From Heliobacteriaceae bacterium (lineage in GTDB: Bacteria > Cyanobacteriota > Vampirovibrionia > Gastranaerophilales > Gastranaerophilaceae), in NCBI GenBank assembly GCA_031265495.1, contig JAISCP010000148.1, forward strand, positions 1 through 38,925: DNA of 38,925 nt, written 5' to 3'. Made by a program: the position numbers and the translations under genes. The notes beneath the pieces were generated by a model. It searched no databases, was not told the DNA's origin, and saw nothing but the letters and a program-made list of their open reading frames with translations. Below are positions 1-38,925 of this stretch, piece by piece (position 1 is the stretch's first letter; each line of letters begins with the position of its first letter).

Positions 1-69
1 TGTAAACCGTTCAAACACCCAATTTTGCTGTTTTGTAACTTTTTTTAACAAAATGGGGTAAACCTTTTC

Positions 70-153
70 CTACACCGTTAAAGCCCCCCCCCCCCCCCCC
101 CCCGAGAGCGGTACTACACCTGCATTGCAGCCTTTTTTAAACATTTTATCCAT
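70..153 (-). CDS. G-tract microprotein ORF (copy A)
   Basis: A 27-codon ORF not in the ORF track. It reads MDKMFKKGCNAGVVPLSG, then a glycine run encoded by an uninterrupted homopolymer of 20 G on the minus strand, then a short tail and TAG. If the tract were a multiple of three (18 or 21), the frame would instead run on as GFNGVGKGLPHF and reach a stop about 48 codons from the start. The segment GVVPLSG(n) and the DNA around the tract resemble the ORF at 38773, at the other end of the window and in inverted orientation. No known family is recognised. A G-rich stretch lies upstream of the ATG but no clear Shine-Dalgarno sequence. Whether it is translated is unproven. Confidence 0.4.
   Translation of the reverse strand: MDKMFKKGCNAGVVPLSGGGGGGALTV
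84..103. repeat. homopolymer tract, C20 on + strand
   Basis: Twenty consecutive C on the plus strand (G20 on minus), inside the copy-A microprotein ORF. Such tracts are hypermutable by slipped-strand mispairing, and exact length calls are unreliable in short-read assemblies. Confidence 0.9.
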
Positions 154-211
154 AAATCATACCCCCCGCTTTCGTAATCGACGAAAACCATTATACTGTT
201 TTAATAAAAAC

Positions 212-240
212 TTGTCAAGCTGATGTTTTTATCATAAATT
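212..240 (+). promoter_or_regulatory. candidate sigma70 promoter of bioF
   Basis: TTGTCA (212-217), a 17-base spacer and TAAATT (235-240). The expected start of transcription is about 247, at the bioF ATG, which would leave almost no leader. No Shine-Dalgarno sequence is visible before bioF, which fits. Confidence 0.4.
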
Positions 241-247
241 AAGTATT

Positions 248-1300
248 ATGTATTTCAGGACTATTAAGGATTTTGAGAAAAAAGACGGCAAATATATATG
301 GTTCAAGGGGAAAAAACTTTTAAATCTTTCATCCAACAACTATTTGGGGTTTGCGGATAACAGGACGATTACCGAACGCTTTTTGAACTCAGCCGGCACA
401 GACTATTCTTTCGGAAGCGCGTCCGCAAGACTCTTGACAGGCTCGCTGCCGGTCTACAAAGAATTGGAAAACCTGATAACGGATTTATTCAAAACCCAAT
501 CAACCCTTCTTTTTAACAGCGGATACCACGCAAATGTCGGGATTATGAGCGCAATAGCCGCAGACGTAATTTTCAGCGATAAACTTAACCATGCCAGCAT
601 AATTGACGGAATGCGGCTTTCAAAGGCAAAGTTTTTCCGCTTCAGACACAACGACACCGCCTCTCTTGAAAAACTTCTGAAAACCAAAGATTTTAAAAAC
701 GCTGTTATTGTGTCAGAAAGCGTATTCAGCATGGACGGCGATATTGCCGATTTAGCAAAACTCGTTGAGCTCAAAAAAAAATACAATTGTCTTCTGGTAA
801 TTGATGAAGCGCATGCTTTCGGGGTTTTCGGGCAGAAAGGACTCGGCATTGCGGAAAAACTCGGACTGATAAACGAAACAGATTTAATTATGGGAACATT
901 CGGCAAAGCAATCGGCTCAAGCGGAGCATTTGTTACCGGCAAAAAAGCGCTTATAGATTATCTGATAAACAAAGCGCGCCCGTTTATTTTTTCAACTGCA
1001 ATGCCGCCAGTAAATGCCGCGTTCTCAAAATGGATAATCGAAAATGAACTGCCCAAAACTCTTGAAAACCGGAAGAAAATGCTAGAACTTGGCGGAAAAC
1101 TCGGCAGCGAAAGCCATATTATACCCGTAATAGCCGGCGGCGAAACCGCAGCGCTGTGTGAAAAACTGTTTGACAACGGTTATCTGGCGCTGCCCATACA
1201 CCCGCCCACCGTACCTGAGGGAACTTCCAGAATGCGAATATCACTTACAACGGAAATTAACAAAAAAGATTTGGAGGCGCTGTGCAGTATTATTGGCTGA
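248..1300 (+). CDS. bioF: 8-amino-7-oxononanoate synthase (BioF)
   Basis: PLP-dependent condensation of pimeloyl-ACP with L-alanine to give 8-amino-7-oxononanoate (KAPA), the first step of biotin ring assembly in the cytoplasm. At 350 residues it is slightly shorter than typical BioF (about 385), mostly at the N-terminus. The alpha-oxoamine synthase hallmarks are visible: FNSGYHAN, the cofactor Asp in VIDEAHAFGVFG, and the PLP-lysine region GTFGKAIGSSGAF. The 3' end overlaps bioG by 19 bases, and bioC follows, so this is a biotin operon. The N-terminus YFRTIKDFEKKDGKYI matches this family, so ATG 248 is a sensible start although no ribosome binding site precedes it. Related family members such as Kbl and SPT are possible, but the BioG/BioC context makes BioF by far the best call. 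Confidence 0.92.
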   Translation: MYFRTIKDFEKKDGKYIWFKGKKLLNLSSNNYLGFADNRTITERFLNSAGTDYSFGSASARLLTGSLPVYKELENLITDLFKTQSTLLFNSGYHANVGIMSAIAADVIFSDKLNHASIIDGMRLSKAKFFRFRHNDTASLEKLLKTKDFKNAVIVSESVFSMDGDIADLAKLVELKKKYNCLLVIDEAHAFGVFGQKGLGIAEKLGLINETDLIMGTFGKAIGSSGAFVTGKKALIDYLINKARPFIFSTAMPPVNAAFSKWIIENELPKTLENRKKMLELGGKLGSESHIIPVIAGGETAALCEKLFDNGYLALPIHPPTVPEGTSRMRISLTTEINKKDLEALCSIIG

Positions 1301-1974
1301 ATAAACAGGCAAACAAAAAGTTAATACTCTTTTTTGCAGGCTGGGGTTTTGACGAAAATCCTTTCAAATTCCTTGACTGCGGGGAATACGATGTTTTGAT
1401 GTTCTATGACTACCAAAACATTGAAAGCAGGTTACCGGACGAATTATCCGGGTACAAAGAAATTAACTTAATTGCATGGTCTATGGGGGTCTTTGCAGCG
1501 TATCTGCTGTTCAGCCGGTCTGAAATTAAATTAAACAAAAAAATTGCCGTAAACGGTACTGTGTATCCGGTTCACGATGAATTTGGAATTCCGGTCAAAA
1601 TATTTGAGCTTACACGCAAGCACGCAGCAGCCGGTTTGCGGGAAAAATTCTATAAAAATGTTTTTGAAGAAGATTTCGAGCGTTACATGCAAAACCCCGT
1701 CAAACGCACCATAGAAAACCGCACTGCCGAACTTGAAAGTCTGTATGAATTAATCAAACAGCAGCCCCGCCCGGAAAGAGCATTCTACGACAGAGCAGTA
1801 ACAGGCGTAAACGATAAGATTATCCCCGCAAAAAACCAGCTTGCATTTTGGCAGCTTCCGACCGTAACCCTTGAAGCAGGACATTTTCCGTTTTATAATT
1901 ACAAGAGCTGGAGCGAAATTTTGGCACACCATAACCTATACAATCCTGAACGACCGGATTGCTTCAGGTTCTGA
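1282..1974 (+). CDS. bioG: pimeloyl-ACP methyl ester esterase (BioG type)
   Basis: Alpha/beta hydrolase of the DUF452/BioG family, 230 residues. It removes the methyl group from pimeloyl-ACP methyl ester, so chain elongation stops and BioF gets its substrate. Visible features are the N-terminal LILFFAGWGFDE strand-loop, the nucleophile elbow AWSMG with Ser at about residue 67, a candidate acid in GVNDKIIP and a candidate histidine in EAGHFPFY. The start is a GTG inside the end of bioF, preceded by GGAGG at 1273-1277. The 19-base overlap implies translational coupling. BioG replaces the unrelated BioH in many bacteria, and the bioC gene downstream supports this call. Confidence 0.88.
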   Translation: MQYYWLNKQANKKLILFFAGWGFDENPFKFLDCGEYDVLMFYDYQNIESRLPDELSGYKEINLIAWSMGVFAAYLLFSRSEIKLNKKIAVNGTVYPVHDEFGIPVKIFELTRKHAAAGLREKFYKNVFEEDFERYMQNPVKRTIENRTAELESLYELIKQQPRPERAFYDRAVTGVNDKIIPAKNQLAFWQLPTVTLEAGHFPFYNYKSWSEILAHHNLYNPERPDCFRF

Positions 1975-2028
1975 CTACAAAAATATTCAATACCTTTAAG
2001 CTTTACTTCCCCGTATATAAGGCAGATT

Positions 2029-2051
2029 CTGAAACAAGTTCAGAATGACAT
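2029..2051 (-). repeat. palindromic dispersed repeat (CCTGAACTTGTTTCAGG type)
   Basis: TCTGAAACAAGTTCAGAATG here is a variant of the short palindrome found at 12735, 12793, 12926, 24226, 24341 and 29536. It lies just upstream of the composite repeat in the bioG-bioC gap. Confidence 0.65.
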
Positions 2052-2054
2052 AAA

Positions 2055-2411
2055 AAAGGCGGCAAAAGGTAAAACCGACTTGAAAGGGCATAAAAACAAT
2101 AAAACCCTCACCCGCCCTGCGGGCACCCTCTCCCAGAGGGAGAGGGAAGAGATAAAAAACCGTTAAGCGCGTTCAACAAAACAAGCAGAGGAGTTGCGGG
2201 ACAACTGTCGGAAGCCGGATAAAGGCAAAGTGTATAAAACAAAACTAAAATCTTTAAAAGGCGCCAATAGGTAAAACTAACTTGAAAGGGCATAAAAAGC
2301 AAAACAGGCAGGTAACAACAAACAAAAGCCGGCAATGGGTAAAGCTGATAAGTAATGAAATAATCCCTGACAAAGGCGGCAAAAGGTAAAATTGACTTGA
2401 AACGAATAAAA
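2055..2411 (+). repeat. composite intra-operon repeat, copy 1 (bioG-bioC)
   Basis: Fills most of the 422-base gap between bioG and bioC. It contains three copies of a roughly 42-base core (at about 2055, 2257 and 2371) with the shared pattern AAAGGCG.CAA..GGTAAAA followed by ACTTGAAA. Between the cores lie a hairpin module (CCCTCTCCCAGAGGGAGAGGG, a perfect dyad) and a module with GTTGCGGGACAAC. The third core runs into bioC and contributes its TTG start. Related composites occur at 16431, 34912 and 35717. Confidence 0.85.
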
Positions 2412-3095
2412 AGACAGTTTGAGAAAAGCATGGATAAATATGATGAAAATGCAGTTGTCCAGCGGATTATGGCGGAAAAACTCGTACGAGAACTGCTGAA
2501 AATCCGCGCTGAATTTGACACCGTTCTTGAAACAGGAGCCGGAACAGGAGTTTTAACAAAAGAATTAACCGGAAAAATTCAATACAAAAACTACTGCGCA
2601 AACGATTTATCCGAAAAATCAAAAAAGTATCTGGATAAAATTTTAAATAAATATACATTTATTGCGGGAAATGCGCTAAAAATTAACAAAAAAGCGGATT
2701 TAATCATTTCAAACGCAATGTTTCAGTGGCTCAAAGATTTCGGCTGTTTTTACAACATGCTTGAGCCCGGCGGAATTCTGGCGTTTACAAGCTTTACAAC
2801 AGGGAACTTCCGGGAAATCAAGGAGTTGACGGGGCTTTCGCTGGAATACAAATCCATGAATGAGATTAAGCAAGAGTTAAAAGATTACGAAATCCTGTAC
2901 ACGAAGGAATTTGAACATAAGATGAGCTTTCAAAACCCGCTTGAACTTCTTGCCCACATGAAGCACACCGGAGTAAATTCGCTTGCGCACTGGACTTTTG
3001 CGCAGGTAAAAGATTTCTGCGAAAAATATAAACGTAAATACCCTGAAATTACTTTAACCTACACGCCCGTTATTGTTATTGCACGAAAAAATTGA
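2397..3095 (+). CDS. bioC: malonyl-ACP O-methyltransferase (BioC)
   Basis: SAM-dependent methyltransferase that caps malonyl-ACP as its methyl ester, so fatty acid synthesis can build the pimeloyl chain. At 232 residues it is slightly short of the usual 250. The BioC-like N-terminus (RQFEKSMDKYDENAVVQR) is followed by the SAM motif I ETGAGTGVLT near residue 44, the post-I ANDLSEK, NAMFQWLKDF (as in BioC WSNLAVQW) and a C-terminus ending VIVIARKN. The TTG at 2397 lies within the last core of the composite repeat. An alternative ATG at 2430 would cut into the conserved N-terminal helix, so TTG is preferred. The first five residues are thus repeat-encoded. The gene follows bioF and bioG in one transcriptional direction. 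Confidence 0.85.
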   Translation: MKRIKRQFEKSMDKYDENAVVQRIMAEKLVRELLKIRAEFDTVLETGAGTGVLTKELTGKIQYKNYCANDLSEKSKKYLDKILNKYTFIAGNALKINKKADLIISNAMFQWLKDFGCFYNMLEPGGILAFTSFTTGNFREIKELTGLSLEYKSMNEIKQELKDYEILYTKEFEHKMSFQNPLELLAHMKHTGVNSLAHWTFAQVKDFCEKYKRKYPEITLTYTPVIVIARKN

Positions 3096-3141
3096 CAGCC
3101 GCAAGACGTACGCTAAAAACGCGTCATGCCGAACTTGCTTA

Positions 3142-3362
3142 CTCTCTCCCTGCGGGAGAGAGAACAAACACTTAGCGAAACCACAGGTTGAGCTTAGTGT
3201 TTGGAGTGAGGGGGCAGGCTGCACGACAAACACGGCAAGCTATTCCGTAGCGGTGTCAATTACATGTGTTCTATCCAAGATTTATTCTGTTTTGCGCCCC
3301 CTCACCTGAATTTCTAAACTCACACGTTCGTTAAGAAATTCTTCCTCTCCCGTATGGAGAGG
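3142..3362. repeat. dispersed structured repeat, about 220 bp (copy 1)
   Basis: Begins with the hairpin CTCTCCCTGCGGGAGAG. It continues with a 12-base stem (CAAACACTTAGC against GCTTAGTGTTTG, one mismatch) and ends with CCTCTCCCGTATGGAGAGG. A near full-length copy lies at 29196-29432 and a partial copy at 23857-23930. It occupies the gene-free stretch 3096-3406. No protein homology is seen in the short ORFs crossing it. Confidence 0.85.
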
Positions 3363-3406
3363 CTTTGCCGTATCAATGAAAAGCTAACAACGCCTTCAAG
3401 GAATAG

Positions 3407-3634
3407 TCAAGAAAAATTGTAATAGGGCTTTGTGCGTACAAATTTCAATTCATAACCCAATATATCGCCTATTAATTTAGCTTCTTCGTACTTAAGAGTA
3501 CTCCGCATTAGTTTTTGAGAGATATTAGAACGCGAATAGTGTTTGCCGGTTACTTTTGACATTTCAAGCGCAAGCCATGTAATTGACACTTCATTTTCAT
3601 TTAACAGCGCTTTTATATCTTTTCTTACACTCAT
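3407..3634 (-). CDS. small helix-turn-helix regulator
   Basis: A 75-residue protein with a predicted Cro/C1-type helical fold. A first helix (VRKDIKALLNENE) is followed by a helix-turn-helix-like stretch (ISITWLALEMSKVTG, then SRSNISQKLMR) and a third helix (YEEAKLIGDILGYEL). It is read divergently from the prepilin at 3759. A perfect 15-base inverted repeat between them covers both promoters. The simplest reading is a repressor or switch controlling itself and the prepilin. The start ATG is preceded by GGAG at slightly long spacing. I do not recognise a named family. DNA binding is inferred from the fold and the operator. Confidence 0.65.
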   Translation of the reverse strand: MSVRKDIKALLNENEVSITWLALEMSKVTGKHYSRSNISQKLMRSTLKYEEAKLIGDILGYELKFVRTKPYYNFS

Positions 3635-3654
3635 CCTGCTTCTCCGTAATTATA

Positions 3655-3683
3655 TTGACATATATGTTCCTATTTAGTAAAAT
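3655..3683 (+). promoter_or_regulatory. strong sigma70-like promoter of the prepilin gene
   Basis: TTGACA (3655-3660), 17-base spacer, TAAAAT (3678-3683). The left operator arm (3666-3680) fills the spacer and touches the -10. A TATAAT on the opposite strand at 3689-3694 is a likely -10 for the divergent HTH gene. Confidence 0.65.
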
Positions 3684-3721
3684 ATGTTATTATAAAGGAA
3701 CAGAGGTTACTAAATAGGAAC
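3666..3721. promoter_or_regulatory. perfect 15-bp inverted repeat operator
   Basis: Arms GTTCCTATTTAGTAA (3666-3680) and TTACTAAATAGGAAC (3707-3721) are exact reverse complements, 41 bp centre to centre, about four helical turns. One arm lies over the plus-strand promoter. The other lies in the -35 region of the minus-strand promoter. This geometry suits cooperative binding or looping by the adjacent HTH protein. Confidence 0.7.
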
Positions 3722-3758
3722 GAATAATTTAACAATATTAACTATTAGGAGAAAAAGT

Positions 3759-4445
3759 ATGAAAAAGAGGGATTTAGGATTTACACTTGCAGAGGTGCTG
3801 ATAACACTGGGGATTATCGGTGTTGTGGCGTCGCTGACCATGCCCGCTCTTATTTCTAACTACAAAAAACAGCACACAATTACGGGGTTAAAACGTGAAT
3901 ATGCGGTTTTGGCACAAATGGTTAAGCTTTCGCAGGCAGATAACGGCAACTTTGACGAATGGGATTGGAGTTTGAATTTAGCTGATTTTGTAAACGCCTA
4001 TCTGGCTCCGTACCTGCAATTAATCAGGAACTGCGGCATAACAGATAATACCTGCTGGCTGCCGGATAGTAAAATATACGATACAAACGGCAATGCTAAG
4101 TATGATACGACATCTGCAAATTATTACACAGGAGTGCTAAACAACGGTACTTATGTTGCGTTTGAGAAGCAAGACAATAATCACCTGCACTTTTACATTG
4201 ATATTAACGGAGCCAAACGGCCGAATAAGCTCGGAGTAGACAGTTTTCTTTTCACATTTACAAGAGCTCCGTTTCTTGAAACGGGTGTACATAATATTAG
4301 TCATTCAGGATTACATTTTTATGCACAGGGGATGCCAACAGCAAACCACGTTTCAAATTGCAAAAAGGCAAGTACAGGCACTCATTGCGGAGCATTATAT
4401 GTACAGAGCGGCTGGCAAATCCCCGATAGTGTGGATATATTTTAG
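3759..4445 (+). CDS. type IV pilin-like prepilin
   Basis: A 228-residue protein with a class III (prepilin) leader: short basic MKKRDLG, then FTLAEVLITLGIIGVVASL, with the cleavage Gly before Phe and Glu at position 5 of the mature form, followed by the usual amphipathic helix (ALISNYKKQHTITGLKREYAVL). The C-terminal globular region has paired cysteines (NCGITDNTCW, and NCKKASTGTHCG), and the segment LHFYIDINGAKRPNKLG recalls pseudopilins that bind calcium or stabilise filaments. AGGAG precedes the ATG. It stands alone after a regulated promoter, apart from the pilus machinery block, so it may be a conditional minor pilin. Exact role unknown. Confidence 0.85.
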   Translation: MKKRDLGFTLAEVLITLGIIGVVASLTMPALISNYKKQHTITGLKREYAVLAQMVKLSQADNGNFDEWDWSLNLADFVNAYLAPYLQLIRNCGITDNTCWLPDSKIYDTNGNAKYDTTSANYYTGVLNNGTYVAFEKQDNNHLHFYIDINGAKRPNKLGVDSFLFTFTRAPFLETGVHNISHSGLHFYAQGMPTANHVSNCKKASTGTHCGALYVQSGWQIPDSVDIF

Positions 4446-4560
4446 TTTTTAGTGCACAATAAATGAATAGGAAAGAGAGTTGAAAGGTTTATCCTCCCTT
4501 TGAGGAGAGTGTTGATTTTCTATTGCTTTGTCCTCGCAATGACACTTATTCTCTAATGGA

Positions 4561-5862
4561 TTATACAACAACCCCGAACAGGTCGTAGGCGTCAACGGTT
4601 TCTATCAGAACTTCCTCAATATCACCCGGTACAACCGGCTTTTCGGTACGGGCGTAAACCATGCCGTCGATTTCGGGCGCGTCATACTGTGAACGCAAAA
4701 TAACGCCATCGTCAGTGAAACCCTCCACTATGCACGGAAGGGTTTTGCCGATGTAAGTTTCGTTGATTTCGCGCGAAATCCCCTGCTGTAACGCCATAAG
4801 CTTATTGCGGCGCTGCTTTTTGGCTTTCGCGCTAATCTGCGGTTTCAAGCCGTAAGAATACGTATTCTTTTCCCGTGAATATTCAAATACACCCATTTTT
4901 TCAAATCGCATGCGTTTAACAAATTCATATAAATCATTAAACTGTTCCTCTGTTTCGCCGGGATAACCCGTAATAAAAGCTGTTCTCACGGCAGCGCCGG
5001 GAATTTTCGCACGAATTTTCTTTATCAGCGCGCTGTAATCAAAAACCGGACGGCGCATAGCATGCAGAATTTCCGGATTGGAATGCTGGAGCGGCAAATC
5101 AATATATTTAACAACTTTATCCAGCCGGGCAATCGTATCCAGCAGTTCGTCCGTCAGGTTTGACGGGTAAGCGTACATTACTCTAATCCATGACAAATCT
5201 TCAATTTTGTTTAATTCCTCCAACAGCTCAGGCAAAGCCAATTCCCCGTACAAATCCTGCCCGTAGCTTGTCGTATCCTGCGCTATAAGAACGATTTCCG
5301 CAACCCCTTTTTGCGCAAGCGATTTTGCTTCGGCAATTATGTTTTCAACCGGGCGGGAATGGTATTTGCCGCGCAGCTGCGGGATTATGCAGTAGCCGCA
5401 CCGGTAATTGCATCCGTCTGCTATTTTTATGTAAGAGCTTGCACCCACAGTAATCTGCCGGCGCGCAACCGCTTCAGGGTAAATATAGTCGGGGTTTTCA
5501 GACACATGAGAAGTATATTGCGCTTCACCGGCAATCTTTTCCACAATGCCGGCTATCTCCCGCAAATCGGAAGTTCCGGCCATGCCTGCAATCTCGGGAA
5601 TAGCTTCTTTTAATTCGTCTTTGTATTTCTGGGGAAGGCAGCCCGTTACAATAACCTTCTTCCCGCTGTTGACCGCGCCCAGAATACTGCGCACAGACTC
5701 CTTTTCAGCATCATGAATAAAAGAACATGTATTAACCACAACAATATCCGCGCCGCTGTCGTCCATTGTAATTTCATGTCCTTTTTCCGCCAGAAGCCCC
5801 AGCATAAGTTCAGCGTCAACCAGATTTTTAGCACATCCGTGATTTAATAACGCTATCTTCAT
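4561..5862 (-). CDS. rimO: ribosomal protein S12 methylthiotransferase RimO
   Basis: Radical-SAM enzyme that adds a methylthio group to the conserved Asp of ribosomal protein S12. About 433 residues from the ATG at 5862. The ORF track starts six codons earlier at a GTG. I prefer the ATG because it overlaps the stop of the SDR gene as ATGA. Domain order: N-terminal UPF0004/MTTase domain with cluster cysteines in NHGCAKN, VNTCSF and VTGCLPQ; the radical-SAM CxxxCxxC in GCNYRCGYCIIP near residue 150; and a C-terminal TRAM domain (IGKTLPCIVEGF to the end). RimO is preferred over MiaB because of LLNHGCAKNLVDAE and the RGKYHSRP motif. Last gene of the long minus-strand block. Confidence 0.92.
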   Translation of the reverse strand: MKIALLNHGCAKNLVDAELMLGLLAEKGHEITMDDSGADIVVVNTCSFIHDAEKESVRSILGAVNSGKKVIVTGCLPQKYKDELKEAIPEIAGMAGTSDLREIAGIVEKIAGEAQYTSHVSENPDYIYPEAVARRQITVGASSYIKIADGCNYRCGYCIIPQLRGKYHSRPVENIIAEAKSLAQKGVAEIVLIAQDTTSYGQDLYGELALPELLEELNKIEDLSWIRVMYAYPSNLTDELLDTIARLDKVVKYIDLPLQHSNPEILHAMRRPVFDYSALIKKIRAKIPGAAVRTAFITGYPGETEEQFNDLYEFVKRMRFEKMGVFEYSREKNTYSYGLKPQISAKAKKQRRNKLMALQQGISREINETYIGKTLPCIVEGFTDDGVILRSQYDAPEIDGMVYARTEKPVVPGDIEEVLIETVDAYDLFGVVV

Positions 5863-6680
5863 TTCCCGTTTATCTTGCACTGCAAGCCTTTTTTAACTAT
5901 AAAATTAATCCATTCCTGAGGAAGTTTAGACAGAATTTCAGCAAATTTTGCGTCCGCGCCTATTGTGTAAGAGGGCTTCGGGTTCTCGCACGCATCAATT
6001 TTCAAAATCAAATCAGCAACTTTCCGTACATCCAGACCGCCTGTCCGGTTTTTGCGGGCGTTTGCCAGCATATACTCCATAGCCGCGCTGTAACCGTCTT
6101 TTGCTTTTTCAATCGACTTTTTATTCAAATCAATTGATTTTTCCCACAGTGCAGTGGCTGTTACTCCGGGTTTTACGGAAACAACCTTAATCCCTTTTTC
6201 GATATACAATGAGTTAAACAAAATATCCAGCGCGCGTTTTGAGGCGCAATACGGCGCAACAAACGGAAATATTCCAAAACTCGACATAGAGCTTATATTG
6301 ATAATTTTGCCTTCCAGCGCCGGCAGAAGCCTCTGTGTGAAATCCAGATGTGAAAATGTATTTACCTCAAACTGCTTTCTTACATCATCCACATCAATAT
6401 TTTCAACAGCGCCGGCAGCAACGCAGCCCGCAGCATTAATTATTGTGTCAATTTTACCGGACTCCGGCAGTTTAGACTTAATATAAGCCGCAGCCTGACG
6501 CACGGAAGATTTTTTAGACATATCAATGTAAAACGGAATAACATTTGGGGAGATTTTTTTCAGACTGACAACAAAGTCTTCATTTCTGTAACCCGCAAAA
6601 ACAATGTTATCATCGGCAAACGCTTTAACTAAAGCGTTTCCTATTCCTGATGTCGTTCCTGTTATCACGTAAGTTTTCAT
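5859..6680 (-). CDS. short-chain dehydrogenase/reductase (SDR)
   Basis: Classical SDR, 273 residues. It has the Rossmann glycine motif TGTTSGIG at residues 8-15, INAAG in strand 4, a Ser in INISSMSSFG and the catalytic YxxxK as YCASK. The substrate cannot be read from the sequence. The extended C-terminal part (KPSYTIGADAKFAEILSKLP) is typical of many single-domain SDRs annotated generically as oxidoreductases. It overlaps rimO by 4 bases (ATGA) and follows the PilC-like gene by 12 bases, so it is probably co-transcribed with the pilus genes. No functional link to them is evident. Confidence 0.85.
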   Translation of the reverse strand: MKTYVITGTTSGIGNALVKAFADDNIVFAGYRNEDFVVSLKKISPNVIPFYIDMSKKSSVRQAAAYIKSKLPESGKIDTIINAAGCVAAGAVENIDVDDVRKQFEVNTFSHLDFTQRLLPALEGKIINISSMSSFGIFPFVAPYCASKRALDILFNSLYIEKGIKVVSVKPGVTATALWEKSIDLNKKSIEKAKDGYSAAMEYMLANARKNRTGGLDVRKVADLILKIDACENPKPSYTIGADAKFAEILSKLPQEWINFIVKKGLQCKINGK

Positions 6681-6692
6681 TTTTGCCTCTCT

Positions 6693-7925
6693 CTAATCTG
6701 TAATATAAGACTGGAACAATGGCAGATACAATGCTGACGCCAGAACTAATACGATACCTCCGATTACGATTAACATCAGAGGTTCAATCATTTTGGTAAT
6801 GGCATCTACAATGTTATCAAGCTTTTTATCAATATAAGCCACTGCCTGCAAAAGCATTTCACCCAAACGTCCTGACTGCTCTCCGGTAGCAATCATGAAC
6901 AAAATCATTCTGGGGATTACATGAGTGGCCCGCAGCGCAACCGACAGGTGCTGTCCCTGCTGAACCTTCAATGCAGCGCCTTCTATGCTTGTTTTTAAAA
7001 CATAATTTGTAAGCGTCATATTCGATAAATACAAGCACTCAATAATGGGAACACCCGCGTCATACGCAACCTGCAGCACCGCTATGAAATTTGAAAAATT
7101 TGAAAACTGAACCATATCGCGCATAAGAGGAATTCTTAAAGAAAGTGCATCAATCATTCTCTTTGAAGGTCCCCAGTTGAACAGAAATATTGCGGAACCG
7201 ACTATGGAAAACAGTATTACCGGCGCCATAAACCAGTAAGTTTTCAGGAAAACCCCCGCATCCATCAAGACTTGCGTAATCCAAGGCAGTTGTTTTCCCA
7301 TATTATCAAACATATCCTTGAAAGTAGGGAATACAAACATTAACATAACAAGCACTATTACAATAGCAAGAAGTATTACGAACGCCGGATACATGAGCGC
7401 TCCGATAACTTTACCCTTAATTGCGGCTTCTTTCTGCTGAAGCTCCATCAAACGTTCGAGAGTTTTTTCCAGTTCGCCGGAATCCTCACCCGCTCTGCAC
7501 AAGCCTATATAAATCTGGCCAAATTGCTGCGGATATTTCGCAATCGTATCGGAAAAAGTTGAACCGGCTACAATCTGTCTTCTGAGTTCTTTTGCCACTT
7601 TTCTGACTCTCGGTCTCGCCGCATCGTTTTCTATAAACATCAGAGACTCAATAATCGGAATTCCCGACTGCGCAAGAATTTGCATTGTTGATGTAAAATC
7701 CATACGTTCATCAAGAGTAAGCTTATCAATACGTCTGGCTTTCGTGTTTACAACCGCCGGAGTTTTATCCTCTATGGCGCTGGCTATATCCTCAAGAACT
7801 TTTGTCGGGACAAAACCCATATTGCGAATATTCTCGCGCGCTTCCCGAAGACTTGCCGCTTCTATTTTGCCCTTAATTATATCCTTGTTGTCTTTTAAAG
7901 CTGTATAATTGTAAATCGCCATCAA
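6693..7925 (-). CDS. type II secretion/type IV pilus inner-membrane platform protein (GspF/PilC)
   Basis: A 410-residue polytopic protein. The start MAIYNYTALKDNKDIIKGKIEA is the usual PilC opening. Two copies of the T2SSF domain follow (about 70-195 and 275-400), each ending in a hydrophobic segment (VILLAIVIVLVMLMFVFP, then LMLIVIGGIVLVLASALYLP). The motif GRLGEMLLQ before the last membrane segment is conserved in the family. It forms the membrane platform rotated by the PilB-type ATPase encoded immediately upstream, 8 bases away. M1 and M2 are both possible starts. Confidence 0.92.
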   Translation of the reverse strand: MMAIYNYTALKDNKDIIKGKIEAASLREARENIRNMGFVPTKVLEDIASAIEDKTPAVVNTKARRIDKLTLDERMDFTSTMQILAQSGIPIIESLMFIENDAARPRVRKVAKELRRQIVAGSTFSDTIAKYPQQFGQIYIGLCRAGEDSGELEKTLERLMELQQKEAAIKGKVIGALMYPAFVILLAIVIVLVMLMFVFPTFKDMFDNMGKQLPWITQVLMDAGVFLKTYWFMAPVILFSIVGSAIFLFNWGPSKRMIDALSLRIPLMRDMVQFSNFSNFIAVLQVAYDAGVPIIECLYLSNMTLTNYVLKTSIEGAALKVQQGQHLSVALRATHVIPRMILFMIATGEQSGRLGEMLLQAVAYIDKKLDNIVDAITKMIEPLMLIVIGGIVLVLASALYLPLFQSYITD

Positions 7926-7933
7926 TAACTTCC

Positions 7934-9922
7934 TTATTCGTTCACAACGCCAAGCACACGGATAAATTCATCAACCGTTGTTTTACCGGTAAGGATATGA
8001 TTAAGGCAGGATTTGCCCAGAGTTATCATCCCGTTTCTAACGGCAATTTCTTCAATATCCATGTCATGCGCGCCCATTGCGATTAACTTTCTAATCTCTT
8101 TGGTCATCGGCATAATCTCATATAAGCCCATACGGCCTCTGTAACCCGTAAAGTTACAATGGCTGCAGCCTTTAGGCCTGTAAATGGTTTTTGTAATAAA
8201 TTCCTCAATCGCAGCTTCATCGGATATAATTTTGCCTGCTTCTTCGCGTGTTGCAAAATATTCTTCCTTGCAGTCATCACAGAGGCTTCTTACCAATCTT
8301 TGCGCAATTACGCCGGACAGCGTTGAAGCTACCAGATAATCTTTTGCGCCCATTTCAATCAAACGGGTAATCGTTGCCGCAGATGAATTCGTGTGAACCG
8401 TGCTGAACACAAGGTGCCCTGTGAGCGCCGCTGCTATTGCAATTTCGAGTGTCTCATAGTCCCGGATTTCACCGACCAGAATAATATCAGGATCCTGTCT
8501 TAATATTGCACGCATAGAGGAAGCAAAGGTTATACCTGCCTTGTTGTTAACCTGCGACTGGTTAATACCCTCAAGCCTGATTTCTATCGGGTCTTCAATC
8601 GTGGTGATATTGACGTTTTCACCGTTCAAATGCTTCAGGACAGAATAAAGCGTTGTGGTTTTTCCCGAACCCGTAGGACCTGAGGTTAAAATAACACCGT
8701 TCGGACAGGTTATCATGTCTCTGATTTTTGCAATATCTTCCTGCGTAGCGCCCATAATCTCAATCTGTCTGTTGTCGGCGTCCAAGCTTACCGCAGGTGC
8801 AAGAACACGGATTACGACTTTTTCCTTGCCGGAAATTGAAAGCGTATTTATACGAAAGTCATAAGACAGCTCTTTATATTTAATAGTAAACGTACCGTCC
8901 TGCGGCCGTCTGTGCTCGGCTATGTTCATTCTGGCAAGAACTTTAAAACGGGCAATAACAGCGCTTTCCACCTTTGGCGGAATATCAAGAACTTTGCGCA
9001 GCATGCCGTCTTTGCGGTAGCGCACTATGTAACCGGAAAGACGCGGCTCTATGTGTACGTCGGAAACCTGCGTATCAATGGCAGTGGTGATAATCTGGTT
9101 AACAAACTTTGCTACGGAACCGGTTGAATCCTGCAATTCACTGTCAACCTGATCCCATAAGCTTTCCTCTTGTTCAATTTCCGCAGTTTCTTCTTCAATC
9201 TGGCTGATAATTTTTTGGGTTTCTTTTTTCTGTGTACTGAAAAACAAATCCATAGCATCCGCAAATTCAACATGTGTCATAAGCACTTGCTTAGGATTTT
9301 GTCCGGTAAGGTAGATAATCTCTTTTAATATATCCTGCTTAACAGGGGATATGACTCCTATGGTCAATGTTTTTCCGTCAGAAAAAATCGGAATAATATT
9401 ATTGGTTCTGATGAAGTCTTCCGGCAGTAAACTTATGAACTGTTCCTGCTCGTTCAGCTGCTCGGGAGTAACCATATCCAGTCCGGTTTGTAATTGCAGA
9501 ACTTCTTTTAACTGTCTGAGCGTTATAAATCCCAATTTAAATAAAGTCGAACCTAAAGGCGTTTTCAAACGTTTACTTTCGGCAAGCGCCTGCAGCAGCT
9601 GAACATCCGATATGTAGCCTCTTTGAATTAACATATCCCCGATTTTGGTGCTGCCGTCATTTGATGCATTTAACTTAACAACGTCAATAAGCTCGCTCAA
9701 ATCCTCATCGGGAATCTGCATAAACTTAACCTGTTCGGAAAAATAGCCTTTCAGATGCGCGTTGATGGTATCTTTATCAGACTGTGAATTGACTGCAACA
9801 TACAGAAAATTATTTTTCAAATTTATCGGAACAAATCCGTGCAGTTCAAATAAATTGCCTTCTAATCTGCTTATTACCTGGGGGTTTATACTGTTTTTTA
9901 ATCTGTTTAATACTTCGTTCAT
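7934..9922 (-). CDS. pilus assembly/type II secretion ATPase (PilB/GspE)
   Basis: A 662-residue cytoplasmic hexameric ATPase that powers pseudopilin polymerisation. Domain order: an unfamiliar 90-residue N-terminus; an MshEN/T2SSE N-terminal domain (IGDMLIQRGYIS to about residue 215); N2 domain with DTQVSDVHIEPR; Walker A GPTGSGKTTT near residue 415; Asp box and Walker B region DPDIILVGEIRD; His box GHLVFSTVHTNS; and a tetracysteine zinc site (CDDC and CSHC). The zinc site and MshEN domain favour an assembly ATPase over a PilT-type retraction ATPase. No PilT is present in this window. Flanked closely by the secretin and the PilC-like platform. Confidence 0.93.
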   Translation of the reverse strand: MNEVLNRLKNSINPQVISRLEGNLFELHGFVPINLKNNFLYVAVNSQSDKDTINAHLKGYFSEQVKFMQIPDEDLSELIDVVKLNASNDGSTKIGDMLIQRGYISDVQLLQALAESKRLKTPLGSTLFKLGFITLRQLKEVLQLQTGLDMVTPEQLNEQEQFISLLPEDFIRTNNIIPIFSDGKTLTIGVISPVKQDILKEIIYLTGQNPKQVLMTHVEFADAMDLFFSTQKKETQKIISQIEEETAEIEQEESLWDQVDSELQDSTGSVAKFVNQIITTAIDTQVSDVHIEPRLSGYIVRYRKDGMLRKVLDIPPKVESAVIARFKVLARMNIAEHRRPQDGTFTIKYKELSYDFRINTLSISGKEKVVIRVLAPAVSLDADNRQIEIMGATQEDIAKIRDMITCPNGVILTSGPTGSGKTTTLYSVLKHLNGENVNITTIEDPIEIRLEGINQSQVNNKAGITFASSMRAILRQDPDIILVGEIRDYETLEIAIAAALTGHLVFSTVHTNSSAATITRLIEMGAKDYLVASTLSGVIAQRLVRSLCDDCKEEYFATREEAGKIISDEAAIEEFITKTIYRPKGCSHCNFTGYRGRMGLYEIMPMTKEIRKLIAMGAHDMDIEEIAVRNGMITLGKSCLNHILTGKTTVDEFIRVLGVVNE

Positions 9923-9971
9923 AATATTTACCTGTCTGCTGTTTCATAGGAGTCTCGAAATCCGGGACAAA

Positions 9972-11825
9972 TTATAATGTTTCTGTGTTGACTATGGAAT
10001 CTTCCGAATCAGTGATTATCTTCGGAGTAATCATGATAATCATTTCTTCTTTACTTTTTTCGGTAAGCGTGCTTCTGAAAAATGTTCCCAACCCCGGAAT
10101 GTCTCCCAAAATAGGAACTTTCTTAACGTTTTTGGTTTCATCTTCACGAATCATACCGCCTATAATAAGAGTCTCTCCGTCTTTAATCCGGACATTTTTA
10201 AGATCAAGATTTCTTCTTTGAAGCAGGGTTGCCTGCGGAATAATATCGCCGGAAGTATCTTTGGTTGTTACGCGGTCTTTAATAGTTGCGTATTCGGGAG
10301 CAATGTTAAGCGTAACATAACCGTCAGGGCTTATAAACGGCGTTATGGAAACCTTAATACCGTTGTCGTCCGCTATTTCATAAGTCCTCTGAACAGCGCC
10401 CGCCAAAGAACCGGCAAGAACTTCCGACCTTACTGATTTAACATAATCAGAAGTCAAATCAATTGTAGATTCCTGTCCGTTGGTTATTAAAATACGCGGA
10501 TTTGCCACAACTCTGCCCTTTCTGTTTTCTATTAAGTAATTAATAGTATATTGAACTACCGGACTGCCCGAATATTTTGCCAGATTAGGCATGTTGGGGT
10601 TCTTGCTGCCGGCAAAGAATATAGGATAACCCGGATCGCCTTCTTTAGCCGGAAGAATATTACCTGTTTTGCCGTTGTTGAAGCTTGCGGAGAAAAATCT
10701 TGTATACATTTCCCAAGTATTATCAAGAGTTTTACTTCCCGCTTCACTCAGTTCTATAATTGAAACTTCCAAATAAGCCTGCGGCTGTTTTTTATCTGTT
10801 TTTGCAATAAATTCTTTAATCATTTCAACCTGCTGCTCGGAACCGCCGATAACATTAACCGTCCCCAGCTGGGTGTAATACGAAACCGAAAGGCTCCGAA
10901 GCGCAATAGATGACAGTGCGCCGGCTTCTGTTTTTGACTCATAAGAACATGCTATGGTACCTTCATTTAGAGAAATATCACCGCCGCCGCTGCTGCCGGA
11001 GCTGCTGCTGCTGCCGCTGCCGAAACCGCTGCTGCCGCTGCCAAAACTGCTGCTTGCCGCGCCGGTCATAATTCCGGCCGCGCCGCCTGTTGAACTTCCT
11101 TCAATGCCGAGTGCGTTCGGAAGTAACAATTTACATACCATATCCGCCATTTGCGCGGGAGTTGTATGATTTACCTTAAAAGCCGCTGTTGTCGGTTTTT
11201 TATCAAATTTGGCGACAACTTTTCTTGCAATCGCAACTTCATTTTGCGTGCCGAAAATCAACAATTCATTAGTTGCAGGGTTTGTTACGGCAACTTCTCC
11301 GCCTGAAATACCCGGTTTATTTATACCGTAAATGTTTTTATTCAAAAAACCCGCTATTGTTGTTGCATCGACATATTTAACCGGAATTGAGGTTAATTCC
11401 TGCTTAGCTACGTTAAAATCTTTAACAGATGTGGGCGCTATGATGATTGTATTTCCGTCCAGAACATACGTCAGCCGGGAAATCTCCATAATCAGTTCAA
11501 AAGCCTTATTCAGAGGAACGCTGACTAAATCCAGCGTTACGGTCTGGTCTTTGACCTCGGGGTGCAGAATAATGTTCAAACCCGCTTTGTCCGCAAACAT
11601 TCTCAAGACTTGGGTAACATCGGATTCTCTAAGACTGAGAGTAATCGGCGTGTTCTTTTTCGTGATACTGATTTCACCTTTAAGCGGCATTGACTCATCC
11701 TGAATTGCTTCCCGCAGCGCAGGCTGGGAATAAGTATCCTGCGTTGCCGGCACTGAAGCGCCGGTAAACAAAAATGCCGTTAAAATTGAAAATGTAGTGA
11801 TTTTTTTTGTAATGTTATTTTTCAT
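9972..11825 (-). CDS. secretin (PilQ/GspD family outer-membrane channel)
   Basis: About 617 residues from the ATG at 11825, which has AGGAGA just upstream and begins a signal peptide (MKNNITKKITTFSILTAFLF). The ORF track start at 11921 adds 32 residues overlapping the previous gene and is unlikely. Domains: STN/AMIN-like short domain (ITLSLRESDVTQVLRMFADK); secretin N-terminal NolW-type ring (TPAQMADMVCKLL); a Ser/Gly-rich low-complexity linker (SSFGSGSSGFGSGSSSSSG); and the C-terminal secretin barrel (KDGETLIIGGMIREDE and VPILGDIPGLGTFFRS). It forms the outer-membrane gate. This implies a diderm envelope. Confidence 0.9.
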   Translation of the reverse strand: MKNNITKKITTFSILTAFLFTGASVPATQDTYSQPALREAIQDESMPLKGEISITKKNTPITLSLRESDVTQVLRMFADKAGLNIILHPEVKDQTVTLDLVSVPLNKAFELIMEISRLTYVLDGNTIIIAPTSVKDFNVAKQELTSIPVKYVDATTIAGFLNKNIYGINKPGISGGEVAVTNPATNELLIFGTQNEVAIARKVVAKFDKKPTTAAFKVNHTTPAQMADMVCKLLLPNALGIEGSSTGGAAGIMTGAASSSFGSGSSGFGSGSSSSSGSSGGGDISLNEGTIACSYESKTEAGALSSIALRSLSVSYYTQLGTVNVIGGSEQQVEMIKEFIAKTDKKQPQAYLEVSIIELSEAGSKTLDNTWEMYTRFFSASFNNGKTGNILPAKEGDPGYPIFFAGSKNPNMPNLAKYSGSPVVQYTINYLIENRKGRVVANPRILITNGQESTIDLTSDYVKSVRSEVLAGSLAGAVQRTYEIADDNGIKVSITPFISPDGYVTLNIAPEYATIKDRVTTKDTSGDIIPQATLLQRRNLDLKNVRIKDGETLIIGGMIREDETKNVKKVPILGDIPGLGTFFRSTLTEKSKEEMIIMITPKIITDSEDSIVNTETL

Positions 11826-11844
11826 AGCTTCTCCTGCTTTTTTA

Positions 11845-12510
11845 TTACTTTCTGTTCTTTGTTCCGCCGAACTTACTTTCCAAATTGGAAACCGTGTTAT
11901 AGTTAAGTCCGTCCGTAGCAAATAATTCGCCGACTCCGGCTTTGTAAATATTTTTTCCTAATTGTACTGTAACATTTGTTTTGCCAATTGACAAAACTTT
12001 ATAATTATGAATATAATCACCTGATCTTACAAGGTAATCAGAACCGTCTAAATTAATAATTGCGGAAGGATTATACTGGTCGTACAAAATGCCGGTAACT
12101 TTGGTATTAATGACATTGGACGCGTCAGAGTCAATCGTAATATTATCGGGCGGAGCTATCATATCGGAAGATATATAATCTCCCATAGTTTCAAATCCTC
12201 CTGCGTCGGGTACGAACGGATTAACGCGGCCTATGCCGTCAATGGTTACCGCAACCGTCTTGTCTCCCGAGCCGGGAATATCTCCTGCAATGCCGGCTTT
12301 AATTCCGTCATTTCCTATGGTAACCGACTCTTGGGATTCAGGAACACTGAGTTCCTCCGAGTCGTCTTTTTTTTGCGTACATCCTGTTGTATTAATCAAT
12401 ATGACAATCAAAAACAACGCGGCAAAAATCAGGCCAAGCTTCCTGTTTAGGCTTTGGAAACTATTTTTGTTATTTTCTTTGGCATATCTTTCTATAAAGT
12501 TTTCGTTCAC
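11845..12510 (-). CDS. PilP-like pilus assembly protein
   Basis: A 221-residue protein beginning at a GTG with AAGGTGAG upstream. A basic cytoplasmic N-terminus of about 27 residues precedes one membrane segment (LGLIFAALFLIVILINTTG) ending in TTGC, which resembles a lipobox although the preceding tail is long for a lipoprotein signal. The periplasmic part contains GRVNPFVP, comparable to the GxxDPF motif of PilP/GspC-type proteins, and a C-terminal beta domain (VTGILYDQYNPSAIINLDG, then YKVLSIGKTNVTVQLG) typical of the homology region that docks on the secretin. First gene of the pilus block, 19 bases before the secretin start. PilP/GspC role is inferred from motif and position. Confidence 0.7.
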   Translation of the reverse strand: MNENFIERYAKENNKNSFQSLNRKLGLIFAALFLIVILINTTGCTQKKDDSEELSVPESQESVTIGNDGIKAGIAGDIPGSGDKTVAVTIDGIGRVNPFVPDAGGFETMGDYISSDMIAPPDNITIDSDASNVINTKVTGILYDQYNPSAIINLDGSDYLVRSGDYIHNYKVLSIGKTNVTVQLGKNIYKAGVGELFATDGLNYNTVSNLESKFGGTKNRK

Positions 12511-12543
12511 GTCTCACCTTTTAACTTTACTACCTATAATATT

Positions 12544-12572
12544 GTAATAAAATTAATTAAATAGCGTATCAA
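12544..12572 (-). promoter_or_regulatory. candidate promoter of the pilus block
   Basis: On the minus strand TTGATA (12572-12567), a 17-base spacer and TATTAC (12549-12544), about 35 bases before the GTG of the PilP-like gene. The match is moderate. Confidence 0.35.
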
Positions 12573-12631
12573 CTGTTTGATGTATTTAATTCAAATAATT
12601 AAGTGAATAGGTGAATAGGAAATTAAGAGGT

Positions 12632-12695
12632 ATAGAGGGCTGGAGGTATTGAGGTATGGCTAAAATTAGTAAACAGGAAAGAGGGAACAGCAAAT
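12632..12695 (+). repeat. dispersed intergenic repeat (GAGGGCTGGAGG type)
   Basis: The segment with ATAGAGGGCTGGAGG, AGGTATGGCTAAAATTAGTA and GAAAGAGGGAACAGCAAA recurs at 21219-21285, and in inverse orientation at 14808-14875 and 24398-24462. A partial copy is at 20998-21020. Often flanked by GAATAGGTGAATAGGAAAGA. Confidence 0.8.
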
Positions 12696-12715
12696 AGCGC
12701 CCTCCGGCACTGATG

Positions 12716-12829
12716 AACTCACACCATAACCTCCCTGTCATCCTGAATTTATTTCAGGATCTGGCACTTTGCAACTCACACCATAACCTCCCTGTCATCC
12801 TGAACTTGTTTCAGGATCTGGCACTTTGC
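12716..12829 (+). repeat. two tandem 57-bp units with CCTGAACTTGTTTCAGG palindrome
   Basis: Units at 12716-12772 and 12773-12829 are nearly identical, differing in TGAATTTATTTCAGG versus TGAACTTGTTTCAGG. An inverted copy of the palindrome follows at 12926-12950. With the 12632 repeat these fill the 546-base gap between the pilus block and the S74 prepilin gene. No gene is seen in that gap. Confidence 0.85.
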
Positions 12830-13005
12830 AAATCGCACTATCCTCCCAATCTTATTTCCGCACCTGTCCATCTGCACGGGAGAGAGAACTTTACAGGAAT
12901 TGCATATTTTTATCGGTGGACAGATCCTGAAACAAGTTCAGGATGACGTGGATGATGACTGTTTCCTCTTTCCTATTCACCTAATCACTTAATATCGACA
13001 GGGAA

Positions 13006-13031
13006 ACACGCGTATGTAAACATACGCGTGT
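13006..13031. terminator. perfect 11-bp stem hairpin
   Basis: ACACGCGTATG, loop TAAA, CATACGCGTGT. It lies 26 bases beyond the stop codon of the S74 prepilin gene. The lack of a T-run makes it a secondary stop or an RNA 3'-end stabiliser. Confidence 0.55.
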
Positions 13032-13035
13032 GGAT

Positions 13036-13054
13036 TAAAAAGGAGCTTTCGCTC
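13036..13054 (-). terminator. rho-independent terminator of the S74 prepilin gene
   Basis: On the minus strand GAGC-GAAA-GCTC with a CTTTTT tail begins two bases after the stop codon. The stem is short but has a GNRA loop. The stronger hairpin at 13006-13031 follows. Confidence 0.5.
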
Positions 13055-13056
13055 GT

Positions 13057-14607
13057 TTATTTCTTGTTTTCAAGCTTCAGAAGCTTTGCTTCCAGAGCTT
13101 TATTTTGTTTCAATATATCATTCTGAACTCTCGCCATGTCATCCTGAACCTGTTTCAGCATTTTATTTTGCTCTTTTAGTTCTTTATTTTCTTTTTTAAG
13201 CGTCGCAATGTCGTTACGAACTCCCGCCACGTCATTCTTAACGGAAGCAATGACATCATTTATTTTCTTATCCAACTCTTTTACTGCATTGACTAAAGCA
13301 TAGAGAATGTCCTCTGTGCGAACCGCCAAAAATCCACCGGAACCTTTGCTTACCGCGTCAGGAAATATTTTCTGTAAATCCTGCGCAATTACGCCGACTC
13401 GCGGTGTTTTTGCCTTGTCGTCTTTAAGGGTGTAATTGAATACTTTTATCTGTTTAATCTTTTCAAGCCCGCTGGTGTTTTCGCTTTTAATATTTTTCAG
13501 GCGTTTATCGGAGGTAACCTGTGTTCCGCCAACATAAAGGCTGCCGGGTATATAAACAGTACTGTTGCTTACACCTATCCACACTTGATTTGCGTCGCTG
13601 GTTTTATCATCCTCAATGCTGGTCGGTCCTGCACCTATTCCTATACAGGTCTTGTATGAACCGCTGGTTACGTTATAGCATGCATTATAACCCACACCGG
13701 TATTATAACTCCCTGCGGTGTTATACAATGCATTATCCCCCAAGCCGACGTTAGCACCACCTGCGATGTTGTTATACAATGCATTACGACCCAAGGCGGT
13801 GTTATTACCCCCTTCGGTGTTGTTATACAATGCATAATGCCCCACGCCGGTGTTTTGCCCCCCTTTGGTGTTGTTATACAATGCATAATACCCTAAGCCG
13901 GTGTTATTATTCCCTCCGGTGTTAGAACGACCTGCATAATTACCGGTAAATGTATTGTAACTCCCGGTAGTGTTAGAGTAGCCTGCAACAGTACCGATAA
14001 AAGCATTATTAGAACCGCTAGTGTTAGAATAGCCTGCGTAATTACCGAGGAAAACATTATGATGACCTGTGGTGTTGGGATAGCCCGCAGCATGACCAAT
14101 AAAGACATTATTATTCCCGGTAGTGTTAGAATAACCTGCAGTATTACCTATCGCTGTATTATAACCGCCGGATGTTCCGAGATTTGCCAACGCCCCCAGA
14201 CCAAAAGACGTATTATAAGACATCTTATTAGCCGGAACACTTCCAAAATACATATTTGTATTGTCTATGTACAAACCTGCATTGGCAGTACCGCTTTGAT
14301 TTTTAAAAAGCATGTGGTTTTGTGCGGCTGCTCCTTTTTTTAATATCAAACGGGCATTGTCATCATCTGCTTTGCTGTTAGCTCCTATGACTACATTTTC
14401 TCCGTAATATATACCCGGACCGTTCGCGGTCAATTCGCTCCACAGCGACTCGCCGCCTGAACCGCCGGAGCTTTTCATCCGGCGCGTCATCATAGGTGCA
14501 AACGCCGCCAGCATTATCGCCAATATCAGCAGAACAATCATCATTTCAGCCAGCGTGAATCCTCTGTCTGAATATTTATTATTAACTTTTCGATTTTGCA
14601 TCACCAT
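13057..14607 (-). CDS. chimeric prepilin with fibre-like repeats and peptidase S74 chaperone
   Basis: About 516 residues; the ATG at 14607 has AAGGA at good spacing, whereas the ORF-track ATG at 14616 abuts it. N-terminus: prepilin leader ending at G before FTLAEMMIVLLILAIMLAAF. Middle: about eleven tandem 17-residue repeats of the type NVFIGHAAGYPNTTG, changing part-way to NTGVGHYALYNNTEGG, resembling YadA head or phage fibre beta-structures. C-terminus: an intramolecular chaperone/peptidase S74 domain with the hallmark SDKRLKNI and GVIAQDLQKIFPDAV, then a long coiled coil (KKENKELKEQNKMLKQ). S74 domains normally trimerise tail-spikes and cleave themselves off. Here the fibre seems to be anchored or secreted through a pilin leader. 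Placed next to the pilus block, so export by that machine is likely but inferred. Confidence 0.85.
   Translation of the reverse strand: MVMQNRKVNNKYSDRGFTLAEMMIVLLILAIMLAAFAPMMTRRMKSSGGSGGESLWSELTANGPGIYYGENVVIGANSKADDDNARLILKKGAAAQNHMLFKNQSGTANAGLYIDNTNMYFGSVPANKMSYNTSFGLGALANLGTSGGYNTAIGNTAGYSNTTGNNNVFIGHAAGYPNTTGHHNVFLGNYAGYSNTSGSNNAFIGTVAGYSNTTGSYNTFTGNYAGRSNTGGNNNTGLGYYALYNNTKGGQNTGVGHYALYNNTEGGNNTALGRNALYNNIAGGANVGLGDNALYNTAGSYNTGVGYNACYNVTSGSYKTCIGIGAGPTSIEDDKTSDANQVWIGVSNSTVYIPGSLYVGGTQVTSDKRLKNIKSENTSGLEKIKQIKVFNYTLKDDKAKTPRVGVIAQDLQKIFPDAVSKGSGGFLAVRTEDILYALVNAVKELDKKINDVIASVKNDVAGVRNDIATLKKENKELKEQNKMLKQVQDDMARVQNDILKQNKALEAKLLKLENKK
13130..13152 (-). repeat. dispersed palindrome embedded in coding sequence
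   Basis: GTCATCCTGAACCTGTTTCA within the S74 prepilin gene matches the intergenic palindrome at 12793 with one change and encodes part of LKQVQDDM in the C-terminal coiled coil. Confidence 0.6.
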
Positions 14608-14766
14608 GCTAATCATCCTTTAATAAATAATTATAGCAGAGTCATAAAAATTTTGCAAGAAGATATTTTTTTAATTAGTTACATAATTATTAGTAAACAG
14701 GATTGTTAAAAACCATAACCATCCTGTCATGCTGATATAAGCGAATAGGTGAATAAGAGGTCTTGA

Positions 14767-16380
<1,614 letters not shown>

Positions 16381-16430
16381 GCAATAAGGTTGAAAAGTTG
16401 AACGGTTGAATGGTTGAATGGCTGATAAAA

Positions 16431-16769
16431 ACTGTTAAACATGTTCAGCAAAACAAGCAAAGGAGTGAATAGGTGAATAAGTTCATCTAAGAAAAATTAA
16501 ATCTCATATCGAAATCGGTATGAGACCCCACCCCGAAATTTGCTAAAGCAAATTTCGACCTACCTCTCACGAAACGATACTTAATCGTTTCGTTCGGCAG
16601 AGTCTCAAGGGGAGGGTAAAGATAAAAGGTAGCGTTAAACACGTTCAACAAAACAAGCAAAAGAGCTGCGAGGCAGCTGTCGGAAGCCGATTTAGGGTAG
16701 AATATAAAAACTAAAGGTAAAAACATAAAAAGGCGCCAAAAGGTAAAGTTGACTTGAAAGGGCATAAAG
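16431..16769 (+). repeat. composite intra-operon repeat, copy 2 (atpD-atpC)
   Basis: Fills the unusually long 389-base gap between atpD and atpC. It has two copies of the GTTCA.CAAAACAAGCAAA module, a cluster of hairpins (16502-16592), a GAGCTGCGAGGCAGCTGTC module and a final core with AAAGGTAAAGTTGACTTGAA whose GAAAGGG lies 6-7 bases before the atpC ATG. Same orientation as the genes. Confidence 0.85.
16502..16592. repeat. three perfect hairpins in a row
   Basis: TCTCATA/TATGAGA (16502-16525), CGAAATTTGC/GCAAATTTCG (16534-16557) and CGAAACGAT/ATCGTTTCG (16570-16592). GAGACCCC at 16523 and GTCTCAAGGGG at 16603 could pair around the latter two, giving a cruciform-like fold. Confidence 0.8.
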
Positions 16770-17162
16770 ATGCATTTAAAAATAATTACACATGAAAGAG
16801 TTGTTTTTGACGGAAATGTTGACGCGATTTACACCAAAGGAACCGATGGCGAATTCGGGGTATTAGAAGGACACGTTCCTGTTATGGCTGCGCTTGACGT
16901 TGGCGTAACCCGGGTTGTTCATGGGAATGAGCAGAGATTTTTCACAACTATGGGCGGAATTTTCCAACTCAAAGACAATCATGCTTTAATTCTCACTAAT
17001 ACCGCCGAGTGCGGCGATGAAATTGATGCGGCAAGGGCAAAAGAATCATTAGACCGTGCACAGGCGAGACTTTTGGAAGCTAAAGCGGAAACCGATGCAA
17101 AACGGGCGGAAGCTGCGGTTGCAAGGGCAATGGTACGTTTAAAAGCAATATCAAATAAATGA
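16770..17162 (+). CDS. atpC: F1Fo ATP synthase subunit epsilon
   Basis: Central-stalk epsilon subunit, 130 residues. N-terminal ten-strand beta sandwich (MHLKIITHERVVFDG, GTDGEFGVLEGHVPVMAALD) and C-terminal helical hairpin (EIDAARAKESLDRAQARLLEAKAE), which in this family can inhibit ATP hydrolysis. The ribosome binding site is GAAAGGG, supplied by the end of the composite repeat. Overlaps the first chromate-transporter gene by 4 bases (ATGA). Confidence 0.95.
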   Translation: MHLKIITHERVVFDGNVDAIYTKGTDGEFGVLEGHVPVMAALDVGVTRVVHGNEQRFFTTMGGIFQLKDNHALILTNTAECGDEIDAARAKESLDRAQARLLEAKAETDAKRAEAAVARAMVRLKAISNK

Positions 17163-17719
17163 CAATCTATGACATTTTTAAAACATTTTTCAAGATGGGA
17201 ATAATATTATTCGGCGGCGGTTTTGTTATTCTGCCGGCTGCACAGGCGGAACTTGCCGAAAAAAAACAATGGCTTACGCATGAGGAAATTTGCGAATTTT
17301 ATGCATTGGCAAGAAGTGTTCCGGGCATTGTGGCGCCGAATTTTTCCGTATTTGCCGGGTATAAGCTTAAAAAAATTAAAGGAGCAATTGCCGCGTTAAC
17401 AGGGCTTATCATGCCGGCGTTTCTGAGTATTGTAATTCTTGCTGAAATTTTTGAAGCAGTGATACACATGAAATTTGTCCGGAGTATGTTTTGGGGAATA
17501 GGCATCGGGGTTGTTATGCTGATTTTCCTGTCAGTAAAAGAAATGTGGGAAAACAGCGTAACGGAAAAGCTTTCTTTTGCGCTGTTTTTTGCAGCTTTCG
17601 TGCTGTCGGCATGCTTCAAAGTATCGCCTTCCGCAATTATACTTACGGCAGCTGCTCTGGGAATTGCTTTGCAGTTGAAAAACGAAAGCTCCAAAGCGAA
17701 CGGGGAGGAAACTGAATGA
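17159..17719 (+). CDS. chromate transporter family protein (CHR half 1)
   Basis: Single CHR-domain membrane protein of 186 residues with about six hydrophobic segments. It starts TIYDIFKTFFKMGIILFGGGFVILP, where FxxGxxxFGGG is the CHR signature, and has ARSVPGIVAPNFSVFAGY corresponding to the PGP-type loop. Short-chain CHR proteins occur as adjacent pairs that act together in opposite membrane orientation; the next gene is the partner. Start ATG overlaps the atpC stop as ATGA. Chromate efflux is the named activity of the family, but the physiological anion in this organism is unknown. Confidence 0.85.
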   Translation: MTIYDIFKTFFKMGIILFGGGFVILPAAQAELAEKKQWLTHEEICEFYALARSVPGIVAPNFSVFAGYKLKKIKGAIAALTGLIMPAFLSIVILAEIFEAVIHMKFVRSMFWGIGIGVVMLIFLSVKEMWENSVTEKLSFALFFAAFVLSACFKVSPSAIILTAAALGIALQLKNESSKANGEETE

Positions 17720-18249
17720 TTTACACGGAATTATTTACGGAATTTTTCCGCATAGGTTTTTTCTCATTTGGCGGCGGGCATGCCACACTGCCGTTTTTGT
17801 ACAACATCGCAGCGGTTAAACACTGGTATACCGTCCGGCAGCTTGCGGATATAATAGCAATTTCCTCCGTAACGCCCGGGCCTGTCGGAGTAAACGCCGC
17901 AACATTTGCGGGGTATTCGACCGCCGGTATTGCCGGAGCGTTAATCGCAACTGTTTCGGTGGTGCTGCCTTCGTTTATAATAATTATAATAGTTTCACAT
18001 CTTCTCAAACAGTTCAGGGAAAACAAGTACGTTCAATCAGTAATATATGTTATTAAACCGGTAAGCTGCGGGCTTTTGGCGGCTGTCGGAGCAGAAATGT
18101 TTGTAAATAATGTTAACAATATTTTCGGGTTTGCGCTCCTTGCCGCACTATTCGTTACAAATATTTACAAAAAAAGAAAACCTGCCTTTTTCCTTGCAGT
18201 TTCGGCATTTGCAGGTTTCGCCGCAGGATTTTTTAATCTGATAAATTGA
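17716..18249 (+). CDS. chromate transporter family protein (CHR half 2)
   Basis: Second single-domain CHR protein, 177 residues. FRIGFFSFGGGHATLPFLYN carries the signature, followed by SSVTPGPVGVNAATFAGY, the conserved PGP loop, which is clearer here than in half 1. Six or so membrane segments, ending in a hydrophobic C-terminus. ATGA overlap with half 1, so the pair should be made in equal amounts. About 60 bases of T-rich DNA follow before the next gene, with no hairpin seen. Confidence 0.87.
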   Translation: MIYTELFTEFFRIGFFSFGGGHATLPFLYNIAAVKHWYTVRQLADIIAISSVTPGPVGVNAATFAGYSTAGIAGALIATVSVVLPSFIIIIIVSHLLKQFRENKYVQSVIYVIKPVSCGLLAAVGAEMFVNNVNNIFGFALLAALFVTNIYKKRKPAFFLAVSAFAGFAAGFFNLIN

Positions 18250-18310
18250 AAAACTAGCAATTTTTTTTTTTAGGGATTTTAAAATTAACTGAAAGAAAAG
18301 GAGAATTATT

Positions 18311-19087
18311 ATGATTACTGGGGTTAATAATAGTCCAAATTTCGGTACATTGAATCTTTCAATAAGAAGCTGCAAAAAAGCGCAGGAAATAATAAGTGTC
18401 CTGCAGGATGTGCATGGAAGAAAATTAGTTCCGGCTAATATTTCAATTACTGATGTACTTAATCAATCGTCAAAATTGCATGAAGTACGCGGAGCACTTA
18501 AATATGGTGAATTTGTTCATATAAGTGATAATAATAAACATTTATTGATTTCCCAAGATGAGGAATCCGTAAAGCATCTTTTAACAATGCCCAGATTTAA
18601 TCAAAATGCATATGATAAAGCAAAAACTCCTGCTGCGAGAAAAGCTGCTTTCCACATTAGCCTCGATAAAAACCCTAAATTTATAGATGACCTCACTCCT
18701 GACGCAATGACGCAGATGAAAACGATTTTCAAACAATATGAGTCAAAAGAGCCGGATATAGAAAATGCAATAAAGAAAGCCGGCGGCAAAGATGCTCTTT
18801 CTGCGTATAAGGCAAAGCGTGCAGACTTTAAGCTTGATGAGCATAACGACGAAGTAAATAAAATGATAAAATTTATGCGCCCTGATAATGGAGTAGTAAA
18901 AACAAAGGGCGACATTTTAGACTTGAGAGGCACGCCAAGTGTACCTACACAGGCAGAACTGAAAAATGCCGCAATAGAAGACGCTATTTTTAATACCGGC
19001 GGCATGGATTCACTTCATATATACCGTTTGATAACAGGAAATCCATTCCCTAATGAGATTTTTGTTGGCTTTACCCGTTATAATTAA
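18311..19087 (+). CDS. hypothetical protein with NSPNFG N-terminus
   Basis: A 258-residue, mostly hydrophilic protein with no membrane segment and no recognised domain. The N-terminus MITGVNNSPNFGTLNL resembles that of the next gene (MINKVEASPSFGFRLN), and the two leaders are also alike. The middle is Lys/Asp rich (KRADFKLDEHNDEVNKMIKF). The C-terminus ends with NPFPNEIFVGFTRYN. AAGGAGAAT precedes the ATG. A conserved x-P-x-F-G opening followed by unrelated bodies suggests a shared N-terminal tag, perhaps for targeting; this is speculation. Confidence 0.7.
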   Translation: MITGVNNSPNFGTLNLSIRSCKKAQEIISVLQDVHGRKLVPANISITDVLNQSSKLHEVRGALKYGEFVHISDNNKHLLISQDEESVKHLLTMPRFNQNAYDKAKTPAARKAAFHISLDKNPKFIDDLTPDAMTQMKTIFKQYESKEPDIENAIKKAGGKDALSAYKAKRADFKLDEHNDEVNKMIKFMRPDNGVVKTKGDILDLRGTPSVPTQAELKNAAIEDAIFNTGGMDSLHIYRLITGNPFPNEIFVGFTRYN

Positions 19088-19142
19088 AAAACTAACATTT
19101 TTTTAGGGGTTTTAAAGTAATTGAAAGAAAAGGAAAATTATT

Positions 19143-19434
19143 ATGATTAACAAAGTTGAAGCATCACCGAGTTTTGGTTTTAGATTAAATCAACTCAATC
19201 GAAAAAAAACTTGGCAACATGCCTGTATCTGACATTGCTAACCGATTGGACACTGTTGGCGGCCTGGAATGGAGCAACAGATGGTTCCTGCGCAAAGCTA
19301 AGGCTAATATAGGGGACAATGAAATAACCTTTCTCAATACACAAAAACCCGGAAAAAAGGGATTTAACGAAATGGTCGGCAAAAATGTCTTTACTGAAAA
19401 CGCAGCGGCAAAAGCGCTGGGATTAATTGTATAA
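19143..19434 (+). pseudogene. paralogue of the preceding gene, frameshifted at A8
   Basis: ATG 19143 opens MINKVEASPSFGFRLN and runs to a stop after about 29 codons. Removing one A from the eight-A run at 19202-19209 joins it to the frame that the ORF track lists from 19219 (MPVSDIANRLDTVGG onward), giving a continuous protein of about 96 residues that ends in AAAKALGLIV. The leader AAAAACTAACATTTTTTTAG and AAAGAAAAGGAAAATTATT repeats that of the preceding gene. The break could be a true mutation, an assembly error or transcriptional slippage. The 3' end overlaps the stop of comM by 12 bases, tail to tail. Confidence 0.6.
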
Positions 19435-20955
19435 CAAGCTTTCTTTTTCAAACATTCTGTATTGCAGCGCCTGCATGAGGTGCATTTGTGTAATGCATTC
19501 AGAGCCGTCAAGGTCTGCAATTGTTCTGGCAAGTTTTAGAATACGGTCGTAACGCCTGCCCGAAAGCCGGTATTTTGCAGCCGCAGTTTTCATAACTTCT
19601 TCGCCCGCGCCGTCAATACGGCAATACTTTTTGATAAGTTTGGGAGTAAGTTCCGAATTCGTTAAAATTCCGTCATTTGCGTACCTTTGCGCCTGAATTT
19701 TACGGGCGTCAACAACACGTTTGCGGATTTGGGCGGAAGTTTCGGCTTCCGGGTTTAAGCTCAAAAGTTCTTCTGATGTAAGTCGGGGGACGTTAATCTG
19801 CAGGTCAATCCTGTCCAAAAGCGGCCCCGAAAGCCGTGCCAGATACCTGTCCACCTGAAAATCAGAACAGGTGCAGTGTTTTTCTTTATCCCCCAAAAAA
19901 CCGCACGGACAAGGGTTCATTGCACCCAAAAGCATAAATTTTGCCGGGTATCTGATGGAATGCTTTGTGCGTGAAATAACAATTTCACCGTCCTCAATCG
20001 GCTGGCGCAAGACTTCCAGTACATTTCTGGGGAACTCGGCCATTTCGTCCAAAAATAAAACCCCTCTGTGTGCAAGCGTGATTTCGCCGGGCTTTGGAAC
20101 GGTTCCCCCGCCGATAATCCCGTTTGGCGAAGCCGTATGATGAACCGCCCTGAACGGTCTTTGGGTCATTAAAGGTTTCTCCAAAAGCCCGCAAATACTG
20201 TAAATCTTTGTCAGTTCAAGAGCTTCGGACAATTCCAGAGGCGGCAAAATAGACGCAAAGCATTTTGCCATAAGAGTTTTACCCGAACCCGGCGAGCCGG
20301 TCATCAAAAGGTTATGAGCGCCGGCAGCCGCAATCTCCAGCGCACGTCTGGCTTTTTGCTGCCCTTTTACATCCTTGAAATCATAAACATAATCCGCTGT
20401 CCCGCCTGATTGCAAATACTCCTGAATATTCACGGCCGTCGGCTTAATAGGGCATTCAAAAAAATGATTTACAACTTCATTAAGGTCTTGTGCGCCAAAG
20501 ACGGTTATACCTTCGACAAGAGCAGCTTCCGCCGCGTTTTTTGCCGGAACTATGACGTTTTTGACTCCCCGCAGTCCGGTAACCAGAGGCAAAACCCCGT
20601 TAACCGGACGGATTGCGCCGTCCAGTGATAATTCGCCTATGAATGCATAGTCTTTGATTTTTTCCGTGTCCAATACTTCTTCTTCAACCAAAATCCCCAT
20701 TGCAATAGGCAAATCAAAATTTGAACCTTCTTTTTTTAAGTCCGCCGGAGCAAGATTTACCACAACTTTCTTTGCGGGAAAAGTATAGCCGGAATTTTTC
20801 ACCGCTGAACGTACTCTGTCACGCGCCTCGTTAATAGCTGTATCGGGCAGTCCGACAATGGCAATCTTTGGCAGAGAGTTTACCACATCAACCTCTACAT
20901 CAACCTTATATGCTTTCAGACCTATTACCGCCGCTGTTATGACCTTATTCACCAT
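19423..20955 (-). CDS. comM: YifB/ComM family Mg-chelatase-like AAA+ ATPase
   Basis: A 510-residue AAA+ helicase-like protein. The family includes ComM, which promotes branch migration during natural transformation. Domain order: N-terminal Lon-protease-like fold (VDVEVDVVNSLPKIAIVGLPD), Mg-chelatase ATPase with Walker A GSPGSGKTLMAK near residue 217, Walker B VLFLDEMAEF, a cysteine cluster MNPCPCGFLGDKEKHCTCS, sensor PLLDRIDLQINVP, and a C-terminal Mg_chelatase_C helical domain (YRLSGRRYDRILKLARTIADL). Together with pilus genes this allows natural competence, but no comEA, comEC or dprA is in the window. Confidence 0.88.
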   Translation of the reverse strand: MVNKVITAAVIGLKAYKVDVEVDVVNSLPKIAIVGLPDTAINEARDRVRSAVKNSGYTFPAKKVVVNLAPADLKKEGSNFDLPIAMGILVEEEVLDTEKIKDYAFIGELSLDGAIRPVNGVLPLVTGLRGVKNVIVPAKNAAEAALVEGITVFGAQDLNEVVNHFFECPIKPTAVNIQEYLQSGGTADYVYDFKDVKGQQKARRALEIAAAGAHNLLMTGSPGSGKTLMAKCFASILPPLELSEALELTKIYSICGLLEKPLMTQRPFRAVHHTASPNGIIGGGTVPKPGEITLAHRGVLFLDEMAEFPRNVLEVLRQPIEDGEIVISRTKHSIRYPAKFMLLGAMNPCPCGFLGDKEKHCTCSDFQVDRYLARLSGPLLDRIDLQINVPRLTSEELLSLNPEAETSAQIRKRVVDARKIQAQRYANDGILTNSELTPKLIKKYCRIDGAGEEVMKTAAAKYRLSGRRYDRILKLARTIADLDGSECITQMHLMQALQYRMFEKESLLYN

Positions 20956-21106
20956 AATAAAGTAAATATAACATAAAAATAGTGATTAGGGAATTAGAGG
21001 TATAGAGGGCTGGAGGGATGGCTGAATTAGTTGAAAGGTTGAATGGTTGAAAATACTGGTTTCTAGTCCCTAACCCCTAGTCTCTAAATGAGGGTTTTAT
21101 TGATAA

Positions 21107-21209
21107 CGTCATTGCGAGGCGCTTGCATGGCAAGCAACGAAGCAATCCAGTCAAGACTGTTGATTTTCTGGATTGCTTCGTCCTCATTACATTCGTCCTC
21201 GCAATGACG
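21107..21209. repeat. long palindromic dispersed repeat (GTCATTGCGAGG type)
   Basis: CGTCATTGCGAGG at the left edge and CCTCGCAATGACG at the right edge, with GAAGCAATCCAG and CTGGATTGCTTCG facing inward, give a long imperfect palindrome. Similar DNA is at 23953-24010 and a half copy at 4522-4542. Confidence 0.85.
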
Positions 21210-21317
21210 AAACAGGTATAGAAGGCTGGAGGGATAGAGGTATGGCTAAAATTGGTAAATAGTAAACAGAAAGAGGGAACAGCAAAGGATTGTCACAGCC
21301 CGCCTTAACCTCCCTGT

Positions 21318-21440
21318 CATTATTTGCCAAGAGGAATAATAGAAAACAACACCCGGAAATATTATCTTGTGGCAGTAGTGGATGATTGTACAAGAATAGC
21401 TTGGTGTGAATTAGTTCAAGATATTACAAGTTTGACGTAA
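21318..21440 (+). pseudogene. remnant of an IS481-like transposase (integrase core)
   Basis: An open stretch of 40 codons ending in TAA reads HYLPRGIIENNTRKYYLVAV, then VDDCTRIAWCELVQDITSLT. This matches the start of the rve/DDE core of IS481-family transposases (YLP, then RYLFVAIDD.TR), including the first catalytic-region aspartates. No start, no helix-turn-helix half and no rest of the core are present. It sits in the repeat-rich gap 20956-21510. Confidence 0.6.
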
Positions 21441-21510
21441 GAATCTATTTCCTGTTCCCTCTTTCCTATTCACCTAATCACTTAGTTACCTATTCACTTA
21501 GCAGCTACTA

Positions 21511-22359
21511 TCAACCCCACCGGTTTAAGCCGCTGTTTGCCGCCATAAAATCAGCGTCCATAGAATTTGTCATTCTGTTCCCGTAAAGCATTTGCTGCAT
21601 TCTCATTAAGTCAGCCTGAGAATATCCCGGAATATTATAATCGGGTATTTGGTTGTAAGCTTGCTGCTGCTGCGTAGCTTGAGGTTGCGCTGTTTTGGCT
21701 TTTTCAGCTGCTTTTCTTTGAGAATAGCTTTTTCCGACAAGTTTCCCCGCTATCCATTCACCTGCCAGCCAGCCAACCAGCCCGCCGACAAGCGGAATAG
21801 GAATTAACGCAGAGCCAAGCGCCGCACCAACCATGCCGCCGCCAACCCGTGCACCTGCCTTAACTGTTTCCGCAGCGCCTGAAACAATGCCTTCATTTAC
21901 CGTTGCTTTAAATATATTAGGTAATTCAAATGCAAGTATAAGCAAACTTCCGATAAGCGGCATTTTTTTAGCAATTCCGCTGCCTAAACCTTTTGTGCCG
22001 CCCCAGAGTTTGTTAAAAAACCCGCTGCCGCCGTTATATCCGGTTTTAATGCTTTGGCCGATATCAGGGAGTAATTTTCTCAGATTTCCCTTCATAGTCT
22101 TCCAGAAGCCGCCGGCGCATTCTTTTGCCGATTCTTTTTCAATTAATTTAAAACAATCTTTCAATTGTTTCCAGATACCTTTAAAGTACTGACCCTTTTG
22201 AACAACTTGCTTTGTAACAGGATCCTTAACGCCGTAGAACGTCCCCTTTAAAAGCTTTGTTCCTGATTCAGCGCTTGTGCCGAATACTACACTCGGATAC
22301 GCTTTTAATGCACGTCCCGCATAATGAACAACTTTAGCCGCTATTGCGCCTATTGACAT
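21511..22359 (-). CDS. hypothetical glycine-rich membrane protein
   Basis: A 282-residue protein without a recognised family. An N-terminal region of mixed charge (KAYPSVVFGTSAESGTKLLK) includes the segment CFKLIEKESAKECAGGFW. Then come one hydrophobic stretch (MPLIGSLLILAFELPNIF) and a glycine-zipper-like segment (GGGMVGAALGSALIPIPLVGG followed by LVGWLAGEWIAGKLVG). The tail is Gln/Ala/Met rich (TAQPQATQQQQAYNQIPDY). Glycine-zipper hairpins occur in pore-forming and membrane-inserting proteins, but no function can be assigned. It stands alone, divergent from the next gene. Confidence 0.65.
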   Translation of the reverse strand: MSIGAIAAKVVHYAGRALKAYPSVVFGTSAESGTKLLKGTFYGVKDPVTKQVVQKGQYFKGIWKQLKDCFKLIEKESAKECAGGFWKTMKGNLRKLLPDIGQSIKTGYNGGSGFFNKLWGGTKGLGSGIAKKMPLIGSLLILAFELPNIFKATVNEGIVSGAAETVKAGARVGGGMVGAALGSALIPIPLVGGLVGWLAGEWIAGKLVGKSYSQRKAAEKAKTAQPQATQQQQAYNQIPDYNIPGYSQADLMRMQQMLYGNRMTNSMDADFMAANSGLNRWG

Positions 22360-22454
22360 AATTAACCTACCTAAATTTTCCTTACTACACTTATATAAAA
22401 AAATTTTTATTGAAGAAATTGCCTGAAATATGTTTTTATTAACAAAAGTTTACA

Positions 22455-22483
22455 TTTACAAATATAAAAAATAGGAGTATAAT
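22455..22483 (+). promoter_or_regulatory. sigma70-like promoter placing transcription start at the ATG
   Basis: TTTACA (22455-22460), 17-base spacer, perfect TATAAT (22478-22483). The expected transcription start is 22489-22490, exactly the ATG of the Cys-rich gene, so its mRNA should be leaderless. The GGAG at 22474 would lie outside the transcript. Confidence 0.6.
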
Positions 22484-22489
22484 CTTTAT

Positions 22490-22702
22490 ATGTACTGCGT
22501 TGACGGGAAAATTTACATTGAAGATGACGACCAGTGTATTGACTGCAAGAATTACGCTGTCGGCGTGGCGTGTCCTTTACTGATGGCTTTGGGGCAGGGG
22601 GTTGTTTATATGGAAGACAGCCTTACCGTCAGAGACTGCGGGTTTTACGTAAGATTTTCACGCCATTTGCACGTGGTCAGAAATAACGGGGAAGAAAAAT
22701 GA
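22490..22702 (+). CDS. Cys-rich microprotein upstream of isocitrate dehydrogenase
   Basis: A 70-residue acidic protein with five cysteines: C3, a C16-x2-C19 pair (DQCIDCKN), C28 (ACPLL) and C50 (RDCGFY). The arrangement suggests a small metal- or cluster-binding fold. The ATG is at the predicted transcription start. The stop overlaps the ATG of the dehydrogenase (ATGA), so the two are translationally coupled. No family recognised. A redox or metal-sensing partner of the enzyme is conceivable but unsupported beyond the coupling. Confidence 0.7.
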
Positions 22703-23694
22703 TTACGTTGATTAACGGCGACGGAATCGGACCGGAAATATCGGACGCTGTTGTTAAAATTATTGAAGCTTCAGGGTTAAAGATTGACTGGGATGTTCAG
22801 ACCGCAGGCGAAGACGTTATTGCCGCAGAAGGAACTCCGCTTCCGCAAAGGGTTTTGGACTCAGTCCGGCGTAATAAAACAGCGCTGAAAGCGCCTGTTA
22901 CAACTCCGATTGGCAAAGGTTTCCGCTCGGTTAACGTTCAGCTGCGCAAAGAACTGGATTTGTACGCAAGCCTGAGACCATGCAAGAATTTACCCAATAT
23001 TAAAACTAAGTTTGAAAACGTTGATATTGTTGTTGTAAGAGAAAATACAGAGGACTTGTACGCCGGAATTGAGCGGAAGACAGACGAAAATACTGCGGAA
23101 AGCGTTAAAATTATTACGCGCAGTGCGTCCGAGCGCATAGCGGAGTTTGCATTTGATTACGCGGTCAAGAACGGGCGCAAAGAAGTTTGCGCAGTTACAA
23201 AAGCCAATATTTGCAAGCTTTCGGACGGTTTGTTTCTGGAAGCTTTCAGAAAAATTGCCGCCCGGTATCCGCAGGTTAAGTCAAATGAAATCCTGGTGGA
23301 CAACCTGTGCATGCAGCTTGTTTTGAAGCCTGAAAACTTTGATGTTCTTGTACTGCCTAACTTATACGGCGATATTGTATCTGATTTGACTGCCGGTTTG
23401 ATTGGCGGTCTCGGGGTTGCGCAGGGGGCGAATATCGGGGCGGATTATGCGGTGTTTGAGCCTGTGCACGGCTCAGCGCCTGATATTAAAGGGCAAAATA
23501 AAGCTAATCCGGCTGCGCTTCTGCTTTCCGCTTTGGAAATGCTCCGATATATCGGAGAAAATAAATACGCCGAAAAAATTGAAAGAGCGCTTTTTAAAAC
23601 TTTTTCTGACGGCATTTTCACGTGTGATTTGGGCGGGAATGCTTCCGCTGCGCAGTTCACGGATGCCGTAATCAGCCGCTTAGCCGGTGAATAA
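22699..23694 (+). CDS. NAD-dependent isocitrate/isopropylmalate-type dehydrogenase
   Basis: Beta-decarboxylating dehydrogenase, 331 residues, cytoplasmic. [10 protein letters not shown] opens the fold. [20 protein letters not shown] matches the isocitrate-binding segment of NAD-type isocitrate dehydrogenases (as in mitochondrial IDH3), and [14 protein letters not shown] supports isocitrate rather than isopropylmalate. [20 protein letters not shown] and [18 protein letters not shown] are the metal- and cofactor-binding signatures. Most likely oxidises isocitrate to 2-oxoglutarate with NAD; 3-isopropylmalate dehydrogenase (LeuB) or homoisocitrate dehydrogenase are alternatives. No other leucine or TCA genes are nearby. 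Confidence 0.85.
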
Positions 23695-23856
23695 GTGATT
23701 AGTTGAATGGTTGAATGGTTTAATTCCTTCTCCCTCTGGGAGAAGGTGCCCCGGATGAGGGTTTTATTGAAATTAGTAAATGGCGCTTAGTAAATAGTAA
23801 ATAGCATTGAATAAATCTCGGGTAGAGCACAGCATTTTGGGTGCAGGCTCAGCCTG

Positions 23857-23930
23857 CCCCTCTCCATACGGGAGAGGGTACAAACACTTAGCGAAACCGT
23901 AGGTTGAGTTTAGTGTTTGGGGTGAGGGGG
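23857..23930. repeat. dispersed structured repeat (copy 2, partial)
   Basis: CCTCTCCATACGGGAGAGGG followed by the CAAACACTTAGCGAAACC/TAGTGTTTGG hairpin. Shares the left half of the 3142 and 29196 copies. Confidence 0.8.
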
Positions 23931-23952
23931 CAATGGTAACTTCTTACTATTT

Positions 23953-24188
23953 CGTCATTGCGAGGAGCTTGCATAGCAAGTGACGAAGCAATCCAGTAAA
24001 TTCAACGTTTTTTGACTGGATTTTCCTCTCATAAAACGATAATTTGTCTTGGATTACCGGCAGTTCGCAAAAGCGTGGTTTTGCTCACTATGGGCGTTTC
24101 ACGCCCGCCGGAATCCGCAATCGCTTTGTTCGGTACAGTGCTGCGCTCGCAATTGTACATGTTAAGTAATTAGTTACATGATTTTAAA
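23953..24188. repeat. mosaic of repeats: GTCATTGCGAGG copy and a long-stem hairpin
   Basis: 23953-24010 is a copy of the 21107 palindrome. 24051-24114 forms a stem GGATTACCGGC/GCCGGAATCC around an inner hairpin GGGCGTTTCACGCCC. 24150-24188 (CAATTGTACATGTTAAGTAA, then TTAGTTACATGATT) is the inverse of a segment at 36745-36783. With 24226-24363 and 24398-24462 these fill the 771-base gap after the dehydrogenase; no gene seen. Confidence 0.7.
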
Positions 24189-24225
24189 AAAATTTGCCAC
24201 ATCATTCCACCCTCGTCCCGTCATC

Positions 24226-24366
24226 CTGAACTTGTTTCAGGATCTGACCACCGATAAAAATATACAATTTCTGTAAAGTTTTCTTACCCGTACAGATGCT
24301 GAAATAAAATTGAGTAGATAGTTTGATTTGTCATGTGCCAGATCCTGAAACAAGTTCAGGATGACG
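24226..24366. repeat. inverted pair of CCTGAACTTGTTTCAGG repeats
   Basis: TCCTGAACTTGTTTCAGGAT at about 24227-24246 and its inverse TCCTGAAACAAGTTCAGGAT at about 24344-24363 flank a stretch with ACCGATAAAAATATACAATT, the reverse complement of which also follows the copies near 12900. Confidence 0.75.
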
Positions 24367-24465
24367 GGATGGTTATGGCGGGCTGTGACAATCCTTTGCT
24401 GTTCCCTCTTCCCTGTTTACTATTTACTAATTTTAGCCAGCCCTCTATACATCTCCATTCTGCTT

Positions 24466-24759
24466 TTAATCGGTTAACCCCAAATCCCTTAAAAAACGGG
24501 AATTATCAGCAAGCTGTTCAAGTTTTTCATCCTCAAACGGGTCAATTATTCCGTTTTTAAACAGCTCGTCCATGCCTGAAATATCATCTAAGTTATCCAT
24601 GACCATTTTGGAAAAATACTTTATATCACACTGTTTTTCGTATAAGCTTAATGCTGTTTTGGACAATTTATTCAAAAACATCCTGTCCACAACCGGTGTC
24701 GAATACTCTCTTTTTTTTGTAATATTAAGCTTTTGCGCCAATTTTTCAAACATATGCAC
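24466..24759 (-). CDS. small hypothetical protein
   Basis: A 97-residue hydrophilic, probably all-helical protein (FEKLAQKLNITKKREYSTPV, later MDELFKNGIIDPFEDEKLEQ). Start is GTG 24759, with AGGGGA at 5-6 bases, or ATG 24753 two codons on. No domain recognised. It is divergent from serS with about 96 bases between them. Codon use looks ordinary and the frame is well filled, so it is probably a real gene. Confidence 0.6.
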   Translation of the reverse strand: MHMFEKLAQKLNITKKREYSTPVVDRMFLNKLSKTALSLYEKQCDIKYFSKMVMDNLDDISGMDELFKNGIIDPFEDEKLEQLADNSRFLRDLGLTD

Positions 24760-24855
24760 AACATCCCCTATTTTTATTATACCTTATTTTTGAAAAAATG
24801 CTATCCACCTGCTGATTTATGTGATAAAATCTTCATATAAGAATAGGAATTTGAA

Positions 24856-26118
24856 ATGCTTGACATAAAATTGATTAGAGAACGCCCGGAAAAAATAAAC
24901 GAATTGCTGCGCCGCCGCAATTCTGAATTATCCGTTGATGAAGTTTTGAAAATCGACACGGAGCGCAGAAAAATTCAGACACAGGCGGACGAACTGCGTT
25001 CAAAAAGGAAAAATGATTCACAAAAAATCGGAGAACTAAAGAAAAAAGGAGAGAACACCAACGAAATTCAAGAATTGGTTAAAAAACTCGGCAATGATAT
25101 TAAAGAACTGGAAGAAAAAGAAGCTCAACTGGACGAGGCACAGCGCAGTCTGCTGCTGAATATCCCGAACATTCCCGATGAAACAACGCCAATCGGAAGT
25201 TCCGAAGCCGATAATGTTGTGGTAAGCAGGTTCGGCGAACCCGCAAAATTTGATTTTGAGCCAAAAGCCCACTGGGATTTGACGGAAGAAAAAGGGCTTA
25301 CGGATTTTGAACGCGGGGTAAAGATTTCGCAGTCAAGGTTTGTCATGTATCGCGGCAAGGGGGCTAAGCTTGAACGCGCTATTATAAGCTTTTTTCTTGA
25401 TGAACACACCAAAAACGGCTACGAGGAAATTCTGCCGCCGTTTATGGCAAATGCGCAGACTATGACGGGAACAGGACAACTTCCAAAGTTCAAAGAGGAC
25501 ATGTACAAATGTGAGGAAGAAGATTTATACTTAATCCCTACGGCTGAAGTTCCGGTAACCAATATTTATGCAGATGAAATTCTTGCCGAAGATGATTTGC
25601 CCAAGTATATGACGGCTTATACTCCGTGTTTCAGGCGTGAAGCGGGTTCTGCCGGCAAGGATACGCGGGGGCTTATACGCGTTCACCAGTTTAATAAAGT
25701 GGAGCTGGTAAAGCTTTGCACTCCCGAAACAAGCGCGGCGGAGCACGAAAAGCTTACGGCCGATGCTGAAAGGATGCTGCAGCTGCTGGAACTGCCTTAC
25801 CGGAAAGTTGCGCTCAGTACGGGCGATATAGGGTTTTCAGCGAATAAATGCTGGGATTTGGAAGTATGGATGCCTTCTTATAATGATTACAAAGAGATTT
25901 CAAGCTGTTCTAACTTCGGGGATTACCAAGCGCGGCGCGCGAACATCAGATACAAGGAAAAAGCGTCGGGCAAAAACCGTCTTGTACACACGATTAACGG
26001 TTCAGGACTCGCTGTCGGCAGAACTTTTGCCGCAATTCTTGAGAACTTCCAGCAAGCGGGCGGAACAATTTTAATACCGGAAGTGTTAAGAAAGTACACC
26101 GGCTTTGACATGATTTAA
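24856..26118 (+). CDS. serS: seryl-tRNA synthetase
   Basis: Class II aminoacyl-tRNA synthetase charging tRNA-Ser, 420 residues, full length. The start [20 protein letters not shown] leads into the long antiparallel coiled coil (about residues 25-105) that grips the tRNA. Motif 2 is [21 protein letters not shown], quoted in part as FRREAG near residue 260. Motif 3 is [13 protein letters not shown] near the end, preceded by [13 protein letters not shown]. It stands as a single gene with no T-box or attenuator visible upstream. Confidence 0.96.
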
Positions 26119-26239
26119 ACACCTTCATTGCTAAAGGCGGATGTAACAGCTTCCGAAAAGATTACAAATTTATTCTTCCAAAATGAGAAAGATTTTTCGT
26201 ACGAAGATAGTAAAATAAACTACTTTTTCAAGAACTTTT

Positions 26240-26268
26240 TTGTTATAAAATACTTTAAAAAATATAAT
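26240..26268 (+). promoter_or_regulatory. promoter of the mobile mystery A/B pair
   Basis: TTGTTA (26240-26245), 17-base spacer, TATAAT (26263-26268). Expected start near 26275, at the edge of the inverted repeat at 26276-26314. Confidence 0.6.
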
Positions 26269-26275
26269 AGATATG

Positions 26276-26314
26276 TTATAACTTTTTAGTGAAATTATAA
26301 TAAAAAGGTTATAA
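26276..26314. promoter_or_regulatory. inverted-repeat operator before the HTH gene
   Basis: TTATAACTTTTTA (26276-26288) and TAAAAAGGTTATAA (26301-26314) are reverse complements apart from one extra G. Lying between the promoter and the ATG, they fit autorepression by the HTH protein, the usual arrangement for antitoxin-like regulators. Confidence 0.55.
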
Positions 26315-26315
26315 T

Positions 26316-26759
26316 ATGTCAGATGATAAAAAATTAATGCGACGTTCGCTGGATAAAAAGTTTAAAGGATTATCAAAACTTGAAGAAAAGCCATTACAAG
26401 GCTGGATTAAAACAATCCGTGAAGCTGTCGGAATGACTACAAGCCAACTTGCAAAACGCATGGGAATTACACAGCCTCGCATTGCAAAAATTGAGGATAA
26501 TGAAAGTAACTTAAAAATTTCAACACTGGAAAAAGCGGCAGAGGCTTTGAACTGTAAACTTGTTTATATGCTTATTCCTAATGAACCCTTAGAGGAAATG
26601 GTACAAAAACGAGCTAAGAAAAAAGCTATGGCATTACTGAAAAAGGTTAATCAAAATATGGAACTTGAAAATCAGGGCATTGACACACAAGAACAGTTAG
26701 AAGACGCTGCGCAAGACTTGTTAAAAGGCACACTAAGCAGAATATGGGATGAGAAATGA
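26316..26759 (+). CDS. mobile mystery protein A (XRE-type HTH)
   Basis: A 147-residue DNA-binding protein. A basic N-terminus (MRRSLDKKF) is followed by an XRE/HTH_3 domain at about residues 30-85 (IREAVGMTTSQLAKRMGITQ, then PRIAKIEDNE) and a helical C-terminal tail. Fits the mobile mystery protein A family, which is found next to the Fic-domain mobile mystery protein B in horizontally moved cassettes and is thought to work as its antitoxin-like regulator. ATGA overlap with the downstream B gene. The preceding inverted repeat suggests autoregulation. The reading frame is intact. Confidence 0.82.
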   Translation: MSDDKKLMRRSLDKKFKGLSKLEEKPLQGWIKTIREAVGMTTSQLAKRMGITQPRIAKIEDNESNLKISTLEKAAEALNCKLVYMLIPNEPLEEMVQKRAKKKAMALLKKVNQNMELENQGIDTQEQLEDAAQDLLKGTLSRIWDEK

Positions 26760-27084
26760 GTAATATTTTTGAAGCTGACGATAGTTCAATACCATTGTCG
26801 GAAGAAGAAAAACAGGATTTAAAACAAAAGTGGGTTACGGTAAGACAGGAGTTAAACGAACTTGAAGCGAGAGGCATATTTGAGGCGCAAGTTTGGCTTT
26901 TAAAGTATAAAAAAGAGGTTTTGAATGTATCATTTTTGCAGAAACTTCATAAGAAAATATTTGCGAATGTTTGGAAATGGGCCGGAAAATTCAGGGTTAC
27001 AGAAAAAACTATATCAATGCTCTAAGAAAAGCCGATAGCGGGGATTATTCAGAATTGTTGGAATTTATAAACCAGATTTTTTGA
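26756..27084 (+). pseudogene. mobile mystery protein B (Fic), internally deleted
   Basis: The N-terminal part (about 85 residues, ending FANVWKWAGKFRVTEK) matches the start of Fic-domain mobile mystery B. It stops after ISML at 27025. A different frame at 27001-27084 (RKNYINALRKADSGDYSELL, then EFINQIF and TGA) matches the C-terminal end of the same family. The central part with the catalytic HPFxxGNGR loop, probably some 80-100 residues, is missing. The junction lies in ACAGAAAAAACTATAT, consistent with deletion between short A-rich repeats. The product would lack AMP-transferase activity. Confidence 0.72.
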
Positions 27085-27104
27085 AAACTCTGACACAAAA
27101 GAAA

Positions 27105-27176
27105 CTCCCCAGACTGGACTCGAACCAGTAACCTACCGGTTAACAGCCGGTTGCTCCGCCATTGAGCTACTGAGGA
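27105..27176 (-). tRNA. tRNA-Asn (GUU)
   Basis: Minus-strand cloverleaf: acceptor TCCTCAG pairs with CTGGGGA (one G-T), D arm with AGCTCAATGGC, anticodon loop CTGTTAA with GTT, T arm GGTTCGAGTCC, discriminator G. 72 nt without CCA, which is not encoded. Confidence 0.95.
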
Positions 27177-27360
27177 ATAATCTTGTTATTTAGTTGTGGG
27201 CGGAGCAGCTTGCTCCGTAATATTGAATTTGCCTCGTGAACTCGGCATAGGAGCTACTGAGGAATAATCTTGTTATTTAGTTGTGGGCGGAGCAGCTTGC
27301 TCCGTAATATTGAATTTGCCTCGTGAACTCGGTATAGGAGCTACTGAGGAATAATCTTGT
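27164..27360 (-). repeat. tandem 87-bp units carrying the tRNA-Asn 5' end
   Basis: Units 27164-27250 and 27251-27337 plus a partial third (27338-27360) share an 87-base period. Each contains the first 13 bases of the tRNA gene (TCCTCAGTAGCTC on the minus strand) and a hairpin CGGAGCAAGCTGCTCCG. The units differ at one base (GGCATAG versus GGTATAG). They lie just upstream of the tRNA, on its 5' side. Confidence 0.9.
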
Positions 27361-27390
27361 TTTATTCATTAATTATAAAATAAAATTTTT

Positions 27391-29130
27391 TCATGTCAAC
27401 GCTGACAATTTTACCAGATTTTCAAAATCCGCATGCCGCGCGGACAATTCCGCAAAGCCGCCTACATCCACAATCTGACCGTCTTTCAGGTAAACCAGTT
27501 TGTTACAGGCTTTCAGAGTCGAGAGTCTGTGGGCAATTGCTATAATTGTTTTGGAACCGCCAAGAACTTGCAGCATCTGTGTTATTTCGCTTTCCGTCTG
27601 GACATCCAGCGATGAAGTCGCTTCATCAAAAATAAGAATTTCAGGGTTGCGGTACAAAGCCCGTGCTATCGCAAGCCGCTGCTTCTGCCCCTGCGAAAGC
27701 CCGTTAGGAAACGCTTCAATATCCGGTACAAAATCAATTCGCGCTGCGTTCAATGCTTTCGTTACACCTTCCGTATCAATTTCATTTTCAGAAAGCCCCC
27801 AGACAACATTTTCTCTGAAAGATTTCTCCAAAACCTCAACCCGTTGCGGAACATAACCCGTTATATTTCTAAAGTACGGAAAGTTCTCCGCGGTTAAGCG
27901 AACGCCGTCAACGGTAATTTCACCCGAATCAGGCGGAAGCAAGCCGAGCAGTATGTCCGCAAGCGTGCTCTTTCCGGCGCCGGAAAGCCCGATTATACCT
28001 ATAAAATCGCCTCTGTTAATTGTCAGAGAAAGATTTTTAATAACAGGTTTATCATTATTGTACGAAAAATTAATATTCTTTAATTCAATTGAGCTTTTAA
28101 AATCAAGCTTTTTTGCAGGGTCGTTGTTATAAACTTTAAAATGCGCAAAATCACATTTTTCATACTCGTCGTTTATTCTCTTAATAAACCCTCTTGAGGC
28201 GTTAATATTTACAATTGCAGTTTGAATACGGTTGAGCGCAGGCGCAATTCTGAACAGCGCAGCGCCGATAACAGCAAAAGACGCAATCAGGCGCGGGTTA
28301 TTATCAGGATTTTGGAAAGAAATCACAGCAGCAAGAACTATTACAGAAATTACGACAATAATTTCCAGAATGTACGGCGGAATTGCCGCATAATATTCAC
28401 TCAAAGCCTGAACATTCCTGTACGATTTTTCATTTTGCAAATACCTTTCAAAGAAGAATTTTTCCGCAGTAAGAATTTTCAACTCTTTCAGGTTATTAAT
28501 ATTTTCGAGCACTGAAGAATTGTATTTTCGATATTCATCAGCCAAATCAGCAGCAAGAACCGTTGTACGTTTTTTTAAAAACTTATTTTGTACAGCCATG
28601 CTCACAGCCGCCACAACCATTGTAAGAAGCGCAGCCGCAGGAAATTTAATCAGCAGAAAGGCTGTTATTATCATTACTATTATGGAATTTATAAGCAAAT
28701 TCAAAGTCCGCATAATAAAAGTATCAACGGATTGTGAACATAAAGTGTTCACCACATACAGCTTATCAGCCTGCGAAGTATGCATTACATCACAGTAAGG
28801 CGCATAAATATAATATTCCATAAACTTTTTACTAATATCTCTTTTCCAATTTGAAACAAATTTAGTTTGTGCAAACTGGGTAAAGACCATAAAAAGATTT
28901 TTGAAAATGAATATAAACAATACAACAAACGCAATTACAGCAGGGGCAACATTCAGTGTAAAATTAAAGCTTTCAGGGTTAATCATCAAAATTACGCAGG
29001 GATAAATCAGCGCAATCCCGGCAAATTCCAAAAAACCGGCGGCAAAAGACATTGCCGCAAATCCCAGAATACAGCTGATGCGTCCTTTTCCGTAGTATTT
29101 TATGAATTTTGTGAAGTTTTCCAAAAACAT
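27391..29130 (-). CDS. ABC-type exporter, fused permease and ATPase
   Basis: A 579-residue half-transporter. Membrane domain with about six segments (residues 15-310, for example FVVLFIFIFKNLFMVF), then a nucleotide-binding domain with Walker A GLSGAGKST near residue 390, Q-loop YVPQR, signature LSQGQKQRLAIARAL, Walker B ILIFDEATSSLD and H-loop IAHRLSTL. The overall layout resembles MsbA/PglK-type lipid or oligosaccharide flippases; no peptidase or toxin-secretion domain is present. Functions as a dimer in the inner membrane. Substrate unknown. No carbohydrate genes are adjacent. Confidence 0.88.
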   Translation of the reverse strand: MFLENFTKFIKYYGKGRISCILGFAAMSFAAGFLEFAGIALIYPCVILMINPESFNFTLNVAPAVIAFVVLFIFIFKNLFMVFTQFAQTKFVSNWKRDISKKFMEYYIYAPYCDVMHTSQADKLYVVNTLCSQSVDTFIMRTLNLLINSIIVMIITAFLLIKFPAAALLTMVVAAVSMAVQNKFLKKRTTVLAADLADEYRKYNSSVLENINNLKELKILTAEKFFFERYLQNEKSYRNVQALSEYYAAIPPYILEIIVVISVIVLAAVISFQNPDNNPRLIASFAVIGAALFRIAPALNRIQTAIVNINASRGFIKRINDEYEKCDFAHFKVYNNDPAKKLDFKSSIELKNINFSYNNDKPVIKNLSLTINRGDFIGIIGLSGAGKSTLADILLGLLPPDSGEITVDGVRLTAENFPYFRNITGYVPQRVEVLEKSFRENVVWGLSENEIDTEGVTKALNAARIDFVPDIEAFPNGLSQGQKQRLAIARALYRNPEILIFDEATSSLDVQTESEITQMLQVLGGSKTIIAIAHRLSTLKACNKLVYLKDGQIVDVGGFAELSARHADFENLVKLSALT

Positions 29131-29195
29131 TTTTTGCTCTTAATTATAATATTAGCATATAAAAGTAGCAGAACAAGTTCGGGATGATGGGGCGA

Positions 29196-29432
29196 GTCTC
29201 TCTCCCTGCGGGAGAGAGTACAAACACTTAGCGAAACCATAGGTTGAGCTTAGTGTTTGGAGTGAGGGAGAAGCTGTACGATAAACAAGGAAAGCCATTC
29301 CGTAGTTTAACAGGGCGGAGTAGCATCCATGACATGTGTTCTAAATTTATTCTGTTTCGCGCCCCCTCACCTGAATTTCTAAATTCACACTGCGTGTTCA
29401 TTAAGAAATTCTTCCTCTCCCGTATGGAGAGG
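29196..29432. repeat. dispersed structured repeat (copy 3)
   Basis: Near full-length copy of the 3142-3362 repeat, with CTCTCCCTGCGGGAGAG on the left, the CAAACACTTAGC stem and CCTCTCCCGTATGGAGAGG on the right. With a CCTGAACTTGTTTCAGG copy at 29536-29560 it fills the 595-base gap between the ABC exporter and the BI-1 gene; no gene seen. Confidence 0.85.
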
Positions 29433-29666
29433 TATTTAGGGCGTGTTGACATTAAAATTCGATTCCCGTCACCCTGATATCAGTGATTAGGTGAATAGGA
29501 AAGAGCAAAAAGACCATCAGTATATGCAACCATCCTGTCATCCTGAACTTGTTTCAGGATCTGCACATAGCAAGCCACGCTATCCTCTCAAATTTCAGGA
29601 TGATGGGGTGGGAATGAGTCTTTCTCCCTGCGGGAGAGGTATTTAATAATACATCACATAAAAAAG

Positions 29667-29695
29667 TTGTTAAAATTACAATAATGTGTTAGCAT
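29667..29695 (+). promoter_or_regulatory. candidate promoter of the BI-1 family gene
   Basis: TTGTTA (29667-29672), 17-base spacer, TAGCAT (29690-29695), then AAGGAGG before the ATG at 29726. The -10 match is moderate. Confidence 0.4.
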
Positions 29696-29725
29696 ATAAA
29701 ATATAAGAAGTTAAGGAGGTAAAAA

Positions 29726-30487
29726 ATGTCCAATCCGATTTTAAATGAAAATTTTGCATCTCAGGAGAGAATTCTCAGCAGCGAGCCTATGACGATTAAC
29801 GGTGCGATTACAAAGACAGCGCTGTTGCTTGCGCTTGTTGCGGTAAGTTTTATTTACACGTGGTCGCTTGCATTTCAGGGGTTTACCGATAAAGTCCAGA
29901 TGCTTATATGGATAGGTGCAATCGGCGGCTTGATAAGCGTTCTTGCCGCAGCGTTTACTACGAGAGCTTCTATGGCAAAAGGAGAAAATCCAACGGCCGT
30001 AATCTGGCTGGCGCCGGCTTACGCTATTTTCGAGGGGTTGTGTCTGGGCGGAATTTCAGCCGCTTATGAAGCTTTTATGGAAGGAATTGTTTTGCATGCG
30101 ATTGTTGCAACATTTGCCGTAATGCTTGTTATGCTGGCGCTTTTCAGAACCGGCGCCATCAAAGTAACTGAAAAATTCCGTTCTGTGCTGCTTACGGCAA
30201 TGCTGTCTATTCTTGCGATATACTTAATTCAATTTGTTGCACAGTTTTTCGGACGCGGAATACCTGTGATATTTGGTTCCGGCATGTTCGGAATAGGGTT
30301 CAGCATTGTGGTAATCGCGATTGCAGCGTTAAACCTTATAATAGATTTTGATTTTATAGAACAGGCGTCTCAAAACCTCATGCCAAAGAATTACGAATGG
30401 TACGGCGCGCTTGGGTTAATGGTAACGCTGGTATGGCTCTACCTTGAAATACTCAGACTGCTGGCTAAACTAAACAGCAGACGTTAA
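29726..30487 (+). CDS. Bax inhibitor-1/YccA-family membrane protein
   Basis: A 253-residue polytopic protein with about seven hydrophobic segments (ALLLALVAVSFIYTWSL, GAIGGLISVLAAAFTT, YAIFEGLCLGGISAAYEAF and so on). It matches the bacterial YccA/YbhL-like group: MTINGAITKTALLLAL near the start, NPTAVIWLAPAYAIFEG in the middle and an acidic pair in LIIDFDFIEQ near the C-terminus, where the family has its pH-sensing aspartates. Proposed roles in the family are calcium leak or FtsH protease control; which applies is unknown. Strong ribosome binding site AAGGAGG. Tail overlaps the LysM gene by 18 bases in opposite orientation. Confidence 0.9.
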   Translation: MSNPILNENFASQERILSSEPMTINGAITKTALLLALVAVSFIYTWSLAFQGFTDKVQMLIWIGAIGGLISVLAAAFTTRASMAKGENPTAVIWLAPAYAIFEGLCLGGISAAYEAFMEGIVLHAIVATFAVMLVMLALFRTGAIKVTEKFRSVLLTAMLSILAIYLIQFVAQFFGRGIPVIFGSGMFGIGFSIVVIAIAALNLIIDFDFIEQASQNLMPKNYEWYGALGLMVTLVWLYLEILRLLAKLNSRR

Positions 30488-32554
30488 ATTGCCGTTTGCA
30501 TCCAGTTTTAACTGATATTGGTTAATATATCCCGGGAAAGCATCCATAAATTTTTGTTCTGCCGGTGTTAATGAGCCGCCGGAATTTTGTTTTGCAATTA
30601 AATCCTTATGAATAGCAACGCGTGTACATATCTCCTTTGCTTCCATTCTGGCTTTTTGACGAGCAGTATCTAAATCACTGCTGGTTGCTTTTGCTCTACC
30701 ATATCTAAATTGTCCGTCACTAATTCGTTGTTTTGGTTTTCCTATAAAGAATTCTTCAAACTGTAAGTTTGCACCAAAACTCGTACTGTTTTTTATATCG
30801 AGTGTTCCGTCATCATTTAGTTTATAAAGACCTGAATATTTTTCGCCCGTCGCGACTTTCTGGTCATTAGCTGTCTGAACTGAATTATCTGACGCTGCTG
30901 CTATGTTATCGGACTTTACTTCTGAACCTTGTGCCGCTTGTGAGTTTGTTGCAGTTTCTGTGATGCTGTCATCTACATTTGTTGAATTAACTAAGTTACC
31001 CTCTTTGTCCGTTATAACTTTGCTGTAGCTGCCGTCTGTACCTCTTCTAATTGTTGTGGTGTTGCCATTTTTGTCTTCTGTAATTTCGTGTCTGGTATCG
31101 TCATGCCATTTTATAATTTCTCTGCTGCTGCCGTCTTTGCTTATACTCTTTTCTGAAGTGTTGCCATACCATTCTTTTTTTATTGTTGTGTTGCCGTCTG
31201 CGTCTACATCTATTGTCCTTTTTCTGCCGTCTATGTAGTTTATAGTTGTTTGACTGCTACCGTCCTTGTTTTTTGTAGTTTCTTCTATTCTTTTTTCGGC
31301 GCTGTCCGCATATCCTTGAATTTGTTTTCTGTGGGTGCCGTCTTCGTTTTCTGTAACTTCTATGCTGTAACCATCTTTGAATGTTGTAACACTTTTGTAG
31401 CCGCCACCCGGATATGTTATAACTTCTTCGGTGGTGCCTTTGCTTGTGTCTGTTATAATTGCTTTGTAGGTGTCATCCGGGTATGGTGTAACTTCTCTGG
31501 TGACGCAGGTTTTGTCTGCGAGCGTTGTAACAATTTTATAGGATCCATCTATGTTTGTTGTATATTCTGAAATTCTGCCATTTGTCTCTTTTTGAACGTG
31601 TTTGTAGGTTCCATCTGTGTTTTTTGTATATTCTCTGATGTCGCCATTTGCGAATTTGTCAACGCTTTTGACGATGCCATTTGTGTATTTTATAACTTGG
31701 TTGTAGGTTCCATTTTGGGGGTTTTCTGTATATTCTTCAATGGTGCCGTCTTGGAATGTTTTAACCTCTCTGGTGTTGCCATCTTGGGATGGTGTAATTT
31801 CTGTGGCGACGCAGCTGCTGCCTTCGTATCGTTCAACTTTTTCTGTGCTGCCTTCTGCTCCTTTGGCGGCAGTATCGTCAGAGGCCGGGAGTGTGCCGGC
31901 AGAACCTAATTCATTAGCTCTTTTTTCTATTGTTCCTTTTAGAATATCTAATTGGACGGAGTCAGATACCCCATCAAGAGATATAGCATTAAGCTGCTCT
32001 ACGTCAGTTGCTTCATTTATCTGCGTTCTTATACTTAAAATGTCTTGCTGTTGTTGGTTTTTTGTTTGTATTTCCTGACGTTTCCGGTCTATACTTGCTG
32101 TTATATCAGTTTGTACGTCATTACTCAAATTCGCAGTTTTCAAACTGTCAGCTATTGCACTGAGGTCTTCTTCTGTCATTGCATTTTTTATTTTTGCATC
32201 AAAGTCTGCCGTTGTTGCTGCACCAAAGTCAGGTGGAGCTGCATCAGTCAACATCTCTTGATCACGAGTAAAAGTCTGTTTTAAAGCTTGTGTTTGTGTG
32301 TTAGCAGGGGCTGAAGGCACTGGTTGTGACGGCTTGGAATCAAATATTGAAGTTGTCAGTTCTTGACCCGGTTTTATCATGCATTTGCCGTTATCATCAA
32401 TTTGAAGTCTATTCTCTTTGGCAAGCTTTCGAACCATATTAGCAACTTCTGTATCAGATGCCTTTGGCATCCGGTCTCTGCATATTTTCCAAAGACTATC
32501 GCCTTTTTGTACTGTGTATTGTTGGTTCGGATTAGTGCTCACGCCGTTAACCAT
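30470..32554 (-). CDS. LysM-domain protein with long DG-rich repeat array
   Basis: A 694-residue protein. An N-terminal LysM peptidoglycan-binding domain occupies about residues 12-68 (YTVQKGDSLWKICRDRM to KPGQEL). A Gln/Asp-rich helical linker follows to about 220. Next, about 300 residues of degenerate beta repeats (DGTIEEYTENPQNGTYNQVI, FANGDIREYTKNTDGTYKHV) recall Rhs/YD or toxin-translocation repeats. A C-terminal region of about 130 residues begins near GEKYSGLYKLNDDG. There is no signal peptide before the LysM, so export route is unclear. Start ATG has GAGGAGAG upstream. Possible cell-surface or effector-like protein; function not assigned. Confidence 0.75.
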   Translation of the reverse strand: MVNGVSTNPNQQYTVQKGDSLWKICRDRMPKASDTEVANMVRKLAKENRLQIDDNGKCMIKPGQELTTSIFDSKPSQPVPSAPANTQTQALKQTFTRDQEMLTDAAPPDFGAATTADFDAKIKNAMTEEDLSAIADSLKTANLSNDVQTDITASIDRKRQEIQTKNQQQQDILSIRTQINEATDVEQLNAISLDGVSDSVQLDILKGTIEKRANELGSAGTLPASDDTAAKGAEGSTEKVERYEGSSCVATEITPSQDGNTREVKTFQDGTIEEYTENPQNGTYNQVIKYTNGIVKSVDKFANGDIREYTKNTDGTYKHVQKETNGRISEYTTNIDGSYKIVTTLADKTCVTREVTPYPDDTYKAIITDTSKGTTEEVITYPGGGYKSVTTFKDGYSIEVTENEDGTHRKQIQGYADSAEKRIEETTKNKDGSSQTTINYIDGRKRTIDVDADGNTTIKKEWYGNTSEKSISKDGSSREIIKWHDDTRHEITEDKNGNTTTIRRGTDGSYSKVITDKEGNLVNSTNVDDSITETATNSQAAQGSEVKSDNIAAASDNSVQTANDQKVATGEKYSGLYKLNDDGTLDIKNSTSFGANLQFEEFFIGKPKQRISDGQFRYGRAKATSSDLDTARQKARMEAKEICTRVAIHKDLIAKQNSGGSLTPAEQKFMDAFPGYINQYQLKLDANGNLTSAV

Positions 32555-32626
32555 AAATCTCTCCTCTATTTTATACTCTCTTATATCTATAAAAACAAGC
32601 AGCGCCTAAAAATTTCAATGTTGTAA

Positions 32627-32662
32627 AATTGTTTTTACAATTCTTCATAATTGTTTACAATT
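32627..32662. promoter_or_regulatory. pair of AATTGT-ACAATT dyads upstream of tyrA
   Basis: AATTGTTTTTACAATT (32627-32642) and AATTGTTTACAATT (32649-32662), each a perfect dyad, 21 bases centre to centre (two helical turns). The second covers the -35 of the tyrA promoter. Looks like a paired operator. Confidence 0.6.
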
Positions 32663-32682
32663 GCCGCTTTTTTTTGTATAAT
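32654..32682 (+). promoter_or_regulatory. promoter of tyrA
   Basis: TTTACA (32654-32659), 17-base spacer, TATAAT (32677-32682), then GGAGGG at 32690-32695 before ATG 32699. The leader would be only about 10 bases. Confidence 0.65.
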
Positions 32683-32698
32683 TTAAACTGGAGGGTTT

Positions 32699-33445
32699 AT
32701 GAAAATTGGTATAATAGGTTTAGGCTTAATCGGCGGTTCTGTTTTTAAGGACTTGAAAGCGCTCGGATACGATGTTATTGCTGTTTCCAAGTCCCGGCAA
32801 GGCGAAGGTATTTTCAAAAATTATGATGTCCTGAAAAATTGCGATGTTGTTTTCGTCTGCACTCCGATGAACAACACCCTGGCCGTACTTGACGAGCTCG
32901 AAACCGTACTGCCTGAAACTGCAATCGTAACTGATGTTTGCAGTCTTAAAGAGTTTGTGTGCACAAAAAAACGTCCTTACAGGTTTATTCCTTCGCACCC
33001 TATGGCAGGAACCGAAAACAAAGGGTTTGAAAGCTCTTTTGAAGGACTGTTTAAGGGCGCTAAGTGGGTTATATTAGAGGATAACGCCGAGTTAGCTGAA
33101 ATTATTAAAGCGCTCGGCGCAAAACCTGTTTTTATGAGCGCAAAAGAACATGACGAAGCTGCTGCAATGATTTCGCACATGCCTATGGTGATTGCGCAGG
33201 CTTTGTTTCTTGCCGCAAGCGAAAACCCTCTTGCGCTGGAGATTGCCGCAAGCGGTTTTCGCGACATGACCAGACTTGCGTTGTCAAACGAAGAAATGGC
33301 GGCAGACCTGGTAAATATGAATGCTGAAAACATTCAAACCGCTATTCTCAAGCTTTACGCCGCAACGGGAAAGTTAATGACAAACGATTACCCTGAATTA
33401 ATCTCGGAAATTAAGACTAAACGAGGACAGATGTTTAAAACTTAA
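32699..33445 (+). CDS. tyrA: prephenate/arogenate dehydrogenase
   Basis: Oxidative decarboxylation in tyrosine synthesis, 248 residues, cytoplasmic. N-terminal Rossmann domain GIIGLGLIGGS, VFVCTPMNNT and TDVCSLKEF, then the family motif SHPMAGTENKGFESS and the helical dimerisation domain (ISHMPMVIAQALF, ASGFRDMTRLA). It lacks a C-terminal ACT domain and a fused chorismate mutase, so feedback must act elsewhere. In cyanobacteria the counterpart prefers arogenate and NADP; this cannot be settled from the sequence. Promoter has a paired dyad operator. Convergent with accC. Confidence 0.9.
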   Translation: MKIGIIGLGLIGGSVFKDLKALGYDVIAVSKSRQGEGIFKNYDVLKNCDVVFVCTPMNNTLAVLDELETVLPETAIVTDVCSLKEFVCTKKRPYRFIPSHPMAGTENKGFESSFEGLFKGAKWVILEDNAELAEIIKALGAKPVFMSAKEHDEAAAMISHMPMVIAQALFLAASENPLALEIAASGFRDMTRLALSNEEMAADLVNMNAENIQTAILKLYAATGKLMTNDYPELISEIKTKRGQMFKT

Positions 33446-33467
33446 CGGGATAGCCGTCCGGGATTTT

Positions 33468-33483
33468 CCGGCTGTTCAGCCGG
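33468..33483 (+). terminator. hairpin between tyrA and accC
   Basis: CCGGCTG/CAGCCGG with a 2-base loop, 22 bases after the tyrA stop. The following ATTAGTTTAG is only a weak U-tract. It could stop transcription for the convergent genes. Confidence 0.45.
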
Positions 33484-33552
33484 ATTAGTTTAGCAAAACC
33501 GCGATAAGCTGATTAAGCAATTAACAGGGGGGAAGGTAAGCTCTGCGCCTGT

Positions 33553-34911
33553 TCAACCCTGTTTACTGTTTTTCCTTTTATAGTAATCTTCAATAAATCC
33601 GGTGTTAAAATTCCCGGAAATAAACACCTCGTCTTCAACGATTTCCTGATGGAACGGAATTGTGGTTTCAACGCCCATTACAACATATTCTTTAAGCGCG
33701 CGGTACATTCTGCGCCGGGCCTCATTACGTGTTCTGCCCCAGCAGATTAACTTGCCTATCATTGAGTCGTAATACGGCGGGATTGCGTAATCCTGATACG
33801 CATGCGAATCCACACGGACTCCAAATCCGCCCGGTGTTACGTAACCCGTAATTGTACCCGGATTAGGCATAAAATCTTTTTCGGGATTTTCCGCGTTAAT
33901 CCGGCATTCAATGGCATGCCCGCGCAAAATTATATCATTCTGTGCAAAATCAAGTTTTTCTCCGGCGGCAATAAGGATTTGCTCTCTTACAAGGTCAATA
34001 TTGGAAATCATCTCTGTTACACAGTGCTCAACCTGAATACGGGTATTCATTTCCATAAAATACCACTTTCCGTCATGGTCCAGCAAAAATTCACAAGTAC
34101 CGGCGCCCTCGTAGTTAATCGCTTTTGCCGCACGAACCGCTGCGGCTCCCATTTCAAAACGGGTTTTCTCATCAATTGCGGGGGAAGGCGCTTCTTCGAT
34201 TAATTTCTGGTGGCGGCGCTGGATTGAGCAGTCTCTTTCTCCCAGATGAACAACATTTCCGTACCGGTCGCCCAAAATCTGAACCTCGATATGACGCGGA
34301 TTTTCAAGATATTTCTCTGCGTAAACACCGGGATTTCCAAAAGAATTTTGAGCTTCCTGCCTGCACATGTTCATGTTTGACTCAAGTTCAGCGTTATTGC
34401 GGACAATTCTCATGCCTTTGCCGCCGCCGCCTGCCGTTGCCTTGATAATAACCGGATAACCGGCTTTTTTGGCAAATTCCCGCACATCATCAACAGTTTC
34501 AACCAAATCGGTTCCCGGAGTGACCGGAACATTATTTTCAATCATTGTTTTTCTTGCGGTTGCTTTATCGCCCATTTTTTTCATGGCTTCAGGGCTCGGG
34601 CCGATGAACTTAATTCCGTGCTGTGCGCAAAGCTGTGCAAAATCCGCTCTTTCCGCCATAAAACCGTAACCCGGATGAATAGCGTCCGCACCCGCAGCCA
34701 TTGCCGCAGAGATTATCGCCGGAATGCTCAGGTAACTTTGCGCGCTCTGCGCCGGGCCTATACAGTAAGCTTCTGTGGCAAGCCTTACATGAAGCGAATT
34801 TGCATCCGCCTGAGAGTAAACCGCAACCGTCGGAAGCCCGAGTTCCCTGCACGCTCTTATTATTCTTACCGCTATTTCACCGCGATTTGCTATCAATACT
34901 TTCTTAAACAT
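33553..34911 (-). CDS. accC: acetyl-CoA carboxylase, biotin carboxylase subunit
   Basis: ATP-grasp enzyme that carboxylates the biotin on AccB, the first half-reaction of malonyl-CoA formation. 452 residues, full length. [20 protein letters not shown] opens it; the glycine loop [13 protein letters not shown] is near residue 160; [17 protein letters not shown] and the catalytic [13 protein letters not shown] near residue 290 are typical. The start ATG lies immediately after the last core of a composite repeat, with only a weak ribosome binding site (CTTGAGGCG). Third gene of efp-accB-accC. The 391-base gap to accB is repeat DNA. Confidence 0.96.
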
Positions 34912-35265
34912 TTTTTTATATTCGCCTCAAGTTAATTTTACCCATTTTCGCCTTTTTACAGTTTTACCTTTAGTTTTTATGTTTTACCTTCAATCGGCTT
35001 TTCGTTGTTCTACCTGTCTGCTTTGCTTTTTTTGCTGAACGCATTTAGCAATTTTTATCTCTTCCTTCTCCCTTTGGGAGAAGGTGCCCGTAGGGCGGAT
35101 GAGGGTTTTATTGTTTTTTATACCCTTTCAAGCTAGCTTTACCTTTTACCGCCTTTTTAAGGTTTTACCTTTATTTTCTGTATTCTGCCTTTATCCGGCT
35201 TCTGCCAGTTGCCCCGCAACTCCTTTGCTTGTCTTGCTGAACGCGCTTAACGGTTTTTCAACCAT
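34912..35265 (-). repeat. composite intra-operon repeat, copy 3 (accB-accC)
   Basis: Read on the minus strand: module GTTAAGCGCGTTCAGCAAGA, GTTGCGGGGCAAC hairpin, core at 35158-35111 (AAAGGTAAAGCTAGCTTGAA), hairpin module CTTCTCCCAAAGGGAGAAGG, then a last core (GGGTAAAATTAACTTGAGGC) ending at the accC ATG. No gene in the gap; the open frame on the plus strand is discussed under findings. Confidence 0.85.
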
Positions 35266-35302
35266 TCAACTGTTTTACTAGTCTCTAACCCCTAGTCTCT
35301 AA

Positions 35303-35716
35303 TTATTCAATGTACATCAACGTTTGCCCGAATTCTACCGGCTGAGCGTCTTCAACGCAAATCTCGATAATTTTGCCGGAAAATTCCGACTCAATCTCGT
35401 TCATAAGCTTCATTGCTTCAATAATACAAACAACATCTCCGGCATTAATTGTCTGCCCGATTTCCACAAAAGGTTTTGCGTCAGGGGAAGAAGCTTTGTA
35501 AAAAGTTCCCACCATAGGGGAGGTTATTGCCCGGCCTTTCGGCGTTTCCGCCGCCGCCGCAGGCGCAGGCGCTGCTGCCGGAACTGCCTGTACAGGCGCT
35601 GCAATTTCCCTTTTTACGGTAATAGCCTGCTGGCCGTCTTCCAGTGAAATCTCCGTCAGTGAATTCTCTATTATTATTTTAGCTATTTTTTTAATATATT
35701 CTATATCTAATTTCAT
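35303..35716 (-). CDS. accB: biotin carboxyl carrier protein of acetyl-CoA carboxylase
   Basis: Carrier subunit, 137 residues from ATG 35716, which has GAAAGGG at 8 bases; the track start (GTG 35725) sits in the repeat and is less likely. N-terminal helix LDIEYIKKIAKIIIENSLTE, Pro/Ala-rich flexible linker (PVQAVPAAAPAPAAAAE), then the biotinyl domain (ITSPMVGTFYKASSPDAKPF) with the modified Lys in EAMKLMNE at about residue 103. Lies between efp and accC, as efp-accB does in cyanobacteria. The biotin it needs is made through the operon at 248-3095. Confidence 0.95.
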   Translation of the reverse strand: MKLDIEYIKKIAKIIIENSLTEISLEDGQQAITVKREIAAPVQAVPAAAPAPAAAAETPKGRAITSPMVGTFYKASSPDAKPFVEIGQTINAGDVVCIIEAMKLMNEIESEFSGKIIEICVEDAQPVEFGQTLMYIE

Positions 35717-35898
35717 TCTTTTCACCCTTTCAAGTTGGTTTTACCTTTTGCCGCCTTTGTCCGGAACTACTTTATTACTTATCAGCTTTACCCATTTCCG
35801 GCTTTTATTAGTTGCTACCTGTCTGCTTTGCTTTTTTTATCTCTTCCTTCTCCCTCTGGGAGAAGGTGCCCGTAGGGCGGATGAGGGTTTTATTGTTT
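35717..35898 (-). repeat. composite intra-operon repeat, copy 4 (efp-accB)
   Basis: Hairpin module CTTCTCCCAGAGGGAGAAG and a terminal core AAAGGTAAAACCAACTTGAA whose GAAAGGG serves accB. Also contains GTAAAGCTGATAAGTAAT as in the bioC copy. Confidence 0.85.
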
Positions 35899-36456
35899 TT
35901 ACGCTCTGTCCAAGTACTCGTTGCTTCTGGTGTCCACTCTTATTCTGTCGCCGTTGGAAACAAAGAACGGAACATTCACTACCGCGCCTGTTTCAAGAGT
36001 TGCCGGTTTTGTTCCTCCCTGAGCCGTGTTGCCTCTTTCCGCAGGCGGTGTGTCCGTAACTTCAAGTTCAACATGCGCCGGAATATCCACCCCGATTACA
36101 CGCCCGTCGTGCAGAAGAACGGAAAGTATCATGTTCTCTTTCATGTACTTAACCCCGCCGCCAACCTGCTCTTCGGAAAGGTGAAGCTGTTCATAAGTTT
36201 CGCTGTCCATCATAACAAACTCTTTGCCTTCTTTGTACAAATACTGCATTTCCCGTCTGTCAAGCATGGCTTTCGCCACTTTTTCACCGGCGCGGAAGGT
36301 CTTTTCAATAACGTTTCCCGATTCTGCGTTTTTTAGTTTGGTTCTGACAAAAGCCGCGCCTTTACCGGGCTTTACATGCAGAAACTCCACCACAGACCAT
36401 AAACCGTTATCCAGTTCAAGCGTTAACCCTGTTTTTAAATCATTTACACTTATCAT
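35899..36456 (-). CDS. efp: elongation factor P
   Basis: Translation factor that relieves ribosome stalling at polyproline. 185 residues from ATG 36456, preceded by AAGGAG; the track ORF begins five codons upstream at a TTG in the ribosome binding site. Domain I (MISVNDLKTGLTLELDNGLW) has PGKGAAFVRTKL with the conserved modifiable Lys at the tip; domains II and III are OB folds ending GDRIRVDTRSNEYLDRA. First gene of efp-accB-accC. No epmA, epmB or earP modification gene is seen in the window. Confidence 0.96.
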   Translation of the reverse strand: MISVNDLKTGLTLELDNGLWSVVEFLHVKPGKGAAFVRTKLKNAESGNVIEKTFRAGEKVAKAMLDRREMQYLYKEGKEFVMMDSETYEQLHLSEEQVGGGVKYMKENMILSVLLHDGRVIGVDIPAHVELEVTDTPPAERGNTAQGGTKPATLETGAVVNVPFFVSNGDRIRVDTRSNEYLDRA

Positions 36457-36559
36457 TATAATCTCCTTCAAGCTTAGTGACCGGGTGTTAGAGACTGGGG
36501 GTTAGCATTGCGCCGGTCTCCAGTCACCAGCCCCTATAACTGTTTCGCTTTTGAAAACG

Positions 36560-36600
36560 ATATTACCACAAATATATAATTTATCAAAATATGATAAATT
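36560..36600 (-). promoter_or_regulatory. promoter and inverted repeat upstream of efp
   Basis: Minus-strand TTGATA (36587-36582), 16-base spacer, TAATAT (36565-36560). A perfect dyad AATTTATCA/TGATAAATT (36578-36600) overlaps the -35. The roughly 100-base leader includes the repeat TAGAGACTGGGGGTTAG, also seen near 21062 and 35279. Confidence 0.5.
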
Positions 36601-36744
36601 TTGTTAGGTAATAATATACAAGTTTACACTATTTTGTTCATTTAAACTTATGAGCAATGCCTCCCCGTCATTCTATCATATCAGCATGACAGGGGTGCGA
36701 TGAGCCGTCAAATTTAGGAATTACGGAAATTGTTGTCTTCTTAA

Positions 36745-36786
36745 AAAATCATGTAACTAATTGACTTAACATGTACAATTGCGAGG
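36745..36786 (+). repeat. dispersed repeat ATCATGTAACTAATT...ACATGTACAATTG
   Basis: Inverse of 24150-24188. It lies in the 440-base gap between efp and the gene at 36899, which otherwise holds an AT-rich stretch and a GCGTTAGCCCGACGCGG hairpin-like segment; no gene seen. Confidence 0.65.
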
Positions 36787-36898
36787 AGGGCGTTAGCCCG
36801 ACGCGGCAATCCTAAACTCGTTTCAGGGTATATCAGTTTGATTTATTTTTACTAACAAATTTTTTTATGTTTACTTTTTATATTTTAATGAGGTAATA

Positions 36899-37510
36899 AT
36901 GTTGATTACAGCAGGAATAACAAACTTTTCTAATAAAATCAATCCGGCCGGACAAAGAACGGTAAATAATAATTATCCGGGAAGAAACCCTAAAAATGAC
37001 AGCTTTGAAATTATTTTCGGGCATGCCCCTGATGAAGAAAAATTAATCTCTTCTCAGTCTCTGTTGCTCAAAAAGCTTGCAGAAATCAAAAGGAAACATC
37101 ATTTTTTCCCTTTTCTAAAAGAGCGGATGTTTTCTTCTGAAAATATAGCCGAAATTGTATTATCCGTAAAAGAACCCCAAGAGGCCGAATTAAAATTGAA
37201 ACTGGCAAAAACCCTCGCAGAATCAAAAAAGCCGGACGGTTCTTACAGATTTCGCGATACAAGCGCAACATGGATATTAGAAGTTATTCATATTCCCGAA
37301 CAGGTTTTGCTGGCGGAAGAACTTATTAAATTAACAAATAGTGACGGTAAGCCAAGATTTAATTTTAGCGAGATAGAGGTTTTGCTCTTAGTATCAAAAA
37401 CGCCTGAAAAAGCTTCGCTGACCGGAGAGCTCATTGGATTAACCAATGATGACGGCAGCCCCGAATTTGACTGGCTTGCTATAAAACGGATGGTATCGCA
37501 GCCGGGCTGA
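36899..37510 (+). CDS. hypothetical protein with C-terminal tandem repeats
   Basis: A 203-residue protein. N-terminus of about 60 residues, Asn-rich (NKINPAGQRTVNNNYPG) and containing FEIIFGHAP. The rest is built of about three helical repeats of 36-40 residues, each with a P-E-x-A-x-L helix, then x-x-DGSPRF and a second helix (EQVLLAEELIKLTNSDGKPR and EKASLTGELIGLTNDDGSPE are the clearest pair). No membrane segment or signal peptide. Helical repeats of this kind usually mediate protein binding. Family not recognised. GAGG precedes the ATG at 7 bases. Confidence 0.7.
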   Translation: MLITAGITNFSNKINPAGQRTVNNNYPGRNPKNDSFEIIFGHAPDEEKLISSQSLLLKKLAEIKRKHHFFPFLKERMFSSENIAEIVLSVKEPQEAELKLKLAKTLAESKKPDGSYRFRDTSATWILEVIHIPEQVLLAEELIKLTNSDGKPRFNFSEIEVLLLVSKTPEKASLTGELIGLTNDDGSPEFDWLAIKRMVSQPG

Positions 37511-37694
37511 AAAAGGAATATGGCAGTCCTGTTATTTTGATATTATTAAAAAATGTTAACAAAAAATAACCTGTTTGAATGATGTGTTATTATTCAATTT
37601 CAGTCATATTGAACGAGTAAAAATACGGAAATTTTAAATAAAAAATGTCAAATTTACAAATTTTCGGATTTTTATTGTAATATAAAAATTGCGT

Positions 37695-37700
37695 TATAAT
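37695..37700 (+). promoter_or_regulatory. candidate -10 element of speD
   Basis: TATAAT at 37695-37700, 37 bases before the speD start codon. No good -35 at 16-18 bases. The 227-base gap 37511-37737 shows nothing else. Confidence 0.35.
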
Positions 37701-37737
37701 TATATGTAGATGAAAATACATCAAGGAGGCACATGAA

Positions 37738-38187
37738 TTGGCAGTAACTTCACCATTTTCAACGTTTCGGGAAAACGGCAAAATCCACTTAGGACAACAT
37801 GTTTTGGCAGAATTCTTTGAATGCGACCCAAACACATTAAACAGTATTGACAAAGTAGAAAAGTATATGGTGGATGCCGCCCTTGAATGTGGTGCGACTA
37901 TTGTCCAAAAATGTTTCCATATGTTTAACCCTTACGGTGTATCAGGAGTTGTAATTATCTCCGAAAGCCATTTGGCAATCCATACATGGCCTGAGCTGGG
38001 TTACGCTGCGGTTGATTTGTTTACCTGCGGGGATAAATGCGATCCTCTTGTTTCTTATGAATTTCTAAAGAAAAAATTCAATTCCCAAAAAGCGGTTTTC
38101 ACTGAATTGAAGCGCGGAATTATTGATGAAGAAACCCTTAAAGTAGAGCAAAAGTCTTTTGAAATTGCAGAGGAATTTGTAAGTTAA
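37738..38187 (+). CDS. speD: S-adenosylmethionine decarboxylase proenzyme
   Basis: Pyruvoyl enzyme supplying decarboxylated SAM for spermidine synthesis. 149 residues, the bacterial class 1B size. Self-cleavage occurs before the Ser in ISESHLAIHTWPE, giving the beta chain and the pyruvoyl alpha chain. Also visible: the conserved HLGQHVLAEFFECD near the start and DLFTCGDKCDP with the active-site Cys. The start is TTG 37738 with AAGGAGG at 8 bases; the nearer ATG at 37733 opens only a four-codon frame (MNWQ, stop). No spermidine synthase gene follows. Confidence 0.93.
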   Translation: MAVTSPFSTFRENGKIHLGQHVLAEFFECDPNTLNSIDKVEKYMVDAALECGATIVQKCFHMFNPYGVSGVVIISESHLAIHTWPELGYAAVDLFTCGDKCDPLVSYEFLKKKFNSQKAVFTELKRGIIDEETLKVEQKSFEIAEEFVS

Positions 38188-38206
38188 ATTATTGCGAATT
38201 ATTAAA

Positions 38207-38267
38207 TCATGTAAATTTTCAATTTATTTACATGACAAAGAGGCAGGTTTTCAATTATCATGTAAAT
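38207..38267. promoter_or_regulatory. three TCATGTAAAT boxes upstream of 38278
   Basis: TCATGTAAAT at 38207-38216 and 38258-38267, and its exact inverse ATTTACATGA at 38226-38235. The first two make a perfect 10-base inverted repeat with a 9-base centre. Likely protein-binding sites before the 38278 gene. Confidence 0.55.
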
Positions 38268-38277
38268 TGGAGGCAGG

Positions 38278-38757
38278 ATGCCCGAAGATATTATTGAAAC
38301 AAAATCAAAATTTGACTTAACTTCCAAGAGTACGTTTTCGACGGATGATGATGTTTTCACGTCGCGTTCGATTGCGGCTTTTCTGGCTAAAAGCCATGTA
38401 CCTGTTTCGCACAGAAGAATTGCGGATAATTACTTAATTATAAAAAAGATTTTTAAATTTCAGGCTGTATTAAGCAGGATTTCCAATGTAGAAAAGGCTC
38501 TGCTGGGCAAGTACGGTTTTAACACTCTGGAATTCACGACTGTTAAACGTATGTATGATGAGCTTGCTTTGCTGCAGAAATGGGCGGCTTCGCCGGATGT
38601 GAGATTAAAAACGGATGCGGACGAGATTGTGGAAATCAGGGTTAAAGAATTGAAATTTATTACTGCAAACCGTTACACAAGTATTTCGAATGAAATTTAT
38701 AAGGGGTATGTAGTATTTGAGAATTACTTGAAGGAAATAAGCAAATTTTACGATTAA
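38278..38757 (+). CDS. hypothetical protein
   Basis: A 159-residue hydrophilic protein, predicted mostly helical after an Asp/Ser/Thr-rich N-terminus (LTSKSTFSTDDDVFTSRSIA). Segments such as NVEKALLGKYGFNTLEFTTV and YDELALLQKWAASPDVRLKT look like packed helices. No signal peptide, no membrane segment and no family recognised. GGAGG lies at 38270-38274, only 3 bases before the ATG, so spacing is tight. The G-tract microprotein ORF follows 15 bases downstream and may be co-transcribed. Confidence 0.65.
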   Translation: MPEDIIETKSKFDLTSKSTFSTDDDVFTSRSIAAFLAKSHVPVSHRRIADNYLIIKKIFKFQAVLSRISNVEKALLGKYGFNTLEFTTVKRMYDELALLQKWAASPDVRLKTDADEIVEIRVKELKFITANRYTSISNEIYKGYVVFENYLKEISKFYD

Positions 38758-38772
38758 ACGGAGGGAAGAGGG

Positions 38773-38913
38773 ATGAAAAATCAAATTACGGGACGGAATA
38801 TTTCAGGTAAGACGTTTGGGTCGGAGTCAAGTGCCGGAAATACAGGTGTAGTGTCACTTTCGGGGGGGGGGGGGGGCTTTATAACAGCTTCCGGCAAGGC
38901 TTTCAGCCCGTAG
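38773..38913 (+). CDS. G-tract microprotein ORF (copy B)
   Basis: A 46-codon ORF absent from the ORF track: MKNQITGRNISGKTFG, then the shared segment NTGVVSLSG(n) with glycines encoded by G15, then FITASGKAFSP and TAG. GGAGGGAAGAGGG precedes the ATG. Changing the tract by +1 opens the frame LYNSFRQGFQPVDNKP to the window end; by -1 it stops at once (TAA). Thus tract length decides between three products. Similar to copy A at 70-153 in both DNA and peptide around the tract. No known family. Confidence 0.5.
   Translation: MKNQITGRNISGKTFGSESSAGNTGVVSLSGGGGGFITASGKAFSP
38862..38876. repeat. homopolymer tract, G15
   Basis: Fifteen consecutive G within copy B of the microprotein ORF, 49 bases from the window end. 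Confidence 0.9.
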
Positions 38914-38925
38914 ATAATAAACCTA

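Follow-up and report, generated by a model that had tools for sequence, protein, structure and literature searches.

In Bifidobacterium breve UCC2003, the genes of sortase-dependent pili carry G-tracts that change in length by replication slippage. The reference allele reads as two separate ORFs, which the omission of a single base from a G10 run fuses (PMC9187656). This switching of the pilus was shown by deep sequencing and in a mouse model (PMC9187656). Neisseria genomes contain an average of 15-19 poly-G tracts, and pilC has an in-gene homopolymer (PMC5953494). The pilus G-tracts of B. breve are the nearest precedent for the feature described here. For Gastranaerophilales, a search of titles and abstracts found no paper on phase variation. 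Likewise, nothing on such pilin switches was found in the titles and abstracts of papers on Gastranaerophilales or Melainabacteria with pilins.

The window, 38,925 nucleotides long, is contig C12 in its full length. It belongs to an assembly of 2.05 Mb in 153 contigs that is 95% complete (genome G000). A sequence-only reading had pointed to two short ORFs at its ends, each with a glycine run encoded by a G-tract (G20 and G15) in a matching context, and its coordinates proved exact (Table 1). Both tracts have CAGGTGTAGT on their 5′ side and CTTTA on their 3′ side. The exact string CAGGTGTAGT followed by a G run is found at only these two places in this genome.

Table 1. Features of the window that concern the tracts, the prepilins and the pilus machinery
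Feature	Position	Strand	Evidence or remark
Downstream leader to contig end	1-83	minus	prepilin-homologous frame FNGVGKGLPHFVKKSYKTAKLGV stops after 23 codons; no prepilin in the remaining 83 nt
Short ATG-frame ORF reading through G20, MDKMFKKGCNAGVVPLSGGGGGGALTV, 27 aa	70-153 (ATG 153-151, stop ends at 70)	minus	sequence
G homopolymer tract G20 (C20 on plus)	84-103	minus	sequence; one of 31 family tracts
Sigma-70-like promoter: TTGACA 213-218, 17-nt spacer, TATAAT 190-195	190-218	minus	sequence; type and position as upstream of most other copies
Prepilin of FTLAEVLITLGIIG class, ordinary short leader, no tract	3759-4445	plus	PF07963 1.4e-5
PilC/GspF-type inner-membrane platform protein (T2SSF)	6693-7925	minus	PF00482 2.2e-46
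PilB/GspE-type assembly ATPase with MshEN domain	7934-9922	minus	PF00437 9.8e-122, PF05157; TIGR02538 1.1e-160
Secretin, PilQ/GspD type (pilus or type II secretion)	9972-11921	minus	PF00263 5.7e-38; TIGR02517, TIGR02515
Prepilin with Peptidase_S74 domain, leader without tract; untracted relative of the putatively switched S74 prepilins	13057-14616	minus	PF07963, PF13884
Short ATG-frame ORF through second tract, 46 aa, longer and different N-terminus	38773-38913 (ATG 38773, TAG 38911-38913)	plus	sequence
Homopolymer tract G15	38862-38876	plus	sequence
Downstream leader, prepilin-type frame open to contig end, LYNSFRQGFQPVDNKP	38877-38925	plus	sequence

The cassette and the prepilin genes behind it

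The genome contains 48 runs of at least ten G, compared to about 0.5 expected in random sequence of the window's composition. One conserved cassette is shared by 31 of these tracts, including the two in the window, and the multi-copy family that had been proposed from the window is thereby supported. The cassette consists, in this order, of a promoter, a Shine-Dalgarno sequence, an ATG, 16 codons and a tract of G11 to G22. In most copies the promoter reads TTGACA-(17-18 nt)-TATAAT, and in some another A/T-rich stretch is found. It is followed by GAAGGAGGAATGGTTATG or a close variant and then by the 16 codons, whose consensus is near MREVFKNGCNAGVxPLS. The distance from ATG to tract is exactly 50 nt in 30 copies, and no stop variants were observed in that frame; the minus-strand window copy has this leader in common with 29 others. 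The plus-strand window copy deviates, having a longer N-terminus and sitting behind another gene. Directly 5′ of it lies a 159-residue ORF (38278-38757, plus strand) with no Pfam or NCBIfam match. Downstream of the tract, about 35 nt are similar among the copies and varied repeats follow. Since the sequence 5′ of the promoter is different in each copy, the cassettes are dispersed transcription units. A viral origin was rejected, CCACTTTCG9 being without match in viral contigs.

The sequence-only reading had also considered a repeat near which contigs end, and this is borne out by 14 of the 31 copies, which lie within 350 nt of a contig end where 1.6 would be expected (P ~1e-10). Runs of 31-65 G (65, 41, 31) were also seen at contig ends, at L055/L128 (C75), L135 (C112) and L139 (C149). 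These are probably sequencing artefacts and were left out of the family count.

For neither window copy is a prepilin visible, because the contig ends 49 nt (plus copy) and 83 nt (minus copy) past the tract. The left end of the window, searched across the assembly to close the gap, occurs nowhere else. Homology identifies the minus-strand ORF as a prepilin-type 5′ leader that runs into a premature stop. This copy may be degenerate, because its prepilin-homologous frame also stops. In the plus-strand copy, LYNSFRQGFQPVDNKP is close to LSNCFRQGFQPLDKKP of L123, which leads to a prepilin, and one more G would bring the ATG in frame with the prepilin-type frame.

Wherever the contig extends far enough past the tract, which is the case for 17 copies, a prepilin starts within 500 nt. 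The short ORF is thus the out-of-frame 5′ end of a prepilin gene, and the small proteins suggested earlier are not supported. The prepilins start with AFTLAEVLITLxxIG or AFTLAEMMIVLLVM, and the [GA]F[TS]LxE motif and hydrophobic stretch of type IV prepilins are found downstream of the tracts. Matches to PF07963 lie 3′ of tracts at C6, C9, C14, C17, C66, C76, C92, C125 and others. The whole genome has 81 matches to the prepilin N-terminus at E<=0.1, and across family genomes the number ranges from none to 90 or more.

Read in the prepilin frame, 15 of the 17 linked copies have no stop between tract and prepilin, whereas their other two frames close within 2-55 nt. Chance open frames were ruled out, since the open frame reaches the prepilin every time and the other two close at once. 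The ATG is in frame with the prepilin in none of the 15; loss of one G would bring nine of them in frame, and gain of one G the other six. Under random phase this result has P = 0.002, for copies that are paralogues and not independent. L123, although in phase, carries a nonsense codon past the tract, and L116 is likewise interrupted by a nonsense codon.

The tract-bearing prepilins are of three sorts: those with NTGVGxxAL repeats and Peptidase_S74, those with an Lcl_C C-terminus, and plain ones of ~210-225 residues. The fusion of NTGVGxxAL repeats and Peptidase_S74 (endosialidase chaperone), a domain as found in phage tail fibres, to a prepilin was observed at L114, L116, L121, L123 and L137, and also at 13057-14616 (minus strand) in the window. 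The Lcl_C (lectin-like) matches are under the curated cut-off, with E of 1e-6 to 1e-7. In the Lcl_C prepilins L127, L129, L130 and L133, the last residues vary between paralogues (WSSTEY..AW.Q.F.DG.Q...VRCVR), like targets of diversity-generating retroelements. Such a retroelement was rejected as the cause, as no reverse transcriptase (PF00078) is present in the assembled genome. At L127, L133, L137, L140 and others, palindromic-repeat DNA forms part of the predicted coding sequence between tract and prepilin (RHCEKGVSPTKQSRKSTVLTG). Several leaders of this genome have the cleavage motif doubled around a palindromic repeat (AFTLAEQAEPAALVRHCEK..AFTLAEVLITL), which corresponds to in-frame repeat insertions. 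We take these in-frame palindromic repeats of pilin leaders to be reminiscent of Rickettsia palindromic elements.

Tracts and reading frames in related genomes

Surveys with the PLSG/RATFG motif of this cassette found it in 5 of 288, 3 of 383 and 1 of 146 genomes. The assumption that the feature is restricted to genomes with this motif turned out to be wrong, as other genera carry other flanks. When any run of at least ten G is counted, 149 of 191 family genomes have one or more tracts, with a maximum of 176 (G206), and many others have none. The number of tracts is patchy even within a genus: G020, the single genome of the same genus in that search, has 1 tract compared to 48 in G000.

The relatives' stretches were taken mostly from contig starts, with one assembly per species. 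In the sampled other genera of the family, a Shine-Dalgarno sequence with ATG is followed by 6-28 codons, a tract and a prepilin. Over G000 and these relatives together, the tracts are G or C runs of 8-22 within ~20-90 nt of the start. The flanks are wholly different among genera (G122, G009, G000), while tract, leader and prepilin are kept. The search for further copies in the genome and its relatives, which had been proposed from the window, therefore yielded both the 31 cassettes and the same design with other flanks in other genera. Because other genera enter the tract in other frames or have poly-C, with different leader peptides, the glycine run is merely what the ATG frame reads through the putative switch.

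Prepilin leaders with a Shine-Dalgarno-preceded ATG and a G or C tract were pooled from 11 genomes. This count used a stricter motif and a 500-nt limit, so that it includes 13 copies from G000 and not 15. It comprises 98 leaders, with phases 2, 1 and 0 represented by 78, 16 and 4. Four in-frame leaders compare with 33 expected (P ~1e-12), where paralogous loci are counted as independent and the result depends on the choice of the ATG, which was made by the best Shine-Dalgarno score. The in-frame cases have n=11 (G122, whose loci were selected for n>=10, and G022), n=8 (G206) and, once, n=10. Next to the in-frame n=11 and n=8 tracts there are neighbours with n=10 that are off. In G265 (RGIG8857), MLKRSRRATFGGGAFLANLLGKKKKAFTLAETLIALVIIG is in frame at n=10. 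G287 (RUG14125) has a tract of n=12 that is off and two n=10 copies that are open to contig ends.

In genus g7, the tract is nearly always 10 long and the gene is one base short of in-frame, with 61 of 63 leaders in phase 2. One extra base is needed by 44 of 46 leaders in G206, 12 of 12 in G073 and 5 of 5 in G118. The G206 leaders carry 36 G10, 9 C10 and one G8. In 0.6 Mb of this genome, 58 of 60 tracts of at least eight G are exactly 10 long and two are 8. Tracts outside prepilin leaders, some without evident ORF, are also exactly 10. Among paralogues the length is varied in G000 and hardly varies in G206 and G073. G10 tracts were also seen in non-pilin genes of G206, for example a glycosyltransferase-like one, apparently in frame (C1, minus strand, at 320575 and 134259 as numbered in the joined and strand-oriented sample). 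A second leader class in G206 (L251-L260, L275-L294; e.g. C1, plus strand, near 186563 and 213547) has C10 on the coding strand; all nine have n=10, and all nine are off by the same phase as G10.

Explanations for the off-frame tracts

The anatomy of the loci, their reading frames, their copy number and their spread over genera can be read directly from the assemblies. From these we infer that the tract is probably a slipped-strand ON/OFF translation switch in the leaders of a large type IV prepilin-like family, off at its usual length. Every gene starts with a ribosome-binding site and an ATG of its own, mostly behind a separate sigma-70-like promoter in G000, and its prepilin domain comes after a short leader and a run of G or C. 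With the tract at its usual length, the frame of the ATG runs into a stop shortly past it and the gene is off; a length change by one base puts ATG and prepilin in a single frame. After such a change, prepilin peptidase would cut off the whole leader including the tract-encoded residues, so that the leader sequence would matter little. Slipped-strand mispairing in replication would change the length and turn on a few of the many genes per lineage. The pilus machinery, which is partly encoded in the window, would display the products on the surface.

As in known slipped-strand genes, the homopolymer lies in the coding region near the 5′ end, and its length decides whether the full protein is read, since the prepilin is open in one frame only. 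The earlier suggestion of a tract belonging to the type that slips and switches genes is supported. DNA slippage is also favoured by the length-dependent frames, by the in-frame variants, by the length spread in G000 (11-22) and by the tracts of n=10 outside prepilin leaders. For these exact-10 tracts, a mutational equilibrium fits better than coding selection. Random ON/OFF states across loci, as in unselected slipped-strand genes, were not found; slipped-strand switches could leave just four of 98 leaders in frame only if OFF were selected or if tract length were biased. DNA slippage must further assume that the assembly reports the mode of an equilibrium length distribution and that the genes evolved to be off at that mode. 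Against it stand the near-invariant tract length in g7, which is narrower than the spread in Neisseria, and the near-constant shift needed in g7, though any off phase would serve to keep a gene OFF.

This fixed length and phase would be readily understood if the off-frame tract were itself the functional allele. In programmed slippage at expression, every locus would yield a fraction of full-length prepilin, either because RNA polymerase stutters and turns G10 into G11 in the mRNA or because ribosomes shift frame by -1 on the G run. A 0-frame stop is found 5-8 nt past the tract at 35 of the 37 G206 G-tract loci, and at 30 of the 37 there is no Shine-Dalgarno-preceded start in the prepilin frame; most of these loci would therefore need a frame change for expression. 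That many dozens of prepilin genes are intact but off-frame is also less puzzling if they are expressed in their present form. However, the needed shift is the opposite in G009 (5 of 5 in phase 1) and mixed in G000, and in-frame length variants exist. In addition, C10 leaders behave as G10 leaders, which is a misfit to the ribosomal G-slip motif, and the tracts without evident ORF have the same length of 10. We consider programmed slippage unlikely.

A different origin of the constant length would be a double-stranded DNA element, a site of recombination or insertion, that works whichever way it is oriented and shuffles or inverts leaders. The tract would be part of it, its length would come from the element sequence and the off-frame state from the fixed size. 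In G206, all 58 G10 tracts of the sample read C-G10-C, and the sequence around C10 is similar to the reverse complement of that around G10, with 8.3 of 20 positions identical compared to 5.5 in shuffled sequence (sd 0.34). On the other hand, tract, leader and prepilin persist between flanks that have nothing in common from genus to genus, and no inverted pair of one leader was seen, which makes such an element very improbable. For pili, a recoding or dsDNA-element system of this kind would be a novelty: in each genome, a fixed G10/C10 element would keep dozens of prepilin genes one base off-frame, and they would be expressed only via programmed slippage or an either-orientation element. Each cell would then present a low, tunable sample of many pilins with its DNA unchanged. 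We regard this as rather unlikely.

The stand-alone microprotein of the sequence-only reading, or a leader peptide that controls the downstream gene unfused, with the prepilin made from an internal start, is likewise very improbable. It could account for the exact 50-nt ATG-to-tract frame without stop variants in 30 copies and for the many G000 leaders that have an internal ATG and a weak Shine-Dalgarno-like GAGGAAG inside the repeat. But the internal ATG is absent from 6 of the 17 linked G000 loci, and in G206 the 30 loci mentioned above have no suitable start. The N-terminal 16 codons are only moderately constrained, the peptide past the tract is not kept in any single frame, and between genera the leader peptides differ while tract and prepilin stay. 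Pseudogenes or tract lengths miscalled by the assembler are highly doubtful despite the probable homopolymer artefacts at contig ends (65, 41, 31) and the nonsense codons past the tract in L116 and L123, as the design recurs in independent assemblies of several genera, prepilin bodies are open with intact domains, conserved sequence bounds the tracts on both sides, and random errors would not give just 4 of 98 in frame.

Significance and comparison with known systems

The best-known homopolymer switches are those of pathogens, Neisseria among them, and here up to ten times as many tracts per genome are found, in a bacterial family represented in samples of the rumen and of other ruminant stomachs. 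In the sampled stretches, most long tracts sit in leaders of type IV prepilins, almost always in the off frame; some of these prepilins have a lectin-like or an S74 domain. If the slipped-strand reading is true, these bacteria would rank among those with the largest sets of switchable fibres known on any cell surface. Tract-bearing prepilin genes of this kind will be split or overlooked by gene callers. Tract lengths in populations are readable from existing metagenome reads, and the fixed length of ten poses a sharp question, mutational equilibrium versus programmed recoding.

The likeness to B. breve consists of a G10/G11 run in a pilus gene, a split reference allele, fusion by one base and a gut commensal as host. 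B. breve, however, switches sortase pili in one or two clusters per genome, whereas here type IV prepilins at tens of loci per genome are concerned, identified in assemblies, and the tract lies in the leader, ahead of the cleavage site. With Neisseria (e.g. pilC), the loci share an in-gene G/C homopolymer, 9-20 long, by which the frame of a type IV pilus protein is determined, and a multi-locus phasome. In Neisseria the tracts are distributed over many functions and their lengths spread around 9-10. In contrast, up to 176 tracts of at least ten G occur per genome here; those in the sampled stretches lie largely in leaders of prepilins and are almost always off-frame, and one length dominates in g7. 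Genes with programmed frameshifting or transcriptional realignment, e.g. dnaX (PMC3711429), resemble these loci in the stable two-frame split at a homopolymer and in the conserved off-frame arrangement. The present loci differ from dnaX-type genes by pure G or C runs, by in-frame length variants and by a needed shift that differs between genomes.
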